64,000 nt of DNA from Leptolyngbyaceae cyanobacterium (lineage in GTDB: Bacteria > Cyanobacteriota > Cyanobacteriia > Cyanobacteriales > Aerosakkonemataceae): contig DATNQN010000022.1 of the NCBI GenBank assembly GCA_036703985.1, positions 62,001-126,000 on the forward strand, read 5' to 3'. Under the pieces are notes generated by a model that was not told where the DNA came from, made no database searches, and saw nothing but the letters and a program-made list of their open reading frames with translations. The stretch's first letter is position 1. Each line of letters starts with the position of its first letter. The position numbers and the translations under genes were made by a program. This document shows, piece after piece, positions 1-64,000 of this stretch.

Positions 1-1991
1 GCTAATACAGAAACGTAAGCTTCTAAGGCGTGAGTTAGTGCATCGATACCGCCGTAAGCTGTCAGCTTCTTCGGCATATTCATCACTAATTCGGGGTCTA
101 CGATCGCCATATTTGGTGTTAGCGCGTAGTCTGCCAAGGGGTACTTAATGCCAGTGCGATCGTCCGTTACCACCGCAAACGGCGTCACCTCAGAACCAGT
201 TCCCGACGTGGTAGGAATTGCCACCATAATTGCTTTACTTCCCAAAGGCGGTAATTCGTAAACCCGCTTCCGAATATCCATAAACCGAGTTGCCAAACCT
301 TCAAATTCGGTTTCTGGATGTTCGTACATCAACCACATTACTTTGGCAGCATCCATCGGCGAACCACCACCAATGGCGATGATTACGTCAGGATTAAATA
401 TCCTCATTTCTGCCAATCCTTTGTTGACAGTAGTGAGGGAAGGATCGGGTTCTACATCAAAGAAAACTTGCGATTTGACGCCAATTTCTTCCAGAGTTTC
501 GGTTACTTTTTCCGTTACTCCCAAGTCATAAAGCGGTTTATCAGTGATGATAAATGCCCGTTGTTTACCTTTCAATTCCTGCAAAGCAACTGGCAAGCAA
601 CCGTACTTAAAGTATACTTTGGGCGGGATGCGGAACCACAGCATATTTTCCCGCCGTTCGGTCACGGTTTTGATATTTAATAAGTGCTGAGGGCCAACGT
701 TTTCCGATACCGAATTATCTCCCCAGCTACCGCAACCAAGGGTTAAAGATGGATCTAAACGGAAGTTGTACAAATCACCGATCGCACCTTGAGAAGATGG
801 CGTATTAATCAGCACCCGTGCTGTTTCCATCTTCGATTCAAAGAAATTGATGTGTTCGTGATTGGCAGGCGCTGTATACAATACAGATGTGTGACCGTGA
901 CCGCCAAAGTCAATCAACGCATCGGCTTTTTCTACTGCTTCTTGGAAGTCTTTCGCCCGGTACATTGCTAAGATGGGCGATAGTTTTTCGTAAGCGAAAG
1001 GTTCGTTTGCGCTAACTTCTTCCACTTCCCCAATCAAAACTCTAGTTCCGGGAGGGATCGTAATACCAGCGAGGTTAGCTAAAGTTTCTACTGATTGTCC
1101 GACGATATCGGCATTCAAACGACCGTTAATGATGATCTTGCCAGCTAATTTTTCCCGTTCTTCTGGAGTGAGGAAATAAGCACCGCGATCGATAAATTCT
1201 TCTCTTACCGCATCGTAAACTTTATCTACCACAACTACAGATTGTTCGCTAGCACAAATCATGCCGTTGTCGAAAGTTTTACTCAACAAAATTGAAGATA
1301 CCGCCATTTTAATATGGGCAGTTTCATCAATTACTGCTGGCGTATTACCAGCACCTACTCCTAATGATGGGTGTCCCGAAGAATAGGCAGCTTTCACCAT
1401 GCCAGGGCCACCTGTAGCCAGAATTAGCTTGACATGATGGTGTTGCATCAAAGCTTGCGAAAGTGGCACTGTAGGTTCGTCAATCCAACCGATAATATCT
1501 TCTGGTGCGCCAGCTTCAACGGCAGCTTGTAGCACGATTTTTGCTGCTTCGATCGTGCATTTCTTCGCCCGTGGGTGAGGAGAAAAGATAATGGCGTTGC
1601 GGGTTTTCAGGGCTAACAAAGCTTTAAAAATTGCCGTAGAAGTGGGGTTTGTTGTCGGTACGATTCCTGCTAAAATACCAACAGGTTCGGCAATTTTCTG
1701 CATCCCAAATGTTTTATCTTCTTCAATAACGCCGCAAGTTTTTTCTTGCTTATATTTGTTGTAGATGATTTCGGAAGCGAAGTGGTTTTTAATCACCTTA
1801 TCTTCTACCACTCCCATTCCGGTTTCGGCGACTGCCATTTTTGCTAATGGAATTCTGGAAGCATTAGCTGCTAGGGCTGCTTTTTTGAAGATTTTATCAA
1901 CTTGTTCTTGGCTGTAAGTAGCGTATTTTTCTTGTGCAGCCTTGACTCGTTGAAGGAGTGCTTCCAATTCTGTGATGTTTGTTACTGTCAT
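1..1991 (-). CDS. adhE: Bifunctional acetaldehyde-CoA / alcohol dehydrogenase (3' end outside window)
   Basis: AdhE reduces acetyl-CoA to acetaldehyde and then to ethanol, reoxidising NADH in dark anaerobic fermentation. About 663 of roughly 890 residues are present; the C-terminus lies left of base 1. It starts MTVTNITELEALLQ. The aldehyde dehydrogenase half contains the catalytic stretch FDNGMICASEQS. The iron-dependent alcohol dehydrogenase half has the GGGSPMDAAK nucleotide loop and the metal-binding region, ending at YGGIDALTHALEAYVS. It lies downstream of pflB and pflA on the same strand, so acetyl-CoA made by PFL has an ethanol outlet. The 397-bp gap to pflA holds a palindromic repeat, so it may have its own promoter. 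The family call is firm. Confidence 0.95.
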   Translation of the reverse strand, partial: MTVTNITELEALLQRVKAAQEKYATYSQEQVDKIFKKAALAANASRIPLAKMAVAETGMGVVEDKVIKNHFASEIIYNKYKQEKTCGVIEEDKTFGMQKIAEPVGILAGIVPTTNPTSTAIFKALLALKTRNAIIFSPHPRAKKCTIEAAKIVLQAAVEAGAPEDIIGWIDEPTVPLSQALMQHHHVKLILATGGPGMVKAAYSSGHPSLGVGAGNTPAVIDETAHIKMAVSSILLSKTFDNGMICASEQSVVVVDKVYDAVREEFIDRGAYFLTPEEREKLAGKIIINGRLNADIVGQSVETLANLAGITIPPGTRVLIGEVEEVSANEPFAYEKLSPILAMYRAKDFQEAVEKADALIDFGGHGHTSVLYTAPANHEHINFFESKMETARVLINTPSSQGAIGDLYNFRLDPSLTLGCGSWGDNSVSENVGPQHLLNIKTVTERRENMLWFRIPPKVYFKYGCLPVALQELKGKQRAFIITDKPLYDLGVTEKVTETLEEIGVKSQVFFDVEPDPSLTTVNKGLAEMRIFNPDVIIAIGGGSPMDAAKVMWLMYEHPETEFEGLATRFMDIRKRVYELPPLGSKAIMVAIPTTSGTGSEVTPFAVVTDDRTGIKYPLADYALTPNMAIVDPELVMNMPKKLTAYGGIDALTHALEAYVSVL

Positions 1992-2330
1992 GACCATTTC
2001 CTTTAGGATCTCGGTCTTATTGGTGTGCGTGATAGAGATAGGTTCGGTAACCAGAATATGCTGGCTACAAGCTGGTTGAAGATGGAAATTGATAGAGTTT
2101 TTTTATTTTTTAGATGACTGCTACTGTCTCCATCTTGTTATAGTTTACCCAGAGAAACTAGCTGAATAACTATTTACTGAAGTGTTTTTTAGGTTCCTAT
2201 CCTCCATACCTTTAAGTATAACTTACTATTCCGAAAGTGGTATACGGTTTTCCGTCTTATATATAGTGAGTAGCCAAAATGATATTCAGGAAAATTTAAG
2301 ATTTATGTTGAGTTTGTTTTCTAGCTTACG

Positions 2331-2388
2331 TTCGTAGTGAGGACTTTAGTCCTCAAAATCAAAGGACTGAAGTCCTTACTACAAACCT
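2331..2388. repeat. Palindromic intergenic repeat, family A copy 1
   Basis: An imperfect palindrome abuts the pflA stop codon: TTCGTAGTGAGGACTTTAGT, then CCTC, a short spacer, and GGACTGAAGTCCTTACTACA. Each half is itself a small hairpin (GGACTTTAGTCC and GGACTGAAGTCC). A second copy lies at 17911-17977 and a fragment at 34917-34940. It looks like a REP-type dispersed element and could terminate or stabilise the pflA message. The rest of the adhE-pflA gap (1992-2330) shows no gene. Confidence 0.7.
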
Positions 2389-3174
2389 TTAAGAAACAAC
2401 TACTAAACCGTGTTTCTTAAAAATATCCAACGTGCGCTGCAATACTTCTGGTGTTGGCGGTTGAGTATCCTTTAATTGATATTCCAAACCCAGCTGTTCC
2501 CACTTGTATTCGCCCATTTTATGAAAAGGCATCACTTCCACTTTTTCCACATTTCCCAAAGTAGAGATAAAGTTAGCCAATCCTTCTACATTAGCTGGTT
2601 CATCGGTTAGATCGGGTACTAATACGAACCGAATCCAAGTAGGTTTTTTAATTTCGCTCAAATATCTAGCTAATTTTAAGGTTGGTTCCAGGGAAACGTG
2701 GGTAACTTTTAGATAAACTTCAGGATTGAAAGATTTGATATCTAACAGTACTAGATCTGTATACTCTAACACTGGTTTTGCCGCTTCTAAATCAACATAG
2801 CCAGAAGTATCGAGTGCTGTATGAATACCCAATTTTTGACAGCGTTTGAAGATTTCTCTGACAAATTGAGGCTGCATTAAAGGTTCTCCGCCGCTGACAG
2901 TTACGCCACCACCAGAAAAGCGCATATAAGATTTATATCTTTGAATATTTTCGATTAACTCATCTACGCTAACTTGTTTACCTTCTGTTAAATTACGACA
3001 GTCGGGATTGTGGCAATAAAGACAGCGTAAAGGACAACCTTGGGTAAAAACGACAAACCGGATGCCCGGGCCATCTACTGTGCCGCAGGTTTCGATCGAG
3101 TGAATTTTTCCAATAACATCTTGAGAAGATTGCGAAGCATTAATTTTTTGGTCAACAGGTTGTGAAATTGACAT
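2389..3174 (-). CDS. pflA: Pyruvate formate-lyase activating enzyme
   Basis: This radical SAM enzyme installs the glycyl radical on PflB. The 261-residue length is normal for the family. The CxxxCxxC iron-sulfur motif is C47, C51, C54 in QGCPLRCLYCHNPDC. It is followed by the glycine-rich SAM-binding segment FSGGGVTVSGGEPL. A start-deciding AAGGA lies just upstream of the ATG. It sits 160 bp downstream of its substrate gene pflB, the usual order. The N-terminal 20 residues are a little longer than in the E. coli enzyme. Confidence 0.95.
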   Translation of the reverse strand: MSISQPVDQKINASQSSQDVIGKIHSIETCGTVDGPGIRFVVFTQGCPLRCLYCHNPDCRNLTEGKQVSVDELIENIQRYKSYMRFSGGGVTVSGGEPLMQPQFVREIFKRCQKLGIHTALDTSGYVDLEAAKPVLEYTDLVLLDIKSFNPEVYLKVTHVSLEPTLKLARYLSEIKKPTWIRFVLVPDLTDEPANVEGLANFISTLGNVEKVEVMPFHKMGEYKWEQLGLEYQLKDTQPPTPEVLQRTLDIFKKHGLVVVS

Positions 3175-3246
3175 TGAAAATCCTTAAAGTCGTTTGAAAA
3201 AAGTTAGATGAAAAGCCAAATTAATTTAGATTGTCTAGCGTTTACC

Positions 3247-3279
3247 AGAAACCCGGTTTTTCTAAAAAACCGGGTTTCT
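3247..3279. repeat. Palindromic repeat, family B (AAACCCGGTTT), copy 1
   Basis: AGAAACCCGGTTTTT and AAAAAACCGGGTTTCT pair across a 2-3 nt loop in the pflB-pflA gap. The same sequence theme recurs at 37956-37992. Inside this operon it could be a partial terminator or an RNA-processing or stability hairpin that makes pflB more abundant than pflA. That role is inference. Confidence 0.7.
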
Positions 3280-3334
3280 TGAATCCGTCAAAACTAGTTA
3301 GCTGAATTACTAGTAGCTAGTTTCTAGTCCCTAA

Positions 3335-5563
3335 TTAGATGCGATCGTGGAATGTTCTCTTCACCACGTCGAGTTGTTGTTCGCGAGTTAACTTGATGAA
3401 GTTAACTGCATATCCCGATACCCGAATGGTGAGTTGGGGATATTTCTCCGGATGATCCATTGCTTCTAGCAAGGTTTCGCGATCGAATACGTTCACGTTG
3501 ATATGATGTCCACCATCGTGGAAGAAACCATCCAACATTCCCGCTAGGTTGTTCGCCCGGTCTGGTTCGGTTTTACCTAGTGCTTTCGGTACGATCGAGA
3601 ATGTGTAAGAAATACCATCCAAAGCGTGTTCGTAAGGGAGTTTAGCAACTGAGGAGAGTGCTGCGATCGCGCCGTTGGTATCCCGCCCGTGCATTGGATT
3701 TGCCCCAGGTGCAAAGGGTTCGCCTGCTTTTCGTCCATCGGGAGTGCTACCGGTTTTCTTACCGTAAACCACGTTAGAAGTAATCGTCAACACTGACTGA
3801 GTTGGTACTGCATTGCGATATGTTTTGTGTTTGCGAATGCAGTTCATGAAATCCTTGACTAAATTGACAGCAATTCCATCAACTCGATCGTCGTTATTTC
3901 CATATTTCGGGAAATCACCTTCGATTTGATAATCTACTGCCAAACCGCTTTGATTCCGCAGGACTTTTACTTTGGCATACTTCATCGCCGAGAAAGCATC
4001 TGCTACCACAGATAAACCTGCTACGCCACAAGCGAGAGTCCGCAAAACATCCCTGTCATGCAACGCCATTTCGATGCGTTCGTAACAGTATTTATCGTGC
4101 ATATAGTGGATGGTGTTCAAGGTATTGACGTAGAGTTTAGCCAACCATTCCACTAAGCGATCGTACTTCGCTTTTACTTCTTCATAATTGAGATATTCAG
4201 AAGTAACTGATGCAAATTCTGGCGCGATTTGATCGCCGGAGTTTTCGTCCTTACCGCCGTTAATCGCATACAGCAACGCTTTCGCTAAATTAGCCCGTGC
4301 ACCGAAGAATTGCATATGCTTGCCAATTCGCATTGCTGAAACGCAGCAAGCAATTCCGTAATCGTCGCCAAAAGTTGGCCGCATCAAATCGTCATTTTCG
4401 TATTGAATCGAACTAGTAGCTGTCGAAACTTTCGCACAATAACGTTTGAAGTTTTCCGGCAATCTTTCCGACCACAATACTGTTAGGTTTGGTTCTGGTG
4501 CCGGCCCTAAATTATATAAAGTGTGCAAGAAACGGAAGCTACTCTTAGAAACCAGAGGGCGACCATCTTCACCTACACCTGCGATCGCTTCGGTTACCCA
4601 AGTAGGATCGCCTGAGAACAATTGATTGTAATCTGGTGTTCTGAGGAATCGGACCATGCGTAATTTCATCACGAAATGGTCGATGATTTCTTGCAATTCT
4701 ACTTCCGTCACATCGCCATTTTGCAAATCGCGTTCAAAGTAAATATCTAAGAAAGTCGAAACTCGTCCCAAGGACATTGCTGCGCCGTTTTGTTCTTTCA
4801 CAGCAGCTAGATAAGCAAAGTAAGTCCATTGCACGGCTTCTTTAGAATTAGCAGCAGGTCGGCTGAGATCGAAGCCATAGCTAGCTGCCATTTCTTTTAG
4901 TTCTTTTAGCGCCCGAATTTGTTCGGAAATCTCTTCCCTTTGCTGGATAACTGGCTCGACAATTGAATCCAGTTCCAGTTGTTTGAGTTGCTCTTTTTTA
5001 TCTTCTACTAATCTATCAATCCCGTATAAAGCAACTCGTCGATAATCACCGATAATCCGACCGCGACCGTAGGCATCAGGTAATCCAGTAATAATGCCGG
5101 AGTGCCGAGCCAGCTTCATTTCACGGGTATAAGCATCGAAAACTCCATCGTTATGAGTTTTGCGATATTTAGTAAAAATTTCTTCCGTTTCCGGATCTAA
5201 TTGATAACCATAAGCTTCCAAACCAGCTTTTACCACGCGGATACCGCCGTAGGGCATGATAGCTCGTTTGAGTGGTTTATCTGTTTGCAATCCGACAATT
5301 TTTTCTAGTTCTCGATCGATGTAACCGGGCGCGTGTGAAGTGATACTCGAACCTACCTTAGTATCGACATCTAAAACGCCTTTTTCTCGCTCTTGTTTCA
5401 TCAATTCTAGAACTTGATTCCAGAGCTTATAGGTTTGTTCCGTTGGACTAACTAAAAAAGATTCGTCTCCTGCATAGGGAGTGTAATTCTTTTGGATAAA
5501 ATCTCTAACATTAATTTCTTGCGTCCATTTTCCGGGAACAAAACCTTTCCATTGCTCCAACAT
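3335..5563 (-). CDS. pflB: Formate acetyltransferase (pyruvate formate-lyase)
   Basis: PFL converts pyruvate and CoA to acetyl-CoA and formate by a glycyl-radical mechanism under anoxia. At 742 residues it is full length. The two adjacent catalytic cysteines are C406 and C407 in [10 protein letters not shown]. The radical glycine is G717 in [10 protein letters not shown] near the C-terminus. AAGGAG precedes the ATG by about 10 nt. It heads the pflB-pflA-adhE cluster. PFL is oxygen-sensitive and patchily distributed in cyanobacteria, suggesting a lifestyle with dark anoxic periods such as mats. Confidence 0.97.
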
Positions 5564-5584
5564 GGTTTTTTATCTCCTTGTTCT

Positions 5585-5608
5585 GCACGGTTCCTTTTCA
5601 CCCCGTGC
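5585..5608 (-). promoter_or_regulatory. Hairpin in the pflB leader, next to the ribosome binding site
   Basis: GCACGG and CCGTGC pair around a 12-nt loop. The stem ends 6 nt upstream of the AAGGAG ribosome binding site (minus-strand sense). It could stabilise the leader or control access to the site. No sequence feature tells which. The remaining stretch up to 5902 is AT-rich and likely holds the pflB promoter, but no clear -35/-10 pair was chosen. Confidence 0.4.
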
Positions 5609-5902
5609 TAATACTAGATTACAAAATTTGAATGCTAATGCAACAAAAAGCGTTACTAAAATTTATAAACAACATTTCTTTGTTTTTAGTTATTGGTTAA
5701 AAGCAAGTTAAGCAATATTTTAATTGCTTAACTAGTAATTTAATTAGAAATTTGTTATAATCTACAAACCTAGAAAAATCATCAATAAAAGTATCGTAAA
5801 TAACATATTTTCAGTATTTTAATGGACGTAAAATTGTCAATAATGAGTTAATGCGATCGCATATCTTGAATGTGCATTGATATAAAAATATCTACCGTGT
5901 AA

Positions 5903-6757
5903 TTACTTAAATTTTAATTTATCCTTTCCAGTTTCAGCTGGCGATCGGTCTGCGATCGCTTGCATTTCCAACAATTCAGGCACCGTCACGAATTGATATC
6001 CTTGCTTTTTCAGTTCTGCAACGATCTGGGGTAAAGCCTCCACCGTTTTTGGATGCAAGTCGTGCAGCAAGATAATCCCGCCTGGTCGGGCAGCCCGAGT
6101 CGCATTTTCAACCAAATCAGAAGCCGATAATTTGCGATCGTTTTCTCTGGGATCGACCGACCAAAGGATCGTTGCATAATGTTGATGCCTAGCATAAGCT
6201 GCCACCCCATTATTCAGGATGCCACCGGGCGGACGAAAAAGAAATGTCTTAACATTTGTAGTCTGGTAAATCAAATCCGAAGTCTTCTCAATTTCAGCCG
6301 CCGCAACAGCCCGATTCAGATGAGAATACCAGTGATGCCACGTATGGTTACCAATGGCGTGACCTTCTGCTACTACCTGCCGCGCCACTACAGGATAGCT
6401 TTTCAGGTGTTGTCCGATCCAAAAAAAAGTTGCCTTAATATTGTTTTCTTTGAGAATTGCCAGCACTTGCGGGGTAGTGAGCAGCCAAGGGCCATCATCG
6501 AAAGTTAAGGCGATTACTTTCCTCGAATCATTTAAATTGACTTGCCGAATAACTTTACCTTGAAATTCGCTAGGCACTGAAAAGAAATGATTTTGTTCTG
6601 ATTTTTCCTTACCAGCTATTCTACGATTACCGATCTGGGGAAGTCGGGGATCGGAAATTGGGCTGGCTAATAATATGCAGCCGCCCAACCAGCCTATAGT
6701 TGCTACTAAATTTAAACAAAATGACCGCTCCCTAAAAATATTTTTTTCGATGTTCAT
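5903..6757 (-). CDS. Polysaccharide deacetylase (NodB / CE4 family), exported or membrane-anchored
   Basis: CE4 enzymes remove N- or O-acetyl groups from chitin-like, peptidoglycan or exopolysaccharide chains. The 284-residue protein has an N-terminal hydrophobic segment (about residues 14-32). The NodB domain then runs from about 79 to 270. Motif 1 is LTFDDGP with D87 and D88; the metal histidines H138 and H142 are in GNHTWHH; motif 3 is RPPGG; the late HDLH motif is also present. The active site looks complete. It is monocistronic. The natural substrate cannot be read from the sequence. Confidence 0.9.
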   Translation of the reverse strand: MNIEKNIFRERSFCLNLVATIGWLGGCILLASPISDPRLPQIGNRRIAGKEKSEQNHFFSVPSEFQGKVIRQVNLNDSRKVIALTFDDGPWLLTTPQVLAILKENNIKATFFWIGQHLKSYPVVARQVVAEGHAIGNHTWHHWYSHLNRAVAAAEIEKTSDLIYQTTNVKTFLFRPPGGILNNGVAAYARHQHYATILWSVDPRENDRKLSASDLVENATRAARPGGIILLHDLHPKTVEALPQIVAELKKQGYQFVTVPELLEMQAIADRSPAETGKDKLKFK

Positions 6758-6781
6758 ATATTATTTCGATCGACTTTTTAC

Positions 6782-6810
6782 AAAAAAAGCGTTCCCACGA
6801 TCGGAACGCT
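6782..6810 (-). terminator. Rho-independent terminator of the 6.8-6.9 kb RNA candidate
   Basis: A perfect 8-bp GC-rich stem AGCGTTCC / GGAACGCT, with a 7-nt loop, is followed on the minus strand by seven consecutive Ts. No protein gene ends just upstream of it on that strand, which suggests it ends a non-coding transcript. Confidence 0.75.
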
Positions 6811-6935
6811 TGGCAGAGTTTTAATTCCGTTAGGCTGCTTCAAATTAGATGGGATAGATAATACTACCCTTTCAAAACAGACCTCTCCGGATTGAGAGTA
6901 ATCATAATAAATCTGTTTTATTAACTATCTATCCA
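6782..6935 (-). ncRNA. Candidate structured small RNA or leader ending in a strong terminator
   Basis: Read on the minus strand, the region first forms a nested hairpin: AAAACAGA (6919-6912) pairs with TCTGTTTT (6881-6874), and inside it CTCTC pairs with GAGAG around AATCCG. A small hairpin follows (6869-6851). A rho-independent terminator closes it: AGCGTTCC / GGAACGCT followed by seven Ts (6810-6782). No reading frame was seen in it. The terminator ends only about 25 nt before the deacetylase start codon. The element is therefore either a free-standing sRNA of about 140-150 nt or an attenuating leader of that gene. No known family was recognised. Confidence 0.45.
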
Positions 6936-7389
6936 AAATGTTATATAAGCTTTTAATTATGTTTGAGTTAATTTAACTATCTTTTTATTTATTTGTTAAG
7001 TTATTTATAATTAATGATGACTCTGTTTAACTACATTCAAATAACATTAATTCAATTGGAAAAAATCAGAAATTATTCAACAAAATTTGGCAAAAATATT
7101 TATTTAAAAATATCTCTAAAACAATCTTAAGTATAAAGCGTGTAAGTCAACCCAAGTATGTAACGAAAAGTAAATTTAGCTAACGTCTCTTCCCTTGTGC
7201 TTCCGATTGGGGAGTTTCCTGCCTACTCACTGCCAAGAAAAGCGATCGACCTGGGAATAATACAACAAAGAGCTTATATTTTCCTGGAAATCTGCCAAAT
7301 TAACAATTCTTTAGTGATCCAGGTCATGCACCTCAACCCTAAAGATGTGGATACTGCCAGGATAGGGAGTTTATAGAGAGGTAGCAGCG
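6936..7389. other. AT-rich intergenic region upstream of the TPR gene
   Basis: No gene was seen on either strand. The region should hold the divergent promoters of the RNA candidate (minus; possible -10 TATAAC-like box near 6945-6952) and of the TPR gene (plus). An AGAGAGG ribosome binding site lies just before the TPR start. Confidence 0.5.
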
Positions 7390-8484
7390 ATGAATAGTCA
7401 GGGTCATCAACCAGACCGCAGCCTGACCAAAGGCATCAACATTAACGAAAATACCACAATTGCCCACCCTCTGGAGGTAGATTCTGCTAACAAGTCAATG
7501 GGCGAGACAGAAAGCAATCTCAAACTCGCTCAAGCTAACCAACTTTTAGATCGTGGAATCGAACAACATCAGAGTAGCCAATTTAAACCAGCAGTGCAGT
7601 TTTTTCTGCAAGCACTTTCCATCTACCAGGATTTAGAAGACTGCCAGGGAAAAGGCAAAGTACTGGGAAATTTGGGTAATGCTTATTATGCCTTGGGTGA
7701 TTATCCCAAAGCAATTAATTATTACCAACAATGGTTAGAAATTGCCAAACAAACTCAAGACCGTCGCGCCCAAGGATTGGCACTGGGAAATCTCGGCAAT
7801 GCTTACCGTCACTTAGAAAATCATCCGAAAGCAATTGAATACCAGCAACAAAGTTTGCAAATTGCTAAGGAAATCCAAGATGGTCGGGGAGAAGTAGCGG
7901 CGCTGAATAACCTGGGGCTTGCTTATAAAGCATTGGGAGATTATGCCAAAGCTATTGACTACCAGCAACAAAGTCTGACCTTGATGCAGAGATTGCAAGA
8001 CCGCAAAGGCGAAGGACAAGTACTGAGAAACTTGGGTAATGCTTTTTATGCTTTGGGAGAATACCCTCAAGCGATCGAATATTACCAACAGCGTTTGGCT
8101 TTGGCGCGAGATTTGCAAGACTTTCGCGGGGAAGGGCAAGTGTTGAGAAACTTGGGCAGCGCTTGCTATGCTTTGGGCAACTATTCCCAAGCGATCGAAT
8201 ATTACCAGCAACGGTTAGATCTAGCGCAAGAAACCGGAGATTTGCGGGTAGAAGAACAAGCGCTGGGTAGTTTGGGAGTAGCATATGAAGCAATTGGAAA
8301 CTTCGAGCAAGCTATCCAATGTTACGAAAAGCGTTTGACGATTGCCCGTCAACTAGAAGACTGTCGCATCGAACAGCAAGCCTTGGGTAGCTTGAAAGTA
8401 GCTTGTTATGCAATGGGAGACTATGCTAAAGCATTTAAGTATCAAGAGTTGCGATCGACAATTAGCCTCAACCTCGCTCATTAA
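7390..8484 (+). CDS. Tetratricopeptide repeat protein
   Basis: The 364-residue protein has an N-terminal leader of about 50 residues without a clear signal peptide. Seven or eight TPR units of about 40 residues then run to the end. They have the Rapsyn/LGN-like form (LGNLGNAYYALGDYPKAIN YYQQ...), in which each unit ends in Q(D/E)xR and is followed by GxGxVLxNLG. Such arrays are protein-interaction scaffolds; no catalytic domain is present. The near-identical repeats suggest recent internal duplication. It stands alone, so no partner can be inferred. AGAGAGG precedes the ATG. Confidence 0.85.
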   Translation: MNSQGHQPDRSLTKGININENTTIAHPLEVDSANKSMGETESNLKLAQANQLLDRGIEQHQSSQFKPAVQFFLQALSIYQDLEDCQGKGKVLGNLGNAYYALGDYPKAINYYQQWLEIAKQTQDRRAQGLALGNLGNAYRHLENHPKAIEYQQQSLQIAKEIQDGRGEVAALNNLGLAYKALGDYAKAIDYQQQSLTLMQRLQDRKGEGQVLRNLGNAFYALGEYPQAIEYYQQRLALARDLQDFRGEGQVLRNLGSACYALGNYSQAIEYYQQRLDLAQETGDLRVEEQALGSLGVAYEAIGNFEQAIQCYEKRLTIARQLEDCRIEQQALGSLKVACYAMGDYAKAFKYQELRSTISLNLAH

Positions 8485-8813
8485 TTACGCTGCATTAAAT
8501 ACCCAAGCACGATAAATGGCTAACTTCAAATTAGCGTAAGTCACAAAAAGCTCATCGCCACTCAATCAGGTGCATCTCGCAATCAACGGGCATTTTCGAG
8601 CGATTTTTTACTTTTCGAGATTTTTGACCGAGTTAATAGCCGAGCCTTACCAGCTAAAGAACCGCAACATATAGCTACCTAGATTTTCGTCTTAATATTC
8701 TGTCTTCAAACATCATTGATATTAAAAGAATTTCTTTTCCTCAGTTCCAATTGTCGCCAAACCTGCTACAGTAATAAATTCGGAATCCTGTTTGGACTTA
8801 GACACTCAGAGAG
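8485..8813. other. Intergenic region without a recognised gene
   Basis: Both strands have frequent stops. No hairpin followed by a T-run was found after the TPR gene. The right part presumably contains the promoter for the proline-repeat ORF and ychF. Confidence 0.4.
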
Positions 8814-9080
8814 ATGTCATTTGAGCGGTTCTTACCTATTTTGATAGGGTTGAGTAATGCAAAGACCGTTCCGATGATTAATCCTACTCCTAACCCTTTT
8901 CCCCAACCAGATATTCCCAACCCCGTACCGCAACCCCCGACCCCAGAACCAGTGCCAGGGCCGATCCCTCAGCCGGTTCCCGCTCCCGCACCAGAACCCA
9001 TTCCCGGGCCAGTGCCAGAGCCAGTACCCGCGCCGATACCCCAGCCGGTTCCAGGGCCGATCCCCCAAACGGTTCCCTAA
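8814..9080 (+). CDS. Small proline-rich repeat protein
   Basis: An 88-residue ORF. A short N-terminus (MSFERFLPILIGLSNAKTV) with a weakly hydrophobic stretch is followed by about 60 residues of P-x-P-x repeats built from units such as PEPVPGPIPQPVP and PAPAPEPIPGP. Every second residue is proline, so the chain would be an extended polyproline-II rod. GAGAG precedes the ATG and ychF starts 45 bp downstream on the same strand. The repeat could also be low-complexity DNA that happens to be open, but the clean frame, start and stop favour a real gene. Function unknown. Confidence 0.55.
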   Translation: MSFERFLPILIGLSNAKTVPMINPTPNPFPQPDIPNPVPQPPTPEPVPGPIPQPVPAPAPEPIPGPVPEPVPAPIPQPVPGPIPQTVP

Positions 9081-9125
9081 CCGATAGTCAAGTTGATTTT
9101 ACCCAGTTTTTACCTCTAAACTACG

Positions 9126-10217
9126 ATGCTAAGAGCCGGAATTGTTGGACTTCCTAACGTTGGCAAATCTACCCTCTTCAACGCCTTGGTTGCTAACGCC
9201 AAAGCCCAAGCTGCCAATTTTCCATTTTGTACGATCGAACCCAATGTCGGCGTAGTGGCAGTACCGGACGAGCGGTTAAACGTTCTGGCAAAAATGTCCG
9301 ACTCCGCCCAAATCGTACCTGCCCGCGTCGAATTCGTGGATATTGCGGGTTTGGTGAAAGGTGCTAGTCAAGGGGAAGGGCTGGGCAATCAATTTTTGTC
9401 CCATATTCGCGAAGTGGATGCTATAGTTCACGTCGTCCGTTGTTTTGAAGATGATGACATCATCCACGTTGCGGGTTCTGTCGATCCCCTGCGAGATATC
9501 GAAATCATCAATCTAGAATTGGGTTTGGCCGATTTAGCCCAAGTAGAGCGAAAGATCGATCGCACCCGCAAACTAGCTCGCACCAGCAAAGAAGCCCAAA
9601 TCGAACTATCAGCATTAGAAAAAATCAGCGCTGTTTTAAATGAAGGCAACCCAGCCCGACAAGCCACATTAACAGAAGAAGAAGTCGAATCAATTAAAGG
9701 TTTGGGTTTACTCAGTAACAAGCCAATTATTTACGCAGCCAACGTATCCGAAGATGACTTGGCAACTGGCAATCAATTTGTCGAAAAAGTGCGAGAACTA
9801 GCTGCTCTGGAAAATGCCCAAGTAGTCGTTGTATCCGCACAAGTAGAATCGGAATTAATCGAATTACCAGAAGAAGAAAGAGCCGAATTTTTAGCATCCT
9901 TAGGCGTCGAAGAAGGCGGCTTGAAATCTCTAATTCGTGCCACTTATGAACTTCTAGGTTTGCGAACTTACTTCACCACCGGGCCAAAAGAAACCCGCGC
10001 TTGGACGATCAAAATCGGAATGTCCGCACCCCAAGCTGCTGGCGTCATTCACACCGATTTTGAACGGGGATTTATTCGCGCTGAGACAGTAGCTTATCAA
10101 GATTTAGTAAATACTGGTTCTATGAATGGTGCCAAAGAAAAAGGTTTAGTTCGCAGCGAAGGAAAAGAGTACGTCGTGCAAGAAGGAGACGTAATGTTGT
10201 TTAGGTTTAACGTCTAG
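9126..10217 (+). CDS. ychF: Redox-regulated ATPase YchF (Obg-family P-loop protein)
   Basis: YchF/OLA1 is a ribosome-associated P-loop ATPase involved in translation and stress responses. The 363-residue length is standard. The P-loop GLPNVGKST is at residues 8-16; the switch region has DIAGLVKGA. The G4 region reads SNKPIIYAANVSE rather than NKxD, which is the family's basis for preferring ATP over GTP. The C-terminal TGS domain (about 280-363) ends EYVVQEGDVMLFRFNV. It follows the proline-rich ORF by 45 bp and may be co-transcribed. Confidence 0.97.
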   Translation: MLRAGIVGLPNVGKSTLFNALVANAKAQAANFPFCTIEPNVGVVAVPDERLNVLAKMSDSAQIVPARVEFVDIAGLVKGASQGEGLGNQFLSHIREVDAIVHVVRCFEDDDIIHVAGSVDPLRDIEIINLELGLADLAQVERKIDRTRKLARTSKEAQIELSALEKISAVLNEGNPARQATLTEEEVESIKGLGLLSNKPIIYAANVSEDDLATGNQFVEKVRELAALENAQVVVVSAQVESELIELPEEERAEFLASLGVEEGGLKSLIRATYELLGLRTYFTTGPKETRAWTIKIGMSAPQAAGVIHTDFERGFIRAETVAYQDLVNTGSMNGAKEKGLVRSEGKEYVVQEGDVMLFRFNV

Positions 10218-10359
10218 AATGTAGCAGCCAAAAAAAGGTAATCAAACTGGCATCGGGACAAAAAATAGGGTTTTTTAGGAGTCAAAAGTCAGCATTTAGA
10301 ATGCTTCCTAAAACATAATTCTGTTATTCCTGATGCCCAATTCCCCATTCCCAGTAAGA

Positions 10360-10506
10360 TTACTTCTTTTTGTTTTTCTTGCTCTTAGTCTTAGACTTGT
10401 TCTGTGCAATTCTATCAGTCAGTGCAAACCCTTTATCTTCCCTTTTTAAATTAGATGAAACTGCCCAAATAATTAGGCCACTTAATATTTTCCCGACAAT
10501 CGCCAA
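10360..10506 (-). CDS. Small lysine-tailed membrane protein (TTG start), candidate
   Basis: This 48-codon frame starts at TTG (10506-10504) and ends at TAA. It encodes a hydrophobic N-terminus (AIVGKILSGLIIWAVSS, one short membrane helix), a polar middle (KREDKGFALTDRIAQ) and a C-terminal tail with many lysines (KSKTKSKKNKKK). The hydrophobic-plus-basic layout is typical of small membrane proteins and unlike random translation. It has no ATG, an in-frame stop directly precedes the start, and the ribosome binding site is weak, so the start is uncertain. Nothing else was found in the ychF to 10567 gap. Confidence 0.35.
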   Translation of the reverse strand: MAIVGKILSGLIIWAVSSNLKREDKGFALTDRIAQNKSKTKSKKNKKK

Positions 10507-10566
10507 AGGTTAACAACTTATCTACAGGGGATGGATATTTAGTATTCATCTGAAAAAACAGGTAAT

Positions 10567-11481
10567 TTAATCACTAATGTATATAAAAGATCCCATATTT
10601 TCATCATCTGTACCTACTATCAAACCACCCGCTACACCCGGTACTAGTTCTATTCCTTCAATTTTGTGATATTCGTATCGAGCGAGACTCACCAGTTCGG
10701 GATTTTTACGAAATGCGATGCGATCGCCACAAACATTAAATGTACCTGCTACATATACGGCAGAGTTAAATGGCCCATCATTACCCGGATCGGTAGCTGA
10801 AGAAATAAAAAGTACTCCAGCTTTATCTATCTTTAAGTCAGAAATATGACGAACTTGTTGAGAATTAGGCCAAGGTACTTGGAAAATAGTCGAACCTTTC
10901 GGCTCAATTTTATAGTTACTTAAATCTAAGGTTCCCCAGTAAATATTTGCCGGGTCTTCACCTTCACCCCGATGCGCCCAAACCACTAGTAATTGGTTAT
11001 CTATTTCCTGTAAACCGAAGCCTTCAAGATTACTTTTTGATGTAATATTCGGCAAACTGAATACTTTGATAATAGCTAAATTTTTAGCAGATTTATCCAA
11101 ATTTAGATGATAAATCTTACCCGTGCTACTGAGTGCCATAAAAGACAAATTTCCGCGCTCGGTAACTGCTGTTAAAGCTTCTAAATCAACAGGTAAATCT
11201 ATATTATTCGGCCATTGTAAAGGTAAATATTGCGGTTGATTATTTCCCATCATACTGAGAATAGCGAACCGGGCTTGATTTTTTTCTTTATTGTCATGGA
11301 CGACCAGCAAATCTAAAGAATCAGGTTTTTGTTCGACTAAAGCCATCCCGCTGATCCCGAAAGCGATGCCACCTCTTACCGGACGCCATTGTTGCGCCGC
11401 TAATTGCTGGGACAGCAATAAAAATAATAGAAAAACACTTAAAGTAGCCAGATAAATCGGTAATTTGGAAAACCTACGCAT
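10567..11481 (-). CDS. Exported or membrane-anchored protein of unknown function
   Basis: The 304-residue protein begins with a basic tip and one long hydrophobic segment (about residues 8-29, YLATLSVFLLFLLLS), a signal peptide or anchor. The remainder is rich in beta-type alternation with recurring phrases such as LDLLVVHDN, LLVVWAHRGEGEDP, GVLFISSATDPGNDGP and GGLIVGTDDENMGSFIYIS. This suggests a beta-propeller-like fold, but no family was recognised. It is 119 bp downstream of another unknown gene on the same strand and may share its transcript. Confidence 0.7.
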   Translation of the reverse strand: MRRFSKLPIYLATLSVFLLFLLLSQQLAAQQWRPVRGGIAFGISGMALVEQKPDSLDLLVVHDNKEKNQARFAILSMMGNNQPQYLPLQWPNNIDLPVDLEALTAVTERGNLSFMALSSTGKIYHLNLDKSAKNLAIIKVFSLPNITSKSNLEGFGLQEIDNQLLVVWAHRGEGEDPANIYWGTLDLSNYKIEPKGSTIFQVPWPNSQQVRHISDLKIDKAGVLFISSATDPGNDGPFNSAVYVAGTFNVCGDRIAFRKNPELVSLARYEYHKIEGIELVPGVAGGLIVGTDDENMGSFIYISD

Positions 11482-11600
11482 AGTAATATTTAAATAGTGA
11501 ATAAATTCAGCATAAATAATTGGTCATCAGTCACTTCTACATCCTAATACAAACTTATTAAAAACTAATGACAAATGACCGATGACCAATGACAATTAGA

Positions 11601-12068
11601 TTAAATGGTGGCGGCGTAAGTTAATTCAAATTCTCTATAAATCGTCATCCGACATGAGTTAGCAGGTTCAGACAATACTTCATAATCTAATTTACCCGTA
11701 ATCGTGCTAACTGGTCGCCTCAATGGTTTATTATCGTACTGGCTCCGTTCGCGGGTACTCCAGTCGATAATCCCAGCATCGATCGCATTTTGAAACTCTG
11801 CCGCTAATATTAAAAGCTCAACCTTATTTTTAACTAGTCCCGTTAGGGGAAAGCCGATGGAAACTATTTGAGTAACGATCGGTTTGACATCATTAGGTGT
11901 CACGTGAGTTTGACACTCACCAAAGTTTACATCGTAAGGATGTAAGTTGAAAATTTCTTGCTTATCTCCAAAATTATCTTGAATCTCATTGAGAGATTTG
12001 TCGATATGAGGTAACAGTCCCAGACTGGGATCTGACAGCAGCTTGCGAATGTTGGTATGTTCTGCCAT
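11601..12068 (-). CDS. Conserved-looking cytoplasmic protein of unknown function
   Basis: 155 residues, no signal peptide or membrane segment, acidic to neutral. The N-terminal half is helical (IRKLLSDPSLGLLPHIDKSLNEIQ). A central segment DVNFGECQTH is followed by helices (VELLILAAEFQNAIDAGIIDW) and a strand-rich end. The codon pattern and clean start support a real gene. No family or catalytic motif was recognised. Confidence 0.6.
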   Translation of the reverse strand: MAEHTNIRKLLSDPSLGLLPHIDKSLNEIQDNFGDKQEIFNLHPYDVNFGECQTHVTPNDVKPIVTQIVSIGFPLTGLVKNKVELLILAAEFQNAIDAGIIDWSTRERSQYDNKPLRRPVSTITGKLDYEVLSEPANSCRMTIYREFELTYAATI

Positions 12069-12188
12069 AAAATTTTTTCCTATTTACTTTCATCGAATTG
12101 CCAAAAATGGCATCATATGGTAAACAAAAAGCGAATGAGTACTTCAATTTAACATTGTCCTAACCTAACTTTGCTATTTAGCTGCTAT

Positions 12189-13136
12189 TTAGCTGGGTAG
12201 CTGATTAACAGATGGTTCGGGTAGGGACTTGAGAGCTTCGTTGAGCAGAACCCTCACTTTTTGCGCTTGATACCATCTCAATAATATGATGCTTTTGATT
12301 CCTTTAATTAAGAGAATTTTTACTAGCTCTTGTTGCATTTTTTGACGCATATCTCTAGGAATAATTTGATAACTTTTGTTAAAAATGATTTTTAACCATA
12401 CTTTATAAATCTCAAACAAAGTTTCAATTTTATCTCGGTTCAGGTTATCGCTAGTTGCCTGCTTGGGATGAATGCGAAATGAAGCTAATCTTTCTTCAAT
12501 AAAGGCGATTTTATGGTAAGACATAATTCTCAGCCACATCTCTAAGTCAGCCAACTGCTGAAAAGTCGGATCGAACAAACCAACTCTTGTAAAGACTTCC
12601 CGACGAACGAGAACGTTAGTAGGTTCACCAATCTTGTTGTAGGGTGGTTTGAAAAAGTTACGGTCTTTTAGTAAATTTAACCCTGATTGAATGGGTTGGA
12701 TTTTAGCCCAATGTTTGTGCAAATCTTCCATACCTCGTAAGAAGTTTAGATCGACAGGGAGTTCGTAAACTAAATTACGAGGACTAAAAACTAATCCAAT
12801 TTCTTCATCCTGTTCTGCTACGCCGACCATTTTACCGATACAGTCTGGTGATAGGATATCATCTTGAAATAAAAATTTAATGTATTTACCTTTGGCTTGG
12901 GCGATGCAATAATTCCAATTTGGTACTAAACCATATCTATGATGAGTAAATATTTGACAATTTTTGAGTTGAGCGGCACGTAGTAAGTTGAGCGTATTAT
13001 CTTGAGAGTTATCATCAGAAATAATGATTTCTAAATTTGGATAAGTAATTTGTTGGATGTTATTTAAAAGAGATGGAATAAATTCAGCGCCATTATATAC
13101 GGGAATGCAGAGACTGACGAGAGGATAATTAGACAT
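12189..13136 (-). CDS. Glycosyltransferase family 2
   Basis: A 315-residue GT-A fold protein. The N-terminus YPLVSLCIPVYNGAEFI starts the nucleotide-sugar domain. The DDNSQDNT loop is followed by the DxD-like acidic motif in KFLFQDDILSPD. The region QQLADLEMWLRIMSYHKIAFIEERLASFRIHPKQ matches the acceptor side of the fold. There is no membrane segment. Such enzymes decorate exopolysaccharide, lipopolysaccharide or glycoprotein. No other sugar gene is adjacent, so donor and acceptor are unknown. Confidence 0.85.
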   Translation of the reverse strand: MSNYPLVSLCIPVYNGAEFIPSLLNNIQQITYPNLEIIISDDNSQDNTLNLLRAAQLKNCQIFTHHRYGLVPNWNYCIAQAKGKYIKFLFQDDILSPDCIGKMVGVAEQDEEIGLVFSPRNLVYELPVDLNFLRGMEDLHKHWAKIQPIQSGLNLLKDRNFFKPPYNKIGEPTNVLVRREVFTRVGLFDPTFQQLADLEMWLRIMSYHKIAFIEERLASFRIHPKQATSDNLNRDKIETLFEIYKVWLKIIFNKSYQIIPRDMRQKMQQELVKILLIKGIKSIILLRWYQAQKVRVLLNEALKSLPEPSVNQLPS

Positions 13137-13696
13137 TGTTTTTCAGTTAATTATCAATAGCAAATAGACACCTTTAAAAAATATTGTAGAAACGTTTCAT
13201 GAAAAGTCTCTACAAGCGTGCTAGGCGATGCACGTTTAATGTTTGGAGATGTCTAATGAATTATTAAATCATATTGAAATTTTAAATTAGGAGTGGCGCT
13301 CATACTGAAACGAGGCTGTAAGGCTAAGATGGGGTACTCTGCTCTAAGTTTGAAAGGCTCAACTATAGTGTTAACGTAAGTTGCTAGTTATAAGGTTTGT
13401 GATGGTAGTTGGTCGTAGGTCATGGGCAGGGCTAGTGAGATGAAAGAATGATTCACTATCTATCAAAACTTTTCCCTGTTTTTCCTAGCCCCTAGCCCCT
13501 AGTCCCTCCCGACTCAATTTTTATAACTGGCGACTTGAGTTGTTAGTTTAGTTGGTTAGTTAAAATAGCTACAAGTTACCCTTTGAGGAGATAGCTTAGC
13601 CAGCGACTGCAAAATACTTAAAAATTAACGGCATACTGGGAACAGGAGAACTTACACCTGCTCCTTTTTAACTCTGGTGAAATTGATAAAACAACC
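13137..13696. other. Intergenic region with repeats only
   Basis: It contains a palindromic repeat (13184-13215) and a polypyrimidine run with repeated CCTAGCCC / CTAGTCCC units near 13487-13507. Variants of those units recur near 44250, 44380 and 52650. No gene was seen. The plus-strand end holds the promoter of the DUF3172 gene. Confidence 0.45.
13184..13215. repeat. Degenerate palindrome TTGTAGA...TCTACAA
   Basis: TTGTAGAAACGTTTCATGAA continues AAAGTCTCTACAA. The 32-bp sequence is nearly self-complementary around a TTTCATGAAA core. It resembles the short palindromes with a TGTAGAGACG theme that are scattered in many cyanobacterial genomes. Its role is unknown. Confidence 0.5.
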
Positions 13697-14215
13697 ATGA
13701 CTCGTAGATCCTCCAGGTCTGCCACCTCTAATTCTTCTGGCCTCTTTAACTCTACTTCGATCGCAATTATTTGCGGCGTTTTCATTCTGGGAATCGGGGT
13801 AGGCATTATTTTTAGCTCGAATGCCAGTACAGATCCGGCCAATGTAGCGTCCCGCGAAGTGATCGATCGCAGCGCTCCCAATCCGGACATTTGCGCTCAG
13901 TATGGGGCTAGCGCCATTGTCACCGATACCCGCGTTTTTGTAACTTTAAATCCCTTTACCGTTTACGTAGCTCAACCAAGCGTAAAACCGGGATGCGTGC
14001 TGCGAAGCAACAACTGGGCAATTCTCGAAAACAGAAAACTAATCAATTCCGATCAGGTACGCCAGTGCAAAAACCGGATGAACACTTTTGGCTACACCAA
14101 TCAGCTAGAGAATTCACCACAAATCGAATGCTTATATCAAACTGACTCTGATAAAAACCGCTTTTTCAGTCAACCTGGACTTGGCGCTCCCGCACCAGAA
14201 TCAGAACAGTTCTGA
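13697..14215 (+). CDS. DUF3172 family membrane-anchored protein
   Basis: A 172-residue protein with a Ser/Thr/Arg-rich cytoplasmic tip, one transmembrane helix (about residues 22-42, IAIICGVFILGIGVGIIFSS) and a soluble domain with conserved-looking phrases. These include NPDICAQYGASAIVTDTRVFVTLNPF and PGCVLRSNNWAILENRKL. Four cysteines may form disulfides on the extracytoplasmic side. I recognise the pattern as the cyanobacteria-specific DUF3172 family, which has no assigned function. Family recall is from memory. Confidence 0.75.
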   Translation: MTRRSSRSATSNSSGLFNSTSIAIICGVFILGIGVGIIFSSNASTDPANVASREVIDRSAPNPDICAQYGASAIVTDTRVFVTLNPFTVYVAQPSVKPGCVLRSNNWAILENRKLINSDQVRQCKNRMNTFGYTNQLENSPQIECLYQTDSDKNRFFSQPGLGAPAPESEQF

Positions 14216-14336
14216 TTTTTAGAGTCTGGTAAAATTTGCTTTAACGATCGACATCAGGGTGCCGATGTTCGCATGATATTAGAGCAAAAGAAGTTTTAGC
14301 GGGAGAAGCCGATCCCCAGACCAGAGAGCTCGAAAA

Positions 14337-14687
14337 ATGTTAATTTCCCAATCTCCTGACGAGGGTGCCCTTGCTCTGGCAGAGTTAGTTCGTTTTAGCG
14401 AAAAGGTAGCTGCTTCTGAAACTGCCAGAGTGTCTCGTTTCCCACGAGTTAAACGAACAAAGCAGCCAACAACTGACCGACTCAGTACGGAACAGTCTAG
14501 GAGTCAGAGTAGCTATGCCTCGCCATTAAAGGCGTTGAGAGAACGCGATTTGCAAGCGCTAGCAGCCTTGTTTGATGGCGAAAATGGCGATCGCATCGAG
14601 ACTGAGATCGCTAGTTATTTGCTTATGTTATGGCCCGATCCCTGTTGGGAAGAAGACCCTTATGATTTCCTTGGCGAATTCCTTTAA
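14337..14687 (+). CDS. Hypothetical protein
   Basis: 116 residues. The N-terminal part is helical (DEGALALAELVRFSEKVAAS), followed by a basic, Ser-rich linker. The acidic C-terminal region is LKALRERDLQALAALFDGEN...YLLMLWPDPCWEEDPYDFLGEFL. No membrane segment, catalytic motif or known domain was recognised. It lies 121 bp after the DUF3172 gene on the same strand and could share its promoter. Confidence 0.55.
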   Translation: MLISQSPDEGALALAELVRFSEKVAASETARVSRFPRVKRTKQPTTDRLSTEQSRSQSSYASPLKALRERDLQALAALFDGENGDRIETEIASYLLMLWPDPCWEEDPYDFLGEFL

Positions 14688-14852
14688 TAAAAATTAAGCT
14701 TAGTTCTGCTATACATCTGACTGGGAAAGGAAAAGAAAATTGGGCATAGGGCATGGGGCATTGGTATTTAAGGTAGAAAATAAGATTCTTTTCCTTTTTC
14801 CCCCTGCCTTCTTTCCTCTTCCCTAACCCTTTGGCCTCGCGATCCCCCGCGC

Positions 14853-14880
14853 TTGACGCTAACAAGCTATGCTTTATAGA
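14853..14880 (+). promoter_or_regulatory. Candidate sigma-70-type promoter ahead of the HD hydrolase gene
   Basis: TTGACG (14853-14858) is followed after 16 bp by TATAGA-like TTATAGA (14874-14880). This is a near-consensus pair and would give a leader of about 230 nt before the gene at 15116. Confidence 0.4.
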
Positions 14881-14925
14881 GTAGGGTCTAGTCGATCGGC
14901 AAACTAAACTTTGCTAGCCGAGTCA

Positions 14926-15003
14926 ATGACTAATCCGGTTCAAAAAAACAACAAACCTTGGGATCGCCTATTTTCAAGGCTTTTTAAAATTTCTACTAAT
15001 TGA
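14926..15003 (+). CDS. Possible 25-residue leader peptide
   Basis: An ATG frame encodes a short basic peptide (MTNPVQKNNKPWDRLFSRLF, then five more residues) just after the candidate promoter at 14853-14880 and 112 bp before the HD hydrolase start. There is no clear ribosome binding site. It may be chance; it is listed because of its position in the leader. Apart from this and the promoter, the 14688-15115 gap shows no gene. Confidence 0.15.
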   Translation: MTNPVQKNNKPWDRLFSRLFKISTN

Positions 15004-15115
15004 TGATCCCACTATTGGTAGAGCTTATTTTTCCCAGGGGATCACTATAATTGACGCCTGAGGTCACCCTCTGTGCTTTTTTCATTGAGTTTAGGGTGTC
15101 ACTGCTTCTACATAC

Positions 15116-17827
15116 ATGAAAACTCTGACCTTGTTGACACAGAGGCTGAATCAATGGTGGCGATTTGCTTGGGTCAAACGTCTCCAAAGCAGATTCGCAA
15201 GCGCTCCTCCCAAAATTTTTCATTACTCTTGCCGATCGCGTCAGAGTGCCATACCCATATCGCGTCATCTACCTTTAGGCATATCTAATTCTCAAGGCTG
15301 CGATCTGAATATCGATTCTTCCAGGCCAAACAATCAGCAGCGAACCACAGGGAATAGGATAGCCTTTGCTAAAAAAATAGGGAAGATCCATCAATCTTTA
15401 GGTAGGGTTTTGCTAAAGCAATTATCTGGGTCGCTGTTGGCGACTAATCTTTTTCAAACTCAACCGTTGCAGCCTAACTGCACTGCCGGAGGCTATTCCC
15501 GTCGCGGTAAGCGTTATCGACCTCCTTTGGTTTTGATACTGGCGGTGGTTTCTCTCACCAGTAGTATGGGCCATCGCCTTTACAATCAACCAAAACTAGA
15601 TGTGGGTACGACGGCTCCTACTACAATTAGCGCACCTTACAGTACTCGCGTTGAAGATGTCAAAACCACAGAAGCGCAACGAAAGGCAGTTCGTCGTGGT
15701 TTGATCCCAGTATTAGCGATCGACTCGAAAGCCAACGAGCAAATTTATCATAATCTCAAACAATATATCGACCAGATAGAAGAAACCAGACAGCTTCCCG
15801 GCCCATTTCCATTTACCAAAACCTCTATATTATCTTTAGATATCCAAACCTATCTGCGGGATTGTCCGGAATGGGATTGGCGGACAATTCTATCTATGTT
15901 GGAGAGCGAAAGCGCTACTACATCTAAGAAAGACTTAGCTTTATCTTCCCCTTCACTTCAGAGTAAAAGCACTCCTACCGCTACTCCACTTCCGCTTTCT
16001 GCCCAGCAACAGAAAGCGGTGGCGCAATTGCAAGCCTATCGCCGTTCAAATTCTGCCCAAAGTTTGTCGGCACTGCTAAGTCAGATTTCAAAGGCTCGCC
16101 AGACTTATGCTCGTGCATTAGCAGCTTTTTCCGAGCAATATTCAGAACTAGATATTTTTCAAGATGCGATCGTTCTACAACTTTCCGATGCAGATTGGCA
16201 AGTTACCCAAACCAAAATTTACCAACTAGCAGAACGCATTCTCAGCCAAGGCATTCATCCTGGTTTTCCCACCTTGCTGCTACAAGAAGCGGTAAATATG
16301 CAGGTGAAAGCCGAAATACCAGAAGCCGCTCAGCCCTTAGCTAGTAAAATTTTGATGGCATCTCTCAAACCAAATTTAAAAGAAGATGTCACTCAAACCA
16401 GACAACAAGCAGAAAGAGCCGAACGAGAAGTTCAACCAGTCTACGTAGAAGTCCAGCAAGGAGAGGTAATCATCAAAGCTGGTGAAATAATTAGTCAAGC
16501 TGACTTCGTTTTACTAGATCGTTTCGGTTTAAGTCGGCGAGGTATTAACTGGGGAGGTTTAATCGGCTGTGGAATACTAGTCAGCGGAGCAGTTAGCGTT
16601 TTTTGGTTGGTGGAAAAGCGTTTTTACCGCAGACTGCGCCAAAGAGACCACCTGTTAATATTGCTTTTAACTCTCAGTACACCGTTATTAGTAAGCTTGG
16701 GCTTACCTTATAACAGCTTGCCCGCCATTGGTTTATTGATTGGCAGTTTCTACGGATCGACTTTGGGCGTTACCGTCGTGGGACTGCTAACGTTGGGATT
16801 GCCGATCGGTTTTGAAATTGGCTGGGAACATTTACTGGCAAGTGCGGCTGGTGGCTTAGTCGCTAGTTTAATCGCTCAAAGATTGCGATCGCGAGAAGAA
16901 CTAGCCCTATTAGGCGTAGCAGTCGGTTTAACAGAAGGTTTTGTTTATCTAGCTGTCAATCTCATTCTCAGCGCATCTGCCATTTCCATCTGGTATACCG
17001 TTATAGCAGACGCTGCCCTCCACAGTTTGACAGGATTGGCATGGAGTGTCGTCGCCTTAGGCTTAAGTCCTTATCTAGAGCACCTATTCGACTTAGTAAC
17101 CCCCATCCGCCTAGCAGAACTAGCCAATCCCAATCGCCCCCTACTCAAACGCTTAGCAGAAGAAGCACCGGGAACTTTTCAACACACCTTATTCGTAGCC
17201 ACCTTAGCAGAAGCCGCCGCCAAAGCTTTGTGCTGCAACGTGGAACTCGTTCGTACAGGCACTTTGTACCACGATATCGGCAAACTACACGACCCCCAAG
17301 GATTTATTGAAAATCAAATGGGTGGCCCTAATAAACACGACGAAATCAACGACCCTTATCAAAGTGCGGAAATTATTAAAAAGCACGTTACTGAAGGGTT
17401 AGTCATGGCACGTCGCTATCGTTTACCCAAAGCAATTCAAGCTTTTATTCCCGAACATCAAGGCACTATTTTAATTGCTTATTTCCATCACAAAGCACAG
17501 CAAGAATCCAAGCAACCAGTGCCGGAATATCTATTTCGTTACGATGGGCCAACTCCTCAATCGCGCGAAACTGGCATTGTCATGTTAGCAGATGCTTGTG
17601 AAGCTGCTTTGCGAAGTTTAAAAGATGCTACTTACGAAGAAGCTTTATCTACAGTTAATAAAATATTCAAAGCTCGTTGGCAAGATTGTCAACTAGTAGA
17701 TTCCGGTTTAAAACGGGAAGAGATGCCCAAAATTGCCGAAATATTCGTGCAAGTTTGGCAACAATTCCATCACAAACGCATCGCTTATCCCAAATCAGCG
17801 CTCAATTGTCCGCCATCGAAAATCTAA
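15116..17827 (+). CDS. pgpH: Membrane HD-domain phosphohydrolase, PgpH type (7TM-7TMR-HD)
   Basis: PgpH-type proteins hydrolyse cyclic di-AMP. The 903-residue protein has an Arg/Ser-rich N-terminal extension (1-135) and a first membrane helix near 138-157. An extracytoplasmic domain (about 158-475) follows. A multi-helix membrane region covers about 480-660 and the cytoplasmic HD domain about 665-880. Metal residues are visible as H690-like FQHTLFVA, H719-D720 in YHDIGKLHDP, and later KKHVTEGL, PEHQGT and MLADACEAA. All HD motifs look intact. The start MKTLTLLTQ is chosen for its family-like opening. Confidence 0.88.
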   Translation: MKTLTLLTQRLNQWWRFAWVKRLQSRFASAPPKIFHYSCRSRQSAIPISRHLPLGISNSQGCDLNIDSSRPNNQQRTTGNRIAFAKKIGKIHQSLGRVLLKQLSGSLLATNLFQTQPLQPNCTAGGYSRRGKRYRPPLVLILAVVSLTSSMGHRLYNQPKLDVGTTAPTTISAPYSTRVEDVKTTEAQRKAVRRGLIPVLAIDSKANEQIYHNLKQYIDQIEETRQLPGPFPFTKTSILSLDIQTYLRDCPEWDWRTILSMLESESATTSKKDLALSSPSLQSKSTPTATPLPLSAQQQKAVAQLQAYRRSNSAQSLSALLSQISKARQTYARALAAFSEQYSELDIFQDAIVLQLSDADWQVTQTKIYQLAERILSQGIHPGFPTLLLQEAVNMQVKAEIPEAAQPLASKILMASLKPNLKEDVTQTRQQAERAEREVQPVYVEVQQGEVIIKAGEIISQADFVLLDRFGLSRRGINWGGLIGCGILVSGAVSVFWLVEKRFYRRLRQRDHLLILLLTLSTPLLVSLGLPYNSLPAIGLLIGSFYGSTLGVTVVGLLTLGLPIGFEIGWEHLLASAAGGLVASLIAQRLRSREELALLGVAVGLTEGFVYLAVNLILSASAISIWYTVIADAALHSLTGLAWSVVALGLSPYLEHLFDLVTPIRLAELANPNRPLLKRLAEEAPGTFQHTLFVATLAEAAAKALCCNVELVRTGTLYHDIGKLHDPQGFIENQMGGPNKHDEINDPYQSAEIIKKHVTEGLVMARRYRLPKAIQAFIPEHQGTILIAYFHHKAQQESKQPVPEYLFRYDGPTPQSRETGIVMLADACEAALRSLKDATYEEALSTVNKIFKARWQDCQLVDSGLKREEMPKIAEIFVQVWQQFHHKRIAYPKSALNCPPSKI

Positions 17828-17910
17828 GCGGGAAATCACTCCCAAATTGCTAAGTGCCAATTACAGAGTTATTTGGCAATTTTTACAAGTAGTAGAACCT
17901 AGAAAAATTT

Positions 17911-17977
17911 GTTTGTAGTAAGGACTTTAGTCCTTTCTCACCTTTAATTTTGAGGACTGAAGCCCTCACTACGAACT
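17911..17977. repeat. Palindromic intergenic repeat, family A copy 2
   Basis: GTTTGTAGTAAGGACTTTAG, TCC, a spacer and GAGGACTGAAGCCCTCACTA, then CGAAC, form the same double hairpin as the copy at 2331-2388 but in the opposite orientation. It lies between two convergent genes, where a bidirectional terminator would be useful. Confidence 0.7.
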
Positions 17978-17986
17978 TTTTACAAT

Positions 17987-18862
17987 TTATCCCTTTACGC
18001 CGCTACCTGATTCTGTTTGCACGATGTAACGCTGCATGAATAAGAAAAACAACAATATTGGGGCGATCGAAATTACCGATCCCGCTGCAATTAAACGCCA
18101 ATCTAAAGAAAACGTACCTGCTAACATTGCTACCCCTACTGGCAATGTATAATACTCCGGACGATCGACTACAATTAAAGGCCAGAGGAAGTCGCTCCAA
18201 GAACCAATAAAGACAAATATCGCTAAAGTTACCAGCGCAGGACGAATGGCGGGAAGCATTACGAACCACCAAATTCCTAATTCCGAACAGCCATCCATTC
18301 TGCCAGCTTCTTCTAATTCTTTTGGCACTCCTTGAAATGCTTGTCGCAGTAAGAAAATGCCAAAAGCGGATGCTATGCTAGGAAAGATGATGCCTAAGTA
18401 AGTATTTCTTAAACCAATTTGTACGGTTAAAATATATAAAGGTATCATCACGATTTGGAAGGGAATCATGATGGTAGAAACAATAGCGGCGAAAATAGCT
18501 TCTCTTCCTGCAAAATTCAATCTCGCTAATGGATAAGCAGCCAGAGAACAGAATAATAAGTTTAAGCTAACTGTGAGAAAAGCAACTAGTATACTGTTAA
18601 ATAAATACTGCCCAAATGGGTTGGTTTGCCAAACCGTGACAAAGTTATCTAAGGTAGGTTGACTTGGTATTAATTGCGGCGGAAATTGAAAAATATTTTC
18701 CGTTGGGGATTTGAAAGCGGTACTAATTAACCATAATAAGGGAAACAGCATTAAAAACGCGATCGCGCTTAATCCCCCATACATCCAAACATATTTCCAC
18801 TGGTTAGATCGGTTTATCCTGTTACTCTTATTTTCTAGCTTTTCAATTTTGAGAATTTTCAT
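17987..18862 (-). CDS. Sugar ABC transporter permease, MalG type
   Basis: An inner-membrane permease of a binding-protein-dependent carbohydrate importer. Six membrane segments are visible. The EAA loop that contacts the ATPase reads LEEAGRMDGCSELGIWWFVMLPAIRPAL. The ATG at 18862 (MKILKIEKLENKS) is taken; an upstream in-frame TTG at 18880 directly follows the previous gene's stop. No partner permease, ATPase or binding protein is in the window, so this is an orphan subunit whose partners must be elsewhere. It directly follows the 5-formyl-THF ligase gene and could be co-transcribed with it. Confidence 0.88.
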   Translation of the reverse strand: MKILKIEKLENKSNRINRSNQWKYVWMYGGLSAIAFLMLFPLLWLISTAFKSPTENIFQFPPQLIPSQPTLDNFVTVWQTNPFGQYLFNSILVAFLTVSLNLLFCSLAAYPLARLNFAGREAIFAAIVSTIMIPFQIVMIPLYILTVQIGLRNTYLGIIFPSIASAFGIFLLRQAFQGVPKELEEAGRMDGCSELGIWWFVMLPAIRPALVTLAIFVFIGSWSDFLWPLIVVDRPEYYTLPVGVAMLAGTFSLDWRLIAAGSVISIAPILLFFLFMQRYIVQTESGSGVKG

Positions 18863-18880
18863 CGCTTTCGCCGATCTCAA

Positions 18881-19435
18881 CTAATTTTCACTTAAAATTA
18901 ACTGTCTTTCGGTACAAATAGCTTTCAAGGGTTTGTCCCAAGGGTCTACGGGTAATTCCTGAAGACACGCAAATTCAAATATAATGCCAATTGTAGGCTT
19001 TGATGCCCACTCAGGAGAACTGAGAAGGCGATCGTAATAACCGCCGCCATATCCCAGTCGATATCCCCGCACGTCACAAGCCACTGACGGAACAAGTATT
19101 AAATCTACCTCATCGGCGTTTAAAATGGGCAACTCCGGGTGAGGTTCAAAAATGTCATAAGCACCTTTTTGCAGCGGTTCTCCGGGCTTCCAGATATGCC
19201 AGGAAAGAGATTTGTCAACGCATCTAGGAAATCCCCATTGGTGACGATCGGTAAATAGAATACTCAGATCGGGTTCTTGTCGAAAACTGAAATAAGCGAG
19301 AATGGTTTTTGCTTCAGTGAACAGAGGAGAAGATAAGAGATTAGTGGAAATGCGATCGCTCTTTTTTCTCCATTCTTCTGGTAGCATAGATTGACGTTGT
19401 TTGAGAAGCGATCGTCTAAGTTGCGCTTTTTCCAT
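18881..19435 (-). CDS. ygfA: 5-formyltetrahydrofolate cyclo-ligase
   Basis: This enzyme converts 5-formyl-THF and ATP to 5,10-methenyl-THF, recycling stored folate. About 184 residues from the ATG (MEKAQLRRSLLKQRQSML); a GTG 15 bp further upstream is also in frame. The N-terminal basic RRSLLKQR and the C-terminal glycine-rich signature YRLGYGGGYYDRLL are diagnostic. A PSVACD-like substrate loop precedes the signature. The stop codon abuts the permease gene, so transcription is probably continuous. Confidence 0.92.
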   Translation of the reverse strand: MEKAQLRRSLLKQRQSMLPEEWRKKSDRISTNLLSSPLFTEAKTILAYFSFRQEPDLSILFTDRHQWGFPRCVDKSLSWHIWKPGEPLQKGAYDIFEPHPELPILNADEVDLILVPSVACDVRGYRLGYGGGYYDRLLSSPEWASKPTIGIIFEFACLQELPVDPWDKPLKAICTERQLILSEN

Positions 19436-19625
19436 TTCAATCCCAATCACATTCAGCTGAAAACGAATATAAACTAAAATAAACCCCGCTATGCTTGCTC
19501 CTGGGTGCTAGGCCAATCGACAAGTTATCTACAGATGAATGCAAGGGTAGAGTGGGGCGAAGCTCTGACAAAACCTTTGCACTGAAAGATTATCAGAGGG
19601 AGCGAATGTTGGATTTTAAAACATA

Positions 19626-21668
19626 ATGTCTAGCATAATGTCCACGGATCTCAGCGATAACCAGAAAGGAAATATATTAGCCATTGATGATACCCCGGAA
19701 AACCTTCGCCTTTTATCCACAATGCTGACAGAGCGAGGGTACGAAGTTCGCAAAGCAATATCAGGTCGCGCGGCATTAACTTCGGTGAAGGTTTTATTAC
19801 CAGACCTGATTTTGCTCGATATTAATATGCCGGAGATGGACGGTTATGAAGTTTGCACTCAATTGAAAGCTTGCGAAGAAACTCGTGACATTCCGGTGAT
19901 TTTTATCAGCGCTTTAGATGAGGTAATGGATAAAGTAAAAGCCTTTGGTGTCGGTGGCGCAGACTACATTACCAAACCCTTTAAAGTTGAAGAACTGATC
20001 GCCCGCGTGGAAAATCAACTGACTATCTCGCGTCAGCGTTTATCGTTACAAGAGAGAACAGCACAGCTGGAACAGGAAATCAAAGCACGCCAACGCGCTG
20101 AAGAAGAAGTACAACTTTTATTAACAATCAATCAAGCTATTAGTAGCGCCCCAGATTTCGATACCGCTTTAGAGGTTGCCTTGCAGCAAGTTTGCCAAAC
20201 AACCAATTGGATTTATGGCGAAGCTTGGATTCCCACTACCGATGGGTCAGCATTAGTATGCAGTCGGTGTTGGTATTGCGATCGCGCGGGGAACGATCCC
20301 GCCGTAGTAGCCGAGATCCAGCGTTTTCGAGAATACAGCGAAATACTCACCTTCTATCCCGACGAAGAAATTCCCGGACAAGTCTGGACAACCCGAAAAT
20401 CCTTATGTGTTGCCGATCTCAGCAAAATGGAGGACGCGCTCCTGAGATTGGAATTAGCAACTGATTGCGGCTTAAAAGCTGCTTTTGGCGTACCTATCGT
20501 CCCTCTGGGAAGCAAGCGCCAAAATATAGATTTGCTCAGTTCTCAATCCCCTGTTTTGGCGGTGCTGGTGTTTTTTACCTTATCAACGCGATCGCAAGAT
20601 AAGCGGTTATGCGAATTAGTTAATGTGGTAGCGGCTCAGTCAGGAGTTGTACTGCAACAGAAGAAAGTCCAAGCAGAAATGAAAGCACTGTTTGCGGCGA
20701 TGACGGATGTGGTAGTAGTTCGGGATGTTTCTGGACGTTGCCTGAATGTTATCCCAACCAGTAGCGAAAATTTGTACAAACCTGCAACAGAAATTATTGG
20801 CAGAAAAGTCCACGAAATTTTGCCGGAAGCCCAAGCCGATTTAATTCTCCAAGCAATTCTCGAAGCAGTTTCCACGCAAAAAACCGTTGAAATTGAATAC
20901 AGTTTGCCAATAGGAGGCAAAGATATTTGGTTTGCAGAGACGGTTTCACCGCTTTCTTCTGAAACGACGATTTTGGTGGCGCGGGACATCACCGAGCGCA
21001 AGCAAGCCCAGTCAGCGCTGCAACAAGAGCAAGAAAAGTCAGAACAATTATTACTGAATATTTTGCCAGAGGCGATCGCCGATCGATTGAAAGAAAATCA
21101 AGGTGCAATCGCTGAAAATTTCAATGAAGTTACCATTTTATTTGCCGATATTGTCGGTTTTACTCCCCTGTCGGCGCGAATCACCCCGACTGAATTAGTT
21201 AATTTGCTCAACGAGATTTTTTCCAAGTTTGACGAACTCACAGAAAAACACGGTTTAGAAAAAATCAAAACCATTGGCGACGCTTATATGGTAGTAGGCG
21301 GATTGCCCGTTCCCAAAGAAAATAGCGCAGAAGCTATTGCGGAAATGGCACTGGATATGCAAGCAGCGATCGCCCATTTGCAAACGAAATATAGGGAACA
21401 ATTACAAATCCGTATCGGCATTAATACTGGATCGGTAGTAGCAGGTGTAATTGGCATGAAAAAATTTATTTACGACCTCTGGGGAGATGCGGTAAATGTA
21501 GCTTCTCGGATGGAATCATCGGGTATACCGGGCAAAATTCAAGTAACAGAAGTTAGTTACCAAAGTTTAAAAAACCGCTATGAGTTCGAGAAACGCGGAG
21601 AAGTAGCTGTTAAAGGTAGGGGAGAGATGACCACTTACTGGTTAGTTGGAAAGATATTAGCTAAATAA
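19626..21668 (+). CDS. Response-regulator / GAF / PAS adenylate cyclase
   Basis: A 680-residue signalling protein that should make cyclic AMP. Order: REC domain (about 14-135, phospho-acceptor D65 in LILLDINMPEMDG); coiled coil (140-170); GAF-like domain (170-350); PAS-like domain (352-460); class III cyclase (about 490-675). The cyclase has metal aspartate in LFADIVGF. The adenine-selecting lysine is in EKIKTIGDAY and the aspartate in YDLWGDAVNVASRM, so ATP rather than GTP is the expected substrate. A second in-frame ATG lies 12 bp downstream. It lies 71 bp before the giant kinase gene on the same strand. Confidence 0.92.
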   Translation: MSSIMSTDLSDNQKGNILAIDDTPENLRLLSTMLTERGYEVRKAISGRAALTSVKVLLPDLILLDINMPEMDGYEVCTQLKACEETRDIPVIFISALDEVMDKVKAFGVGGADYITKPFKVEELIARVENQLTISRQRLSLQERTAQLEQEIKARQRAEEEVQLLLTINQAISSAPDFDTALEVALQQVCQTTNWIYGEAWIPTTDGSALVCSRCWYCDRAGNDPAVVAEIQRFREYSEILTFYPDEEIPGQVWTTRKSLCVADLSKMEDALLRLELATDCGLKAAFGVPIVPLGSKRQNIDLLSSQSPVLAVLVFFTLSTRSQDKRLCELVNVVAAQSGVVLQQKKVQAEMKALFAAMTDVVVVRDVSGRCLNVIPTSSENLYKPATEIIGRKVHEILPEAQADLILQAILEAVSTQKTVEIEYSLPIGGKDIWFAETVSPLSSETTILVARDITERKQAQSALQQEQEKSEQLLLNILPEAIADRLKENQGAIAENFNEVTILFADIVGFTPLSARITPTELVNLLNEIFSKFDELTEKHGLEKIKTIGDAYMVVGGLPVPKENSAEAIAEMALDMQAAIAHLQTKYREQLQIRIGINTGSVVAGVIGMKKFIYDLWGDAVNVASRMESSGIPGKIQVTEVSYQSLKNRYEFEKRGEVAVKGRGEMTTYWLVGKILAK

Positions 21669-21739
21669 TAAGTTGTTAATTCAGATCTTAGCAGACAGAA
21701 TATAATTCCGAAATTTCATTTAAATCTAGCCTGAAATAT

Positions 21740-24700
21740 ATGATTAACATTCCTAACTATTCTATACTTTCGCAAATCTATGAAAGCATCAACTCTCTAG
21801 TTTATCGGGCTATCCACATCTCAGATAAACAACCCGTTATTCTCAAACTTTTAAAAGAAGATTATCCGACTCCTTCTGAACTGACTCGTTACAAGCAGGA
21901 ATACAAAATTACGTGCAATCTTAATATAGAAGGAGTCATCAAAGCTTATAGCTTAGAAACTTATGAGAGGACTCTCGCGATCGTACTTGAAGATTTTGGC
22001 GCTTCCTCCTTAAGAAAAGTGATGAATAATCGCGATTGCGTAAGTTGTTCTTTAGAAGAATTTCTAACGATCGCCATCAAAACCACTGAAATTTTAGGCC
22101 AAATTCACACCGCCAATATTATCCACAAAGACATTAACCCTTCCAATATCATCTTTAATCCCGCAACCAGACAACTAAAAATTATCGATTTTGGCATTTC
22201 CACCCAATTAACTCGCGAAAACCCTACTCTAAAAAATCCCAATGTCTTAGAAGGTACGCTAGCTTACATTTCTCCAGAACAGACCGGCAGAATGAATCGT
22301 TCTCTAGACTATCGCGCTGACTTTTATTCTCTCGGCGTTACTTTCTACGAATTGCTAACAGGACAATTGCCTTTTGAAACCGACGATCCCTTAGAGTTAG
22401 TGCATTGTCACATTGCTAAAATTCCAATTTCCCCGCATCAAATTAATCCAGAAATTCCGACCATCCTCTCAAATATCGTGATGAAAATGATGGCGAAAAC
22501 AGCAGAGGAGAGATATCAAAGCGCTTGGGGAATCAAAGCAGATTTAGAAGAATGCCAAACTCAGCTACAGACAACAGGAAATATTTCTTACTTTCCCCTC
22601 GCTGCAAAAGATATTTCTGACAAGTTTCAAATTCCTCAAAAACTCTACGGACGAGCAAGAGAAGTTGCAACTTTATTGACAGCTTTTGAGAGAATAGCTG
22701 GAGAAAGTCAAAAGTCAAAATTAAAAATTAAAAAACGGTATGAAGAAGAGTTTTCATACCAAGTTTCCCAGCCGAAATCGCAAATAGAAATGATGTTAGT
22801 TACGGGTTATTCCGGCATCGGTAAATCAGTGCTAGTGCAGGAACTCTACAAACCCATCACAGAAAAACGCGGTTATTTCATTTCTGGGAAATTTGACCAA
22901 TTGCAGCGTAATATTCCCTACTCTGCCGTAGTTAACGCTTTCAAAGAGTTGGTAAGGCAACTGTTAACTGAAAGCGAATCACAACTACAGCGATGGCGAA
23001 ACAAACTTTTAGCAGCTTTTGGCTCCAACGGACAGGTGATTATTGATGTAATTCCCGAAGTAGAACTGATCGTCGGTAAGCAGCCACTGGTGCCAGATAT
23101 AGGGCCAGCGGAGTCGCAAAATCGCTTTAATTTAGTCTTTCAAAACTTTATCCGGGCATTTTGTACAAAAGAGCATCCCTTAGTCATTTTTCTGGATGAT
23201 TTGCAGTGGGCAGATTCAGCAACACTAAAATTAATTGAACTGATGATGACTAATGTTGATACCCAGTATTTATTTTTAATTGGGGCGTATCGGGATAACG
23301 AGGTCAACTCCGCTCATCCGTTGACAATAACCCTTGATGGGCTACAAAAAGAAGGTGTTACTATCAACTATATTACCTTAGCACCCTTAGCACTAGAGTC
23401 TGTCAGTCAACTAATTGCCGATACATTGCATAGGGACACCTCTTCTGTAAACGCCTTAGCAAAACTGGTGGTGAAAAAAACCAATGGCAATCCTTTCTTT
23501 ATTAATGAATTTCTGAAAACTTTGTACGCTGAAAATTTAATAACCTTTGATTTTGTCCGCCACGTTTGGCAGTGGAATCTCGATCAAATCGAAGCAATAG
23601 AAATTGCCAATAATGTAGTTGATTTGATGATTGACAAGTTAAAGAAACTACCAAAATCTACTCAGCAGGTTTTACGTTTGGCAGCTTGTATAGGTGCTTC
23701 TTTTGACTTAAACACTCTCTCGATTATCTGTGAAAAAGCAAAAGAAGCAATTTATCCCGCTCTAGTTAAGGCAGTTCAGGCTGGATTAATTCTGCCTACA
23801 TCCGAGTTAGATGAACAACTGTTAATTCAAAACTATAAGTTCGGTCACGATCGCATTCAACAGGCGGCTTACGCTCTCATTGATGACGATCGCAAAAAAG
23901 CAGTGCATCTCCAGATCGGTCGGCTGTTGCTAGCAAATCTATCTCCTCAGTCGCGAGCAGAAAAAATCTTTAATATAGTCGATCATCTCAATTTAGGTCG
24001 AGAATTAATCGCAGATGAACAAGAACTAGTTAACCTAGCACGATTAAATCTGGAAGCAGGAAAAAAAGCCAAGGATTCAACAGCTTACACTGCTGCTTTG
24101 GTTCAATATTTTACTCCAGGGATAGAGGTTTTGCTTCCAGACAGTTGGAAAACTCATTATGACTTGACATTTGCTTTGTATCGAGAAAAGTCTGAATGTG
24201 AATATTTATGTCGCAATTTTGAGAAAGCAGAAGAGAGCTTCGATCTCATCTTAGATCGGGCAAAATCTAAGTTCGATCGCGCAGAAATTCATAACATTCG
24301 GATGGTTTTATATGAGAACAGTGGTAATTATATCAAAGCAATTTCTATCGGAATAAAAGCATTAAAAAGTTTTGGACTAAGTTGGCAGTTAAACAAAAAG
24401 TCGGAAATACTTTCATTAATAGACGAAGAATTGCTCTTGTATCGAGCCAATCTGGAAAGAATTAACATAGCCGATCTCATTAATGCTCCAGAAGTAGTTA
24501 ATCCAGAGATAAGAGTCTGTATAAGACTCTTAATGAATATGATGGGTTCTGCTTTTTTCAGTGACCAAGATTTGTTAGCTGCGATCGCGCTGAAAATAGT
24601 CAATCTTGCGATCGAATACGGTAACTCACAGGAAACTTGTTATGGATATGCTGTCTGGGGAATGCTTGCAGGGCATATATTAATTGACGATGAGACTGGT

Positions 24701-27100
24701 TATGGATTCGGTCAATTAGCTATGAATCTAACCGAGCAATTTAATAATCTTAATTTAGTTTGCAAAGTATTTAATGTATTTGGTGGCCATATTAGTCCCT
24801 GGCGAAGCCATCTTAAGAAAAGTATTCCGATTCTTAGAAAGGGCTACTTGGCGGGGGTGGAAACAGGAGAAGTTACTGTCAGCTATAATTCTTATAATTT
24901 AATTATACAAAGAATTCTAGTTGCTGATAGTTTTGGTAACATTATTGAAGAATCTAACAAGCATATTGATTTTCTCAAGCAAATTAAAAGTCATATTTTT
25001 GTTCAAGTCCAGCAATTGTATCAGCATTTCCTCTTCAATTTGCAGGGTTTAACCGCAGACAAATTTTCTTTAAGTGATGATGAATTTGATGAATTCCAGT
25101 GTTTGCGGATATGGCAGGAAAACAATTTCCTGACTGGAGTAGCGCCTTATAACATCTTTAAAACCCAAATCTTCTTTCTGTATGGGGATTATGAAAAGGC
25201 TCTAGAGCGGGCAATACAAACTGAGGAGAGTATAGTTTTTATTGCAGGTATGCCTATTCAAACAGAATATTACTTTTACTATTCCTTAGTTTTAACCGCT
25301 ATTTATACGACTGCTACAGCTTGGGAACAGCAGGAGTATCGAGAAATTTTAGAGGCTAATCAGCAAAAGATGAAAATTTGGGCAGATAACTGTCCGGAGA
25401 ACTTTCTTCATAAATACCTGTTAATGGAAGCAGAAATAGCTCGCATTTCCGGCAAAGAAATAGAAGTGATATGGGACTTGTACGATCGCGCCATCTCTTC
25501 AGCCCATGAAAACGAGTTTATCCAGAATGAAGCTTTGGCTAATGAACTAGCCGCCAAGTTCTGGTTAGCTAAGGGTAAAGAGGAAATTGCCCAACTCTAC
25601 ATGAAAAAAGCTCACTATGGCTACCAGCTTTGGGGCGCTAAACGCAAAGTCGAAGATTTGGAGGAAAAATATCAGCAGCTATTACCTAAATCATCTGCTG
25701 TAAGTCGCGCTATTTCCATAGAGAAGACAATTACCACAACTGATTCTCAGTCAGGTGAAACTTTAGATTTAGCTACTTTCATCAAAGCAACCCAGGCGAT
25801 TTCCAGCGAAATTATGCTGGATAAATTACTTGCTGCCTTAATGAAAATTCTCATCCAGAATGCCGGGGCGCAAATTGGTTATTTAATTTTGCAAAATGAA
25901 GGCAAATTGCAGATAGAAGCTTCTGGAGAAGTGGATTCGGATAACATTGCCATATTGGAATCAATTTCCATACAGAACCGCCTGCCAGAAGCAATTATCA
26001 ATTACGTTGTCCGCACGAAAGAAACAGTGGTTTTAAATGATGCTACACGCGAAGGAAACTTTATTAATGACCCCTACATCAAACAGCATCAAGCTAAATC
26101 TATTTTGTGTGCGCCGCTGCTCGATCGATCTCGACTTATCGGCATTATTTATCTAGAAAATAATCTTACTAAAGGAGCTTTTACCCCAACCCGATTGTCT
26201 GTCTTACAACTGTTATCGGGACAAGCTGCCATCTCGATTGAAAATGCTCGCCTTTATCAAAGCCTAGAAGACAAAGTAAAACAACGTACTGCCCAACTCG
26301 CTAAAGCCAATCAGGAAATCACCGCTCTCAACGAACTCCTCAAACAAGAAAACTTTCGCATGAGAGCCGAGCTTGAAGTTACCAAACAACTGCAACAAAT
26401 GATTTTACCGAAACAGTCGGAATTAGAATCAATTGCAGAATTAGAAATTGCTGGATTTATGGAACCAGCCGATGAAGTGGGCGGCGATTACTACGACGTA
26501 TTGCAACGAGATGGTAAAATCAAAATTGGCATTGGCGATGTCACCGGACATGGGTTAGAAAGTGGCGTTTTAATGTTGATGACGCAAACGGCAGTCAGAA
26601 CATTACAGGAAAGCAATTGCGCCGATCCAGTGCAATTTCTCGATATTCTCAACCGCACGATTTATCACAACGCTCAACGAATCAATCCTTATCGAAATTT
26701 AACTCTAACTTTGATAGATTACGCCGATCGCACTTTGAAAATTAGCGGTCAGCATGAGGAGATAATCATCGTGCGTGCTAACGGTGAATTAGAACTAATC
26801 GATACGCGACATCTCGGTTTTCCCATCGCTTTAGAGGAGGATATTGCTGATTTTATCGACTGCGAAGAAGTGCAACTTAATATAGGGGATGTGGTGGTAT
26901 TGTATACTGATGGAGTTACAGAAGCTTTCGATATCGATCGCCATCAATACGGACTAGAACGTTTATGCGGAATAGCCCAACGCAACCACTCTCTTTCAGC
27001 AGAAGAAATCAGACAAGCGATCGTTGAAGACGTCCGACAGCATATCGGCTCCCAAAAAGTTTTTGACGATATTACTTTAGTGGTGATAAAACAGAAGTAG
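21740..27100 (+). CDS. Giant Ser/Thr kinase - AAA-type ATPase - GAF - PP2C phosphatase
   Basis: 1786 residues. Order: protein kinase (1-270; IIHKDINPSNIIF catalytic loop, KIIDFG metal motif, APE-like ISPEQTG); predicted ATPase (300-650; P-loop GYSGIGKS near 355-362, Walker B LVIFLDDLQWAD near 480-491); helical TPR-like region (700-1310); GAF (1345-1500); coiled coil (1505-1550); SpoIIE/RsbU-type PP2C phosphatase (1560-1786; DEVGGDYYD and GDVTGHG). The front resembles the cyanobacterial HstK proteins, which normally end in a histidine kinase; here the output is a phosphatase. The glycine-rich loop of the kinase is degenerate (YESINSLVYRA). GHKL-like and STAS-like genes follow. Confidence 0.92.
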   Translation: MINIPNYSILSQIYESINSLVYRAIHISDKQPVILKLLKEDYPTPSELTRYKQEYKITCNLNIEGVIKAYSLETYERTLAIVLEDFGASSLRKVMNNRDCVSCSLEEFLTIAIKTTEILGQIHTANIIHKDINPSNIIFNPATRQLKIIDFGISTQLTRENPTLKNPNVLEGTLAYISPEQTGRMNRSLDYRADFYSLGVTFYELLTGQLPFETDDPLELVHCHIAKIPISPHQINPEIPTILSNIVMKMMAKTAEERYQSAWGIKADLEECQTQLQTTGNISYFPLAAKDISDKFQIPQKLYGRAREVATLLTAFERIAGESQKSKLKIKKRYEEEFSYQVSQPKSQIEMMLVTGYSGIGKSVLVQELYKPITEKRGYFISGKFDQLQRNIPYSAVVNAFKELVRQLLTESESQLQRWRNKLLAAFGSNGQVIIDVIPEVELIVGKQPLVPDIGPAESQNRFNLVFQNFIRAFCTKEHPLVIFLDDLQWADSATLKLIELMMTNVDTQYLFLIGAYRDNEVNSAHPLTITLDGLQKEGVTINYITLAPLALESVSQLIADTLHRDTSSVNALAKLVVKKTNGNPFFINEFLKTLYAENLITFDFVRHVWQWNLDQIEAIEIANNVVDLMIDKLKKLPKSTQQVLRLAACIGASFDLNTLSIICEKAKEAIYPALVKAVQAGLILPTSELDEQLLIQNYKFGHDRIQQAAYALIDDDRKKAVHLQIGRLLLANLSPQSRAEKIFNIVDHLNLGRELIADEQELVNLARLNLEAGKKAKDSTAYTAALVQYFTPGIEVLLPDSWKTHYDLTFALYREKSECEYLCRNFEKAEESFDLILDRAKSKFDRAEIHNIRMVLYENSGNYIKAISIGIKALKSFGLSWQLNKKSEILSLIDEELLLYRANLERINIADLINAPEVVNPEIRVCIRLLMNMMGSAFFSDQDLLAAIALKIVNLAIEYGNSQETCYGYAVWGMLAGHILIDDETGYGFGQLAMNLTEQFNNLNLVCKVFNVFGGHISPWRSHLKKSIPILRKGYLAGVETGEVTVSYNSYNLIIQRILVADSFGNIIEESNKHIDFLKQIKSHIFVQVQQLYQHFLFNLQGLTADKFSLSDDEFDEFQCLRIWQENNFLTGVAPYNIFKTQIFFLYGDYEKALERAIQTEESIVFIAGMPIQTEYYFYYSLVLTAIYTTATAWEQQEYREILEANQQKMKIWADNCPENFLHKYLLMEAEIARISGKEIEVIWDLYDRAISSAHENEFIQNEALANELAAKFWLAKGKEEIAQLYMKKAHYGYQLWGAKRKVEDLEEKYQQLLPKSSAVSRAISIEKTITTTDSQSGETLDLATFIKATQAISSEIMLDKLLAALMKILIQNAGAQIGYLILQNEGKLQIEASGEVDSDNIAILESISIQNRLPEAIINYVVRTKETVVLNDATREGNFINDPYIKQHQAKSILCAPLLDRSRLIGIIYLENNLTKGAFTPTRLSVLQLLSGQAAISIENARLYQSLEDKVKQRTAQLAKANQEITALNELLKQENFRMRAELEVTKQLQQMILPKQSELESIAELEIAGFMEPADEVGGDYYDVLQRDGKIKIGIGDVTGHGLESGVLMLMTQTAVRTLQESNCADPVQFLDILNRTIYHNAQRINPYRNLTLTLIDYADRTLKISGQHEEIIIVRANGELELIDTRHLGFPIALEEDIADFIDCEEVQLNIGDVVVLYTDGVTEAFDIDRHQYGLERLCGIAQRNHSLSAEEIRQAIVEDVRQHIGSQKVFDDITLVVIKQK

Positions 27101-27163
27101 ATATCTGTCTAATTTGTCCCTGCGATTCAATTTGTTAAATTTTTCAAAACTAAAGCTAAGCGT

Positions 27164-27745
27164 ATGTCTCAAATCATCGGAAATTTTCTAGAAGAGATAT
27201 TAGATGATAGTAAGATATTTATGATGGAATTTTTTATCCACGCTATACCTGTGGAAAAGCGCAAGCAAACAAGATATTTGTCTCTAGCTTTTATGGCTGA
27301 ATACTTGACAAAATTTTTTCCTTTTAATGAAGAAGATGTCCAATTTTATCAAAAACAATTACAGCTTAAAAGTGCCGTAAATTATATCGCTAATGAATTG
27401 TTGGACAACTCAATAAAATATAATTATGAACTTGGCAAATATCCCCTAAGATTTGCAATTTACCTGCTGGATCGCGAATTAGTATTCGTAACCAGGAACT
27501 GCGCCAATAAAAAAAATTTGGATAGGTTGAATAACTTTATTAATGAGCTTATAAATTCAGATGTTAGTGAGTTTTATTTCCGTCAGATGGAAAAAGGGGC
27601 TGAGGAGAAGAGTGAAGAGTCCCAGTTGGGTTTCTTGAGCATCCTTAATGATTATGGAGCTAAATTAGGCTGGAAAATCGAGAAAGTGAGTGATGAACCT
27701 GAAATTACTACTGTTACCACAATGGTACAGCTAGTAACAAACTAA
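27164..27745 (+). CDS. GHKL-like regulator (possible partner-switching kinase, slr1658-like)
   Basis: 193 residues, cytoplasmic. The central segment AVNYIANELLDNSIKYNYE resembles the N-box of GHKL ATPases. A later SQLGFLSILNDYGAKLGWKIE may stand for the G2 box, although the glycine motifs are weak. Its place between a PP2C phosphatase gene and a STAS gene fits an anti-sigma/switch-kinase role. I recall the family as the cyanobacterial slr1658-type regulators (related to SiaB), but cannot verify that here. 63 bp separate it from the upstream gene and 40 bp from the STAS gene. Confidence 0.7.
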   Translation: MSQIIGNFLEEILDDSKIFMMEFFIHAIPVEKRKQTRYLSLAFMAEYLTKFFPFNEEDVQFYQKQLQLKSAVNYIANELLDNSIKYNYELGKYPLRFAIYLLDRELVFVTRNCANKKNLDRLNNFINELINSDVSEFYFRQMEKGAEEKSEESQLGFLSILNDYGAKLGWKIEKVSDEPEITTVTTMVQLVTN

Positions 27746-27785
27746 TGGTAGGTTATTTAAATGATAAATAGCAGGCTGGAAGAAA

Positions 27786-28133
27786 ATGGAAGTTAAAACT
27801 GATGACTATAGGGTATGGTACGATCGAGAAAACGCTACAATGAATTTTCAGGGTTTGTTGCGGGAAGGTACAATAGCTGACTACAAGGCTATAGAACATT
27901 TACTCGATGAGGCGCTAGCACAAGAACTATCAACTCTGACAATAAATATACAAAATTTAGAATTTATTGACAGTTCGGCGACGAGTGTATTATCTCGTTT
28001 TGTAATTGGCGTTCGTAAGAAAAAAACTATTCAGCTAGCAGTAAAAGGATCGAAAGCAATCCCCTGGCAAGATAAACTTTTAGATAATTGGCACAGATTA
28101 ATGCCCGCTTTAACAGCAGAATGGGTAGAGTAA
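27786..28133 (+). CDS. STAS-like anti-sigma-factor antagonist (slr1659-like)
   Basis: 115 residues. The STAS core is visible: strands at the N-terminus, then LSTLTINIQNLEFIDSSATSVLSRFV. The DSSAT segment corresponds to the serine/threonine site phosphorylated in SpoIIAA/RsbV-type antagonists. The C-terminus (WQDKLLDNWHRLMPALTAEWVE) is helical. GGAAG lies before the ATG. It is the last gene of the kinase/phosphatase - GHKL - STAS set. Expected logic: the GHKL protein phosphorylates it and the PP2C domain dephosphorylates it. Confidence 0.75.
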   Translation: MEVKTDDYRVWYDRENATMNFQGLLREGTIADYKAIEHLLDEALAQELSTLTINIQNLEFIDSSATSVLSRFVIGVRKKKTIQLAVKGSKAIPWQDKLLDNWHRLMPALTAEWVE

Positions 28134-28409
28134 ACATACCTTTTTATCTGATCGCGAGGATAGAAAGCGATCGCTCTTTTTTTGTTTATAGAGGTCTTCT
28201 CTGCGCCAGTCTCGTCCTACCGGTAAATAATTGCGGTTTTTGATGCTGTTGATAAACTGTTTTTCTGCTTCCCAAAGAGCAATGTTTGTTTGGGAAGCAG
28301 GTATAGAACTGATATGTAGATCGATCGCTTGACGAATAATTTCCGCTTCGCTAATACTTGCTTGTTGTGCGATCGCCTCTTTACTTACTTCACTTTTTTG
28401 GTGTATCAT
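28110..28409 (-). pseudogene. Ribbon-helix-helix antitoxin-like remnant
   Basis: The 99-codon frame has a helix-turn-helix part typical of CopG/VapB-type antitoxins (EAIAQQASISEAEIIRQAID) and the usual antitoxin tail (PVGRDWRREDLYKQ). The N-terminal DNA-binding strand is missing: an in-frame stop sits directly before the ATG. The C-terminus runs on for about 20 odd residues (FLSSRSDKKVCLLYPFCC) into the STAS gene, which it overlaps by 24 bp. No toxin gene lies downstream. It is probably a decayed solo antitoxin, though it could still be expressed. Confidence 0.45.
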
Positions 28410-28695
28410 TCAAATAATAGAAATATAATCAAAGTTAATTATTAAATGATAGTTTTTCCTCATCAACATTAGCATATCCTAAAAAAATAAAGCCTGTCAA
28501 TAGGTTCTTCCCCTAAGTTTAGGTTGAGGCATTTTCTAACTTTTATCTTTTATGAATGACTTTTAAAATCGAGTATATATGAGCGCACATTTTCCCATTC
28601 TTTTAGGATACATCAAATTATGAAAAAATGCAAGAGCGATCGCACTCTTAAAAAAAATACGATCGCACTTTTCACTCACTCTTAAATCACCGGAA

Positions 28696-29670
<975 letters not shown>

Positions 29671-30750
29671 CTACTCCATCACCGTAGCTGCATCTTGACG
29701 GATAGTAGCAATATCGCGGGCAAATTTCTCTCCCTTACCATCAGGTAAAGTCAATCCCAATCTTTGCAAATCTGCTTCCACCATCAATCCAACTAACTCT
29801 GGAAACGTAACAGAAGGTTCCCATCCTAACTTTTGTTTTGCCTTAGTCGGGTCGCCAATCAACAACTCAACCTCAGCTGGGCGCAGATAGCGCTCATCAA
29901 ACTCCACGTAATCCTGCCAATTTAAATTGACATAACCAAAAGCCAAATCCAAAAATTCTCGAATCGAGTAAGTTTCACCAGTTGCAATCACGTAATCATC
30001 TGGCTGCTCTTGTTGTAGCATCAGCCACATTGCTCTCACGTAATCTTTCGCATAGCCCCAGTCTCGCTTAGAATCTAGATTACCCAAGTAAGTTTTTTTC
30101 TGTTTGCCAGCAACAATTCTGGCTACCGCTCGCGTAATCTTGCGCGTCACGAAAGTTTCTCCACGACGCGGACTTTCATGGTTAAATAATATACCATTAC
30201 AAGCAAACAAACCGTAAGATTCCCGATAATTCACAGTTTGCCAGTGACCGTAAACCTTGGCACAAGCATATGGACTGCGCGGATAAAACGGCGTCGTTTC
30301 CTTCTGAGGAATTTCCTGCACTTTCCCGAACATCTCAGAAGAACCCGCTTGATAGTAGCGCACTTCAATACCCGTGCGTTGCTGGTAATCGCGAATAGCT
30401 TCCAGTAAACGCAATACACCCATCGCCACTGTATCCACGGTGTACTCCGGCGAGTCAAAGCTAACTCTAACGTGAGATTGCGCCCCCAGGTTATAAATTT
30501 CTACTGGCTTAACTTCTTCTAAAATTCGGCGTAAGGTTACACCTTCAGTTAAATCACCGTAATGCAGAAACAACCGTGCTTCTGGATTATGAGGGTCTAC
30601 ATATATATGATCTATACGGTCTGTATTAAACGTAGAAGTCCGGCGGATAATCCCATGAACTTCATACCCTTGTTCGAGCAAAAACTCACTCAAGTAAGAA
30701 CCATCTTGACCAGTAATACCCGTGAGTAGCGCTCGCTTCCGTTCCGTCAT
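29671..30750 (-). CDS. gmd: GDP-mannose 4,6-dehydratase
   Basis: Makes GDP-4-keto-6-deoxy-D-mannose from GDP-mannose, the first step to GDP-L-fucose. The 359-residue protein shows the NADP loop [11 protein letters not shown], the [11 protein letters not shown] segment, catalytic SEMFG and YACAKVYGH (YxxxK), and substrate loop [16 protein letters not shown]. It forms a two-gene operon with fcl, 30 bp downstream. Confidence 0.97.
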
Positions 30751-31089
30751 CTTTCCAATTCCTTAATAGTTTTTGAATTACAATACAGCTTTTGCAGGGG
30801 TTGCCTTATTTATGACTAGATAGCAAACTGGGAAATTTTCGCTCCCACGAAGACTACCACTTACCACCTGCGTCTGTTTTAATATCATGTCCGTTCAGTT
30901 GACTAGAATAAAAATTCCCCCGTGTTAGGAAAATCAGTCTTAACTAAGGGTATTCCATCGGACAAGATATAACCCCTGATGTTTTGGCTCTCTTCTCGCT
31001 AAACGCGATAGAAAGCTTGTTGTTAATCCTTACCTAAGTTAACCCAAACTTTAACCACAAGTAACAAGAAAATATATATTTTTTGCAAA
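30751..31089. other. Intergenic region without a recognised gene
   Basis: The sequence upstream of gmd has stops in all frames. It presumably contains the gmd-fcl promoter near 30760-30850. No clear box pair or hairpin was found. Confidence 0.4.
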
Positions 31090-31375
31090 GAATCAACGTG
31101 AAGTACCGCGAGTGAAGCGTAGCGGTACTTGTGGCTGACTGCTCCGAACCAGTAACCAGGCTCGTACAAGCGTCTTTCAACTAGCTGGTCAGGTGTAGAT
31201 TTCCCTTCTTACAAGGGTATTTTCGACGAAAAAAAACAGCATCAAGTTGAGGGCAGCATTAATATCTCTGTCCTAAATTTTTGAACGTTAAGGACATCAA
31301 CGCTCACGAATAATCAGGGTTAAATCTTTCTTGATGCAACCACAATTAGAGCATCGTTTAAAACTGGGAAAGCTC
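31090..31375 (-). pseudogene. Decayed tnpB C-terminus with right-end hairpin (IS605/IS1341 type)
   Basis: Read on the minus strand the region translates in pieces to the TnpB zinc-finger and last RuvC motif: FKRCSNCGCIKKDLTL, a disrupted CP..., then DRDINAALNL, with in-frame stops. It is followed by the hairpin AAGTACCGC / GCGGTACTT (31101-31130) and TTGAT at 31096-31092, the kind of sequence that ends IS605-type elements. The first two thirds of the gene are gone. This is a dead mobile element. Confidence 0.7.
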
Positions 31376-31479
31376 TATCTACATGGTGAATTTCACACTT
31401 GTTAATATCCTCTATGTACCACAGGGAACTCACAAAATTACCCTAGTTAATTATCTCCCTTTTTACTATCAAAATGTGA

Positions 31480-31520
31480 AAGTGCTGAGAATGAATTAAA
31501 CAATTCAGGACTCAGCACTT
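31480..31520 (-). terminator. Hairpin downstream of the sugar transferase gene
   Basis: AAGTGCTGAG and CTCAGCACTT pair, with an inner GAATT / AATTC stem. It lies 89 nt after the stop codon of the gene ending at 31609. On the minus strand it is followed by TTTC and a T-rich stretch, so it is a plausible terminator. Confidence 0.5.
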
Positions 31521-31608
31521 AGTGTGATAGAAGAGGTGTTTTTTCCTCATTCTCTATTTAAATATCAATTCTCGCTGTTTTGTTTGATATTGCAAAGCAT
31601 ATTATCTG

Positions 31609-32340
31609 TCAATATGCTCCATTATTTTTCGGAAAAATAACTACCCCAATAGTTTTGAAAACTATCATCAAATCCAACCATATATTACGAAAATTGACAT
31701 AGTAAACATCAATTTTGACTCGGCGTTCGTAGGGTATATCATTTCGTCCGGAAACTTGCCACAATCCCGTAATTCCAGGAGAAAGAGTGAGGATTTTATC
31801 AATATGGCGACCGTACATAAACAGTTCTTCTGCCACTAGCGGGCGAGGGCCGACAACGCTCATATCTCCCATTAAAACATTCCAGAATTGAGGAAATTCG
31901 TCTAGACTAGTCATGCGTAAAAATCGACCGATCCAAGTAATTCGGGGGTCGTTTTTTAGCTTAAAATTGTCAGCGAATTCTTGGCGCAGTTCTGGAGATG
32001 TCGCGATGATTTCTTGGAGGATTTCATCAGCATTAGTAACCATTGTCCTGAATTTAATACAGCCAAAAGGCTGGTAGTTTTTCCCAATTCGTTGCTGTAC
32101 ATAAAAAATTGGGCCAGGAGAACTGACCGCAATGAGTAAAGCTAGTATCAGGTATACCGGGGAAAATAGGATCAAGACTAACAAGGAGAACACAACGTCA
32201 AATACTCGTTTGGCAAAGTCTCTGTTGAGAACTAAACCAGGCAGACTGGTTTTTTTGCCCGTGAGTACTCGCCGTTGCAAACCTCGCTTTCTGGACGCCC
32301 GCAACACAGTGCGGTCGAACAAAGGGCTTTCGGCTGTCAT
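31609..32340 (-). CDS. Polyprenyl-phosphate sugar-1-phosphate transferase (exopolysaccharide initiation)
   Basis: The enzyme moves a sugar-1-phosphate from a nucleotide sugar to the lipid carrier at the inner membrane, the first step of a repeat unit. 243 residues, with only the C-terminal catalytic module of the WbaP/WcaJ type. One membrane re-entrant helix (KRVFDVVFSLLVLILFSPVY) is followed by PGPIFYVQQRIG, KFRTM, DEFPQFWNVLMGDMSVVGPRPL and GITGLWQVSGR. AAGGAG lies just upstream of the ATG. It neighbours a GT4 gene and the GDP-fucose genes, suggesting a surface-polysaccharide locus. Confidence 0.93.
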   Translation of the reverse strand: MTAESPLFDRTVLRASRKRGLQRRVLTGKKTSLPGLVLNRDFAKRVFDVVFSLLVLILFSPVYLILALLIAVSSPGPIFYVQQRIGKNYQPFGCIKFRTMVTNADEILQEIIATSPELRQEFADNFKLKNDPRITWIGRFLRMTSLDEFPQFWNVLMGDMSVVGPRPLVAEELFMYGRHIDKILTLSPGITGLWQVSGRNDIPYERRVKIDVYYVNFRNIWLDLMIVFKTIGVVIFPKNNGAY

Positions 32341-32455
32341 TTCACTCCTTAAACTATTTCACACCACACACAGTCCACATGATAAAGCCTGAAGACGCTT
32401 TCAGAGGAGTAAATCGCAACAAATAGGGATGGGACAACATACAAAAGAGGGCGCG

Positions 32456-32525
32456 ATACCAAATCCGCTTCAATTACTCCCATTATTTTTGGGGGAAAAG
32501 GGGGTAGTAGACCCGGATTTGGTAT
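32456..32525. repeat. MITE-like element with 12-bp perfect terminal inverted repeats
   Basis: ATACCAAATCCG (32456-32467) is matched by CGGATTTGGTAT (32514-32525) around a 46-bp GC/purine-biased centre. It lies between the GT4 and sugar transferase genes. No target duplication is obvious. It resembles short non-autonomous insertion sequences of cyanobacteria. Confidence 0.55.
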
Positions 32526-32563
32526 GAGGGGGTAAAAGGGTGAAAATACAATTTCTATGCGCC

Positions 32564-33706
32564 CTATTTTCGGATTTTGAATCTACGATAGCAGCGATCG
32601 ACAAAAGCTAAATAGCGCTTCTCAAAAATTGTCGGCGCAAATTTAGCAGCTTGCGATCGCGCTATCTCTGGATTAAAAGTTTTTTCATAAATCTCAAACG
32701 TCTTGACCGCTTCCACTATATCTAGTTCCGACTGCGCCCCAAAAAATAAACCAGTACCGGTATCCGGATACTCCCGGATATCTCGCACCGTTTCCAAAGC
32801 ACCCCCTGCACCATAAGCAATTACAGGTGTCCCGCAGGCTTGCGCTTCCAGTAGTGCAATCCCAAAATCTTCACAAGCCCCGTAAACAAAAGCTTTCGCT
32901 TGGGCCATGTACTGCTCCACCACCGCATTTGGCTGCTGACCTAATATTTGTACGTTGTCGCCAGCTAATTGGCGGAGTTCTTTCAATTCTGGCCCAGTGC
33001 CGATCACCACTAAAGGGCGTCCTAACTGATTGAAAGCTTTGACGATTAACGATACTTTTTTGTAGCTCACCAAGCGAGAAACCGTCAAGTAAAAATCTTG
33101 TTTCTTCGCTTGAAAGGTAAATCGATCGATATTGACTGGTGGATAAATTACCTCTGCACGACGGCGGTAGCAGCGCCAAATTCGCTTCGCCGTATGTTGA
33201 GAATTGGCAATGAAATAATCAACTCGATTTGCCGATAGCATATCCCACTGGCGCAATCTATGCAGCAAGTAGCGGGTAAGAATACCCTGAACGCCTCGTC
33301 CCATTCGGCTGCTATTCAAATAATCAAAAGTCAAGTCCCAAGCAAACCGCATGGGAGAATGACAATAACAGATATGTAACTGTTGGGGAGTGGTAATTAC
33401 TGCTTTGGCGACAGTATGAGAAGAAGAGAGAATGATGTCATATTCTCTTAAATCTAGCTGTTCGATCGCCAGTGGTAAAAAGGGTAAGTACTTTTGGACG
33501 CCGTTACGAGCAAACGGAAAGTTTTGTAGAAAAGTCGTACCGATCCGTCGCTTAAATAAATAACTTTCCGGATTAGTCGATTCAAAATCAATCAGGGCAT
33601 AAAGATCCGCATCGATATGCTGCAAGATTTCCCTGACGACTAATTCCGAACCGCCAGTCGCTTTTGGCGTCAACCATTCATGGACAAGGGCGTATTTCAA
33701 TCCCAC
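32564..33706 (-). CDS. Glycosyltransferase family 4
   Basis: A 380-residue GT-B enzyme that retains the sugar anomer. The N-terminal acceptor domain starts KYALVHEWLTPKATGGSELV. The nucleotide-sugar domain has LVVIGTGPELKEL and the E-x7-E motif EDFGIALLEAQACGTPVIAYGAGGALE. The start codon is GTG. It is probably co-transcribed with the sugar transferase 223 bp downstream, the gap being occupied by the MITE-like repeat. Sugar specificity is not evident. Confidence 0.92.
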   Translation of the reverse strand: MGLKYALVHEWLTPKATGGSELVVREILQHIDADLYALIDFESTNPESYLFKRRIGTTFLQNFPFARNGVQKYLPFLPLAIEQLDLREYDIILSSSHTVAKAVITTPQQLHICYCHSPMRFAWDLTFDYLNSSRMGRGVQGILTRYLLHRLRQWDMLSANRVDYFIANSQHTAKRIWRCYRRRAEVIYPPVNIDRFTFQAKKQDFYLTVSRLVSYKKVSLIVKAFNQLGRPLVVIGTGPELKELRQLAGDNVQILGQQPNAVVEQYMAQAKAFVYGACEDFGIALLEAQACGTPVIAYGAGGALETVRDIREYPDTGTGLFFGAQSELDIVEAVKTFEIYEKTFNPEIARSQAAKFAPTIFEKRYLAFVDRCYRRFKIRK

Positions 33707-33802
33707 ACTACACTTAAGTCTATTTCTAGAGATCTTCTAAGATTAAGAGCTTAACCTAATTTTGAGTAATTTTAGGATTTCCCACCGATTTAAACGCGAT
33801 CG

Positions 33803-33835
33803 AAAAAAGCTGAGGATTAAATCCTCAGCTTTTTT
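33803..33835. terminator. Bidirectional rho-independent terminator
   Basis: AAAAAAGCTGAGGAT and ATCCTCAGCTTTTTT form a perfect 15-bp inverted repeat with a 3-nt centre. It has As on one side and Ts on the other. It lies about 225 nt after the RRM gene (minus strand) and insulates it from the GT4 gene. The rest of the 33707-34059 gap shows no gene. Confidence 0.8.
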
Positions 33836-34059
33836 GAAAAGGTAGGTGTCAATCTACCTTTAACTGGTTTTGCGAGCCAGACAATTAAACGAGCAACTTC
33901 GCTAATTCCCTGAACTTATAATTGCACGGGAAAATTTTACTTTCAGAGAAAGCACCCAATAGCAGTTTGGAGGAAACTTCCAGTTTTAGCCTGCACTGTA
34001 AACTAACAAATTCTTAGCTCTTAAAAATCCCTTCTTCTTTCGCGATTTAGGGTAATATC

Positions 34060-34554
34060 TTAAGAATTTGTAGCTTGTGCAGCCAACATCTGCTTCAGTT
34101 TTTCTAACTCATGAGCCCAACGGGGATCTGGTTGAATAGCATCGGAAGAATGCTGAGTGCCGGTGTTCGCAGCGCTCCCCGAACGGTTTTTCTTCTTATT
34201 ACGACGCTTTTCTCCAGTGTGAGAAGGGCTGCTACTGGGTGCCTTGTTGCTATTAGCTACCTGTTGAGGTGGTGCTTCCTCTTCAGAACCTTGTTGACCT
34301 TTCGCACGAGGCAATGCCTTTTCAATTTTTAGGGCATTGTCTTTAAAAACGTAACCGTTGAACTTTTCAATGAATTGATCGGCTTGTTCGTCATTTTGAA
34401 CCGTAACGAAACCAAAACCGCGACACTTGCCAGTTTTACGGTCTTTGATTACTTTGGTGGAGATAGTTTCACCTTCTTGGGCGAAAACTGTTTGTAACTC
34501 CTGCCGATCGATTTCCTCTTTAGGCAAATTGCCTACATACAGACGAATAGACAT
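34060..34554 (-). CDS. RNA-binding protein with one RRM (cyanobacterial Rbp)
   Basis: The RRM occupies the first 85 residues: RNP2 is LYVGNLP and RNP1 is RGFGFVTV. The tail is long, polar and low in complexity (GEKRRNKKKNRSGSAANTG, then a helix HELEKLKQMLAA). Such proteins are often cold-induced and bind mRNA in cyanobacteria. The ATG at 34554 is taken because GGAGGAA sits 8 nt upstream and the protein then begins MSIRLYVG; a further ATG at 34581 would place that site inside the gene. The tail is longer than in glycine-rich Rbps. Confidence 0.92.
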   Translation of the reverse strand: MSIRLYVGNLPKEEIDRQELQTVFAQEGETISTKVIKDRKTGKCRGFGFVTVQNDEQADQFIEKFNGYVFKDNALKIEKALPRAKGQQGSEEEAPPQQVANSNKAPSSSPSHTGEKRRNKKKNRSGSAANTGTQHSSDAIQPDPRWAHELEKLKQMLAAQATNS

Positions 34555-35205
34555 AGAAGATTCCTCCAGACTTTGATTCAAAAAAACTTCTTCCCCAGCG
34601 CTCCTTGCACGTTAGCTGAGGAGAAACTGGATTGATGAACGATAAAAGCAACCAATTGTTGTGTCCTCTGACCAATTACTACCAAACAGCTTACTGCAAG
34701 AAAAAACGCTCTCTTAATTACGGTGCCCAAGATTTTACACCTAACTTTAAGGCATAACAGTTTATTTTAAGCCAATGAAAGTCCGGTGTTTTACTCTTAT
34801 CTTGCTTGAGAAGAAATGTTGACGCCATACATTAAGGTATCACGGCCTTGGGCAGGGAACCAGTTCTCAGGATAGATTTCAGCTTTGACCTATATCTGTC
34901 ACAGGTGGAATGCAGCCTTTTTGGACTGAAGTCCTTTTTTATAGGTATCGCTTCAAATTGTACGACAAGGCTCGGGATTTTTGGTCACTAGTAAACAAAA
35001 ACCAGCCGGTGGCTTTGGCTGGTCGAGCTTGCTGTGTTGGGAGGAGGAAATTCTATAAAACTCTCCTAGCTTTGAAAAACCAGGATTGTCGAACTTCAAC
35101 AAACTGATAATTTGAAAAGTCTGCTTTTTGCTTTACCTGGAACCAGAAGGTTATGTAAATAAATGTAACACTTTGAGAAAAAAGTCGCAACTTTTCTTTA
35201 CATAA
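34555..35205. other. Intergenic region between the RRM and M48-like genes
   Basis: It holds the upstream sequence of the RRM gene (likely with a long leader), a fragment of repeat family A (34917-34940, TTTTTTGGACTGAAGTCCTT) and a terminator (34996-35023). A 65-codon plus-strand frame at 34910-35107 runs across the repeat fragment and the terminator and is not considered a gene. Confidence 0.5.
34996..35023 (-). terminator. Rho-independent terminator (minus strand)
   Basis: On the minus strand ACCAGCC pairs with GGCTGGT around a 9-nt loop and is followed by TTTTTG. It lies about 180 nt after the stop of the M48-like gene and is the likely end of that transcript. Confidence 0.65.
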
Positions 35206-37749
35206 CTAGAGGTCGCCTCGGAAAATGATATATACTCCGGCAAAAGCAGCGGCAAAGGCTAACAGGGTAGACCAAATCGGGTGTCCGCTTTGAATAGTTT
35301 TGCCACCTTGGGTACGTATAGTCTCGACATCGATCCAGGGAGTAGCGCCTCGACGAAACCAACCCGTGAGCGCGATCGAACGATTGACTAGTTCTGCCGG
35401 ACGCGGAGAACCGATTAACAGATTGCCTAACGGCCCCAACCAGGAGAAGTAGTGTAATTTCACCAAACCAGAGGCGGTTTGTAAAATTAAGTCTTGGCAA
35501 AGCCAGTTACTAATGCCGGAACGCCCTAAGAGTTTGCCTTGCAAACGAACCGGGTGACTATCTAAGGGTAAAGCTGCCGGATCGGTTAATAAATCTGCTA
35601 AAGTCGGTTCATCTCGAACCGTAGATGGTTTGATATCGGGAAAGAAGAGATTGATCCTTAACAAGATTCCGATACCGATACCTATTAATAAGCAGCCATG
35701 TAAAATTGCCCGATCGCCCCACATCCAATCCAACAGTACTTGCCGAATTTTCAGTAAAATGCTGATTCCACCAATTCCCCACAAAATTCCGCCTAGAATT
35801 AAGCCTAGCAGAATGCCCAAATAAGGAGCAGCTTGCAGAAATAATCTTCCATTGTCAGGTTTTAATGAATTTTTGGGTGGGAAGTTTAACTCTGTTTCTA
35901 TTTTCCAATAACGCCCGTAGCTGCTTAGTATTTGGATGCGTTCTCCCATTAAGGGATGAGAATTATCGATCGTCAGCCAGCGACGGTGAGGGTTGAGATA
36001 ATCCCAAGCTAAAATCGGTTCGAGGGGAGTATGAGAATATAAGCTACCTAAGCTAATTGCTTGTCGATATCCCACGGGTGATAATACCTCGAAGCCTTCT
36101 AGCAAATAACTGGTTTTTCCTTGTTTTTCTACATCTTTGGCCATCCCGATCGCGATTTTCAGTAACGCGCGGGTAAGTCCGTTGGGGTTACCAGTAATTT
36201 CGCAGGACAAGCGATCGCTGTAGTAAATTCTCGCCCTAGACAACCACAACAGCAGGCAGCGCAATAGCCAATACAATCCATAGAAAAAAACCGCGATCGC
36301 AGCTGTAATAAATTTTAAAACCTGATTTGACCATCGATCTCCTAACTGAGATATTCTTTGGTAAAAAATATAAGGGATTTGGGCAATTAATAATCCAAAA
36401 GACATCACTACGAAATCCCTATGGACGATATGGCCTAATTCAGCGGCATACACAGCAGCAATTTCATCATCTGCTAACTGCTCCAATAAACCTTGCGTTA
36501 CCACTATCCGCGCATTTCGAGGTAGATTTCCATAAGTGAAAGCTATTGGTACAGAATTCGGTATTAGCCATAAAGTAGGCAGAGGTAAACGTCTTTCACG
36601 GGTAAAACGTTGCAATACTCTTGCTGCTTCCGGGCTGCGTGCAGTTAAATTTTCAAGGCTCAATGGCTTTAGACCGTAGTAAGCTTTTAAAAGCCCGTCC
36701 ATTAACCAAGGAAGCGACAAAATTAACCCTATTAATAAAAGCCATGCTATCAATGGAGCCCATCGACTTGGGTCGTTATAATCATCTTCATTTGGGTAAG
36801 AAAGTTGTAAGTTAACTAATATTTCTGCAACTTTATTAATGGCGAATTTGACGATGGAAACGATTGCCCAATGCACGGTAATCAGTAGAGCGATCGCGCT
36901 GACAGCTTGCACTCCCCATAGTTGAGATAAGTCGAAATGAAAACCTATTTTGTTGGGTAAGTTTTGCCATTTATTTGCTCTTCCCGCTTGCTTCCATTCA
37001 GCTTGATAAGCTGAAGTTTCGTTTGGTCGTTCATCGGTTGGCATCTGCCAGGAATTGACGGGATTATTCAATTTTTGAACTGAACGAGCGGGGATAGTAC
37101 TAGATGGTTTGTTCTGTGAGCTTGCTGAAGATTGCGGTCTCGGAATCTGCGTTTGAGAAGATGAACTTTGAAGACCAGTATTTTCTGTGTTAGGAATGTT
37201 ATTAGATTTGGCTTGTTCTCTTTTTGCTTGACTTGGAGATGAAGTGTCAAAAGGAGTAAATCCAGATGAGTTTGTAGTTGAACTGATGTCTGTGATGTTT
37301 CCCTTTTTAGGAGGAAATAATGTCGGGGTAGACGAACTAATGGGTATTTTAGGGCGAGATGAAGTTTGCTCTGTCGGATTTAAAGGAACGAATCCGGTAT
37401 CGGAAATGCCTTCACTCAATGATTCAAATTGATCGGGATAGCGTTCTTTTAAACTAGTTAAATTGCGAACAGCCCATTCTTTGACTTGAGAATTAGGGTT
37501 ATTGCTCAATTCCTTTGCTAGCGCGATCGCTTTTTCTCCATCACCGATGCGATCGTAAGCAACGGTTAATCCCATTTGAGCTTGCACGATCGCTTTTTCG
37601 CTCAGTTCGTTTTCACAAACAGCCTCTAGATTTGCGATCGCCTCTTGGTAGTTTCCCTGCTTTACCGCCGCTAAACCAGCTTTTAAAGTAGAATTTACCC
37701 CATTTCTGCCTTTTTCGCCTTTCTCTGAGGGGTCGGGAATTAAGTTCAT
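35206..37749 (-). CDS. TPR and M48 peptidase-like membrane protein, metal site degenerate
   Basis: 847 residues from the ATG with GGGAGGA 5 nt upstream; an earlier in-frame ATG at 37806 is less likely. Order: short TPR-like region (15-110), long disordered Ser/Pro/Gln-rich linker (110-280), two membrane helices (about 300 and 350), M48-like domain (about 385-600), more membrane helices, and a C-terminal soluble domain. The peptidase motif HExxH reads AELGH (in YAAELGHIVHRD). The downstream glutamate of the usual EYxAD motif is replaced (RIYYSDRL). Two of three zinc ligands appear lost, so it is probably a pseudoprotease. Confidence 0.85.
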   Translation of the reverse strand: MNLIPDPSEKGEKGRNGVNSTLKAGLAAVKQGNYQEAIANLEAVCENELSEKAIVQAQMGLTVAYDRIGDGEKAIALAKELSNNPNSQVKEWAVRNLTSLKERYPDQFESLSEGISDTGFVPLNPTEQTSSRPKIPISSSTPTLFPPKKGNITDISSTTNSSGFTPFDTSSPSQAKREQAKSNNIPNTENTGLQSSSSQTQIPRPQSSASSQNKPSSTIPARSVQKLNNPVNSWQMPTDERPNETSAYQAEWKQAGRANKWQNLPNKIGFHFDLSQLWGVQAVSAIALLITVHWAIVSIVKFAINKVAEILVNLQLSYPNEDDYNDPSRWAPLIAWLLLIGLILSLPWLMDGLLKAYYGLKPLSLENLTARSPEAARVLQRFTRERRLPLPTLWLIPNSVPIAFTYGNLPRNARIVVTQGLLEQLADDEIAAVYAAELGHIVHRDFVVMSFGLLIAQIPYIFYQRISQLGDRWSNQVLKFITAAIAVFFYGLYWLLRCLLLWLSRARIYYSDRLSCEITGNPNGLTRALLKIAIGMAKDVEKQGKTSYLLEGFEVLSPVGYRQAISLGSLYSHTPLEPILAWDYLNPHRRWLTIDNSHPLMGERIQILSSYGRYWKIETELNFPPKNSLKPDNGRLFLQAAPYLGILLGLILGGILWGIGGISILLKIRQVLLDWMWGDRAILHGCLLIGIGIGILLRINLFFPDIKPSTVRDEPTLADLLTDPAALPLDSHPVRLQGKLLGRSGISNWLCQDLILQTASGLVKLHYFSWLGPLGNLLIGSPRPAELVNRSIALTGWFRRGATPWIDVETIRTQGGKTIQSGHPIWSTLLAFAAAFAGVYIIFRGDL

Positions 37750-37955
37750 ATTCCTCCCTTGCCTTAGCTTACTGTCATAAAGATAACTTACCAGAAGTAA
37801 ACACAAGCTAAGAGTTTATTTTTATTCAGTATTACTGGTAGCTTTTCTTACTTTATATATTGCTATTTGTATTTAGTTGTAATAGAATAATCAATCAAAA
37901 ATTTACTTTTGATTAACATTTTTATAGTAAATTTTAGTTACGTGAAAGACAACTT

Positions 37956-37992
37956 AAAAACCCGGTTTCTTCAAGAAACCGGGTTTCTTTTT
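37956..37992. terminator. Palindromic repeat family B, copy 2; also a terminator for the PEP-CTERM gene
   Basis: AAACCCGGTTTCTT and AAGAAACCGGGTTT are perfectly complementary around a single C. The palindrome is flanked by As and Ts on both sides, so it can terminate in either direction. It lies about 120 nt after the stop of the PEP-CTERM gene. The same motif is in the pflB-pflA gap. The rest of 37750-38114 is AT-rich with no gene. Confidence 0.75.
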
Positions 37993-38114
37993 AGCACGTA
38001 GAAATCGCTGCATCGCATTTTCTCTTCTTCTAATCCAAACATTAACAGCAACAGCACAATATTTAGCAAAACTCAAGCGGAAGTAAATGCGATCGCACTT
38101 TCAAATTAGCTGAT

Positions 38115-38795
38115 TTACGATTTGATAGCTTTCGATTTATTTTTCCACAATAAACCGCTACCTAATAGCAACAAACCCCACAATAATGAAGGTTCTGGCA
38201 CGCGGTTTGGTGGTGGCGGCGGTGGCGGTGGTGGCGGTAGTGGTGAAGACGGAGAGAAATTATCCACTGTAATTCCACTTTGATAAATAGGAGGTATAGG
38301 GCTTGGATAAATAGGAGGCATAGGTCTTGGATCTCTGATTAAAAAAGATCCCATAGCACCATTACAGTTGAGCAGATTAGTACCGCAGAAAATCTTCATT
38401 TCCCAACTAATAACTCTAAAATAACTACCAAAATCCCAAGTTTGACTAGTACTAGAAATTAACCACTCTCCAAAGAGCTTTCTTTCAACAAAATATGGCC
38501 CACTAATGCTCGATTTATTTCCTAAAGTTATCTTGCTAGTCGATGGGTATAATGCAACAGAAAGATATCCTGGCGGGAGATCCTCCACAAAGCGATGAGG
38601 TTCTGGCAGACCATACTGATTAGCACCAATATTTCCTAACTTTAGAGTACCATCTGTTCCAAAATCTCCCAATCCGTAGGGTGGAGGTGAGGTTAAATGG
38701 AAATTAAAACTCAATCCTCGTGCAGGTGCAATAGTTAATGTTTCGACACCAATTAACATGGTGACAGCTAGCAAAACTTTATTCAAAATAAACAT
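38115..38795 (-). CDS. PEP-CTERM sorting-signal protein
   Basis: 226 residues. An N-terminal signal peptide (about 1-27) is followed by a secreted beta-rich domain of unrecognised type and a ten-proline run. The C-terminal sorting tripartite signal is VPEP, a hydrophobic helix (LLWGLLLLGSGLLW) and a basic tail (KNKSKAIKS). Such proteins are processed by an exosortase and released to the cell surface or matrix. No exosortase gene is in the window. Confidence 0.88.
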   Translation of the reverse strand: MFILNKVLLAVTMLIGVETLTIAPARGLSFNFHLTSPPPYGLGDFGTDGTLKLGNIGANQYGLPEPHRFVEDLPPGYLSVALYPSTSKITLGNKSSISGPYFVERKLFGEWLISSTSQTWDFGSYFRVISWEMKIFCGTNLLNCNGAMGSFLIRDPRPMPPIYPSPIPPIYQSGITVDNFSPSSPLPPPPPPPPPPNRVPEPSLLWGLLLLGSGLLWKNKSKAIKS

Positions 38796-38958
38796 AGATT
38801 TTTCCCCGATTGCTAGAGGTAGGTTGGGGAAGACTCGTCAAAAAATTAACCTAAAAATCTTTTATCCCAATACTTTTTTAACCTACCTCAGCCAAAGGAG
38901 ATTTTGATTTGCAAAATAACGTTAGTTAAATTAACAAATCATCTTATCTAACTCGTCC

Positions 38959-40587
38959 TCATAATGATTCCGGTTCCTGACCAGCAACTACTGGTGCAGA
39001 AGCGTTAAGCTTGAAATCCGGATGATCTCCCTGCACTTGATGCAAATTCCACTCATTTTTAAACAACAAAACTGGGCGTCCCCAACTATCTTTAACAGTG
39101 GTAGTGTTGAAGAGGCGACCGACTTTTTCTAAAGCTTCCCAACCATCGGCAACCCAACGGGCGACAGTGTAAGGTAGTAAGTCTAAAAGGGTTTCTACTC
39201 CATATTCATTCAGCAAGCGGAACTGCACTACTTCAAATTGCAATTGTCCGACGGCGGCGAGAATGGGGTCTCGCTTGGATTCATCTGCGGAATACATGAT
39301 TTGCACTGCACCTTCTTCGCGCAATTCGGAAATGCCTTTGCGGAATTGCTTAAATTTAGATGGGTTGGGATTCCGCAAATAAGCAAATAATTCTGGGGAG
39401 AAACAAGGAATCCCTTCGTATTCTAATTTTTGTCCGGTGTAAATCGTATCGCCGATCGCAAATACACCCGGATTATTTAAACCGATCACATCTCCAGCAA
39501 AAGCTTCTTCAATTGATTCCCGTTCTTGGGCAAACAATTTTTGGGGTCTGGACAGGCGCACCGTTTTACCGCTACGGGCGTGATTTACCACCATGTCTTT
39601 CTCAAATTTACCAGTACAGACGCGCACGAAAGCAATTCTATCTCGGTGCTTCGGGTCCATATTGGCTTGTAATTTAAACACGAATCCAGAAAACTCCGGA
39701 TAAGTAGGGGAAATTTCTCCGTTAGTGCTATTCCTAGCACCCGGTTTGAGGGCATAATTCAAGAAGCTATTCAGAAATAATTCCACCCCAAAGTTAGTCA
39801 TGGCGCTACCAAAAAAGATCGGCGTCATTTTCCCTTGGTGAACTTTTTCTAAATCTAATTCTGGCCCTAATTCTTCGAGAACTTCTAATTCTTCTTTTAG
39901 TTGGTAATAAAGATCTTCTTCAATTAATTCTGCCAGACGAGGATCGCCAAAATCGATAACTGTATCTTTTGCTTCCTTGCTACCGTGGGCAGTCCTTTCA
40001 AATAGGTGTATTTGACGCTTTTGGCGATCGAAAACTCCTTTAAAACGATCGCCCATACCGATCGGCCAATTTACAGCATAAGTCACCAAACCCAATTCCC
40101 GCTCGATCTCGTCCAACAATTCCAAAGGTTCCCTTCCCGGACGATCTAATTTATTGACAAACGTAAAAATAGGCAAACTTCGCATCCGGCAAACTTCAAA
40201 TAGCTTGCGCGTTTGAGGTTCTAAACCTTTCGCCGCGTCAATTAACATCACCGCATTATCAGCTGCCGCCAGAGTGCGATAAGTATCTTCGCTAAAATCT
40301 TGGTGACCGGGAGTATCCAGTAAGTTAATCTGACAACCCTCGTACTCGAACTGCAACACCGTTGAGGTAATCGAGATCCCCCGCTGTTGTTCCATTGCCA
40401 TCCAGTCAGAAGTCGCTTTGCGCTGTGCCCTGCGTGCTTTTACCGCACCTGCTTCGTGAATGGCACCCCCGTACAGCAGCAGCTTTTCGGTAAGAGTTGT
40501 CTTACCAGCGTCGGGGTGAGAAATAATCGCAAAATTGCGACGACGTTCGACAGCAGTTTGTAATTCAGTTTGAAGTTCAGTTGTCAT
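38959..40587 (-). CDS. prfC: Peptide chain release factor 3
   Basis: RF3 is a GTPase that recycles RF1 and RF2 from the ribosome after termination. The 542-residue length is normal. G1 is [10 protein letters not shown]2 [11 protein letters not shown]3 [14 protein letters not shown] and G4 [10 protein letters not shown]. The C-terminal half ([13 protein letters not shown]...) is RF3-type rather than EF-G-type. It is monocistronic. Confidence 0.96.
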
Positions 40588-40799
40588 GAGTTGATCTGGC
40601 GATCGGATACGAGAGAGCGAAAAACTTAAAAAAGTCTAAGATACCAATACTAGGATAGCGACAGAATCAATACAATCCGATTGCTACTTTTCTCGATCGC
40701 CCCCTCCTGTAGTACGGAAATTACATCCCCCTGCGCTTTCATCGAGTATGGTAGCTTCGTAGTGAAAGCAATTAACCTGACTAGATCGGGGTTTGGTAT

Positions 40800-41135
40800 A
40801 TGTACGATTCCGACAAACGAAAACTCTTATCTGCACTTTCTCACGGCTCGATCTTTTTCAGCCTCTTGGGAGTATCCATCGGTATACCGATCGCCATTTT
40901 ATTCGTATCCGATGACCCAGTAGTAAAGGATAACGCTAAAGAAGCACTGAACTTCCATTTTAATGTTTGGCTTTACGGAATTATCTTTGGCGTACTGACG
41001 TTGATATTAATTGGTTTCCTACTGCTTGGTATTTTGCAGGTAATCAACGTAGTTCTTCCTATTTTGGCGATTTTGCATTCTCTAAGCAATACGGAGCAGT
41101 CCTACCGTTACCCTTTTATTTTCCGTTTACTGTAA
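40800..41135 (+). CDS. DUF4870 family small membrane protein
   Basis: 111 residues with three hydrophobic helices. The order is typical of the Tic20/DUF4870 group: KRKLLSALSHGSIFFSLLG, then PIAILFVSDDPVVKDNAKEALNFHFN, then VLTLILIGFLLLGILQVINVVLPILAI. The KEALNFHFN motif in the loop is the family signature. The role in bacteria is not established. Confidence 0.85.
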   Translation: MYDSDKRKLLSALSHGSIFFSLLGVSIGIPIAILFVSDDPVVKDNAKEALNFHFNVWLYGIIFGVLTLILIGFLLLGILQVINVVLPILAILHSLSNTEQSYRYPFIFRLL

Positions 41136-41399
41136 TTGAAGCAATATCGATCGCACTCGCGGCAGCTGATGACTTTGGCAAAGGTTCTCACAGATCGAGC
41201 CATCGCTGTCGTGCTTTTATTTTTCAAGAAGTACTAAAAACAAAATTGCCCCACGGCAGGGACGCTGTAGGGCAGAAGGACAGTTAAACGCTATATACAA
41301 GTGTCTTCTAATACAGGCATCTATATTTGATGCTTTGTGACGATTTATCGACTGTCTATTTTTTATTTAACGTAAGTTGCTGGCTTCCCCCATTTTTAT

Positions 41400-41888
41400 T
41401 TAGAACTGATTCGCCAGTACTAAAGTATGCGCTACCCAACCCAGTGTAAAACCACTTAAAGAAAAGGTAGATAGAATCCAAAATGCTCGCCAGTTATTAA
41501 TTCCAGCGCTCAACAAATCTAACCTAGCTAAGATTCCCGACGAGATCGCTACCAACGCATGGGCAACTACATGAACCCAAATCACTAACACTGCGGCAAA
41601 AAAAGCCAGCGTAATTACTAAGATAAAAGCTCGCGTATCGGTACTGAAAGAATAAACCAAACCTTTTCTTACATTGGAAAAAGGGGCAGCTAAAATCTCT
41701 GCTAGTAATAACGCTAAGGCAGAACCGGCTACGAAAGCCACCCAATAACAACCAAAATCAAAAAAACGCCATTCTCCCATACTGAGGGTACACATTCCCC
41801 TTGCTAGCTCGATCGCAGATGCCACCCAGCCTACCGTGGCATAAGTCAGCAAGAGTAAACCTAAAGAAAACCAGGGTATTTTTTTCAC
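41400..41888 (-). CDS. Four-helix membrane protein of unknown function
   Basis: About 162 residues from a GTG (KKIPWFSLGLLLLTYATVGW); a TTG four codons upstream is equally possible and no ribosome binding site decides. Four membrane helices lie near residues 6-25, 45-65, 85-110 and 130-155. Loops carry no catalytic motif. I do not recognise the family, though the clean codon pattern supports a real gene. Confidence 0.6.
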   Translation of the reverse strand: MKKIPWFSLGLLLLTYATVGWVASAIELARGMCTLSMGEWRFFDFGCYWVAFVAGSALALLLAEILAAPFSNVRKGLVYSFSTDTRAFILVITLAFFAAVLVIWVHVVAHALVAISSGILARLDLLSAGINNWRAFWILSTFSLSGFTLGWVAHTLVLANQF

Positions 41889-42065
41889 GATCGCGGGCAA
41901 AGGAAAAAGGGAAAATCGGAAAGGAAAGAATCGGGTTAGACTCGCTCACCAAGTTGCCATATATGCCAACCTCAGAAAAGTCTGCCATAATTGATTAACT
42001 TTTGTTAAACATTTGTAAACTAATAAGAAGCGCTAGACGAGCGTCATCTATCTAGAGGAGACTTT

Positions 42066-43040
42066 ATGAAGCAAGTGAATGTGGCCGAGCGCTTCTCCCT
42101 GATTGGTCATATCGTGTCAATGGCTTTTGGACTGGCCGGACTGCTGTTAGTTTTACCCAATGCAGAATTAATTCTAAGTTTACCCCCCTTTGGGCAAAAG
42201 TTTTTTCAGCTAAGTATGGCTGGTGGTGGGGTAGTTTATATAGTTTTAGGGGCAATCGCTGTAGCCATTTATGCTTACCGTACTTTGGGTTGGTGGCGTT
42301 GGCTGGCGTTTATGATTCCGGCTGTATTGATATCCTTGAGTAGCGAATTGCTCGGTACTAGTACGGGTTTTCCTTTTGGTCACTACAGTTACCTGAACGG
42401 TTTGGGATATAAGATTGCCGGATTAGTACCGGTAACGATTCCCATGTCGTGGTTTTATTTAGGGCTAGTTTCTTATTTGCTGGCGCGTGTTGGGTTAAAC
42501 TCAGTGTCCAAATCCAACTGGTTGACTAAAATCGGCGCGATCGCATTAGGTGCGCTCCTACTCACATCATGGGACTTCGTACTCGATCCCGCCATGAGTC
42601 AAACTGCGGTTCCCTTCTGGCAATGGCATCAACCGGGTGCTTTCTTCGGTATGCCTTACCAAAACTTTGCCGGTTGGATGGGAACGGGTGCGGTGTTCAT
42701 GACAGTCGCCACTATTCTATGGAGTAAGACACCTTCTGCCAAAGAAGATAATCTCGCTAACTGGACTCGCCAAGACCTCACCATACCCTTAATTGTTTAT
42801 TTGAGTAATTTTGCTTTTGCAATGGTAATGAGCTTGGCGGCTGGTTTTTGGGTACCGGTGGCATTAGGTTTACTAGTAGGTGTCGCGCCTGCGGTTACCC
42901 TTTGGTGGATGGCTAAACCTGCCTCTAGCAATTTGGCTCTCAACATAGCTGTGAATTCCGTAGCTGCTAATTTAGCTTTAACTGAGACTAGCCAGACAGC
43001 AGAAATTCCAGTTGCTTCCGTGGGGGTTGCTCGTAAGTGA
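42066..43040 (+). CDS. cruF: Carotenoid 1',2'-hydratase CruF
   Basis: CruF hydrates the psi end of gamma-carotene-type carotenoids on the way to myxol and its glycosides. The 324-residue membrane protein has about seven or eight helices. Family-like phrases are SSELLGTSTGFPFGHYSYLNG, VPVTIPMSWFYLGLVSYLLA and DFVLDPAMSQ...FGMPYQNFAGWMGTGAVFM. GAGGAG precedes the ATG. Its stop overlaps the start of cruG by 4 nt. Confidence 0.9.
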   Translation: MKQVNVAERFSLIGHIVSMAFGLAGLLLVLPNAELILSLPPFGQKFFQLSMAGGGVVYIVLGAIAVAIYAYRTLGWWRWLAFMIPAVLISLSSELLGTSTGFPFGHYSYLNGLGYKIAGLVPVTIPMSWFYLGLVSYLLARVGLNSVSKSNWLTKIGAIALGALLLTSWDFVLDPAMSQTAVPFWQWHQPGAFFGMPYQNFAGWMGTGAVFMTVATILWSKTPSAKEDNLANWTRQDLTIPLIVYLSNFAFAMVMSLAAGFWVPVALGLLVGVAPAVTLWWMAKPASSNLALNIAVNSVAANLALTETSQTAEIPVASVGVARK

Positions 43041-44263
43041 GCTTTTGGTTAACGAATATCTTGACAGAAAACGTTAGTGGTGCAATCTGTCTGGGGCTAT
43101 TGATCGTGCAAGCGCCAGCGACAGCACTTTTGCTGTCCCGCTTGTTAAAAGGCCCCAGCCGTCGTCCTCCGATCGAACCACTAGCTACCACGCCAGAACA
43201 ATTAGGTAAAGTGAGCGTGGTAGTTCCGACTTTAAATGAAGCCGATCGCATTAGCCCTTGTTTGGCTGGTTTAACTCGTCAAAGCTACGAAGTCCGAGAA
43301 ACGATCGTAGTCGATAGCTATTCCCAAGATGGCACGCCAGATTTAGTTAAAGCAGCACAGCAGAAAGACCCCAGATTTCGCTTAATTAATGATGACCCTT
43401 TACCAAAAGGCTGGGTGGGTCGTCCTTGGGCTTTGCATAACGGGTTTCTGTACAGTTCCCCCGATAGCGAGTGGGTGTTGGGTATTGATGCGGATACCCA
43501 ACCTCAACCCGGTTTAGTAGCTGCTTTAGTAAAAACTGCGGAAACTGAAGGGTACGATTTGGTTTCCCTCTCGCCCCAATTTATCCTCAAATCTCCGGGG
43601 GAATGGTGGCTGCAACCTGCACTTTTGATGACTTTGTTATATCGTTTCGATCCGGCTGGTACTGCCAATCAGTCACCGGAACGGGTAATGGCAAACGGTC
43701 AGTGTTTCCTGTGTCGTCGTTCCGTGTTAGCGGCGGTGGGCGGTTATACTAGCGCTCGCAGTTCTTTTTGCGATGACGTGACTTTAGCCCGTCATATAGC
43801 TTCCCAAGGTTATAAAGTGGGATTTTTGGATGGGGCAAAAGTTTTGAAAGTGCGGATGTATGAGGGTGTGGCGCAAACTTGGCAAGAGTGGGGGCGAAGT
43901 TTGGATCTCAAAGATGCTTCATCGCCATCTCAGATATTGGGCGATTTGTGGCTATTGTTAAGCGTGCAAGGCTTACCTTTAATCTTAGTTATCTGCCTCT
44001 TATTCTCTCTGCCTCTCTCCCTCTCTTCTTCTCCTTTTCTTTTCCTATTGGGTTTAAATTTATTTCTGTTACTGATTCGGTTTGCGTTGCTATTTGCGAT
44101 CGCATCATCTTACGATCGCTCTCAAAGTAAAGGTAAATGGGCTTTTTGGCTATCTCCCCTAGCCGATCCCTTCGCTTTTTTCAGGATTTTGCTTTCTTCG
44201 CTTCGCACTCCCAAACAATGGCGAGGCAGAAGTTATAACCAGGAGCTAGGGACTAGGGACTAG
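43037..44263 (+). CDS. cruG: Carotenoid glycosyltransferase CruG
   Basis: CruG is a GT2-family 2-O-glycosyltransferase of the myxoxanthophyll pathway. It starts at GTG within GTGA, overlapping cruF, so the two are translationally coupled. Order: N-terminal membrane helix, GT-A domain (VVPTLNEADRI, DSYSQDGT, DADTQPQPG, CDDVTLARHI), and C-terminal membrane helices (about 310-355). The last eight codons (NQELGTRD) lie in the GGGACTAGGG-type intergenic repeat, so the native C-terminus may have been replaced by repeat sequence. Confidence 0.9.
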   Translation: MSFWLTNILTENVSGAICLGLLIVQAPATALLLSRLLKGPSRRPPIEPLATTPEQLGKVSVVVPTLNEADRISPCLAGLTRQSYEVRETIVVDSYSQDGTPDLVKAAQQKDPRFRLINDDPLPKGWVGRPWALHNGFLYSSPDSEWVLGIDADTQPQPGLVAALVKTAETEGYDLVSLSPQFILKSPGEWWLQPALLMTLLYRFDPAGTANQSPERVMANGQCFLCRRSVLAAVGGYTSARSSFCDDVTLARHIASQGYKVGFLDGAKVLKVRMYEGVAQTWQEWGRSLDLKDASSPSQILGDLWLLLSVQGLPLILVICLLFSLPLSLSSSPFLFLLGLNLFLLLIRFALLFAIASSYDRSQSKGKWAFWLSPLADPFAFFRILLSSLRTPKQWRGRSYNQELGTRD

Positions 44264-44264
44264 G
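44230..44264. repeat. GGGACTAGGG-type simple repeat at the end of cruG
   Basis: AGGAGCTAGGGACTAGGGAC, then TAGGGGAAG, contains three degenerate copies of a CTAGGGA unit. The complementary form (CCCTAGCCCCTAG) occurs near 44383, 13487 and 52650. These low-complexity patches are otherwise intergenic. Confidence 0.5.
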
Positions 44265-44404
44265 GGAAGAAGGGATGATAATTAAGGGTTTAGTGGAATT
44301 AAGAACGTCCTAACCAACGAGAGTGATTACTATAAGTTCTTTATATTTACTATTCTCTGTTCCCTTTTTTTCTTCCCTAACCCCTAGCCCCTAGAAATCT
44401 AAAA

Positions 44405-45259
44405 TTAATCGACTCGTTCTAATTGCCAAAGAATTTGATTTCCTTCTCGGCGCACCCGCGACACTACCCAGTTACGCCAAACCCAATTGTCACCCCGACT
44501 GGTAACTGCACTGGTGTGGATATCCATTAAATCTGCTAATTCGGAACTGGTAATGAGGTAGCCCGACTTTGCGATGTCATCAGCGATACGTAAAACTTCT
44601 ATGAGATTCCGCAACTGAGTGACTCTATTTTCGCTAGATATGTTGTCAATTATTTCAGTCGAAGAATGAGTGTTGGAATCGGTCATAGTTAAGTTGGAAG
44701 TGGTAACGTCAGAGGGTACATCACTGGATTGTAACTTTTGGTAAACGCGATCGTTTGTTGCCTCTGAACTAAATGTCTCGGATTTGACTGATTGTTGGAG
44801 AGCGGGGATTTTACCACAAGCAAAGGCACGAGCGATCGCATCGCAGCGATCGTTACCTCGATCGCCAGAGTGACCCCGTACATACTGCCACTCTACTTGT
44901 CTGGAATTGAGGGTATCAAGGGTTTCCCACAAGTCTTGGTTGAGGACGGGTTTACCTTGAGAGGTTTTCCAGCCTTTCTTTTTCCAGCCTTTCACCCATT
45001 CAGTAATCCCTTTTTTGAGATATTCGCTATCGGTGTAGAGGGTGACGGATTCAGTTTGCCCTTTGGCTGCTAGGAGTTTTAAAGCGGCGATCGCAGCTTG
45101 CATCTCCATTCGGTTATTAGTGGTTTGGGATTCTTGACCACCAATTTCGTAAACAGAGCCATCATTATAATAAGCTACCACACCCCAACCGCCAGGGCCG
45201 GGATTGCCGCTACAGGCTCCATCAGTGTAAAGTTTTTCGATTTTAACCACAGAAGACAT
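44405..45259 (-). CDS. rnhA: Ribonuclease HI with C-terminal extension
   Basis: RNase HI cuts RNA in RNA-DNA hybrids. The N-terminal 150 residues form a complete RNase H domain: D13 in YTDGACSGNPGPGGWG, the glutamate in NNRMEMQAAI, the aspartate in LYTDSEYL and the last in NDRCDAIARAFA. A disordered linker (155-205) and a C-terminal domain (210-284, LRNLIEVLRIADDIAKSGYLITSSELADLM) follow; the latter looks like a winged helix. At 284 residues it is nearly twice the E. coli length. The tnpB element ends only 8 nt upstream of the ATG. Confidence 0.93.
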   Translation of the reverse strand: MSSVVKIEKLYTDGACSGNPGPGGWGVVAYYNDGSVYEIGGQESQTTNNRMEMQAAIAALKLLAAKGQTESVTLYTDSEYLKKGITEWVKGWKKKGWKTSQGKPVLNQDLWETLDTLNSRQVEWQYVRGHSGDRGNDRCDAIARAFACGKIPALQQSVKSETFSSEATNDRVYQKLQSSDVPSDVTTSNLTMTDSNTHSSTEIIDNISSENRVTQLRNLIEVLRIADDIAKSGYLITSSELADLMDIHTSAVTSRGDNWVWRNWVVSRVRREGNQILWQLERVD

Positions 45260-45292
45260 TATTTTTGTTCAAGCGTGAAGGTGACGTTCTCC

Positions 45293-45320
45293 CCCGTTAA
45301 TTTCTGCGAAATATAACGGG
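45293..45320. repeat. Right-end subterminal hairpin of the tnpB element
   Basis: CCCGTTA pairs with TAACGGG and ATTTC with GAAAT, with loop TGC and one bulged A. It starts 12 nt after the tnpB stop codon. The guide-RNA (omega RNA) scaffold is expected to include this structure. Confidence 0.75.
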
Positions 45321-45332
45321 AGCTTCTCAGGA

Positions 45333-46598
45333 CTAAAACAAGGATAATTGTATTCCTTGAAAACCCCAAGCTTCAGGCTTCACAGGTTGGGCAACCCCTT
45401 GACCTCCACCCGCAGTTTCGATGAGTCCCACCGCTTGTAATGCTTTATTTAATATGTTGATAGCAGCATTTTCATCACGATCTAAAATCAAGCTGCATTT
45501 AGGGCAACAATGAGTTCTAACTGACAAAGTTTTCGGAACCTTCACCCCACAACCAGAACAATCCTGCGATGTATTATGTGGATTCACTTTAACAATGTGG
45601 ACTCCGCATTTTACTGCCACTGCTTCCAATATTGTTATAAATTGACTCCACGCAGCATCAAGAATTGATTTAGCTAATTTACTATTTCTAGCTAAATTTC
45701 GTACTTGCAAATCTTCAACAGCAATTAAGTCATACTCCCTCACTAATTGATGAGCAGTTTTATAATGAAAGTCTTTCCTTTGTCGTTGAATACGTTGATG
45801 TATCCTAGCTATTTTATTCTGCTGCTTTTTGTAACTATTCGAGCCTTTTTCCTGACGTGCTAAAAACCTTTGTTGACGTGCTAAATGATTTTGTGCTTTT
45901 CGGTATATTTGTTGAATTGGTACAACTTCACCATCCGATGTTGTTAAAAATTCCTTCAATCCAACATCAATACCCACATAAGTTTTAATTGGATCGATTG
46001 GTTTGGGACTAGGGACTGTTTCATCTTCCACGCTAACTGAGACGTACCAACCGTCAGCTTTTTTAACTATTGTTGCTGTTTTTAAAACCAAACCATCTGG
46101 GATAGGGCGATGAACAATAACTGAGATTTCACCAATCTTACTTAACTTAAGAATCCCATTATTAAGATGAGCGCCAGCCTTAGCACAATTGACTCTAGGA
46201 AAGGTAAATGAACGTAGTTCACCTACTTTCTTAAACCTCGGTCTTCCCCCACGTTTACCTGATTTATCAGGTTTGCTCCATCTGTCCCAAGCTTTATCTA
46301 ATCGTTTGAGATTTTGCTGTTGGACATCGTGATAAATATCTTGATATTCTGGGAATAATTCTTTGGTCTGTTTAAGCAGTCCTGCTTGAAAATTATAATT
46401 AGGGAATTGTAAGGGAATTTCCCCAATTGGTTGTGAAACTAATGAACATCTATCAATACTGCATCTAGTACGACTCAACCAGTCAAAACGTTGCCCCAAA
46501 CAATAATTGTAATGACGACGCAATAGTTCTAACCACTGCATCATCATTATTTCTTGTTTTGGATTTGGCTTAATTTTGTACTGGTAGGTTAATAGCAT
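45333..46598 (-). CDS. tnpB: TnpB RNA-guided endonuclease, intact
   Basis: TnpB proteins are Cas12-like RuvC nucleases guided by an RNA from the element's right end. About 421 residues from the ATG; a TTG 9 bp earlier is in frame. RuvC residues are all present: D211 in YVGIDVGLKEF, E295 in AVEDLQV and D375 in DRDENAAIN. The zinc ribbon is CSGCG...CPKC. The N-terminal MLLTYQYKIKPNPKQE and the RGGRPRFK region are family-like. It is not decayed, unlike the remnants at 31.1 and 60.6 kb. Confidence 0.95.
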   Translation of the reverse strand: MLLTYQYKIKPNPKQEIMMMQWLELLRRHYNYCLGQRFDWLSRTRCSIDRCSLVSQPIGEIPLQFPNYNFQAGLLKQTKELFPEYQDIYHDVQQQNLKRLDKAWDRWSKPDKSGKRGGRPRFKKVGELRSFTFPRVNCAKAGAHLNNGILKLSKIGEISVIVHRPIPDGLVLKTATIVKKADGWYVSVSVEDETVPSPKPIDPIKTYVGIDVGLKEFLTTSDGEVVPIQQIYRKAQNHLARQQRFLARQEKGSNSYKKQQNKIARIHQRIQRQRKDFHYKTAHQLVREYDLIAVEDLQVRNLARNSKLAKSILDAAWSQFITILEAVAVKCGVHIVKVNPHNTSQDCSGCGVKVPKTLSVRTHCCPKCSLILDRDENAAINILNKALQAVGLIETAGGGQGVAQPVKPEAWGFQGIQLSLF

Positions 46599-46680
46599 AA
46601 TTCTCAAAAAATGCTACTGTTATTATATACTAAAAATCATGATTCGCTCAACTCAATTTATATTTTGGTCGCCATTCCTC

Positions 46681-46708
46681 ACCCGTTAAATCAGAGATTA
46701 TAACGGGT
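46681..46708. repeat. Left-end subterminal hairpin of the tnpB element
   Basis: ACCCGTTA pairs with TAACGGGT and AATC with GATT, with loop AGA and one bulged A, mirroring the hairpin at 45293-45320. It lies 82 nt upstream of the tnpB ATG. Confidence 0.75.
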
Positions 46709-46753
46709 GTCCCCTTGCTCCATTTATGATGGGGAGATTTCAAGAAGCCGATT

Positions 46754-49609
46754 TTATCTTCCCACGATCGTAAAAGTAGCCCAGTAGTAAGGATGAGCGT
46801 AAGGAGGCTGAGGCGAATTTATTTTATCGGGGTTTCCTTCAATGTACATTCCTTGAATATTTAAATATTGACTGACAGCCGGATCTCGATCTGCTAACTG
46901 GGCGGAAGTTTCTTTATACCATTGAACTAGTTCGGTATAGGTGACGGTACGCAGCCAATTTCGCGCCTGTTTGAGTGCTTGTGGTGGTGAAACGTTGGCT
47001 TTGAGATGGCGGTAAAATTCGATCGCGAGCAGGGCAGTTGAGTTTTCCGGTACAGTCCACAGCGTACTGAGTACGTGAGCTACACCTTTCCACGCAAAGC
47101 CAGTCGCTAAACCTACGTATTCGGTGGCGATGGTTTGGTGATTTGCGATCGCGGTTTCGCAAGCTGTCAGGCAAACTAAATGGTAATTTGTCAGCGGTAA
47201 TTGACAAATTTCGTCTAGAGTCAGTCGGTCTTGACCGCTTAAGTATAAAGTCGATCGGCTGGGAATACTGTAGCTATAATCACCATGTCCCGTGAAGTGA
47301 AAAATCCCGTAATCACCTGACAAAGCAGCAATTACTTTTTCTTTCGTAGCCTCGTTATCGATCAAGCGAGTGGAATGCTCGAACATTTGACTAATCGCAC
47401 TAGCCTCTATTTCCGCATACTCCAGCGGCGCTAATCCTTCGCTGTTCGGGACTTCTACGCTCAATAAGCGATCGATTTTAATTGAATTTTGGCCAGATAA
47501 ACCAGTTTTGGCACTTGGTAAATAAGTAACTGTAAAATCATCGGGAAATAGATAATGCAGAGGCAATCGATGTAAATCGCGATGGGGAATTAAAACTATT
47601 TGTTCGATCCCGGAAAGTGCAGCTATTACTTCAGAAATATCGAGAATATTACTTAAATGAGTGAGAGTAGCGTCAAATTCTTGCCGCCACAGATGATTTT
47701 CTTGCTCGTTAGGTGGCAACTGGGAATATTCCTGATACTTTCGATCCCAATCTTTGAGCCAGTTTTCTAATTCTACTACCCTCAGGGGAAAATTCGTATC
47801 TTCCGCGATCGGTGTTTCTGGCAAAACTATAGGTTCCGCCAAATCGTGTTGCAGAATAAAAGTAGTTAAGGCGCATGGACTGAGATGCCAATAAACGATG
47901 GCAGTAGTAGGATTAAGTAATTGTTGAATTTCCGACCAATCAGGAGAAGGAATATCTTCGTTCCAATCATTTAAAATCCAACTTAAGCAAGAATTTTTAT
48001 TTTTTTCTGCCAGTTCTAAAGCTTGAATTATTTGACCGGAACGCACCAACAAATCTACTTTAAGTTGACCAAAAGAGATAAATTTAATTGCTAGTTGTTT
48101 TTTTTGCGGTTCGGCAAATCCCTGTTCGCTTAGCAAGCGTTTCAATAAGGTTGAACCGCGTTGTTCAAATTCTTCGGATTCTGAGGTTTCTCCTAAAATT
48201 AAAAGAGCTTTTAAGGAATCTTGTAAAACTTCTAAATGCCATTCGGGAAAATTTTCTTTAGTGATAGCTTTGAGAGCCTCTCGATATTCTGCTAATGCTT
48301 TTCGGCAATATTCTAAGGGTTTTGTATCGATCCGACTTTGATTATAGTAAGCATTACCCAGACATAAATGTAAGATTCCCCAACCTTCTGGTTCGGTTTC
48401 GGGATGAATGTATTTTAATCCTTCTTGATAGCTAGCTAATTCTCCTTCGTAACCTCTTTGTTTCAAAGCAGGATTTTGGGTGGAAATCAAGCTTAAAGAA
48501 GCAAATAGAGGATCGCAATTAGCCGAGTTCGCGGCTGCTGCACCGCGATTAACCCAAGCTACCCAGACATCGAGTTTGATTGCTAATGCTTTATCATAAT
48601 TTGCGATCGCTTCCTCGTCCCGTCCTAACGCAATGAGCGCATTCCCTCGGTTAAGCCATATTAAGTAATAGTTTGGGTTAAGTTCTATTGCTCGATCGTA
48701 AAATGCGATCGCTTCTTCAAATTCTCCTAATTGATATTGTTCAAAACCTTGTTGAAACCAAGCTTGAACTTGCATTTCATTGCTACTTACTTGACCGCTT
48801 TCATTTTCAGCAATTATCGATGTATCTTCGTTAGTATATTGATTGAATTCTGCTTCAATCACATCTGGTATACTGCTTACTGTTTCCGGATTTTCATTTA
48901 TATTAAATTGAACGTTACTACTATCATCTAAACTCGCTTTATTTTCGGCTTCTCCTTGATTAATTAATGCCTGAATAATACCTTGAGGATCGTTAGTTTG
49001 AATCTGCAATACCTCAGACATTTGTTGCGCCAACTCGGTATCTTGTTGTAAGATTTCCCACAACTGATCCAGGCTAATTGCTTGCGGTTCAACCGTCATT
49101 TCATATCCTGCCGGATCGAGAGGTGCTGCTTCCGGAAAATTCAAGTTAGTTTGAATTGGTTGAGCGAATGATTGCCTGTTACCGCGATATAATAATTGAT
49201 TACCAATTTCACCCGCAACTTCTCCAATTTCTCCACATCCTAATGCTTGTAATTGCAGCATTCGCACGGCTAATTCTTGATTTGGTGCAGGCGACGCCAG
49301 CAATCTCTCCCCAAAACCGCGCAGCCAAACTATCCATTGTTCTTCAGTGGTGCGTCCTTCTAAATCTGCGAAAAATTTGCCAACTCGCTGTTGTTGCCAT
49401 CCATGCGATACCCCTTCCAACAGTTGCATGAATAAAAATTCATAATCAGAATTTTCTAAAGGACGAGGCGGTTGTGCTTCTCTGTGTTCTTCGCTTGAAG
49501 ATAAGTAAGTTGATTTCCGCCTTCTTGTAGAGGATGATTGGCTGGAAGTATGCGATCCAAACAAGTGTCGAAAGAATTGAACGATAGCTTGCCAAATCCG
49601 TCTAAACAT
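46754..49609 (-). CDS. TPR protein fused to a CHAT-type protease domain (paralogue A)
   Basis: 951 residues. Order: aromatic/basic amphipathic N-terminal helix (RRIWQAIVQFFRHLFG), Ser-rich linker, the shared DYEF-QLLEGV-HGW domain (about 53-143), an acidic linker, TPR units (about 265-460) and a C-terminal CHAT domain (about 620-951). The CHAT catalytic pair is H775 in FHFTGHGDY and C817 in CLTACETA, 42 residues apart. CHAT proteases are caspase relatives that cut partner proteins on activation. Two paralogues with the same N-terminal domain and a caspase-like gene lie directly upstream on the same strand. GAGAGG precedes the ATG. Confidence 0.92.
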   Translation of the reverse strand: MFRRIWQAIVQFFRHLFGSHTSSQSSSTRRRKSTYLSSSEEHREAQPPRPLENSDYEFLFMQLLEGVSHGWQQQRVGKFFADLEGRTTEEQWIVWLRGFGERLLASPAPNQELAVRMLQLQALGCGEIGEVAGEIGNQLLYRGNRQSFAQPIQTNLNFPEAAPLDPAGYEMTVEPQAISLDQLWEILQQDTELAQQMSEVLQIQTNDPQGIIQALINQGEAENKASLDDSSNVQFNINENPETVSSIPDVIEAEFNQYTNEDTSIIAENESGQVSSNEMQVQAWFQQGFEQYQLGEFEEAIAFYDRAIELNPNYYLIWLNRGNALIALGRDEEAIANYDKALAIKLDVWVAWVNRGAAAANSANCDPLFASLSLISTQNPALKQRGYEGELASYQEGLKYIHPETEPEGWGILHLCLGNAYYNQSRIDTKPLEYCRKALAEYREALKAITKENFPEWHLEVLQDSLKALLILGETSESEEFEQRGSTLLKRLLSEQGFAEPQKKQLAIKFISFGQLKVDLLVRSGQIIQALELAEKNKNSCLSWILNDWNEDIPSPDWSEIQQLLNPTTAIVYWHLSPCALTTFILQHDLAEPIVLPETPIAEDTNFPLRVVELENWLKDWDRKYQEYSQLPPNEQENHLWRQEFDATLTHLSNILDISEVIAALSGIEQIVLIPHRDLHRLPLHYLFPDDFTVTYLPSAKTGLSGQNSIKIDRLLSVEVPNSEGLAPLEYAEIEASAISQMFEHSTRLIDNEATKEKVIAALSGDYGIFHFTGHGDYSYSIPSRSTLYLSGQDRLTLDEICQLPLTNYHLVCLTACETAIANHQTIATEYVGLATGFAWKGVAHVLSTLWTVPENSTALLAIEFYRHLKANVSPPQALKQARNWLRTVTYTELVQWYKETSAQLADRDPAVSQYLNIQGMYIEGNPDKINSPQPPYAHPYYWATFTIVGR

Positions 49610-49879
49610 TTGCCACCTCTCTTATCTTGTTGTTCTAATTTTATAAGTATTTAGGAGTTATTCGATTTTAAATTATAGATTTTAGATTGGCTTTTAGATA
49701 AAATAGAAAATTTGAAGTAATATCCCAAAACTTTTCTTGTTTCTTGTCCCAGTTGAGGGGAACTATACTATTTTTGGTTTTTCCCAGCATTCTGAATGGT
49801 TTTATCTATTTATTACTTCCTTCGATTAATGATAACTTCATATTCAGTCATCCCATTGATGGGTGAGACTAATCTAAAA

Positions 49880-51232
49880 TTAATTGCTTGATTCTAAAGC
49901 CCGATCGTAGCTTAACTGTGCTTCTGCTTCTCTTCCTAATTTTTTAAGAGCATTACCTCGATTGTGCCAAGCTTCTGACAAGTCAGGCTTGAATTCCAAA
50001 GCTTTTTCATAATTGAAAATTGCTTCTTCAAATCGTTCTAAGCTAAATAGTACAGTACCTCGATTATTCCAGGATTCTACCTTATCCGGTTTGATGAATA
50101 AGGCTTTGTCGTAACAATCGATCGCTTCTTCATATTGTGCTAATTCTCTTAATGCGTTACCTTTATTATTCCAAATTTCGTGAGATTTTGGTTCTAATTG
50201 CAATGCTCGATCGTAACTTAAAATGGCTTCTTGTATTTTACCCAATTTAAATAATGATATTCCGCGATTGTACCATGTTTCGTACTTGTTTTGGTTTAAT
50301 TCTAAAGCTTTATCATAATTAATAACTGCTTCTGCATAGCGCTCTAGATTTCTTAAAACAGCCCCTCGATTATTCCAGGTATCAGGACAATTTGGTAGAA
50401 GATTTAAAGCTTGGTCATAACTTGCGATCGCTTCTTCGTAAAATCCCAAATCTTTCAATGCCAATGCTTTGTTATACCAAGCGTCGTGGTTATTCGGTTG
50501 GATTGATAAAACTTTTTCATAGTTACTTACGGCTGCTACAAGATTTTGCTGTATATATTGTTGATTGGCTTGATTTAACCATATTTCAGCTTGTATATCC
50601 CGGCTATCCATCGCCAGGAAATTACGCATTGCTTCAGCCAGATTTTCATCATTTAGTAGTCTCAAAATTTCAGATTGACTAACAATTTCTATGGTGGGAG
50701 TTTCAGTTTTATTTAAAATATTAGATTGGTTTGAGTATGAAGAAATTGGTAATATGGCGGTTGGTTCGATTTCTTGAATTTGTGATGCTGCTACCTGGGT
50801 TAAAATATTTTCACCAATTTGTTGAGAAATCTTTCCCAATTCTCCACAATCAAGTTCTCCTAATAGAATCATCTGTTTGGCAAGTTGCCGATCGTGAGGG
50901 GAATTTTCTAGTGAGTTTTTACCGGAAATTTGTAACCAATTCACTAATTGATTCGTGCTAGTTCTCTTGTTTAAATCTGCTAAAAACTTGCCGACTCTTG
51001 CGCTGTCCCAACCATGTGCTACTCCTTCGAGGAGTTGTAAAAAAAGGAATTCGTAATCTTTATCTGTTAAAGGTTTAACTATTTCTATTTGGCTGGGTTT
51101 TGCGCTCGGATTACGCGATCCTTTATTTACTGTTGTTGATGATGGAAATACCCATTTTAATAAAGCTTGAAACCATTTCAGTAGCGATCGCACTAGCCTG
51201 CGATCGGGATTTTGCCTGATTTGCCTTCGCAT
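49880..51232 (-). CDS. TPR protein with the shared N-terminal domain (paralogue B)
   Basis: 450 residues. A basic/aromatic N-terminal segment (VRSLLKWFQALLKWVF) and linker precede the shared domain (about 57-148; DYEFLFLQLLEGVAHGW, then VGKFLADLNKRT, LDCGELGKISQQIG). A short motif LLNDENLAEAMRNFL, also present in paralogue A, follows. Six to seven TPR units of 34 residues (WYNKALALKDLGFYEEAIAS and similar) run to the end. No catalytic domain is present. It lies 270 bp before the CHAT gene. It is probably a scaffold, sensor or competitor for the CHAT protein's partner. Confidence 0.9.
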   Translation of the reverse strand: MRRQIRQNPDRRLVRSLLKWFQALLKWVFPSSTTVNKGSRNPSAKPSQIEIVKPLTDKDYEFLFLQLLEGVAHGWDSARVGKFLADLNKRTSTNQLVNWLQISGKNSLENSPHDRQLAKQMILLGELDCGELGKISQQIGENILTQVAASQIQEIEPTAILPISSYSNQSNILNKTETPTIEIVSQSEILRLLNDENLAEAMRNFLAMDSRDIQAEIWLNQANQQYIQQNLVAAVSNYEKVLSIQPNNHDAWYNKALALKDLGFYEEAIASYDQALNLLPNCPDTWNNRGAVLRNLERYAEAVINYDKALELNQNKYETWYNRGISLFKLGKIQEAILSYDRALQLEPKSHEIWNNKGNALRELAQYEEAIDCYDKALFIKPDKVESWNNRGTVLFSLERFEEAIFNYEKALEFKPDLSEAWHNRGNALKKLGREAEAQLSYDRALESSN

Positions 51233-51363
51233 CTTCTCTCCCCTTGGCGTGGCTTGATTTAGATTGTAGAGAAATATGGGGACGGGGAGTAAGGGGGATG
51301 GAGTGATGGGGGAATAGGCAAAAGTATTTTATCTAAAAGTGGCTAGTCCTCGATCGGCTATTT

Positions 51364-52461
51364 TTAATTGCCAGTTCCCGGTTTTGCTTTAAAAGCTTGT
51401 GCTTTGTTCCAACTGTCGATCGCTTCTTCGTTTCGTCCTAAGTTACTGAGCGCTACGCTGCGGTTATACCAAGCTTCGTAGCGATCGGGTTTGATTTCGA
51501 TCGCTTTATCCCAACTGGCGATCGCTTCTTCTAATCTTCCCAAATTTCCCAGCACCAAACCTCGATTAAACCAAGCTTGATGATCTTTCGCTTCCAGCGC
51601 TACAGCTTGATCGTAAGCACCCAGCGATTCTTCTAGGCGTCCGACATTTCCCAGCGCTACTCCCAAGTTATACCAAGCTTGTTGATAACTTTGTTGAAAT
51701 TCCAAAGCTTTCAGATAACTGGGAATGGCATCTTCCATTCTTCCCAATTTAAAAAAGGCATTGCCTCGATTATTCCAAGCTTCGTATTTATCTGGTTTAT
51801 ATTCCACTGCTTTATCGTAACTGGCGATCGCATCTAGTATGCGTCCTAATTTAAGCAAAGCATTGGCTCGGTTATACCAAACTTCGTGGGCTTCCGGGAG
51901 GATCGCCAAAGCTTTATCGTAACTGGCGATCGCTCCTACATAATCTTCTATATTAAATTGTTGGAGTCCTTGGTAAAACCATGCTTGCGCTTCTTGGGGA
52001 TCGCCAGCATCCATTTCCAAGTCATTTTCTTGTAATTGGGGAGTCTTTGCCAATAACTTAGTACCGATTTGTTTGGCAAGTTCGCCGAATTCTCCACAGC
52101 CTACATTACCCAGATGCACCATCCGGTTAGCTAGCTGAGTATTTGGATTAGTAGAAGTTAGTAATCGATCGCCAAAATTACGTAACCACTCAATCCATTG
52201 CGCTACCGTAGTACGTTCTGCTAGCGCATCAAAAACTCGCAAAACTTGTTCCTGACGCCACCCATGCTCGACCCCTTCCAATAGCTGCATGAAAAAATAT
52301 TCGTAATCAGCATCCGTAAGAGGCTTGTTTTCGATCGTGCTACTAGGTTTTGGCGATTCACTTGTTTGACGATCGCCAAACCAAAGCCTCAACCATTTTC
52401 CCAGCTTTTGCTTGACCATACTGTAATTAGATCGCCAAATTCGCCCTATCATTTTTTCCAT
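51364..52461 (-). CDS. TPR protein with the shared N-terminal domain (paralogue C)
   Basis: 365 residues. Amphipathic N-terminus (KLGKWLRLWFG), linker, shared domain (about 49-139; DYEYFFMQLLEGVEHGW, RTTVAQWIEWLRNFG, VGCGEFGELAKQIG), then six TPR units to the end. It is closest to paralogue A in the shared domain (RTT, WLRxFGxRLL, GCGExGE). It lies 131 bp upstream of paralogue B and 225 bp downstream of the caspase-like gene. Confidence 0.9.
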   Translation of the reverse strand: MEKMIGRIWRSNYSMVKQKLGKWLRLWFGDRQTSESPKPSSTIENKPLTDADYEYFFMQLLEGVEHGWRQEQVLRVFDALAERTTVAQWIEWLRNFGDRLLTSTNPNTQLANRMVHLGNVGCGEFGELAKQIGTKLLAKTPQLQENDLEMDAGDPQEAQAWFYQGLQQFNIEDYVGAIASYDKALAILPEAHEVWYNRANALLKLGRILDAIASYDKAVEYKPDKYEAWNNRGNAFFKLGRMEDAIPSYLKALEFQQSYQQAWYNLGVALGNVGRLEESLGAYDQAVALEAKDHQAWFNRGLVLGNLGRLEEAIASWDKAIEIKPDRYEAWYNRSVALSNLGRNEEAIDSWNKAQAFKAKPGTGN

Positions 52462-52686
52462 TTTCGCACACCTTCATCCCAGATTTTATTCAACGATACC
52501 GAAGGGGCGTTGTTTGCCAGTTACACTTCATCTAATTCGGTCTTAACTTCTACCAATCCGTATAAACATATATAAAGGAAGTGATGGTGAAACGATGGAA
52601 ATGACGATGTGAGGAGATCGGTAAAATATCTACAATTTTTTAAACCTTTCCCTAACCCCTACCGCTAGCCCCTTCCCCTTCTCTTC

Positions 52687-53967
52687 TCACTCCCAATACC
52701 CGCTCTCGCACTTGATTAATTTGTCGAGAATGGCGATCGCTTCTTTATCCGACGAACTACGGATTTGCTTTTCTGCGCCGATATTGGTTAATTCCATCCC
52801 CAGACGGATGACATAAGCTTTATCTTCTTCACTGTTTACTTTGGTTGTATCCAATCCCTGTAAGTTAGCCAAAAAAGACTTTTGTAAGCTGAAGCCGAAC
52901 TTTTTCGCGATCGAATTAACCACGTAAGCTTGTTCCGGGCGAGCGGTTGGTAAAATATCGGCTAGCGGACGACTGAAAATCGTTTGTTGGGAAATGCGAT
53001 CGGTCTTACCTTGCAACCAAGCTTCTAAAGTAGAAATCGGCCAATCTACGGATTTTTCGTCTACTTTCGCAAAAGCATGAGCTTCTGCGAAAGAAACCCG
53101 TCCATCTTGGTTGTAATCTGCTGATTCCACTGCTTTACCCAGCCGATTGCGACCACTTAACCCAGCAAAAAAACTAGAACTATAATCTTGATAGTCGGCT
53201 TCATTTACTTCCGGCGAACAGCCAACCGAAGGGCGCGTTTTCACCGTAGCGAAAAAACCACAACGAGTTTGCATCGTTACCGGACGTTCGGGATCGCCAC
53301 TTTGGTAAATAAAGTTAGCAAATGAACCGGAAAAACACTGACTCATCACGGTAACTACCGATTTGTCTGGAGGCAGCTTGTCCAGCAGGTTGGCAAATCC
53401 CTGCACGGTTAGCGACTCCTTATTCCACATCAAAAAGGCGTTATTATTTATATCCTCATCGTTAGGTATGCCATGTCCCGTGAAGTAGAAGAAAATAGAT
53501 TTAGAGTTACGATCGAGATTCTGAAGGGAGTTTTGTAAATTGGCCATCGTGGATGCACCTTTGAGATTGGGAATCTGCGGCGCTTTAAACTGCTGCTGTC
53601 CTTGGGGATCGAGATAGCGAACGGTTGCTGTTCCATCATTGCCGTTGGCAAATAAGGTGGATGCCTTAGCGGGATCGAATCCCAAAGCGTTTAAGGTGCG
53701 CTGGAAATAGAGGATGTTTTTTTCGATCGCGATTTCGTTTTGCTCTGGTTCTGGCCCACCACCGATCGCCAAAAAATGTGTTTTCCTGGCTTGACAAGTA
53801 GCTGGTAACTGTGTATTGAATCCGAGCCGGTCGGGATTGATGGCTGGAAATGGCAGTGCGATCGATACCCCAAAGGCTAAACTAGTAAAGCTGCGAAGCT
53901 GGCGTGCAAAATATTCCATAGTGCTTTGTATTGAACAATAGGACTTAAAATGAGCGGGCGAACTCAT
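52687..53967 (-). CDS. Caspase-like peptidase (C13/C14 clan CD) with an EF-hand loop
   Basis: 426 residues. The N-terminus is probably a signal peptide or anchor (about 17-45, after which the clan CD fold starts at THFLAIGGGPEPEQNE). The catalytic histidine is H165 in FYFTGHGIP and the cysteine C211 in VMSQCFSGS. A canonical EF-hand calcium loop, D284 to E295 (DYNQDGRVSFAE), follows, so activity may be calcium-dependent. It is the first gene of the minus-strand array with the three TPR paralogues. A later in-frame ATG (53919) would shorten the leader. Confidence 0.85.
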   Translation of the reverse strand: MSSPAHFKSYCSIQSTMEYFARQLRSFTSLAFGVSIALPFPAINPDRLGFNTQLPATCQARKTHFLAIGGGPEPEQNEIAIEKNILYFQRTLNALGFDPAKASTLFANGNDGTATVRYLDPQGQQQFKAPQIPNLKGASTMANLQNSLQNLDRNSKSIFFYFTGHGIPNDEDINNNAFLMWNKESLTVQGFANLLDKLPPDKSVVTVMSQCFSGSFANFIYQSGDPERPVTMQTRCGFFATVKTRPSVGCSPEVNEADYQDYSSSFFAGLSGRNRLGKAVESADYNQDGRVSFAEAHAFAKVDEKSVDWPISTLEAWLQGKTDRISQQTIFSRPLADILPTARPEQAYVVNSIAKKFGFSLQKSFLANLQGLDTTKVNSEEDKAYVIRLGMELTNIGAEKQIRSSSDKEAIAILDKLIKCESGYWE

Positions 53968-54085
53968 TTTCTGAATGCTAACTCCTTCTAGTGTCTGCTA
54001 ATCTAAAATATTTAATTTCAAATTAACTAATTTATAGCTTATTTTTATTTCTTTGACGCTGTTTTTTAGCACCATATTAGTTACC

Positions 54086-56173
54086 ATGTCATACGAACCA
54101 TTACATCATAAATATCGTCCGCAAACCTTTGCCGATCTGGTGGGGCAAGAAGCAATTTCTACCACCTTAACTAATGCGATTAACCAACAAAAAATTGCTC
54201 CAGCTTACTTGTTTACTGGCCCTAGAGGAACGGGTAAAACTTCTAGTGCCAGAATTTTAGCAAAATCTCTTAATTGTATCGCTAGTGAAGTTCCTACATT
54301 TCACCCCTGTGGTAAATGTAATGTTTGTTTGGAAATTACCAAAGGTTCATCTTTAGATGTTGTAGAAATTGATGCTGCTAGCAATACAGGCGTTGATAAT
54401 ATTAGAGAATTAATCGAACGCGCCCAATTTGCTCCCGTTCAAGGTCGTTATAAGGTTTATATAATTGATGAATGCCATATGCTCAGTACGGCGGCATTTA
54501 ATGCTTTATTGAAAACCTTAGAAGAACCGCCTAAAAAAGTTATATTTGTCTTAGCAACTACCGATCCGCAGCGAGTATTGCCAACGATTATTTCCCGTTG
54601 TCAAAGGTTTGATTTTCGTCGCATTCCTTTGGAATCGATGGTGCGGCATTTGCGGAATATTGCGAATAAAGAAAATATCGATATTAATGACGAAGCATTA
54701 ACTTTAGTGGCGCAGATCGCTCAAGGTGGATTGAGAGATGCTGAAAGTACTCTCGATCAATTGAGTTTATTATCAGGTGAAGTTACGGTAGAAAAAGTTT
54801 GGGATTTAGTTGGTGCTGTTCCAGAAAAAGATTTAATGGCAATTTTGTTAGCTTTGACAGAGGATAATATAGAATTACTTTTAGAAAGAACTCGTCGCCT
54901 AATGGAAAGAGGACGAGAACCGCTGATCGTTTTACAAAATTTAGCGAGCTTTTATCGAGATTTTTTAATTGCTAAAACAGCACCAGAACGTCACGATCTA
55001 GTAGCTTTAACTAAACCTACTTGGCTAGAACTGCGTCAGTTAGCTAAAAGCTGGCAGATTGCTACAATTTTGGCCGGACAAAAACATTTGAAAGAAAGTG
55101 AAGTTCAACTTAGAAATACAACTCAACCTCGTTTATGGTTGGAAGTAACGCTGTTGGGATTATTGCCTTCGGCAAATAGCAGACAGCAGGTAGAAACAAC
55201 TATTCAAGTTTCCCAAATCCAACCATCAAATCACGCAAATCACGCGATCGCAACCCCACCATCGAATACATCGCAGCCATCGATCGTACAACCAAAAACC
55301 ACTCCTGTAGCTGAAAATTTCCAGGTAGAAGTTACTCATCAGCATCAAAATATCCCATCTACTCAGCCCGAAATAATTCAAAATAATCCACCTATATCAC
55401 CAGCTATTCCTGTTAATGAAACCTCGGAAATTACCGACGCTCAAAATAGAGAATATTCAAATCTCGAACAAATTTGGCAACAAGTAATTAATAATATTGA
55501 AATAGACGGTACTAAATCAATGTTGCGGATCAATAGCTGCTTGCTTTCATTTAATGGTAGAGAAGCAGTGATTGGTAGTAAACGCAAACATTTATTCAAA
55601 TTAATACAAGGAGCATCACCTTTAATTGAAAAAGCATTTTTAACTACCTTAAGAACCAAAGTGAAAATTACTTTCCAAGTGGTGACAAATGACAACCACG
55701 CTTCTGGAGGTGGAGGTAGTTCAACCAAAGCTGTTAAGCAAGTTACGGTAGCTAGGGAAAATATTATTGAAGAAAAGCCTAGTTATCCTGTAGAAAATTC
55801 ACATTCGGCTTCTTCTAAAATTGCAGAAAATCCTCAAAATAATTTGCCAAATCAAAATCAAACTTTAGCTGACAGCCATTTAAGTCAGGAAAGTACTAAA
55901 ACTGATTTAAAATATGAAAATTTAGCAGCTTCCCCATCCTTCCAAGATTTGCCAACTAAGGATGCAGAGATAGTCAACGAGGAACGATTGGTAGAAGATG
56001 GTGCGAAACGCCTTGCTGCTTTTTTCAAAGGGGAAATAGTTGATTTTTCAGCAGAATTTTCTCAAATAATTTATGCTAACGCGCCGGAAAAACCTAAATT
56101 TAAAAATGCCGAGTCAAAATTACCGGACTGGGAGACAGAAGGAATAGATGGAGCCGAGGATGAGGAATTTTGA
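54086..56173 (+). CDS. dnaX: DNA polymerase III subunit gamma/tau
   Basis: Clamp-loader ATPase of the replisome. It starts at ATG 54086 (MSYEPLHHKYRPQTFADLVGQ); an in-frame TTG 33 bp earlier is not needed. P-loop GPRGTGKTS, zinc site CGKCNVC with an upstream cysteine, Walker B IIDECHML, sensor SRC motif IISRCQRF. The ATPase part fills about 1-370; the rest is a long Gln/Asn/Ser-rich linker and a tau-like C-terminal domain. The P-loop and Walker B regions are uninterrupted, so no intein is present. Confidence 0.95.
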   Translation: MSYEPLHHKYRPQTFADLVGQEAISTTLTNAINQQKIAPAYLFTGPRGTGKTSSARILAKSLNCIASEVPTFHPCGKCNVCLEITKGSSLDVVEIDAASNTGVDNIRELIERAQFAPVQGRYKVYIIDECHMLSTAAFNALLKTLEEPPKKVIFVLATTDPQRVLPTIISRCQRFDFRRIPLESMVRHLRNIANKENIDINDEALTLVAQIAQGGLRDAESTLDQLSLLSGEVTVEKVWDLVGAVPEKDLMAILLALTEDNIELLLERTRRLMERGREPLIVLQNLASFYRDFLIAKTAPERHDLVALTKPTWLELRQLAKSWQIATILAGQKHLKESEVQLRNTTQPRLWLEVTLLGLLPSANSRQQVETTIQVSQIQPSNHANHAIATPPSNTSQPSIVQPKTTPVAENFQVEVTHQHQNIPSTQPEIIQNNPPISPAIPVNETSEITDAQNREYSNLEQIWQQVINNIEIDGTKSMLRINSCLLSFNGREAVIGSKRKHLFKLIQGASPLIEKAFLTTLRTKVKITFQVVTNDNHASGGGGSSTKAVKQVTVARENIIEEKPSYPVENSHSASSKIAENPQNNLPNQNQTLADSHLSQESTKTDLKYENLAASPSFQDLPTKDAEIVNEERLVEDGAKRLAAFFKGEIVDFSAEFSQIIYANAPEKPKFKNAESKLPDWETEGIDGAEDEEF

Positions 56174-56311
56174 GATTAGCGATCGCCAACGCCAATATAA
56201 AGTGGGGAATTGGAGAGCAAGCCCTATTTTCCCATGAGACAAGCCAATTTTAGGTTTTAGACAAACTCTGAAAACAGAACATCTTTTAGATTTTCGAGGA
56301 TTAGCCTTGAT

Positions 56312-56347
56312 AACCACTAATCTAAAATCTAAAATCTAAAATCTAAA
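56312..56347. repeat. CTAAAAT heptamer repeat
   Basis: Five CTAAAAT or TCTAAAAT units follow each other between dnaX and the glycosyltransferase gene. Related single copies (AATCTAAAATT) occur near 61361. It is a simple tandem repeat. Confidence 0.5.
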
Positions 56348-56360
56348 ATTGATTGGCTCA

Positions 56361-57764
56361 TTATTCCCCACTACCTTTATGAACGGTTTTTACCCATTTA
56401 AGGCGCTTCGGTCTAATAGACATCCGAGCCGTTGTACTAGCCATGATGACTACCCAGTGAAGCATATACAAATTGCCTCGGATAGTTTGTAGCATCATGA
56501 AAAATACATCAGAAAAACTGAGTTTTTCCGCTTGATTAATCCGCCGCAAACCATTAAACATCGCGATAAAAGACATTCCCAGCATCAAACCAGTAATCGG
56601 GCTGTAAACGGGTAGTCGATTGCGAATTACTGCCATCAAAAAATCGGGTACTGCGGCTGTGGGTAAGAAATACTGGGTAATCCAAAACATGAACATATCC
56701 CAGGTTTTTCGAGTACCCATGCGGTTGCGGAAAATCGGTCGCCAGTAGTCGAGGTAACGTTGATAACCACCTTCTGCCCAGCGATTGCGCTGATGCCAAA
56801 GGGCTAAAGCCGTTGTTACCCCTTCTTCTTCTACCGGAGGTTCCAGTAGAAAATCAACATCCCATCGATCGAGATGCAGGCGAATTGTTAAATCCAGGTC
56901 ATCTGTAATCGTTTCCTCATTAAAACCGCCGCAGCTTTCTAAAGCAGAACGACGGATAAATTGACCGTTGCCTCGCAGTTCGCCGATACCGCCGATCGCT
57001 ACCCGATGTTGCTGAAAGAAGCTATCTAAAGCCATTTCAGCAGTTTGTCCCCGAGTCCAAAAGTTAAAAGACGAATTAGAGATCGCTTTTTGAACTTGCA
57101 CCGCACCGACTTTTTCGCGGGCAAAAGCGGGTACGACTCGGCGCAACATATCTTCGGACACTTGGGCGTCGGCATCGAATACGGCGATCACTTCGCCGCG
57201 AGTCAAAGGTAGGACTTGATTTAAAGCGCCTGATTTGCCGCCGCTGGCACCTGCGGGTCTGCGGAATACTTTTAGCTGCTGGTATTCTTTGGTAAGTCGA
57301 TCGAGTACTGCTGGCGTTCGATCGGTGCTGTTGTCATCGATCACCCAAAGTTCGTAAAGGTGCTCCGGGTAGTCGAGGCTGCACATATTTTTCACCAGTT
57401 TCCCGATCACTGCCTCTTCATTTTTAGCGGCTACCAGTAGGGAAACAAAAGGCCAATTAGCTTGGTTATCTTCGCACAAAGGTTCGGGTAAATCGCGGGG
57501 GCGCGATCGCAAAACCCGAATCGCGTGAAATACCATCAAGGTAGTCAAAGCTAGTACGAACCAGATTCCCCACGAAAATAAATGCAGGGCGATCGTACCG
57601 CTCCAAACTACGGTTAACACCACAGCAGCTTTGCGCCTGCGTCCGGCGTACCAAGTATTAGGTATTCCTTCCGAGTCATCCGTAGGAGGCAACTCAGATA
57701 ATAAAGAGCCGATTGGATCGAGCTCGTTGTAAGAATTGTTTTCGGGCCAGGAATTCGCTGGCAT
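56361..57764 (-). CDS. mgdA: Membrane GT2, probable beta-monoglucosyldiacylglycerol synthase
   Basis: MgdA makes glucosyl-diacylglycerol, the precursor of cyanobacterial galactolipids. 467 residues: two N-terminal membrane helices (VVLTVVWSGTIALHLFSW, then IWFVLALTTLMVFHAI), a processive-type GT2 domain (VIDDNSTD, VFDADAQ, TDDLDL, HQRNRW as D, D, D, QxxRW), and C-terminal membrane helices. Length and the N-terminal RRRKAA-VVWSGTIALH pattern match my memory of cyanobacterial MgdA. Another GT2 polysaccharide synthase is possible. Confidence 0.8.
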   Translation of the reverse strand: MPANSWPENNSYNELDPIGSLLSELPPTDDSEGIPNTWYAGRRRKAAVVLTVVWSGTIALHLFSWGIWFVLALTTLMVFHAIRVLRSRPRDLPEPLCEDNQANWPFVSLLVAAKNEEAVIGKLVKNMCSLDYPEHLYELWVIDDNSTDRTPAVLDRLTKEYQQLKVFRRPAGASGGKSGALNQVLPLTRGEVIAVFDADAQVSEDMLRRVVPAFAREKVGAVQVQKAISNSSFNFWTRGQTAEMALDSFFQQHRVAIGGIGELRGNGQFIRRSALESCGGFNEETITDDLDLTIRLHLDRWDVDFLLEPPVEEEGVTTALALWHQRNRWAEGGYQRYLDYWRPIFRNRMGTRKTWDMFMFWITQYFLPTAAVPDFLMAVIRNRLPVYSPITGLMLGMSFIAMFNGLRRINQAEKLSFSDVFFMMLQTIRGNLYMLHWVVIMASTTARMSIRPKRLKWVKTVHKGSGE

Positions 57765-57844
57765 AGGTTAGCTGATTTAACCACCAGTACTTATCGACAC
57801 CTTTAAAGAAACTGGGTATGAGATAACACCAAGCCGTGCAGCCT

Positions 57845-58100
57845 TTACATACCGAAAGTACAGGCAACTAAGAGCTTGTCATCGACAGAAATGGCGATTA
57901 CGACATCCAACGCTTGACAGCGAGAATCTTTGGTATCATTTCCGCCAGTTTCCATAAAGGCTAATGAAGCCTTATTGTAACCAAGATTGTTGTATTGCTT
58001 CGCTACTGTTTCGATCGATTTGACGATTTCTGGTGTGGGCTTTTCCTGGAAATTGGAATTACCGTGACTGGTAAGGGTTGAATTAAGCCATATTCACCCT
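57845..58100 (-). pseudogene. Possible remnant of a small protein gene
   Basis: An open frame of about 80 codons without a proper start reads coherently (EIVKSIETVAKQYNNLGYNK, then LAFMETGG, CQALDVVIAISVDDKLLVACTFG). Upstream the continuity switches frame: GELERRLGG in one frame and EYGLIQPLPVTVIPIS in another, with a TGA between. That pattern suggests a frameshifted gene. I do not recognise the family. The remaining 57765-58307 gap shows nothing else. Confidence 0.3.
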
Positions 58101-58307
58101 CCCAAACGCCGCTCTAATTCTCCTACTTCCCAAATGCGATGATAATTTTAGACAGTAACCGAGAAATTGGTTTTCAAGCCTTGCCCCGATGCAGGAATGA
58201 TAGCCTAATAATATCTGGGTTCGTTGACCGAGCGCGATCGGATAAAAGATTTTGGGAATAATGCCTTAGGCACATATAAATGCCCGCACAGGAGGAAGAT
58301 ATAAGTT

Positions 58308-58682
58308 ATGAATATTGACCAGCTGCCACCCGCTAATCCGCAACGAGTAAACGTTTACGCACCTTATTATCAAGGCAACAAGAAGTCTTGGCTACCCAAG
58401 GCGATCAGCCTTTATGAAAAAGGAGTTTTAGAAGGGGAACGCAAAATTGAAGGTGGGGAAAGCATTCCCTTCGTTGCGACTTGGAATGTGGCAATGTTAC
58501 CATCAGACCTTACCCGCTGTCGCTTGCAGTTTGATGGCAATGCCGAACTGAGTTACGAAGTAACATTGGCTAATAATGAATTCGTAAATTATTTAATAGA
58601 AGTGATAATGAGTTTTAAAACTTCTCGTACAGTAGATTTCTCTAAAGCGTTCTACCGGAAATTACTTCGTTTAGAAGAGTAG
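58308..58682 (+). CDS. ebsA: EbsA-like type IV pilus / biofilm factor
   Basis: 124 residues, soluble. The N-terminus NPQRVNVYAPYYQGNKK is followed by a short repeated-looking region (AISLYEKGVLEGERKIEGGE), then IPFVATWNVAMLPSDLTRC and a C-terminal helix FVNYLIEVIMSF. I recognise this as the cyanobacterial EbsA family, linked to type IV pilus assembly and biofilm control; the assignment is from memory. AGGAGGA lies upstream of the ATG. The BioD/DRTGG gene follows 60 bp later. Confidence 0.65.
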   Translation: MNIDQLPPANPQRVNVYAPYYQGNKKSWLPKAISLYEKGVLEGERKIEGGESIPFVATWNVAMLPSDLTRCRLQFDGNAELSYEVTLANNEFVNYLIEVIMSFKTSRTVDFSKAFYRKLLRLEE

Positions 58683-58742
58683 ACAAGACTCGTCAGGGCT
58701 TCAATATTTCAAAATTTCCAAACTAGGAGTAGGAGAGAGGGT

Positions 58743-59834
58743 GTGCCAAAATCGGGAAAATTTTTGCTGATAGGATCGACTGAGGCTTACAGTGGCAAGT
58801 CAGCAGCGGTCTTGGGGCTAGCTCATCTGTTAAAGGAAAAACAGCTTGATATTGCTTACGGCAAGCCGGTAGGAACCTGTTGGAGCAACGATCGAAATGA
58901 TGGCACCGATGAGGATGTCAAGTTTTTAGCCGATAGCCTCAATTTGCCGCCAAACCGCTTGCTAAAAACATTTTTATTTCTGGATGTCCCAACCATCGAA
59001 AAACGGTTACGGGGAGAAGATCGAATAAACTATCGTGCTTTGCTAGCAGAATCGTCCCAAATGGAATTGGGCGAATTAATCTTGTTAGAAGGGCCAGGAA
59101 CTCTCGATGAGGGCAGTTTGTTTGAAATGTCCTTGTTAGAAACGGCGGAAGTGGTTGATGCCTCGATTCTCCTAGTGGCACGGTTGGAATCGGTACTATC
59201 GGTACATAAGATATTGTCAGCGAAGCAGCGCTTAGGCGATCGCTTATCTGGGGTGTTGCTCAATGATATTCCCCACGATCAACTAGAAGTCTTACAAACA
59301 GAAGTCACGCCATTTCTGGAAAACCGAAATATTCCGGTATTGGGAATTCTGCCGCGCAGCGCTTTATTGCGAAGCGTGAGCGTCAAGGAACTGGTACACC
59401 AGCTAAGCGCGGAAGTGATTTGTCGGGGCGATCGTTTGGATTTGATGGTGGAAAGCCTGAAAATCGGGGCGATGAATGTCAATTCAGCCTTGAAATATTT
59501 CCGCAAAGGCAGAAATATGGCTGTCGTGACTGGTGGCGATCGTCCTGACATCCAGTTAGCGGCACTAGAAACTTCTACTCAATGTCTGATTTTAACCGGA
59601 CACGTATCTCCTCCCGACTTTATCCTCAGCCGTGCTGAAGATTTAGAAATTCCCATCCTCTCAGTGGATCTCGATACCCTCACCACCGTAGAAATCATCA
59701 ACCACACTTTTGGTCAAGTGCGCCTGCAAGAACCGGCCAAAGTCCAGTGTATCTGTCAGATGATGGCACAACACTTTGACATCGATCGCGCGATCGAAAA
59801 ATTAGGTCTCAAAACTGCCGTAACTCAGCCATAG
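58743..59834 (+). CDS. BioD-like / DRTGG-domain protein (phosphotransacetylase N-terminal type)
   Basis: 363 residues starting at GTG. The N-terminal domain (1-210) has a BioD-like P-loop region (LIGSTEAYSGKSAAVLGLA), GKPVGT and LILLEGPGTL. The C-terminal DRTGG domain (about 220-330) contains AVVTGGDRPDIQLAAL and LILTGHVSPPDFIL. The arrangement is that of the regulatory half of long Pta enzymes, without the phosphotransacetylase catalytic half, so it is probably a nucleotide-sensing regulator. Confidence 0.85.
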   Translation: MPKSGKFLLIGSTEAYSGKSAAVLGLAHLLKEKQLDIAYGKPVGTCWSNDRNDGTDEDVKFLADSLNLPPNRLLKTFLFLDVPTIEKRLRGEDRINYRALLAESSQMELGELILLEGPGTLDEGSLFEMSLLETAEVVDASILLVARLESVLSVHKILSAKQRLGDRLSGVLLNDIPHDQLEVLQTEVTPFLENRNIPVLGILPRSALLRSVSVKELVHQLSAEVICRGDRLDLMVESLKIGAMNVNSALKYFRKGRNMAVVTGGDRPDIQLAALETSTQCLILTGHVSPPDFILSRAEDLEIPILSVDLDTLTTVEIINHTFGQVRLQEPAKVQCICQMMAQHFDIDRAIEKLGLKTAVTQP

Positions 59835-59851
59835 CTAAGTCTGGTTAACTA

Positions 59852-59879
59852 CCCCAACTAGACGGCTCTATAGTTGGGG
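59852..59879. terminator. Hairpin after the BioD/DRTGG gene
   Basis: CCCCAACTA and TAGTTGGGG form a 9-bp stem with a 10-nt loop, 18 nt after the stop codon. No T-run follows, so termination may be partial. Confidence 0.5.
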
Positions 59880-59992
59880 CGAAATCCTCTTAGTTCCCAT
59901 TTCCTAATAACTATCAAGCATTAAGTCATTAACAACTTGAATTAGTACTTTTAGCTGGGGGCTTCTCTCCATATTCTGTTAAAATAACAAGG

Positions 59993-60517
59993 TTGTTCAG
60001 CCTCAAACCGTCCTTGAGTCAGTCGATAGATTTACCAAAAATTGATGAATTAGTCCAAGAACTCGCGACGATCCAGCAAACTGGTTCTAAGCGAATCGCT
60101 TTGTTAGGATCGCGACACGTTCCCATTACCCATCAGCATCTCATAGAGATGATGAGCTATGCCCTGGTATTATCAGGCAATCGGTTAATTACCTCTGGTG
60201 CGACTGGTACTAATGCTGCTGCCATCCGAGGCGCAATGCGTGCTGACCCCAAACTATTAACGGTCATCCTACCCCAAAGCCTCGAACGTCAACCGCAAGA
60301 ATCGCGCCAACAATTAGAACAAGTAATGCACTTGGTAGAAAAGCCAGAAAACAATCACCTGTCTTTAGGGGAAGCCAGCGCTCTATGTAACCAAGAAATA
60401 GTATCCAGATGTCAGCAATTAATTTGCTTTGCTTTTCATGACAGCCGGACATTGCTGCAAACTTGTAAAGATGCAGAAGAACAGAGAAAATTAGTCACTC
60501 TGTTTTACTTTGATTAA
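59993..60517 (+). CDS. DprA-like Rossmann-fold protein
   Basis: 174 residues starting at TTG with AAGG just before it; no ATG is available until well inside the fold. Motifs: RIALLGSRHVPITHQ, then ITSGATGTNAAAIRGAM, which is the DprA/LOG-type phosphate-binding loop, and LLTVILPQS. It is much shorter than full DprA and lacks the SAM and winged-helix domains. Cyanobacterial genomes commonly annotate it as DNA recombination-mediator protein A; a nucleotide-binding role is as likely. Confidence 0.75.
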   Translation: MFSLKPSLSQSIDLPKIDELVQELATIQQTGSKRIALLGSRHVPITHQHLIEMMSYALVLSGNRLITSGATGTNAAAIRGAMRADPKLLTVILPQSLERQPQESRQQLEQVMHLVEKPENNHLSLGEASALCNQEIVSRCQQLICFAFHDSRTLLQTCKDAEEQRKLVTLFYFD

Positions 60518-60587
60518 TATGTTTAGGGAGCGTGGCAAGTTTCTTTTTCAACAAAAAAAGTATTTGCTTGCCAGAAATCAGAGGGCA

Positions 60588-60791
60588 ATTGCGGCACAGA
60601 ACTGGATAGAGATTTGAATGCCAGGATCAATTTAGAACACTGGCAGGAGAGAAATTAATTATCCAAAAACCGTCAGTTCGACGGGGTTAGCCTGTGAAGA
60701 GTCACGCCAACTTAACAGCGCTGCTGTTAAGGATTCAATGAAGCAAGAAGCAAGCATTTGAATTTGCGTGGGTTCAGCTTTCGCTGTTTGA
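60588..60791 (+). pseudogene. Decayed tnpB C-terminus, second remnant
   Basis: On the plus strand, fragments of a TnpB C-terminus appear in two frames: NCGTELDRDLNARINLEHW, then after a frame change TVSSTGLACEESRQLNSAAV and KDSMKQEASI before a stop. The first contains the last RuvC aspartate motif DRDLNA. The second is the tail typical of many cyanobacterial IS1341-type TnpBs. The rest of the gene is absent. The 60518-60587 leader shows nothing else. Confidence 0.7.
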
Positions 60792-60825
60792 CCTTGGTAG
60801 ATTTGAGTAAGTTTTGCAGAACGGA

Positions 60826-61251
60826 ATGACCCTATTACAAGTTTCGATGCCTAGCATTTTTCTTTACTGTATTGCCATAGCCGCTGTTTTAGTGTATTTA
60901 CCATTTTTGCTGGTAGCTTATGCCCGCGTCACCTTTGGGCCAGAAGCTCTAGCAACTCCCAGAGCGGTAGTTGATAAGTTGCCTCCCTACGCCCAAAGAG
61001 CAACTTGGGCGCATCAAAATGCTTTTGAAGCTTTTACCCTATTTGCCCCAGCAGCGTTGATGGCTTATGTAACGAAAGTTGATTCTTCTTTGGCAGCAGG
61101 AGCAGCGATCGCATTTTTGATAGCCCGATTGCTTCACTCGGTTTTTTATATTTTGAATATACCGTTAGCACGAGCGCTGATGTTTGCGATCGGTTCTCTT
61201 TCGATTGCTACTTTAATCATTGTCAGTCTGAGCCAAGTTAACGCAAATTAG
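60826..61251 (+). CDS. MAPEG family membrane protein
   Basis: About 141 residues from ATG 60826 (an in-frame TTG lies 12 bp upstream and another ATG 21 bp downstream). Four membrane helices. The loop signature is RATWAHQNAFEAFTLFAPAAL, with a later RLLHSVFYILNIPLARALMF, typical of microsomal glutathione-transferase-like MAPEG proteins. The substrate is not known; a glutathione-dependent detoxifying role is inferred from the family. Confidence 0.88.
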   Translation: MTLLQVSMPSIFLYCIAIAAVLVYLPFLLVAYARVTFGPEALATPRAVVDKLPPYAQRATWAHQNAFEAFTLFAPAALMAYVTKVDSSLAAGAAIAFLIARLLHSVFYILNIPLARALMFAIGSLSIATLIIVSLSQVNAN

Positions 61252-61418
61252 CCCTCGGTCGTCAGCGATTAATTATTGATAATTTTCTGCCATACTTAAT
61301 GACTGATGACCGAAAATCGAAATGTTCTTTGGCAGCTTGATTTTAGGGTCAATCCAAAATCTAAAATTCCCCATATAAAACAGATTGACCGTTGACAATT
61401 GACAACTAACAATTGCTT

Positions 61419-61910
61419 ATGGCTTCTACTTATTCATTTGATATTGTCAGTGATTTTGATTACCAAGAATTGGTTAATGCTGTAGATCAAACCAACAGAG
61501 AAATCATTAGCCGCTACGATCTCAAAGACACGCAAACTACCGTGGAATTGGGAAAAGAAGAAATTACTGTCAATACTGATAGTGAATTTACTCTTGATGC
61601 TATTCACACCATTTTGCAAACCAAAGCAGCTAAACGTAATCTTTCTCTGAAAATATTTGACTACGGTAAGGTCGAGTCGGCTAGCGGCAACCGAGTTCGT
61701 CAAGTAATCAAACTTAAAAAGGGCATCAGCCAGGAAATCGGAAAACAAATTACCAAGTTGATTCGAGACGAATTTAAAAAAGTGCAAGCCTCGATTCAAG
61801 GAGACGCCGTGAGAATTTCTGCTAAGGCCAAAGATGATTTGCAGTTAGTTATCCAACGGCTAAAACAAGAAGAATATCCAGTGGCTTTGCAATTTACTAA
61901 TTACCGTTAG
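61419..61910 (+). CDS. yajQ: YajQ family nucleotide-binding protein
   Basis: 163 residues from the ATG ([20 protein letters not shown]); an in-frame TTG 6 bp earlier is not needed. Two ferredoxin-like halves are visible, with family phrases [30 protein letters not shown] and [21 protein letters not shown]. YajQ proteins bind RNA/nucleotides and in some bacteria cyclic di-GMP. It is monocistronic. Confidence 0.95.
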
Positions 61911-62043
61911 GGATTCGGGTAAGCAATCAGCCGACGACTGTTTAATTTATATTGTTAGGCTGATGATGAATAGGGATAAAAGGGTGCGAAGATGAACGAT
62001 CGAATTTTTATTCTTCAGATTTCAGATTTCATCCTTTATCTCT

Positions 62044-62475
62044 ATGGATAGACGACCAATCGTTGACAGGCAGCGAGAGCATCAAGCTAATGAAAGAACT
62101 TTTTTAGCTTGGTTGCGGACTTCTATCGCTTTAATTGGCTTTGGATTTGCGATCGCTCGTTTTGGCTTGTTTCTCAGAGAATTAGAATCTGCACTCAGAC
62201 AACAAAATACTGCTAGTCCTTCTTTTATTAATTCTCAAAATCTCGGATTGAGTTTGGTATTAGCGGGTATTCTAATCATTGCCTTATCTGTTTGGCGCTA
62301 CAATCAAGTTTTTCGACAAATCGAAACTAGCAATTATCAGCCGAATCGTTTAATGGTATGGTTGACGGCGATCGTGGTAGCGATCGTCGGTATTCTTAGT
62401 ATTCCTTTTGTTTTGTGGCGAGAACCATCTACTCCCAGTAAAATACCAGCAGCCAAAGAACTCAGAATGAAATAA
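62044..62475 (+). CDS. DUF202 (YidH-type) membrane protein
   Basis: 143 residues. The N-terminal signature is RQREHQANERTFLAWLRTSIALIGFGFAIARFGLFL, followed by helices LGLSLVLAGILIIALSVW and LMVWLTAIVVAIVGILSI. This is the three-helix DUF202 fold. Its function is unknown. An AT-rich gap and hairpin separate it from convergent hemL. Confidence 0.9.
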   Translation: MDRRPIVDRQREHQANERTFLAWLRTSIALIGFGFAIARFGLFLRELESALRQQNTASPSFINSQNLGLSLVLAGILIIALSVWRYNQVFRQIETSNYQPNRLMVWLTAIVVAIVGILSIPFVLWREPSTPSKIPAAKELRMK

Positions 62476-62499
62476 CCCCGCCTGGATACAGACGGGGTT
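62474..62499. terminator. Hairpin between convergent genes
   Basis: AACCCCG and CGGGGTT pair around a 12-nt loop. It directly follows the DUF202 stop and lies 37 nt after the hemL stop on the other strand. It is probably a shared terminator, although T-runs are weak. Confidence 0.55.
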
Positions 62500-62535
62500 G
62501 CAAAGAAAACTGCACTAAAAAGAGGACAAACCTTT

Positions 62536-63831
62536 TTATAGGCCGGACATTACTTCTTTCGCAGCTGCTAAAGTGCGATCGATATCTTCCTCTGTATGAG
62601 CAAGAGAAGTAAACCCTGCTTCAAACTGAGACGGTGCAAGATAGATACCGTGCTCTAACATACCGCGATGAAAGCGGCTAAACTTGCTCAAATCCGATTT
62701 TTTAGCGTCCTCGTAATTGTGAACGGGGCCAGATGTAAAGAATAACCCGAACATCGCGCTGATATAACCGCCACAGCTAGCATGACCGGTTTGCTTGGCA
62801 ATTTCGAGCAGTCCGTCACTCAGCTTTTTGGTAATCTTTTCTAAATACTCGTAACTACCAGGTTTTTGAAGTAATTCGAGGGTTTTAATGCCGGCAGTCA
62901 TCGCCAGTGGATTGCCAGACAGAGTGCCTGCTTGATACATTGGCCCGGAGGGAGCTACCAAAGACATGATATCTCTCCGCCCGCCATAAGCGCCTACTGG
63001 CAAACCGCCGCCAATTACTTTCCCCAGCGTGGTGAGATCCGGAGTAATACCAAATTTTTCTTGAGCTCCGCCGTAAGCAATGCGAAAACCCGTCATTACT
63101 TCATCAAACACCAGCAAAGCCCCGTTTTCTTGGGTTAGCAAGCGCAAACCTTCTAAAAATCCTGCATCGGGGGTAATAAATCCAGCATTACCTACTACTG
63201 GTTCTAGAATGACACCCGCAATTTGGCCTGGGTTTTCCGCAAATAAAGCTTTAACAGCTTCTAAATCGTTATAAGGAGCAGTTAGGGTATTTTCAGTAAC
63301 GGATTTGGGAACGCCTGGAGAGTCAGGTAAACCGAGAGTTGCTACACCAGAACCCGCCTTGACCAAGAACATATCGGCGTGGCCGTGGTAGCAACCCTCG
63401 AACTTGATGATTTTGTCCCGTCCGGTAAAAGCACGCATCAAACGCAGTACGGCCATACAAGCTTCGGTACCGGAGTTGACAAAGCGCACCATTTCAATGC
63501 TGGGAACCGCATCGATCACCATTTCTGCCAGGACATTTTCCTGCACTGAAGGAGCGCCGAAACTAGTACCTTTTTCTAAGGCTTTATGCAGTGCTTCAAT
63601 TACTTCTGGGTGGGCATGGCCGCAGATGGCAGGCCCCCAAGTGCCCACATAGTCGATGTATTGATTGTCATCAACATCCCAAATGTAAGCGCCTTTCACT
63701 CGGTCAAAGACGATCGGTTGTCCTCCTACCGATTTGAACGCTCGCACGGGCGAACTCACGCCTCCCGGCATCAGTTTTTGAGCCGCCGCAAATATTTCTT
63801 CTGATTTGGTGGTTTTAAAAGAGGTGGTCAC
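62536..63831 (-). CDS. hemL: Glutamate-1-semialdehyde 2,1-aminomutase
   Basis: PLP enzyme that makes 5-aminolevulinate for heme and chlorophyll in the C5 pathway. About 431 residues from GTG 63831, with AAGGAG upstream; an adjacent TTG (63834) is also in frame. PLP lysine K271 lies in [18 protein letters not shown]; other motifs are [21 protein letters not shown] and [11 protein letters not shown]. It is complete and typical. Confidence 0.97.
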
Positions 63832-64000
63832 CAAAGTTATCTCCTTAATTTTGAGTCCGATCCTGGGTTAGGTAGCTAAAAATATGCCTCAGGATAGTCA
63901 CGAGCCGCAGATCAACAATCTTAGACTCTTAAGTAATCAAACATAGCTCTAATAGAAAGATGTTATACAAAAGCAATCAAGATTTACCCGCAGATGTAAG

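What the first reader, a model, noticed from the sequence alone, without database searches (positions are those of the whole stretch)
46754..53967. Four-gene TPR / CHAT / caspase-like array with a shared undescribed N-terminal domain
Three neighbouring genes share a domain of about 90 residues (DYE-FxQLLEGV-HGW, later RTx, W-WL, GCGExGExAxQIG) preceded by a short aromatic/basic amphipathic helix and followed by TPRs. One is fused to a CHAT protease (H775, C817). A clan CD caspase-like gene with H165 and C211 leads the array. All are on one strand with gaps of 131-270 bp. The combination of two cysteine proteases with scaffold paralogues resembles protease-switch or suicide systems (compare TPR-CHAT/Csx29 of craspase, known from the literature), but no CRISPR is present. 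I do not recognise the shared domain as a named family.
Basis: partly seen in the sequence, partly recalled or inferred. Interest (0 to 1): 0.9.

Follow-up and report, generated by a model that had tools for sequence, protein, structure and literature searches.

The report
Cyanobacterial scaffold and CHAT protease array
A cyanobacterium carries three neighbouring genes sharing an unnamed, probably membrane-hugging helical domain, one of them fused to a caspase-like protease; relatives of that fused protease elsewhere sit in an apparently undescribed three-gene protease and membrane-protein operon.

Summary
A (DOM-TPR-CHAT), B and C (DOM-TPR) share a ~95-residue domain ("DOM") unnamed in Pfam and NCBIfam; D is clan CD-like. 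The two-protease machine is only partly supported. DOM occurs in 94 of 105 sampled genomes of the order and 2 of 281 others, mostly without CHAT (99 of 124 ORFs). Its simplest form is one ~150-230-aa gene, often beside dnaX or rnhA; the array is a local expansion there. D adjoins DOM in 7 of 7 D-bearing genomes of one family, in none of 43 elsewhere, and looks exported. DOM-CHAT pairing recurs. DOM-TPR-CHAT genes without a dnaX, rnhA or DOM neighbour in view keep the His/Cys pair in 20 of 28, and most of those intact head an operon, TPR-CHAT > Y > X (X: membrane protein), for which I found no name; X is in 222 of 388 order genomes. A belongs to this CHAT subfamily, keeps its dyad, lacks Y and X beside it. 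At dnaX/rnhA 36 of 50 CHATs are dead or gone. Best explanation: membrane-tethered DOM scaffolds regulating a TPR-CHAT protease. New variant of a known kind.

The parts
46754..49609 (-). Gene A: N-helix, DOM, three-helix C-motif, TPRs, CHAT protease (951 aa)
49562..49609 (-). A residues 1-16: basic/aromatic amphipathic helix, hydrophobic moment 0.84, shuffle p 0.01
   Evidence: helix 2-16 in the model
49184..49459 (-). A residues 51-142: DOM, five predicted helices (residues 53-146)
48944..49087 (-). A residues 175-222: conserved C-motif (three predicted helices), weakly like Nif11
46757..47668 (-). A residues 648-951: CHAT domain; H775 codon 47285-47287, C817 codon 47159-47161
49880..51232 (-). 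Gene B: N-helix, DOM (50795-51070), TPRs; its DOM is a long branch of unsure place
51364..52461 (-). Gene C: N-helix, DOM (52045-52320), TPRs; orthologues in relatives of the family
52687..53919 (-). Gene D: clan CD-like peptidase, probably exported; H165 and C211 (numbered from 53967) at 53473-53475 and 53335-53337; EF-hand-like loop
54053..56173 (+). dnaX, divergent neighbour of the site in 25 of 50 DOM loci with enough flank
44405..45259 (-). RNase HI with an extra C-terminal part; downstream neighbour of the site (it or its small homologue in 24 of 48 loci)
45333..46607 (-). IS605-type OrfB/TnpB transposase between A and RNase HI

Best explanation
The array is a lineage-specific tandem expansion, at the dnaX-rnhA site, of an unnamed cyanobacterial adaptor protein. 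DOM proteins are held at the cytoplasmic face of a membrane by the N-terminal amphipathic helix (inferred), and the helical DOM mediates contacts between paralogues (inferred). B and C are protease-free TPR scaffolds. A is a TPR-CHAT cysteine protease with an intact His-Cys dyad (shown in sequence), held off until its TPRs bind a ligand or partner (inferred from TPR-CHAT proteins in general). Its relatives lie in an operon-like row TPR-CHAT > Y > X, where X is a membrane protein with a C-terminal two-helix anchor (arrangement shown; anchor predicted); the likeliest role is that the protease cuts or releases Y or X to change the membrane (inferred). A has no Y or X beside it, so it acts in trans on X copies elsewhere in the genome (at least three exist; one sits beside a fourth DOM-TPR gene) or as a scaffold. 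D is a separate, exported protease whose adjacency is confined to this family.
For: DOM in 94 of 105 order genomes, 2 of 281 others. Forms of ~150-230 aa, several beside dnaX or rnhA. A's DOM groups with short DOM-only proteins of its family (97*), and in family f6 short and CHAT forms at dnaX group together (99*), so DOMs at one site resemble each other. 25 of 25 long DOM ORFs of the first set match CHAT, one as a remnant. Dyad intact in all 5 of A's clade. A's CHAT falls with all 30 DOM- or X-linked CHATs tested, apart from 29 other CHATs of its own genome. X in 19 and Y in 20 of 22 DOM-CHAT loci with intact dyads. 14 of 20 X loci have TPR-CHAT upstream with Y between, seven with a 4-bp CHAT/Y overlap. 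C-terminal hairpin in 19 of 21 X. CHAT-Y-X stands directly before rnhA in L133 and L279. In the own genome X starts 154 bp after the fourth DOM-TPR gene.
Against: No interaction, localisation, cleavage or transcript was tested. Of 50 long DOM genes linked to dnaX or rnhA, 26 have a broken dyad and 10 no CHAT or a remnant, so proteolysis is dispensable at this site. Five of 33 X-linked CHAT ORFs lack DOM. Ten of 43 X have no CHAT upstream; two of the ten (L032, L035) begin at the edge of the stretch held. No clear fold match for DOM. A second CHAT of A's type, without DOM, is in the genome (L287), so A is not the only candidate partner of X.
Confidence: 0.45

Rival explanations
1. Housekeeping scaffold: DOM proteins serve a core process tied to the dnaX-rnhA site (replication, division or envelope), and CHAT, B, C and D are incidental lineage-specific additions.
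For: Near-universal in the order, also in a 2.8-Mb genome, G147; dnaX in 25 of 50 and rnhA or its small homologue in 24 of 48 loci; in eight Chamaesiphon-type loci rnhA starts 1-7 bp after the DOM stop codon (L019-L025, L027); CHAT decays repeatedly, most of all in the copies at this site by plain counts.
Against: Neighbourhood alone shows no function; A's dyad is kept in 5 of 5 while other lineages lost theirs; DOM is also on 28 of 33 X-linked CHATs.
Confidence: 0.3
2. Suicide or defence module: DOM acts like an effector-associated (death-like) adaptor that assembles A, B, C and perhaps D for regulated killing after infection.
For: Architecture fits the EAD principle as described in PMC8195603 (passages read): small, mostly helical terminal domains, several per locus, locally related, coupled to effectors including proteases. 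PADLOC's BovA model matches the CHAT part of A (E 2e-8). A membrane protein, X, is the usual neighbour of relatives. One Y-X pair (L282) lies beside C14-NACHT and C14-iSTAND genes.
Against: No Pfam EAD model among the hits; PADLOC names nothing else than TPR and weak coiled-coil or caspase matches; the site is a housekeeping one; D looks exported.
Confidence: 0.17
3. Coincidence: four unrelated genes of abundant cyanobacterial families happen to be neighbours.
For: The genome has 40 CHAT matches; D is unlinked to DOM outside the family.
Against: A, B and C share a domain found only four times in the genome, three of them here, and the order D-C-(B)-A recurs in relatives L005, L007 and L169.
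Confidence: 0.08

Closest known systems
Csx29 / TPR-CHAT of Craspase (type III-E CRISPR)
   Same: TPRs followed by a C-terminal CHAT protease with His/Cys; NCBIfam NF041237 aligns over the CHAT part.
   Different: 45 bits against a cut-off of 300; no CRISPR array in 40-60 kb; N-terminal DOM; usual neighbours of relatives are Y and X. Csx30 and Cas7-11 as Csx29's partners are from listings.
Effector-associated domains (EADs) and bacterial death-like domains
   Same: Small helical, terminal domain, in several genes of one site, fused to a protease, locally homogenised.
   Different: No Pfam EAD model among the hits; near-universal in one order; preceded by a membrane-type helix; often at dnaX or rnhA.
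HetF (Anabaena CHAT protein of the divisome)
   Same: Cyanobacterial protein with CHAT and TPR domains, linked to membranes.
   Different: In HetF the CHAT part is aa 1-555 and there is a TM domain (PMC8406250, passages and legend); A has CHAT at the C-terminal end and no separate TM segment.
Orthocaspases / legumain-like C13 peptidases (gene D)
   Same: His/Cys dyad; a close homologue passes the Pfam C13 and C14 cut-offs.
   Different: Signal-peptide-like start and EF-hand-like loop; window copy below both cut-offs.

Membership tests
CHAT proteases (PF12770) | Pfam CHAT above gathering score | tested here: met
   156.5 bits against 24
CHAT proteases (PF12770) | Catalytic His and Cys present | tested here: met
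   H775, C817; kept in 5 of 5 clade members
CHAT proteases (PF12770) | Proteolytic activity | not testable with these tools
   needs an assay
Csx29 (type III-E) | NCBIfam NF041237 above cut-off | tested here: not met
   45.4 bits, cut-off 300
Csx29 (type III-E) | CRISPR array beside the gene | tested here: not met
   window 40-60 kb holds only repeats of the TPR coding period
Effector-associated domains | Match to a named EAD/bDLD Pfam model | tested here: not met
   none among the 21 families listed for 60 DOM members at E <= 1; sequence-to-profile only, no profile-profile test
Effector-associated domains | Small helical terminal domain, several copies per site, coupled to effectors | tested here: met
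Effector-associated domains | Homotypic binding | not testable with these tools
   no complex prediction or assay available
Effector-associated domains | Known fold of the death-like superfamily | tested here: inconclusive
   best VIA Z 5.7 to a designed repeat; nothing stands out
HetF | CHAT in the N-terminal part plus a TM domain | tested here: not met
   CHAT at 648-951 after the TPRs; the one hydrophobic stretch lies inside CHAT
Clan CD peptidase C13/C14 (gene D) | His/Cys dyad | tested here: met
   35 of 35
Clan CD peptidase C13/C14 (gene D) | Pfam model above gathering score | tested here: inconclusive
   window D below (19.3/22.8 and 14.4/21.4); homologue in L017 above both
Clan CD peptidase C13/C14 (gene D) | Caspase-haemoglobinase fold | tested here: inconclusive
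   model of pLDDT 42, unusable

The most novel reading that the evidence does not exclude
The window's cyanobacterial order carries an undescribed membrane-tethered protease switch: DOM adaptors assemble TPR-CHAT proteases that act on Y and on the hairpin-anchored membrane protein X, with several copies in many genomes. One branch settled at the dnaX-rnhA site, where it was repeatedly turned into pseudoproteases. In the window's family that branch stayed catalytic, lost Y and X, expanded into an array and gained a second, exported protease as neighbour.
Probability: 0.3. Interest if true: 0.8.

Novelty: new variant of a known kind. Interest (0 to 1): 0.6.

Why it matters
It gives an unnamed, order-wide cyanobacterial domain a family, a locus and likely partners, and it exposes a three-gene protease and membrane-protein row whose X occurs in 222 of 388 sampled genomes and whose X and Y reach no Pfam or NCBIfam cut-off (four of each tested). 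This one genome has 40 CHAT matches, and few CHAT substrates are known in cyanobacteria (my recollection); a row in which protease, small protein and membrane protein travel together supplies testable substrates. The repeated loss of the catalytic pair also offers a natural series from protease to pseudoprotease.

Tried and rejected
Conserved two-protease unit: rejected; D adjoins DOM in 7 of 7 D-bearing genomes of family f1 but in 0 of 43 outside (my comparison by eye of the positions; at least four of the 43 D genes, in G213, G414, G471 and G617, lie within 1 kb of a contig start, and one genome, G655, has no DOM match).

Link between dnaX/rnhA linkage and a broken dyad: counts differ (linked 14 intact, 26 broken, 10 absent; DOM neighbour only 1, 4, 1; no such neighbour in view 20, 8, 4), but on the tree only 5-6 independent pairs exist and the sign test is flat (median p 1), so I claim repeated change (10, at least 8 forced by starred branches), not a cause. 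Of the four 'absent' rows without neighbour, L237 was cut by my own fetch and L015 and L018 have short flanks; L202 and L208 (broken, no neighbour) begin near a contig start.

VMAP-M8 (Pfam, best E 0.0053) as a relative of DOM: 2 of 60 members only, no match in 60 genomes; dropped, although warns that nothing rang anywhere. Nif11 likeness of the C-motif: hhalign probability 77%, P 2e-5 in a single comparison, DOM as a control gave 0.4%, and weak Pfam hits in 2 of 22 (best E 0.084); left as a lead.

Fold searches for DOM: no Foldseek match at E <= 0.001, best VIA Z 5.7. Death-like or EAD folds did not appear in those lists, which excludes nothing. Structure of D from four sequences: pLDDT 42, not used. 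PDB sequence searches: nothing convincing for DOM or D. 'A is the only X-type CHAT in its genome': rejected by L287. A sigma-70-type promoter scan of the array found fewer sites than shuffles (9 against 18.1) and was not used. Literature searches did not show a description of this system in their listings; the library holds open-licence papers only.
Full report
WHAT IS THERE. In transcription order: D (clan CD-like peptidase), C and B (DOM-TPR), A (DOM-TPR-CHAT). The three N-terminal domains share 33 invariant columns. Pfam finds CHAT (E 1.3e-45) and TPRs, and only weak scattered hits over the domain; NCBIfam and PADLOC name nothing there, though PADLOC's BovA matches the CHAT part of A (E 2e-8). 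I call the domain DOM.

ANATOMY OF DOM PROTEINS. An alignment of A's N-terminal part with 21 relatives shows four parts: a basic/aromatic N-helix, DOM, a WEYxGPD-type linker in many relatives, and a C-motif. AlphaFold (22 sequences) gives helix 2-16, five DOM helices between 53 and 146 at high confidence (mean pLDDT of the ten-residue blocks from 51 to 140: 93-98), a disordered stretch, and three C-motif helices between 180 and 224. The N-helix is amphipathic beyond shuffles in 159 of 185 distinct DOM ORFs; over all 185 the median moment is 0.76, net charge +4, aromatics 3. Membrane tethering is inferred from this. No known fold stands out.

DISTRIBUTION. A scan of one genome per species found 53 relatives, all in records whose titles name cyanobacteria (its short patterns favour close relatives). 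In 386 genomes of the phylum DOM occurs in 96: 94 of 105 of the window's order (counted by eye from the listing) and 2 of 281 others (for most genomes it scored at most 12 candidates, so these are lower bounds). Of the 53 loci, 52 gave a DOM ORF; dnaX lies upstream in 25 of 50 and rnhA, or a ~90-aa homologue of its C-terminal part, downstream in 24 of 48 with enough flank. The simplest forms (146-230 aa) have no TPR or CHAT. The window array occupies this dnaX-rnhA site. I read it as local expansion of a conserved single gene.

TREES. A 100-column DOM tree is poorly resolved (13 of 59 branches starred) but has telling clades: A with its family's CHAT forms and the short DOM-only proteins of two Phormidium-type genomes (97*); C with its orthologues (99*); in f6 the short DOMs together with the DOM-CHATs beside them (99*). 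So DOM-CHAT pairing at the site arose, or was homogenised, more than once (CHAT label: 6 changes, 4 forced). B is a long branch of unsure place. In G447 (genus g146) the place of A after D and C is held by a 231-aa DOM-only gene; in G459 of the same genus such a gene lies on another contig.

CATALYSIS. In the first set all 25 DOM ORFs of 850 aa or more match CHAT (L137 as a remnant) and none of 99 shorter ones does (some short ones are cut by fetched ends). In a larger set of 88 DOM ORFs of 700 aa or more, 73 have an assessable dyad: 35 intact, 38 broken. Copies with dnaX or rnhA in view: 14 intact, 26 broken, 10 without CHAT or with a remnant; nine of the ten come from genera g10 and g20 of f6, the tenth is L039. 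Copies with only a DOM neighbour: 1 intact, 4 broken, 1 absent. Copies with no such neighbour in view: 20 intact, 8 broken, 4 absent (one cut by my fetch). The dyad label changes 10 times on the tree, at least 8 on starred branches; association with linkage vanishes when only independent pairs count. Window A and its four clade-mates all keep FTGHG and the catalytic cysteine; A is 63% identical to its nearest relative in that tree. I infer an active protease kept by selection.

THE PARTNERS ELSEWHERE. Clustering the neighbours of 22 DOM-CHAT genes with intact dyads (the 20 without neighbour in view, plus L133 and L215) showed two recurrent families downstream on the same strand: Y (128-177 aa in the 13 first clustered) and X (428-514 aa). 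X occurs in 19 and Y, by profile, in 20 of the 22; L215, of the window's array type, has neither, and L218 ends at the contig end. Starting instead from 20 X genes picked from the top of the X list, 14 have a same-strand TPR-CHAT upstream with Y between, seven of them with a 4-bp CHAT/Y overlap; six have none. In all loci held, 33 of 43 distinct X have CHAT upstream (28 of the 33 with DOM) and 34 have Y. These loci were chosen through DOM-CHAT or top X scores, so the fractions are not population estimates. X has two hydrophobic segments at its C-terminus in 19 of 21 by a simple hydropathy scan. Of four X and four Y tested, none reaches a Pfam or NCBIfam cut-off, and PADLOC gives only weak hits for two X (best E 3.3e-4). 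X occurs in 222 of 388 order genomes; in 292 phylum genomes all 36 with X are of this order.

HOW THE WINDOW FITS. In a tree of CHAT domains, 29 other CHATs of the window's genome form one side (100*) and all 30 DOM- or X-linked CHATs, A included, the other (100*) (29 of the 39 other CHAT matches; the program warns that long branches meet at this split). Of the remaining matches one, L287, is of A's type without DOM (363 bits against 79 with the other model), and L286 is undecided (70 against 72). In L133 and L279 the order is TPR-CHAT, Y, X, rnhA, then a glycosyltransferase gene (rnhA and the transferase of L279 recognised by eye): the same site as window A, rnhA and the transferase. A therefore looks like the CHAT of such a row after loss of Y and X; a TnpB gene lies in the gap here. 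The genome keeps at least three X genes. One lies 154 bp after a fourth DOM-TPR gene (558 aa) that ends before CHAT, as if CHAT and Y had been deleted there. A could serve that X in trans; this is inference.

GENE D. Homologues occur in 50 of 388 order genomes. D adjoins a DOM gene in all seven D-bearing genomes of the family and in none of 43 others. Its homologues tend to start with a short basic segment and a hydrophobic stretch, and 31 of 35 have an EF-hand-like loop. I read D as an exported, perhaps calcium-binding, protease; no signal-peptide program was available, and my simple hydropathy scan found no TM-strength segment in window D. Its structure could not be modelled.

MECHANISM. Shown: shared domain, site, fusion, dyad, gene order; predicted: hairpin in X, amphipathic helix. 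Inferred: membrane tethering, DOM-DOM contact, TPR-gated protease, cutting of Y or X, action of A in trans. The EAD principle as described in PMC8195603 (passages) and PMC7159879 (passages) is the nearest published idea; DOM works like an EAD in architecture but matches no EAD model. HetF differs in having its CHAT part at aa 1-555 (PMC8406250, passages). Pseudo-variants are common in cyanobacterial orthocaspases, 133 of 473 (PMC8283722, passages), so dead CHATs fit a wider trend. A CHAT gene, all2170, is one of two genes mutated in a phage-resistant Nostoc substrain (PMC10811720, passages); whether it is of this family was not tested.

Noticed in passing
window 45333-46607; L007 3610-4869: IS605-type TnpB/OrfB genes stand at different points of the same array in two relatives (after A here, between D and C in L007).
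   Followed up: partly
L263 4763-7990 (own genome, contig C29): A fourth DOM-TPR gene (558 aa) that stops before CHAT, followed after 154 bp by a full-length X gene.
   Followed up: yes
window 44405-45259; L051 9653-9928: The C-terminal ~90 residues of this RNase HI have a counterpart in other genomes as a separate small gene at the same place; no Pfam family at E <= 0.01.
   Followed up: partly
L282 2132-10501: A Y-X pair without CHAT beside a C14-NACHT-HEAT gene and a C14-iSTAND gene, domains named in published conflict systems.
   Followed up: partly
L136, L137, L226, L228-L233: Nine DOM-TPR genes beside dnaX in genera g10 and g20 have no CHAT or only a remnant; a tenth (L227, dnaX not seen in the stretch) too.
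   Followed up: yes
window 48944-49087 (A residues about 175-222): The C-motif behind DOM resembles the Nif11 domain weakly.
   Followed up: partly
L131, L132, L039: The divergent dnaX ORFs differ much in length (979, 1094 and 1030 aa against 706 here), perhaps inteins.
   Followed up: no
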